A stretch of 10,617 nucleotides of DNA from Desulfatitalea sp. (GTDB taxonomy: Bacteria; Desulfobacterota; Desulfobacteria; Desulfobacterales; Desulfosarcinaceae). The stretch covers positions 1 through 10,617 of the forward strand of contig JABDRH010000551.1 in NCBI GenBank assembly GCA_013041835.1, read 5' to 3'. Made by a program: the position numbers and the translations under genes. Positions 1-10,617 of this stretch are shown here, piece after piece. Under the pieces are notes generated by a model. That model had not been told where the DNA came from. It was given only the letters and a program-made list of their open reading frames with translations, and did no database searches. Within the stretch, counting starts at the first letter, position 1, and each line of letters starts with the position of its first letter.

Positions 1-1773
1 GCCACCCTGCTGCCCCGGCAGCGTGTCGACCCGCCGATTATCGGTACCTTCCATTCCGTTTGCCGGATGTGGCTCGGCGAGCGACAGGGTGCACCGGTGG
101 CCATTGCCGACGACGAATGCCGTGCGGACATCATGGCCGACGCCCTGGCGCTGACCACGGTTTCGGCGGGAAAAAAACCCAGTGTGCAAACGGCGGTAGA
201 CGTTGTGGTGCAAGCCAAACAAATGCTCCTTGGGCCCGACGACGATATTGGCCCGGCAGCCGAAGGGCAGGATCCAACCCTGTTGGCCTGTATATACGAA
301 AGCTACCAGCATCTTCTGGCTTGCCAGCAACTGATGGATTTCGAAGATCTAATTCTCAACACCGTACGTACTCTGAAAGGGGACCGTGAGTGGCGCAAAG
401 CGCTTGCTGAGCGTTTCAGCCATCTTTTTGTGGACGAATTTCAGGATATCAATATAGGCCAGTATCGTCTGCTGCGCCTGCTGGCACCGGGACCGGCCGC
501 CGAACTGTGCGTGATCGGTGATCCGGATCAAGCCATCTATGGCTTCCGCGGGTCGGATGTGCGTTTTTTCAGCCGCTTCAGCAAAGATTATCCCGGTGCA
601 CGCACAGTCCAATTGAGACAAAACTACCGCTCCACCGAAACCATTCTCACCGCCGCCCAGCAGGTCATGCAGCACCATCGCATCGTGTTGGACGACGCGC
701 CGCCACTGCTTGTTTATACCTCGACCCAGGGGCCGGCTACCGTGGATATCCTATCATCGCCATCGGAACGGGCCGAAGCCGTAGCCATCGGCCGCACCAT
801 CGAACAGATGGTGGGCGGTACCGGATTTCACGCCCTGGATTTTGACAAAGTGGACGGTAGCGACGCGTCCCATGCCCATGGTTTCAGGGACTTTGCCGTG
901 CTCTTTCGCACCGCCGAACAAGGACGTTTGCTGTCTGAAACCCTGCGCGCCGCCGGTATTCCATGCCAGTGGGCCGACCGGCAAACCTTCCGGTCCGCCG
1001 AGGGCGTGCGTCCGCTGCTGGCCCTGCTTCGGCTGTTGGCCGATCAGGGCGGCTATGCCGATCTGAATCAGGTGAGCCACCTGAAAGCCCCGGGCATCAG
1101 CCGAGAGACCCTTGCCCGCTTCAAACAGTGGGCCTATCAGAAACAGCTTCCGCTTGTTCAAGCCATGAACATGGCTATGCGGCTGCCCATCACCGATCTT
1201 GGCACGAGACGCCAAAAGCGCCTGGCGGATCTGGTGCGCTTTATCGAATCACTGAAAACGGCCTGCGCCGGCCTGACGTTGGCCGAAACCATTGATCGCT
1301 GCATCGCCCACACCACCCTGATCAACCGCATCGGAGAGGAGCAGGCCGCGTGGTTTAAGGCCCAGGCCGACGGCCGGCCCAATGATATAGGGGCTTTTGT
1401 GGCCGCTCAGGTCATGCAAAGCGACACTGACGTTTACCGGGCTCAAGTGGAGCAAGTGGCCCTGATGACCCTGCACGCCGCCAAGGGGTTGGAATTCGAA
1501 GTGGTTTTTGTGGCCGGTTGCGAAGAAGGATTGATCCCCCATGCAACATATGGTTCGCGCCCATCGGACCCGGACGAGGAGCGCCGCCTCTTTTACGTGG
1601 CCATGACACGCGCCCGGCAGCATCTGTTTCTGTGTTGGGCCGGTCGGCGGCGCATGCACGGCAAGACCCAAGCGCGTCGACACAGTCGCTATATCCAGTC
1701 CATCGACGATGGGTTGGTTCGCAAGGTGGCCCTATCCGGTAAACCAGTCCACCGGCAATTGCCCCTCTTTTAG
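1..1773 (+). CDS. UvrD/Rep-family superfamily 1 DNA helicase, 5'-truncated by window edge
   Basis: This is an ATP-dependent 3'-5' DNA helicase of the UvrD/PcrA/Rep type, acting in the cytoplasm on DNA repair or replication intermediates. The frame is open from base 1, so the start and the Walker A motif lie upstream; 590 codons are visible. The SF1A motifs appear in order: motif Ib GTFHS at 43-57, the Walker B-like DEFQD at 433-447, motif III GDPDQAIYGFRG from 517, motif IV LRQNYRST at 613-636, motif V TLHAAKGLEF at 1468-1497, and motif VI EERRLFYVAMTRAR at 1576-1617. The protein ends about 50 residues after motif VI, without the long C-terminal tail of classical UvrD. All catalytic motifs in view are intact. 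A HEAT-repeat gene follows 75 bases downstream on the same strand. Helicase family assignment is firm; the exact subfamily is not, because the N-terminus is missing. Confidence 0.94.
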   Translation, partial: ATLLPRQRVDPPIIGTFHSVCRMWLGERQGAPVAIADDECRADIMADALALTTVSAGKKPSVQTAVDVVVQAKQMLLGPDDDIGPAAEGQDPTLLACIYESYQHLLACQQLMDFEDLILNTVRTLKGDREWRKALAERFSHLFVDEFQDINIGQYRLLRLLAPGPAAELCVIGDPDQAIYGFRGSDVRFFSRFSKDYPGARTVQLRQNYRSTETILTAAQQVMQHHRIVLDDAPPLLVYTSTQGPATVDILSSPSERAEAVAIGRTIEQMVGGTGFHALDFDKVDGSDASHAHGFRDFAVLFRTAEQGRLLSETLRAAGIPCQWADRQTFRSAEGVRPLLALLRLLADQGGYADLNQVSHLKAPGISRETLARFKQWAYQKQLPLVQAMNMAMRLPITDLGTRRQKRLADLVRFIESLKTACAGLTLAETIDRCIAHTTLINRIGEEQAAWFKAQADGRPNDIGAFVAAQVMQSDTDVYRAQVEQVALMTLHAAKGLEFEVVFVAGCEEGLIPHATYGSRPSDPDEERRLFYVAMTRARQHLFLCWAGRRRMHGKTQARRHSRYIQSIDDGLVRKVALSGKPVHRQLPLF

Positions 1774-1848
1774 CTGGACAAGCCTTCCCATATCGTGGCA
1801 CTATCCCGCGGCAAAACCAACGGCCCACTGTGACTGCGTGAAATCATT

Positions 1849-2745
1849 ATGAGCAACAACGTTATTCCATTCAATGCCAACGAACGCCTGCTAATAAGGG
1901 CACGCGCATACCTGACCGCCCTGGACCGCCTCTTGGCGGATGGCGAGGAGGCCGTGGATGTGCTGATCAATGCTCTGCCGTATGCCGAAGACGACCTTAA
2001 ACTCAAGATCGTTCTCATGTTGGGCACCCTGCCGTTTCGCCAGGTGGTCTGGGCTCTTTACCAGACCATGGTTGACGCCGACCAGCACGACACCATTCGC
2101 CACGCCGCGGCAATTCAACTCAGCCAGGTGGCCGGCCAGACCTGGGTAAACGATACTTTGGTGGAGAGCCTGGTGGCCGATCTGGGTCATCCCGACCCGG
2201 TGCTGCGTGCCAACGCGGCCTTTGCCCTGGGGTGGGAAGGCAATCAGCGCGCCGTATTGCCCCTTGTGGATGCGCTGCGCGACAATGATCCGGAAGTGCA
2301 ACAGGCAGCCGTCAGCGCCCTAACCAATATTCGCGATGACCGCCTCTTCGATGATTTGGCCGACCGGCTGCTGCGCGGCGCCAAAGAGCAGCAGCGTAGC
2401 ATTATATACCACATGGGTGTCTTTACCACCCGCCGCGAGGATGCGGTTCGGATCTGCAAACGCTTTCTGAGTCACAAGGACCCTGATTTAAGATACGATG
2501 CCCTGGTGGTGCTGGATGCCGTCAGCGATGGCGAGCATCCCTTGCATCTTTACATGGCCTGCCTGCGCGATGAGGATCAACGCGTGCGCGAGCAAGCCCT
2601 GCAGTTTATTTCCAATGCCGACGAGATTCGCCTGGAAAAAATGGTTCCCCACCTGCATCCGCTGCTTACCGACCACTCCGCCAAAATCCGCCAGGCTGCG
2701 ACGCGTCTACTCAACACGATCCGCAACGGCCCGGTGGCTGTTTGA
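1849..2745 (+). CDS. HEAT-repeat protein
   Basis: This is a 298-residue alpha-solenoid protein, probably a cytoplasmic protein-interaction scaffold; no catalytic motif is visible and no specific function can be named. HEAT-like helical pairs run through most of it. The clearest are at about residues 104-131 (pattern HPDPVLRANAAFALG), 135-163 (DNDPEVQQAAVSALTNI), 200-224 (HKDPDLRYDALVVLDAV), 232-258 (DEDQRVREQALQFI) and 265-292 (HSAKIRQAATRLLN). Each has the D-x-x-[VL]-R-x-x-A-[AL] core of the HEAT_2 type. There is no signal peptide or membrane segment. The ATG at 1849 is chosen as the first good start, although no strong Shine-Dalgarno precedes it. It sits 75 bases after the helicase gene and may be co-transcribed with it. 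It is convergent with mobA, and the 67-base gap between them contains no obvious terminator hairpin. Confidence 0.85.
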   Translation: MSNNVIPFNANERLLIRARAYLTALDRLLADGEEAVDVLINALPYAEDDLKLKIVLMLGTLPFRQVVWALYQTMVDADQHDTIRHAAAIQLSQVAGQTWVNDTLVESLVADLGHPDPVLRANAAFALGWEGNQRAVLPLVDALRDNDPEVQQAAVSALTNIRDDRLFDDLADRLLRGAKEQQRSIIYHMGVFTTRREDAVRICKRFLSHKDPDLRYDALVVLDAVSDGEHPLHLYMACLRDEDQRVREQALQFISNADEIRLEKMVPHLHPLLTDHSAKIRQAATRLLNTIRNGPVAV

Positions 2746-2812
2746 AAAAATGCACCTAAGGGCTCGCGGAAAAATAACTTCAGCATTTTGATATTCTATT
2801 AAGACGTTCAAT

Positions 2813-3436
2813 TCATTGTCCTTTCGCGGGATCGGCTGCCGAAAGGCGCTCAAACTCTTCCGGTGTATTGGCATTGAGGAATGAGTACAGGCCGGGGTCG
2901 GCTTGGCGAATCTGCTGTTCGGATAAGGTTTTCACGCTCACTTGGGAAAAGAAGCCGGTGATTTTGTAAGCGCCGCGGGTGAGGTTGGCCGTGATGGCGG
3001 GCAGGCAGGTTTTGGCATAAACCGCACAAAGGGGTTCATAATAGCCGCCGATAACCGGGATGACCACATCGCTGTGGGGCGTGACGCTGTCCAGCAACAG
3101 TTGAACCAGGGCCGGCTGCAGGAAAGGGGCGTCGCACGGCACCACCAGCGCATGCTGCGCTTCGGCCTGGGCCAGGCCGGCGTGGATGCCGGTCAGGGAT
3201 GTACGTTCCTGAAAAATGTCGGCCACCACTCGAAACGGTCGCCCGGTGAACAGTTCGGGCCGGCGCGTGACCAGTAAAATCTCCGAAAAATACGGGTTCA
3301 GAACTTGGGCGAGCCGGTCGAGCACGGCACGGCCGGCCACTTCGATGAAAGCCTTGTGACGGCCGGCCATGCGTTGGTTGCGGCCGCCGGCCAGGATGAC
3401 GGCACAACAAGAACGGGCGTTTGAGGATACCCTCAT
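2813..3436 (-). CDS. mobA: Molybdenum cofactor guanylyltransferase MobA
   Basis: MobA transfers GMP from GTP to molybdopterin-bound molybdenum, giving the MGD form of the cofactor used by DMSO-reductase-family enzymes; it is cytoplasmic. The 207-residue length fits the family. The N-terminal nucleotide-binding signature LAGG (15-18) is followed by QRM (21-23) and K28, the family's LAGGxSxRMGxxK pattern with a substituted middle. The metal-binding aspartate lies in VVPCDAPFL (D102). The C-terminal YSFLNANTPEEFERL matches the family's FxNxNTPEDL ending. The start ATG (3434-3436) overlaps the moaA stop (3433-3435) by the usual TGA/ATG arrangement, which indicates translational coupling. The fused or adjacent moaA-mobA layout supports a role in Mo/W-enzyme maturation in an anaerobe. 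Confidence 0.94.
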   Translation of the reverse strand: MRVSSNARSCCAVILAGGRNQRMAGRHKAFIEVAGRAVLDRLAQVLNPYFSEILLVTRRPELFTGRPFRVVADIFQERTSLTGIHAGLAQAEAQHALVVPCDAPFLQPALVQLLLDSVTPHSDVVIPVIGGYYEPLCAVYAKTCLPAITANLTRGAYKITGFFSQVSVKTLSEQQIRQADPGLYSFLNANTPEEFERLSAADPAKGQ

Positions 3437-4452
3437 CCGCCGATACCGGCCATTTTGCTCCGCAGACGGCGGTTTTCATTGAACCGCAGCCGATGGCCCC
3501 CTTGTTTGCGGGCAGTCGTTTCGGCAAAGAGCGCCGCGATGTCGTCATCTGTGGCGCCTCGGCGCAGGGGCGTGATCAGGTCCACCTGGTCATCGGAGAG
3601 CAGGCAGGGGCGCAGGTGGCCGTCGGCGGTGAGGCGTATCCGGTTACAGCGGCTGCAGAAATGCGCACTCATGGAGCCGATCAGACCGATCTCACCGGCC
3701 GCGCCAGCCAGGCGAAAGCGCTGGGCCGGTCCGTCGGACGGCTGGTGATCGATGGGCAGCAGTTCTCCCAATTCGGCCACCCGCATTTGAATCTCGTCGA
3801 CGGCCATGAAATTCGGCTGTCCTTGCCGCGGATCGATGCCGATGGGCATGTATTCGATGAAACGCACGTGAAAAGGATATTGCCGCGTCAATAACGCCAG
3901 GGGTTTGATCTGGTCGTCATTGACGCCTCGCATCACCACCGTGTTGATCTTTACCGGGGCCATGCCGGCGGCCTGTGCCGATGTGATGCCTTGCCAGGCG
4001 TCCTCCCAGAGATCTCTTCCGGTGATGCGGCCGAAGGCGTGGGTGTCCAGGGTATCAAGGCTGATATTGATGCGGCCCAACCCGGCCCGGGCCAAGGGCT
4101 GGGCCATGCCGGCCAGCAGGGTGCCGTTGGTCGTCAGGGCAATGTCGTCGAGCCCGGGGATGCGGCAGATGTTCGCCACCAAATCCACGATTCCCCGGCG
4201 GCAAAGGGGTTCGCCACCGGTCAAGCGCACCTTGTCGATGCCCAAGCCGGCGCCGATGCTGACCACGCGGTGAAGCTCCTCCAGGGTCAAAATGGCATGC
4301 TTGGGCAGCCAACGGGTTTCACCGGTCATGCAGTAGCGGCATCGCAGGTTGCACCGGTCGGTGACGGAGACACGCAGATAGCTGACGGTGCGATGGAACT
4401 GGTCCGTCAGGTGAGGGGGTGCATGAAACGGTTGTGCGGGCGTGAAAGTCAT
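3433..4452 (-). CDS. moaA: GTP 3',8-cyclase MoaA (radical SAM)
   Basis: MoaA performs the first step of molybdopterin synthesis, the S-adenosylmethionine-dependent radical rearrangement of GTP to 3',8-cyclo-7,8-dihydro-GTP. The 339-residue protein carries both iron-sulfur sites of the family. The N-terminal radical SAM cysteines are C34, C38 and C41 in TDRCNLRCRYC, and the C-terminal cluster cysteines are C266, C269 and C283 in HFCSRCNRIRLTADGHLRPC. LTGGEPL (77-83) is the SAM-contacting GGEP motif. The protein ends in Gly-Gly, the conserved tail that inserts into the active site. I chose the ATG at 4452 because AAGAG lies six bases upstream; a TTG at 4470 would add six residues but has no visible ribosome site. 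It is the first gene of a moaA-mobA operon. Confidence 0.96.
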   Translation of the reverse strand: MTFTPAQPFHAPPHLTDQFHRTVSYLRVSVTDRCNLRCRYCMTGETRWLPKHAILTLEELHRVVSIGAGLGIDKVRLTGGEPLCRRGIVDLVANICRIPGLDDIALTTNGTLLAGMAQPLARAGLGRINISLDTLDTHAFGRITGRDLWEDAWQGITSAQAAGMAPVKINTVVMRGVNDDQIKPLALLTRQYPFHVRFIEYMPIGIDPRQGQPNFMAVDEIQMRVAELGELLPIDHQPSDGPAQRFRLAGAAGEIGLIGSMSAHFCSRCNRIRLTADGHLRPCLLSDDQVDLITPLRRGATDDDIAALFAETTARKQGGHRLRFNENRRLRSKMAGIGG

Positions 4453-4511
4453 TTCAGGCTCTTGGCGCAAGCCGTGTTAGCGCTCATTTCGGCATCGTGG
4501 TCAGTATTGGT

Positions 4512-4540
4512 TAATATAAACCACTTTTTATGCCACGCAA
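4512..4540 (-). promoter_or_regulatory. Putative sigma70-type promoter of moaA-mobA
   Basis: Read on the minus strand, TTGCGT (4535-4540) and TATATT (4513-4518) are separated by 16 bases. The -10 box matches five of six consensus positions and the -35 box three of six. The -10 box lies inside the small palindrome TGGTT/AACCA (4508-4512 and 4519-4523), which could be an operator. A start of transcription near 4505 would leave a leader of about 55 bases before the moaA ATG. The assignment rests on sequence match alone. Confidence 0.3.
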
Positions 4541-4554
4541 TGGTGCCGCGATCA

Positions 4555-4586
4555 ATCGAATCTTTCTGTTTACCGCGATTCTCGAT
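4555..4586. repeat. Imperfect inverted repeat in the moaA upstream region
   Basis: ATCGAATC (4555-4562) can pair with GATTCTCGAT (4577-4586) with a two-base bulge, leaving a loop of 14 bases. It lies between the end of the C10 peptidase gene and the putative moaA promoter. There is no adjoining T-run on either strand, so a Rho-independent terminator is not supported. It could be a weak structure or a protein site. The stretch from 4453 to 4642 otherwise holds no gene that I can support. Confidence 0.25.
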
Positions 4587-4642
4587 GAAGCGAGCCGGTT
4601 GCGGTGGGTCGGAAAGGCGGACGGATCCCCCCATGTTCCCGG

Positions 4643-6256
4643 TCAATTCAACAGCGTGATAAAACACCCGCCCCCCCCGCCCGAATCCGGAGGTGACGGC
4701 AAGGGGGACGGCAAGACGGTATCCACGTTGCGCACGGTAATGGTGCATTCATCATAGCCCACGCTGTCGTTGGCATCCACCGCTCTAAGGCGAAAGACCA
4801 AGCTGGTATCGGCCGACACGCTGGGAGCGGTAAAACCGGTTGTAGCCGAGGTTTCGTTGCCGATCGTCACCATGGGGCCACTGACCTGTTGCCACTGATA
4901 GGTGGTAACCACAGAAGTTGCAGACGTTGCCTGGCCTGACAGCACGGCGGAAGTTCGTTCATAGATGCTCTGAGGGTCACCGGCTTCCACGACGGGCGGC
5001 AAGCCCGTATCGGGTTCAATGCCCGTGACCATGTACTGCTGTGCCGAACTCCAGGTATAGCCGACGATGGAAAAGTCGTCGCTGATGTCATAGTAGCCGT
5101 CGTAATTGGCCGACCAACCGAAGTTGATATGCACCATGCGCGTGATGTCGTCCTGGTATCCGTCCACCACCACCTCGTGTCCCGAGTCTTGCGTGGTGAA
5201 GATGGAAAAGATCACCGGTCGTGGTTGGCTGACATTCAGCTCGTTTCGAATCAGGTCGAACCATTGTTCCGGCGTGTAGTTGGCGCGGTCGTGAAAATCC
5301 ATGCGCTTGTAACGGAAAAAAATATCCAGCACCTGGTCGGCCCAGGCGGTGCTGGCGGTATCTTGACAACCGAAATCTGAATCGGAAGCCACGGCCAGAT
5401 GATACATCAACAGAGCCACCGCTTGCTTTTCAGCCGCATTGGACGCGGCTGTGAGCTGATCGGGCATATCATCCCACGCATAGGTCGTCTCAAAATCAGC
5501 GGATAGGGTCTGGCCGTTCCATACGTAAGCATGGCTGCCCACGCCTGTGGGGGGCCATTGCCAGTAGTTCAGCACCTGGGCCCAGGCCGTGGCCACACAA
5601 CCGGTAAGGGTGTGGCCGGCGACGCAGTTGTCGTCGGGCGTCATCAAGTTGTAGGGCGTGTCCTGGTCCCAAGCGGTGGTAAGCAGTGGACCGACGACAG
5701 CGGCGCGCTGCATCGATGGCCGCGCGGCAGCGGCTGATTTCAATGCACCGTCCGATGGGTCGGTCAAAACGGCCCAGGCCCGGGCGATGCGACCTTCGGC
5801 AGCCACCGGCTGAACTGTCCGGGCGGAGAGCCGGACGCGTGTCAGGGCATGAATCTTGCCGCTCAATTCGGGCACGATCCAGGAGGCAATGGACCTAGTA
5901 TCATCGGAAAACGCCGATTCTAGAGCGGCCCGTGTGGAATAAAGCTGTACCGGGCTGAGTTGATCGTCCAGGGCAACCGTGACATGGCCGCTGGGGTCGA
6001 TTTCAAAATTGTAGCCCACATTAACGCCGTCAAACCGGATCACTCGGCCGTTTTTCACCACCGGTGTGGTGCATTGATTCCAATGGCCGAAAAGCGCCAG
6101 GTGGCGGCGCAGGGTATTTGTCGCCACCGTCCGGGCAGTGGCCTGATCCACCGGCGCACTCCATCCGAGCATGACCGTGCCGCAGAGCAACCCCACCGCC
6201 AGCACGACGGCCTTCCAGGGATTTCTAGCGTGAAGGGAATTGAATCTGGTCCGCAT
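4643..6256 (-). CDS. Secreted C10 family (streptopain-type) cysteine peptidase with PKD-like domain and CFI-type C-terminus
   Basis: This is a secreted papain-fold endopeptidase, 537 residues long. Residues 1-34 form a signal peptide (basic start, hydrophobic 16-31, likely cleavage after GWSA). Residues 35-185 fit a streptopain pro-region, the inhibitory propeptide of this family. The catalytic domain (about 190-415) holds the nucleophile C220 in LTGCVATAWAQVLNYW, H360 in SGHEVVVDGY and W381 in HINFGWS, all placed as in SpeB. Residues 420-510 resemble a PKD-like/Ig domain (AGDPQS, YQWQQVSGP, FRLRAVDANDS). A Pro/Ser linker leads to SGGGGGCFITLLN (525-537), like the glycine-rich CFI C-terminal motifs common in deltaproteobacterial exported proteins. 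The ATG overlaps the upstream OB-fold-like gene by 32 bases, so the two are probably co-expressed. The peptidase call is firm. Substrate and the role of the C-terminus are unknown. Confidence 0.93.
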   Translation of the reverse strand: MRTRFNSLHARNPWKAVVLAVGLLCGTVMLGWSAPVDQATARTVATNTLRRHLALFGHWNQCTTPVVKNGRVIRFDGVNVGYNFEIDPSGHVTVALDDQLSPVQLYSTRAALESAFSDDTRSIASWIVPELSGKIHALTRVRLSARTVQPVAAEGRIARAWAVLTDPSDGALKSAAAARPSMQRAAVVGPLLTTAWDQDTPYNLMTPDDNCVAGHTLTGCVATAWAQVLNYWQWPPTGVGSHAYVWNGQTLSADFETTYAWDDMPDQLTAASNAAEKQAVALLMYHLAVASDSDFGCQDTASTAWADQVLDIFFRYKRMDFHDRANYTPEQWFDLIRNELNVSQPRPVIFSIFTTQDSGHEVVVDGYQDDITRMVHINFGWSANYDGYYDISDDFSIVGYTWSSAQQYMVTGIEPDTGLPPVVEAGDPQSIYERTSAVLSGQATSATSVVTTYQWQQVSGPMVTIGNETSATTGFTAPSVSADTSLVFRLRAVDANDSVGYDECTITVRNVDTVLPSPLPSPPDSGGGGGCFITLLN

Positions 6257-6713
6257 GAAGGATCATCACCTTGACACCCATCCGGCAATCGCCGGACACG
6301 GGCATGGAAAAGGCCGCCAACTGACCGCGGACGATCACCCGGTCCGTGGTGCGATGCGCCAGTTTGTCGAAAATTGGGTCATTGTCCGGGCCGGTAGGCC
6401 ACACCTCCAGCAACGCGCCCTGCTCACCCACCAGCAAGAACTTTTCGTACGGCAGGCGCGGGTGCCGTTTCCGGTCATAGCGGTTGTCGGGATCAAGCCG
6501 CCCCTGCACGGTGACGGTTTCACCTTGCCAGGCGGCCGGTGCGCCACACTTCAGGGGCAGACCGCAGTGCGCGTGCAGTGCGTTTATGCTAAGCGGTTTG
6601 TCCAGGCCGGCCGGCCGGGTGCCCATTCCCAGCGTGGACAGTGTCAGCACCATCACGATGATCAGGGCCGATGTCCGAAATAAAGGATTCAGGTATGCTT
6701 CAGGGCGTGACAC
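6225..6713 (-). CDS. Small exported protein with OB-fold-like domain
   Basis: The function is not recognised. The 162-residue product begins with a short polar stretch and a hydrophobic segment (about 12-30) that reads as a signal peptide or single membrane anchor. The mature part has a paired-cysteine segment HCGLPLKCG (C50, C56) and a third cysteine, C133. It then shows alternating beta-type segments, including ETVTVQGRL (65-73), EKFLLVGEQGALLEVWP (90-106) and DRVIVRGQLAAF (124-135), that suggest a small OB-fold-like barrel. I chose the GTG at 6713 because GGAGG lies six bases upstream and the signal peptide follows directly. The frame runs open to 6872, but that extension is Arg-rich and out of keeping with an exported protein. 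It overlaps the start of the C10 peptidase gene by 32 bases, which suggests joint expression and possibly a partner, chaperone or inhibitor role; the latter is speculation. Confidence 0.62.
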   Translation of the reverse strand: MSRPEAYLNPLFRTSALIIVMVLTLSTLGMGTRPAGLDKPLSINALHAHCGLPLKCGAPAAWQGETVTVQGRLDPDNRYDRKRHPRLPYEKFLLVGEQGALLEVWPTGPDNDPIFDKLAHRTTDRVIVRGQLAAFSMPVSGDCRMGVKVMILHADQIQFPSR

Positions 6714-6812
6714 CGGGAGCCTCCGTAACAGATGGATCGCTTGGCCCCGGTAAGCGCCCGATCGGGGATGCCGGGCGGCGGCTCGGGACCGATCGCCGCG
6801 TATTGGGGGAAC

Positions 6813-6835
6813 GGGGCGGCTGCCGCAGCCGCCCC
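6813..6835. repeat. Perfect GC-rich inverted repeat
   Basis: GGGGCGGCTG (6813-6822) and CAGCCGCCCC (6826-6835) form a perfect 10-base-pair stem with a CCG loop. No T-run follows on either strand, so it is not a classical intrinsic terminator. It lies about 100 bases upstream of the minus-strand OB-fold-like gene, at the edge of the GC-rich sequence. Confidence 0.7.
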
Positions 6836-6848
6836 GCCGGCTAAAGGA

Positions 6849-6869
6849 AGATATATTGGAACTATATCT
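6849..6869. repeat. AT-rich inverted repeat
   Basis: AGATATA (6849-6855) and TATATCT (6863-6869) are exact reverse complements around a seven-base loop TTGGAAC. A second short pair, AGGCT/AGCCT (6873-6877 and 6887-6891), follows at once. The two could be parts of one folded RNA or a protein-binding site; neither can be shown from sequence alone. Confidence 0.5.
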
Positions 6870-7041
6870 CAAAGGCTCCCCCGCGAAGCCTCTAAATCTG
6901 AATATCGGATGAAGGCGGAAAAACTTTAGCAGGGTTCACCTTTTTCGACACATGGCCAAAGCCTGTCCCCCCGGAATACTGTTCCGAAGAAAGAAGTCTT
7001 GGATAATATTCGGAAATAGTATATCATCGGGACCGATTTGA

Positions 7042-7059
7042 CGCCAATGTATGTTGGCG
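7042..7059. repeat. Inverted repeat upstream of the pseudo-ATPase/radical SAM gene
   Basis: CGCCAA (7042-7047) and TTGGCG (7054-7059) are exact reverse complements around TGTATG. It sits 44 bases before the proposed start codon and just upstream of a TTGACA at 7063-7068 that has no matching -10 box. Its position fits an operator or a leader hairpin for the two-gene module. Confidence 0.45.
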
Positions 7060-7102
7060 CCTTTGACATCACGTTTTCCTTGTGTTTTGGAGTTTACTCA
7101 AT

Positions 7103-9226
7103 GTGTACTTGCTTGAACTGTATTTTGAAAATGCCGCGCTGAACGGACGCGGAAAATTCGTAATCCAACACCGGGACACAATCCGAAAATGGACGTTGCT
7201 GGGTGCTAAAAAATCTGGTCTCGAAATCCTGCGCCTGATTGCCTTGGCCACCGCCAAACCGGATTGTATCCCCCACCTGAATTCCCCAATAACACCATTA
7301 TTCAAGATAGTTCAGAGGCCGCTTCAACTTGAATATCAGATTTTTCGACATAAGCAGACAGAAGGCCTTGGCCGGTATCCCGATGCTTCAGCGGCCGGCG
7401 GTCTTTCCATTGCACACGATAAAATCCCGACCATACTCTCCCGACGGGAATGCCGATATGTAAAGGGCTCGCCTCGCTATTACCGCCCGAGAAATTCAAA
7501 GAACCTGGGCATACATTTCCTGCTGGCATATGGTCCCGGCTTTCAGGGGCTCGTATCTTCGGACGATTTTGAATTCAATGATCCCTTTCATCGTCTTAGA
7601 AGGATTCAAAGTTTATTCATCGAAAATTATTGCCTGACCAACCCGGTCGATTTTCTCGAGTTGATACAATACCGCGGGCTAAAGTATAAGCGGTTGAGTG
7701 CATTACGGGTCATGACGGAAGTCAATCAGTTCTTTAACACTTGCCTTGGGATTGATCCGATGTTTCTTCATTCTCCTGACCTCGAACTTCATCCCATTTG
7801 GCGCAAGCTATCGCCCTGGCGACAACGGATGGCCATACCTGTCATCGATATCTGCCGACACCTGTATGAAACGTTTCCAAAAACCGCCAATCCATTCCCA
7901 ATGCCGGGTGTTATGCTTTTCCACCGGCCGGATCTCTTTTGCACGGATAAGCGTTTTGTCTCCTGGATTCATTTCCTGGATTCACTTCTTCCCAATTTTC
8001 AATTCATCATCACTCTTGCTGACCGAAATGCGGAGAAAATCCCACCTGCAATAACTAAAAAGCGGCTGCCAATCGGCAAGACGGAAGGTGATTCCAAACG
8101 GATAAGAAGAAAACCTGCGCGTCTCCCGACCAAGCCGGTTCTCCTTGTTCAAGTGGACGGAAAACTCCCCAATCTCGCATTGATGAAATTGAGCCGGTAT
8201 CACAAAGAGCAGGGAAAAGAAGTGATATTGAAACGCCGCGGCGCATTTTACCGGAATGCCGAGAGGGTTTACGCCAGCACTATCTTCAATTTCGGAAGCT
8301 CCGTGCAATACTTGCAGCAACTGAGAAAATACTATGGAGACGCCTTGCAGGTTGGCGGTTCCGGCGTGGATTTAAGCCTTCGTCTACCGAAAAAAATCGA
8401 GCGTATGCCGGCCGATTACACCCTTTACCCTGAATTGGAGGATCGCGCCATTGGTTTTGTAACGCGGGGATGCCCGCATCGCTGCCCGTTTTGTATTGTG
8501 CCGGAGAAAGAGGGGCATCCGCGCAAAGTGAACAGCATCCGCTCCCTTGTAGACAAAAACAGGAAAAAAGTGATCCTGCTGGATGACAACCTGTTGTCTC
8601 ATCCAGAAGCAACCGATATCTTAAAAGAAATTGCATCTTTGAATCTGAAGGTCAATTTTACCCAAAGCCTTGATATGCGGTATCTTAACCAGGCAAAAGC
8701 GGAACTGCTGAAAAAAATCGACTGCATGAACACCAAATTCACACGTCCCAACCATTATTTCAGTTTGAACGACAACAAGCGGTTCAAAACCATCCGGCAA
8801 AAATATCAAATGCTTGGCTTTACCTATCGGGATAACGTCGAATTTATCTGCATGTACGGATTCAACACCACACTGGCGCAGGACCTTGAGCGGATTCGCT
8901 TCCTTCGCTCTCTCCCGGGCGCCTATGTCTTTATGCAAGAATACAAGCCGGTGAATAACATCGTATCCTCTCATGATGGTCAATTCTTCGAAGGTGATGT
9001 TGATCGGATGCTCGACGAACTTGTTCGTATCGTTTTCACTCAGAATATGAAAAGCATGGAAAAATATTACAAGTGGATCAGCCGAAAATATGCGCAACGG
9101 TATAATCGATTGCATCACGGATTGGTGGATACCATTTTCAAATACAACAACAGAAGCCAGAAAGGACTTTACATTGCTACGTTGGCTGGAACACGAAACG
9201 GACCCGCAGGATCAAAGGCTGGGTAA
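7103..9226 (+). CDS. Degenerate AAA/ABC-type ATPase domain fused to B12-binding-like and radical SAM domains
   Basis: This is a 707-residue protein of unknown function. Residues 1-310 follow the layout of SMC-like AAA ATPases: MYLLELYFEN start, KWTLLGAKKSGLEILRLIAL (29-48) where Walker A belongs, FLLAYGP (139-145), KLSPWRQR (235-242) at the signature, PGVMLFHRPDLF (268-279) at Walker B, and LPNFQFIITLADR (296-308) at the H-loop. The Walker A lysine, the Walker B Asp-Glu and the H-loop histidine are all replaced. After a basic linker (311-343), PVLLVQVDGKLPNLALMKLSR (345-365) begins a Rossmann-like domain resembling the B12-binding fold. The radical SAM domain (about 450-615) has the cluster cysteines C457, C461 and C464 in RGCPHRCPFC, then VILLDDNLL and NFTQSLDMR. 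The GTG at 7103 is preferred over the GTG at 7082: GGAG lies ten bases upstream and the protein then starts as ATPase relatives do. GC is lower than in the left half. It overlaps the next gene by 53 bases. Confidence 0.8.
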   Translation: MYLLELYFENAALNGRGKFVIQHRDTIRKWTLLGAKKSGLEILRLIALATAKPDCIPHLNSPITPLFKIVQRPLQLEYQIFRHKQTEGLGRYPDASAAGGLSIAHDKIPTILSRRECRYVKGSPRYYRPRNSKNLGIHFLLAYGPGFQGLVSSDDFEFNDPFHRLRRIQSLFIENYCLTNPVDFLELIQYRGLKYKRLSALRVMTEVNQFFNTCLGIDPMFLHSPDLELHPIWRKLSPWRQRMAIPVIDICRHLYETFPKTANPFPMPGVMLFHRPDLFCTDKRFVSWIHFLDSLLPNFQFIITLADRNAEKIPPAITKKRLPIGKTEGDSKRIRRKPARLPTKPVLLVQVDGKLPNLALMKLSRYHKEQGKEVILKRRGAFYRNAERVYASTIFNFGSSVQYLQQLRKYYGDALQVGGSGVDLSLRLPKKIERMPADYTLYPELEDRAIGFVTRGCPHRCPFCIVPEKEGHPRKVNSIRSLVDKNRKKVILLDDNLLSHPEATDILKEIASLNLKVNFTQSLDMRYLNQAKAELLKKIDCMNTKFTRPNHYFSLNDNKRFKTIRQKYQMLGFTYRDNVEFICMYGFNTTLAQDLERIRFLRSLPGAYVFMQEYKPVNNIVSSHDGQFFEGDVDRMLDELVRIVFTQNMKSMEKYYKWISRKYAQRYNRLHHGLVDTIFKYNNRSQKGLYIATLAGTRNGPAGSKAG
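9160..9166 (+). promoter_or_regulatory. Ribosome binding site that decides the DruA-like start
   Basis: GAAAGGA lies inside the end of the radical SAM gene, seven bases or so before an in-frame TTG at 9174. The first ATG of this frame, at 9090, has no such site and would lengthen the overlap to 137 bases. The site therefore favours the TTG start and implies translational coupling of the two genes. Confidence 0.5.
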
Positions 9227-10559
9227 TCGGGAAAAGGTGCGGAAGAAAATACAACAAATTGTAAAATCTTCCAAAGATCGCATCCGCCTGGAAGCTATCG
9301 CCCGCAGCCGAAACCTGGGCATCTGGCGCATCAAACGCGCAAAAATTATTTTGAACACGATAGATGGTGAAAACGTAAGGCGGATCGTACTTAATGTACG
9401 GGTGCCACCTGAATCGATCATAAAATGCCAAGATCGATTTGCGCAAATCGGATTCGCATATTTTAATAAACCTGAACGGAAACCAACGGCACGGGAAGTC
9501 CGTGTAGAAAAAATGCTGGCGTTTCTTGAAAACCCCCCGTCAAAACGTTCAAGCAAATGGCAATCCACCGTTGTGCGCTATATCGGTAATGATTATGTGG
9601 CAAAGGATATTCAACAAATCCGGGATCTTATTTCCGATCCTGATTCATCAACAACTGAAATAGCCCGCCAGGTGTGCAGGCGGTTTAATCTTCAACAGGC
9701 CAACGGCAAACCGCAACTGACGCAAACACAACACGCCCTCAGGCGAATGGATATGGATAACATAATTGAACTCCCGCCCCGAAAAAATGTAAGACAAAAC
9801 AGTCGAAAGCGTTTAGTCACCGCTAAGCTTTGGGAAACAAATTTCAAACCGGTTCGGCTGAAGACGGCTGAAATCAAAAACCTGCAATTGATTCCGGTCC
9901 AATCAAAAGCGGATAGACAACGCTGGAGTACGTTAATTAGCCAATTTCACTATATTAAAACCACGCGGCTTTTTGGCGCCCAAATGCGTTATCTGGTTTA
10001 TGGGGATTCGCATCTATCAGGTACGCTCAACATAGCAAAGCGATCACCTTTCGAATCTGAAAGGTATTGGGCGAGTCGATACATGCAAATAAAGCGCGGC
10101 AATATTTTGTTGGGGGCTTTGGGCTTTGCGTCTTCCGCATGGCGCTTGACCAGTCGCGACCGACACATTAATTGGACGGACGAGGTGCGGACAGCCAATC
10201 TAAAATATGTCGTCAATAACGTTCGCTTTTTAATTTTGCCCTGGATCCATTCAAAATATCTGGCATCGAGAATACTCGGACAAATCGCCAGGCAACTCCC
10301 CTTTGATTGGGAGGCCCGGTATGGTTACCGACCTGTCCTGCTAGAAACATTTGTCCAAACCGATCGGTTTAAGGGAACATGCTACAAAGCCGCCAACTGG
10401 ATCAAAATCGGAACGACCGGGGGCTATAGCCTATCTTCTGTGTATAAGAAAGATGTCCCAACAAAGGATATATATATTTATCCTTTGCGAAAAAATTACC
10501 GTGAAATCCTATCAAGCCGTTGCTCCGAGCCAAGCAATCGCATTCGCACGCAGGGATGA
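9174..10559 (+). CDS. DruA-like DUF4338 protein with IS630-type helix-turn-helix N-terminus
   Basis: This 461-residue protein belongs to the DUF4338 family, whose known member DruA is a component of the Druantia anti-phage system; its biochemistry here is unknown. Residues about 35-95 look like the helix-turn-helix start of IS630 transposases (IWRIKRAKIILNTIDGENVRR, then a second helix near SIIKCQDRFAQIG). Residues 145-205 match the winged-helix-like segment usual in DruA-type proteins (TEIARQVCRRFNLQQANGK, then IIELPPRK). The DUF4338 core spans about 250-415: STLISQFHYI, MRYLVY, LLGALGFASSAWRLTSRDR, INWTDE, VVNNVRFLILPW, YRPVLLETFV, and FKGTCYKAANW with its conserved cysteine C403. A stretch of about 34 residues (275-308) interrupts the core between MRYLVY and LLGALGF. 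The ending KDIYIYPL is also family-like. Start TTG at 9174 is inferred from the ribosome site. Druantia genes B-E are absent, so this is an orphan or a different system. Confidence 0.82.
   Translation: MLRWLEHETDPQDQRLGNREKVRKKIQQIVKSSKDRIRLEAIARSRNLGIWRIKRAKIILNTIDGENVRRIVLNVRVPPESIIKCQDRFAQIGFAYFNKPERKPTAREVRVEKMLAFLENPPSKRSSKWQSTVVRYIGNDYVAKDIQQIRDLISDPDSSTTEIARQVCRRFNLQQANGKPQLTQTQHALRRMDMDNIIELPPRKNVRQNSRKRLVTAKLWETNFKPVRLKTAEIKNLQLIPVQSKADRQRWSTLISQFHYIKTTRLFGAQMRYLVYGDSHLSGTLNIAKRSPFESERYWASRYMQIKRGNILLGALGFASSAWRLTSRDRHINWTDEVRTANLKYVVNNVRFLILPWIHSKYLASRILGQIARQLPFDWEARYGYRPVLLETFVQTDRFKGTCYKAANWIKIGTTGGYSLSSVYKKDVPTKDIYIYPLRKNYREILSSRCSEPSNRIRTQG
10462..10487. repeat. Inverted repeat inside the end of the DruA-like gene
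   Basis: CAAAGGATA (10462-10470) and TATCCTTTG (10479-10487) are exact reverse complements around an eight-base AT loop. It lies within codons for the family-like segment KDIYIYPL, so it may be a by-product of coding. It is still the strongest AT-rich stem in the right half of the window. Confidence 0.4.
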
Positions 10560-10617
10560 GAAAGAAACGAATAAGCTTAACCCCCCCCGTTTATACTCGA
10601 TGGCATGCAATATGTGG

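Follow-up and report, generated by a model that had tools for sequence, protein, structure and literature searches.

The window analysed here, a complete contig of 10,617 nucleotides from Desulfatitalea sp., carries two overlapping genes on its forward strand (7103..10559) that are tentatively regarded as a laterally spreading candidate module for the modification of nucleic acid bases, in which a Mom-like transferase is encoded together with a radical SAM enzyme on a dead PtuA scaffold. Gene 1 (RS; 7103..9226, +) starts with GTG at 7103 and encodes a pseudo-ATPase/radical SAM fusion of 707 residues. Gene 2 (9174..10559, +) encodes a long-form protein of the DUF4338/DruA family, with 461 residues counted from the TTG at 9174. 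The reading frame of gene 2 is open from an ATG at 9090 and its stop codon ends at 10559; the start was placed at TTG 9174 since many of the aligned relatives begin at '(L/M)LRWLEPEN', giving an overlap of 53 nt with gene 1 (137 nt if counted from ATG 9090). The sequence GAAAGGA (9160..9166, +), located within gene 1 and 7 nt upstream of this TTG, is the likely ribosome site of gene 2. The G+C content falls from 0.54-0.65 to the left of position 6750 to 0.44-0.50 from 7001 onward. Thus, the overlap, the internal ribosome site and the lower G+C content than in the left flank, all noticed in a first-pass annotation, were found as described. As the window is the whole contig, it ends just 58 bp beyond gene 2. 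At least 567 homologues of gene 1 (7995 candidates scored) and at least 5462 of gene 2 (7998 candidates scored) were identified at E≤0.001, at least 93% of gene 1 being covered in most of the 120 matches listed, and these numbers confirm both as real coding genes and not chance reading frames.

The N-terminal part of gene 1 (7103..8059, +; residues 1-319) is a PtuA-like ABC/SMC-type ATPase head, which matches PtuA both by profile search and by fold comparison (the fold searches covered residues 1-320 and 343-650). In an alignment of gene 1 with 39 relatives of 44-62% identity, the ATPase signature Gly, the Walker B Glu and the H-loop His are missing in all the 40 sequences; the Walker B Glu position is occupied by Arg in 36 of them, Cys in three and Ser in one, and the Walker A region shows no conservation. 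The head is therefore a real pseudo-ATPase that has lost its catalytic motifs, in agreement with the dead-ATPase scaffold proposed in the annotation. The loss of these residues and the fusion to a radical SAM domain distinguish it from PtuA of Septu and the type I-A retrons. Neither the PtuB HNH nuclease nor a reverse transcriptase was seen among the recurrent neighbour clusters of gene 1. None of the papers searched joins PtuA with radical SAM.

The second domain of gene 1 (8129..9151, +; residues 343-683) is a radical SAM domain of the B12/MiaB type. The motif CxxxCxxC (C457/C461/C464) is retained in 40/40 sequences within a radical SAM fold, which places gene 1 in that superfamily, and the Pfam Radical_SAM model matches at 1.7e-6 with 28.7 bits, just below its cut-off of 29.5. 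The NCBIfam models score far under their cut-offs (best 19.3 bits of 360). The fold is near to MiaB/MTAB/MgmA and resembles the MiaB methylthiotransferases and the B12-dependent enzymes alike; as in MiaB/MtaB and the B12-type enzymes, a Rossmann-like part accompanies the radical SAM core. MiaB methylthiotransferases carry a second [4Fe-4S] cluster together with a TRAM domain, and B12-dependent radical SAM enzymes bind B12. The assignment to a B12-type enzyme in the annotation holds in the broader sense of a B12/MiaB-like kind. Viperin does not appear among the NCBIfam and PADLOC matches of the window proteins. The nearest family by sequence is that of the phage radical SAM proteins phrog_9298 (1e-58); the phage relatives examined are about 300-345 residues long and lack the PtuA head.

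Gene 2 is matched by the Pfam DruA model (PF14236) with 125.8 bits against a cut-off of 27 (E 2.4e-36) and belongs to the DUF4338/DruA family. It had been annotated as a DNA-binding DUF4338 partner, of which the family stands and the binding role is represented by a helical, HTH-like N-terminus that reaches an E-value of just 0.057 with Pfam HTH_29. A Mom-like GNAT domain follows (9864..10520, +; residues 259-477 numbered from ATG 9090), and in a fold search with residues 259-471 phage Mu Mom was the best structural match. The GNAT part has no match in the PDB by sequence search, and the Pfam Mom model (PF25680) gives none in the window's gene 2 protein. The same model matches three of the five short DUF4338 relatives tested (E 0.00043, 0.0025 and 8.8e-5), with scores of 18.0-22.7 bits, all under the cut-off of 27.1. 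The S, Y and N positions of Mom are invariant in the gene 2 family (37/37) and its H is kept in 36/37. Gene 2 thus has a GNAT fold closest to that of Mom; of the conserved H, S, D and Y of Mom, the first two and the Y are kept at these frequencies and the invariant D is replaced (Q in 35/37, N in 1/37). The long helical N-terminal part and the radical SAM partner gene also set gene 2 apart from Mom. By alignment, the conserved Ser would correspond to the residue mutated in the Mom structure 8bv8 ('inactive mutant S124A'), an equivalence that uses our own alignment and an offset of ten codons by which two readings of Mom differ. An acyl group is described as being attached by Mom to adenine at N6 (PMC7824862).

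Long-form gene 2 was encountered exclusively beside gene 1 (5/5 genomes), and at many loci the two reading frames overlap or abut; this speaks for a common task wherever the genes stand together. The pair recurs in unrelated genomes as the annotation had expected, a gene 2 match being present at 22 of the 76 gene 1 loci; the refutation proposed there, consistently solitary homologues of either gene, gives a divided answer, gene 1 being mostly solitary and the long-form gene 2 accompanied in all five genomes. A small gene lies between gene 2 and gene 1 in three loci (L007, L018 and L061), and that of L061 encodes an ASCH domain (Pfam E 9.5e-9); PUA/ASCH domains are treated in PMC7641849 as binders of nucleic acids and modified bases. 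The distribution of the loci is patchy (8/146 and 6/395 genomes in two partly overlapping samples), with one or two copies per genome in the loci found. No gene 1 relative was found in IMG/VR. Among phage records, 14 match gene 1 in the radical SAM part only and none matches gene 2, and plasmid records gave partial matches (11 for gene 1 and two for gene 2) and no match to the module DNA.

Gene 1 may by itself be the working unit, a solitary enzyme under selection that modifies nucleic acid, perhaps tRNA, with gene 2 an ancestral, dispensable component that was repeatedly lost. Gene 2 is missing at 54/76 loci (42/61 among the loci with at least 1400 bp downstream), is present only in a broken or partial form at seven of the 22 matched loci, where gene 1 is one open frame, and is carried in each of the two halves into which the gene 1 tree divides at its midpoint. 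Gene 1 is under purifying selection (dN/dS 0.10-0.31 in 17 pairs), also in the 13 pairs without gene 2 (0.17-0.31, and 0.10 in one saturated pair), and Septu, a PtuA system, is described as cutting tRNATyr (PMC13096335). However, the exclusive placement of the long-form gene 2 beside gene 1, with overlap or abutment, speaks against this explanation, which is considered unlikely. Still less probable is a mobile-element core, in which gene 2 would derive from a family of insertion sequence accessory proteins and gene 1 would take the place of the transposase. Multi-copy elements carrying ISKra4-, DDE_Tnp_1- or IS66-type transposases have a short DUF4338 gene as their first reading frame, next to a larger partner as in the pair; short DUF4338 genes are also fused to IS4/Tn5- and IS701-type transposases (five types overall). 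Along with the patchy distribution, gene 1 copies of 80-95% identity occur in unrelated flanks, and in several pairs the similarity stops no more than tens of bases from the gene (L004/L005 was excluded from this argument as a gene 2 remnant is kept in L005). However, no terminal inverted repeats were seen at the gene 1/gene 2 loci and 55 loci showed no sign of target-site duplications (the longest shared word averages 6.36, and 6.15 is expected by chance), whereas inverted repeats and 8-9 bp duplications were detected in two of the three kinds of insertion sequences that begin with a DUF4338 gene, the third not being delimited; the two kinds, from genome G023, served as the positive control. 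The terminal repeats expected of a mobile core were thus not found, and the low copy number also argues against it. Flank repeats were noted at 18/75 loci, but were dropped as they are no commoner near the gene 1 stop (4/69) than beside other genes (16/460). L006 and L017 have a common repeat in inverted order, matched in those two loci only. The search for empty sites gave no clean insertion: an 86-bp block (6808-6893) of the window is found in same-genus relatives and is followed there by different sequence, and synteny with contig C586 differs, leaving no clean junction. The left flank of L058, the sole flank traced, is 93% identical in another genome and is followed there by a reading frame resembling ribosomal protein S21 (by eye); in L058 itself about 480 bp of other DNA follow and its right flank finds its match on a different contig, indicating rearrangement. 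The left flank of L008 had no match and the right flank of L017 short matches only.

An anti-phage defence system, which the annotation had proposed alongside a mobile core, appears equally improbable. Among the relatives of the two proteins, those of the PtuA and DruA kind serve in defence, the patchy distribution and the moderate dN/dS are consistent with such a role, and some neighbours match PADLOC models. The neighbourhoods, however, give no support for a consistent defence island. Genes of 120-900 residues within 6 kb were considered, up to three per locus, and the 120 scanned of 196 (L004-L060) are mostly ordinary chromosomal genes; no PADLOC family matched more than two of them, the matches including DrmD and single ones to AbiEii, DpdE and ZorD. 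Of seven longer neighbouring reading frames, scanned in addition, PDC-S60 was matched in L024, and in L040 the matches were to kinase-type models. The recurrent clusters scanned comprise, apart from gene 2 and the small ASCH-type gene, histidine kinases and ABC transporters, whose distance from the locus varies. The proposed link to Druantia was likewise not supported: DruA is of the same Pfam family as gene 2, but the PADLOC DruA model reaches E 0.0063 only, the partner is different, and no other Dru gene was found in the visible left side of the window, among the PADLOC matches listed for the 120 neighbours (25 of 60 families), in the seven long reading frames or as a recurrent neighbour cluster.

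The base-modification module is suggested on the side of gene 2 by the structural match to Mom, the sub-cut-off Mom scores of its relatives and the retained S/Y/N/H, and on the side of gene 1 by the invariant radical SAM cysteines and the MiaB-like fold, in addition to the ASCH gene of L061, the overlapping reading frames and the selection on gene 1. Gene 2 would act as a Mom-type acyl/aminoacyl-like transferase with an HTH-like N-terminus for binding nucleic acid, and gene 1 as a radical SAM enzyme of the MiaB/B12 clan whose dead head would serve as a nucleic-acid-binding scaffold and not as a motor; the cleavage of tRNATyr described for Septu suggests that PtuA-type heads work in nucleic-acid complexes. 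Both proteins would then act on one nucleic acid, either DNA or tRNA. In a known pathway adenine is modified in two steps, at N6 and then at C2, the last step being carried out by MiaB. By analogy, gene 2 may place a group on the base, which gene 1 would then elaborate. GNATs coupled with ABC ATPases are described as predicted base-acylating DNA-modification systems (PMC7824862); the present pair likewise links a GNAT with an ABC-type ATPase, but this ATPase is a dead one and forms a single protein with a radical SAM domain.

A bolder and rather doubtful possibility is that of a novel two-enzyme hypermodification system, in which the Mom-like transferase and the radical SAM enzyme on a dead PtuA/SMC-type clamp would make a new base in DNA or tRNA and would pass from phylum to phylum with hardly more than the gene itself being transferred. 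If the pair modifies bases as proposed, radical SAM chemistry would be joined to base modification of the Mom type and a defence ATPase fold would have been reused as a dead scaffold. For a family that takes just its name from an anti-phage system, the pair allows a prediction that can be tested, namely a new modified nucleoside. The findings suggest that DUF4338/DruA is fundamentally a Mom-like enzyme accompanying mobile DNA, which would alter thinking on the DruA of Druantia.

The draft genome of 4.3 Mb includes the window as a complete contig (C163), along which the G+C content falls from 0.54-0.65 to 0.44-0.50, with the lower value at the module. Gene 1, encoding an inactive PtuA-like ATPase head fused to a radical SAM domain, occupies positions 7103-9226 of the plus strand with a GTG start. 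Gene 2, encoding a long-form DUF4338/DruA-family protein, extends on the same strand from a TTG at 9174 (alternative ATG at 9090) to 10559; the TTG is preferred since the equivalent of 'LLRWLEPEN' opens many aligned relatives and GAAAGGA is located seven bases upstream, within gene 1. With approximately 8000 candidates scored for each, the families comprise at least 567 and at least 5462 proteins, respectively, and both gene products are, as judged from sequence, members of genuine protein families. Extra cysteines at residues 541 and 583 of gene 1, kept in 39 of 40 relatives, raise the question of a second cluster or a catalytic cysteine. To the left of the module, a conserved structured leader (6808-6921, minus strand) precedes minus-strand genes. 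It carries a CUAAAG/CUUUAG closing stem, two hairpins and a strong terminator-like hairpin, is kept in the window and six regions of same-genus genomes, had no Rfam match at the gathering threshold and is a candidate riboswitch-like element.

A first sign of linkage between the two genes came from their best 120 matches, in which at least ten longest-contig sizes were common to both (5719, 4548, 6155, 20513, 10144, 6465, 5814, 6019, 4146 and 4854). The joint system proposed by the first-pass annotation is partly supported by the long form of gene 2, defined by a match to the N-terminal part of the profile of its aligned relatives (A2): it was found in five of the 146 order-level genomes (G000, G069, G090, G091, G092; fragmented in G090 and G091), some of them probably the source of loci in the GTDB scan, and adjoined gene 1 in all five. 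The adjacency did not, however, extend to most gene 1 loci. Pattern-based searching of GTDB genomes located 76 such loci (L066 and L067 being one contig in two assemblies), and a gene 2 match (E<=1e-3) was present in 22, downstream in 19 and upstream in three; seven of these matches are broken or partial (L005, L007, L013, L024, L026, L031, L062), that of L013 being of borderline significance. Where at least 1400 bp lay beyond gene 1 (n=61), gene 2 was downstream in 18 and on either side in 19. In L007, L018 and L061, gene 2 and gene 1 are separated by a small gene (131-135 aa), which has an ASCH domain in L061.

Gene 1 proper (E<=1e-140, excluding head-less or fragmentary matches) was identified in eight of the 146 genomes. 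All eight carry a DUF4338 gene (E<=1e-20) versus 35 of the 138 others, a comparison that is confounded by general mobile-DNA load and in which the linked cases supply five of the eight. In an overlapping phylum-wide sample of 395 genomes, the corresponding values were 4/6 and 39/389; the long form was restricted to the window's own genome, leaving five of the six gene 1 genomes without it. Ten other same-genus genomes gave weak matches at most.

Phyla are intermixed in a gene 1 tree built from 68 proteins, that of the window among them (L067 and short or partial pieces left out), and the 13 Verrucomicrobiota rows form a single group with two rows of no assigned phylum. Gene 2 is present on either side of the midpoint split, so the pairing looks ancient, with gene 2 often lost. 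The dN/dS values of gene 1 (0.10-0.31, 17 pairs, the lowest from a saturated dS) show that solo copies are under selection; two gene 2 pairs gave 0.32 and 0.20.

Boundaries were compared for gene 1 pairs from different assemblies with 80-95% nucleotide identity, the core extending from the first Met codon to approximately the last conserved codon. Similarity ends near the core in L006/L008/L010 (24-30 bp before, 21-50 bp after), L017/L071 (45 and 11-14 bp), L046/L060 (11 and 7 bp) and L057/L058 (about 30 and 44 bp); longer flanks are shared in L045/L046, L055/L057 (right side), L021/L023, L020/L025 and L007/L018. These endpoints show that gene 1 moves between genomes. The single flank traced was rearranged. 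An element with terminal repeats and repeated copies, the other possibility initially raised, was not borne out, as gene 1 loci had no target duplications and no enrichment of adjacent repeats. In L048, gene 1 lies between two related, diverged genes (3209-5965 and 8636-11393), the second of which, the one scanned with Pfam, combines RNase_H_2 and IS66 transposase domains.

Short DUF4338 proteins, by comparison, occur in recognisable elements. The single-contig genome G023 has eight copies (99.8-100% identity) of a 2459-bp element with inverted ends GGGTG(T/C)AA(A/T)CCCA and direct repeats of 8-9 bp at all seven copies with junctions inspected, and three copies of a second element of 2781 bp, with 9-bp repeats at two; G077 has several near-identical copies of a third kind. 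In all three kinds (L185-L203), the first ORF encodes a DUF4338 protein of about 300 aa and overlaps or abuts a transposase ORF, of ISKra4, DDE_Tnp_1-associated or IS66 type. DUF4338 is also fused to transposase parts of IS4/Tn5 and IS701 type (L166 and L183). Short DUF4338/DruA-like proteins thus look like Mom-like companions of mobile DNA; DUF4338 is seldom named in the literature searched, and no priority is claimed for this association beyond that literature. Relatives of the radical SAM domain without the head (phrog_9298) are carried by plasmids as well as by Bacteroides and Methanomassiliicoccales phages (H1-H25); two of the phages have DNA methyltransferase genes nearby, and one has RtcB nearby.

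The suggested role in defence is not supported by the neighbouring genes. From 196 neighbours of 120-900 aa (within 6 kb, at most three per locus), 120 were scanned, all from L004-L060. They were mostly ordinary: the top Pfam families, matching three or two members, are transport, regulatory and other ordinary genes, and among the 25 listed of 60 PADLOC families matched, the most frequent models (mad2, mad3, mad8, DrmD) match two each, with AbiEii, DpdE, DpdF, ZorD and others matched once. Among seven longer neighbour ORFs, two gave defence-type matches, one in L024 to PDC-S60 and one in L040 to kinase-type models. The neighbours are therefore in part of defence type and a consistent defence island is absent, as judged without a background rate for comparison. 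The module is not Druantia, the link first drawn from DruA; none of the seven longer ORFs is a Dru gene.

Modification of a nucleic acid base is the likeliest function. The Mom-like transferase (gene 2) and the radical SAM enzyme (gene 1) would be co-produced from the overlapping genes, with the inactive PtuA head serving as a scaffold. The substrate of MiaB-type enzymes is an N6-modified adenine in tRNA, which, together with tRNA cleavage by Septu, makes tRNA as plausible a target as DNA. Septu, a PtuA system, cleaves tRNATyr according to PMC13096335. The order of the steps and the product are inferred. The main difficulty is that gene 1 stands alone at most loci. No earlier description of the module was found in the literature searched on DUF4338, PtuA and radical SAM; it is considered genuine, widespread and probably enzymatic.
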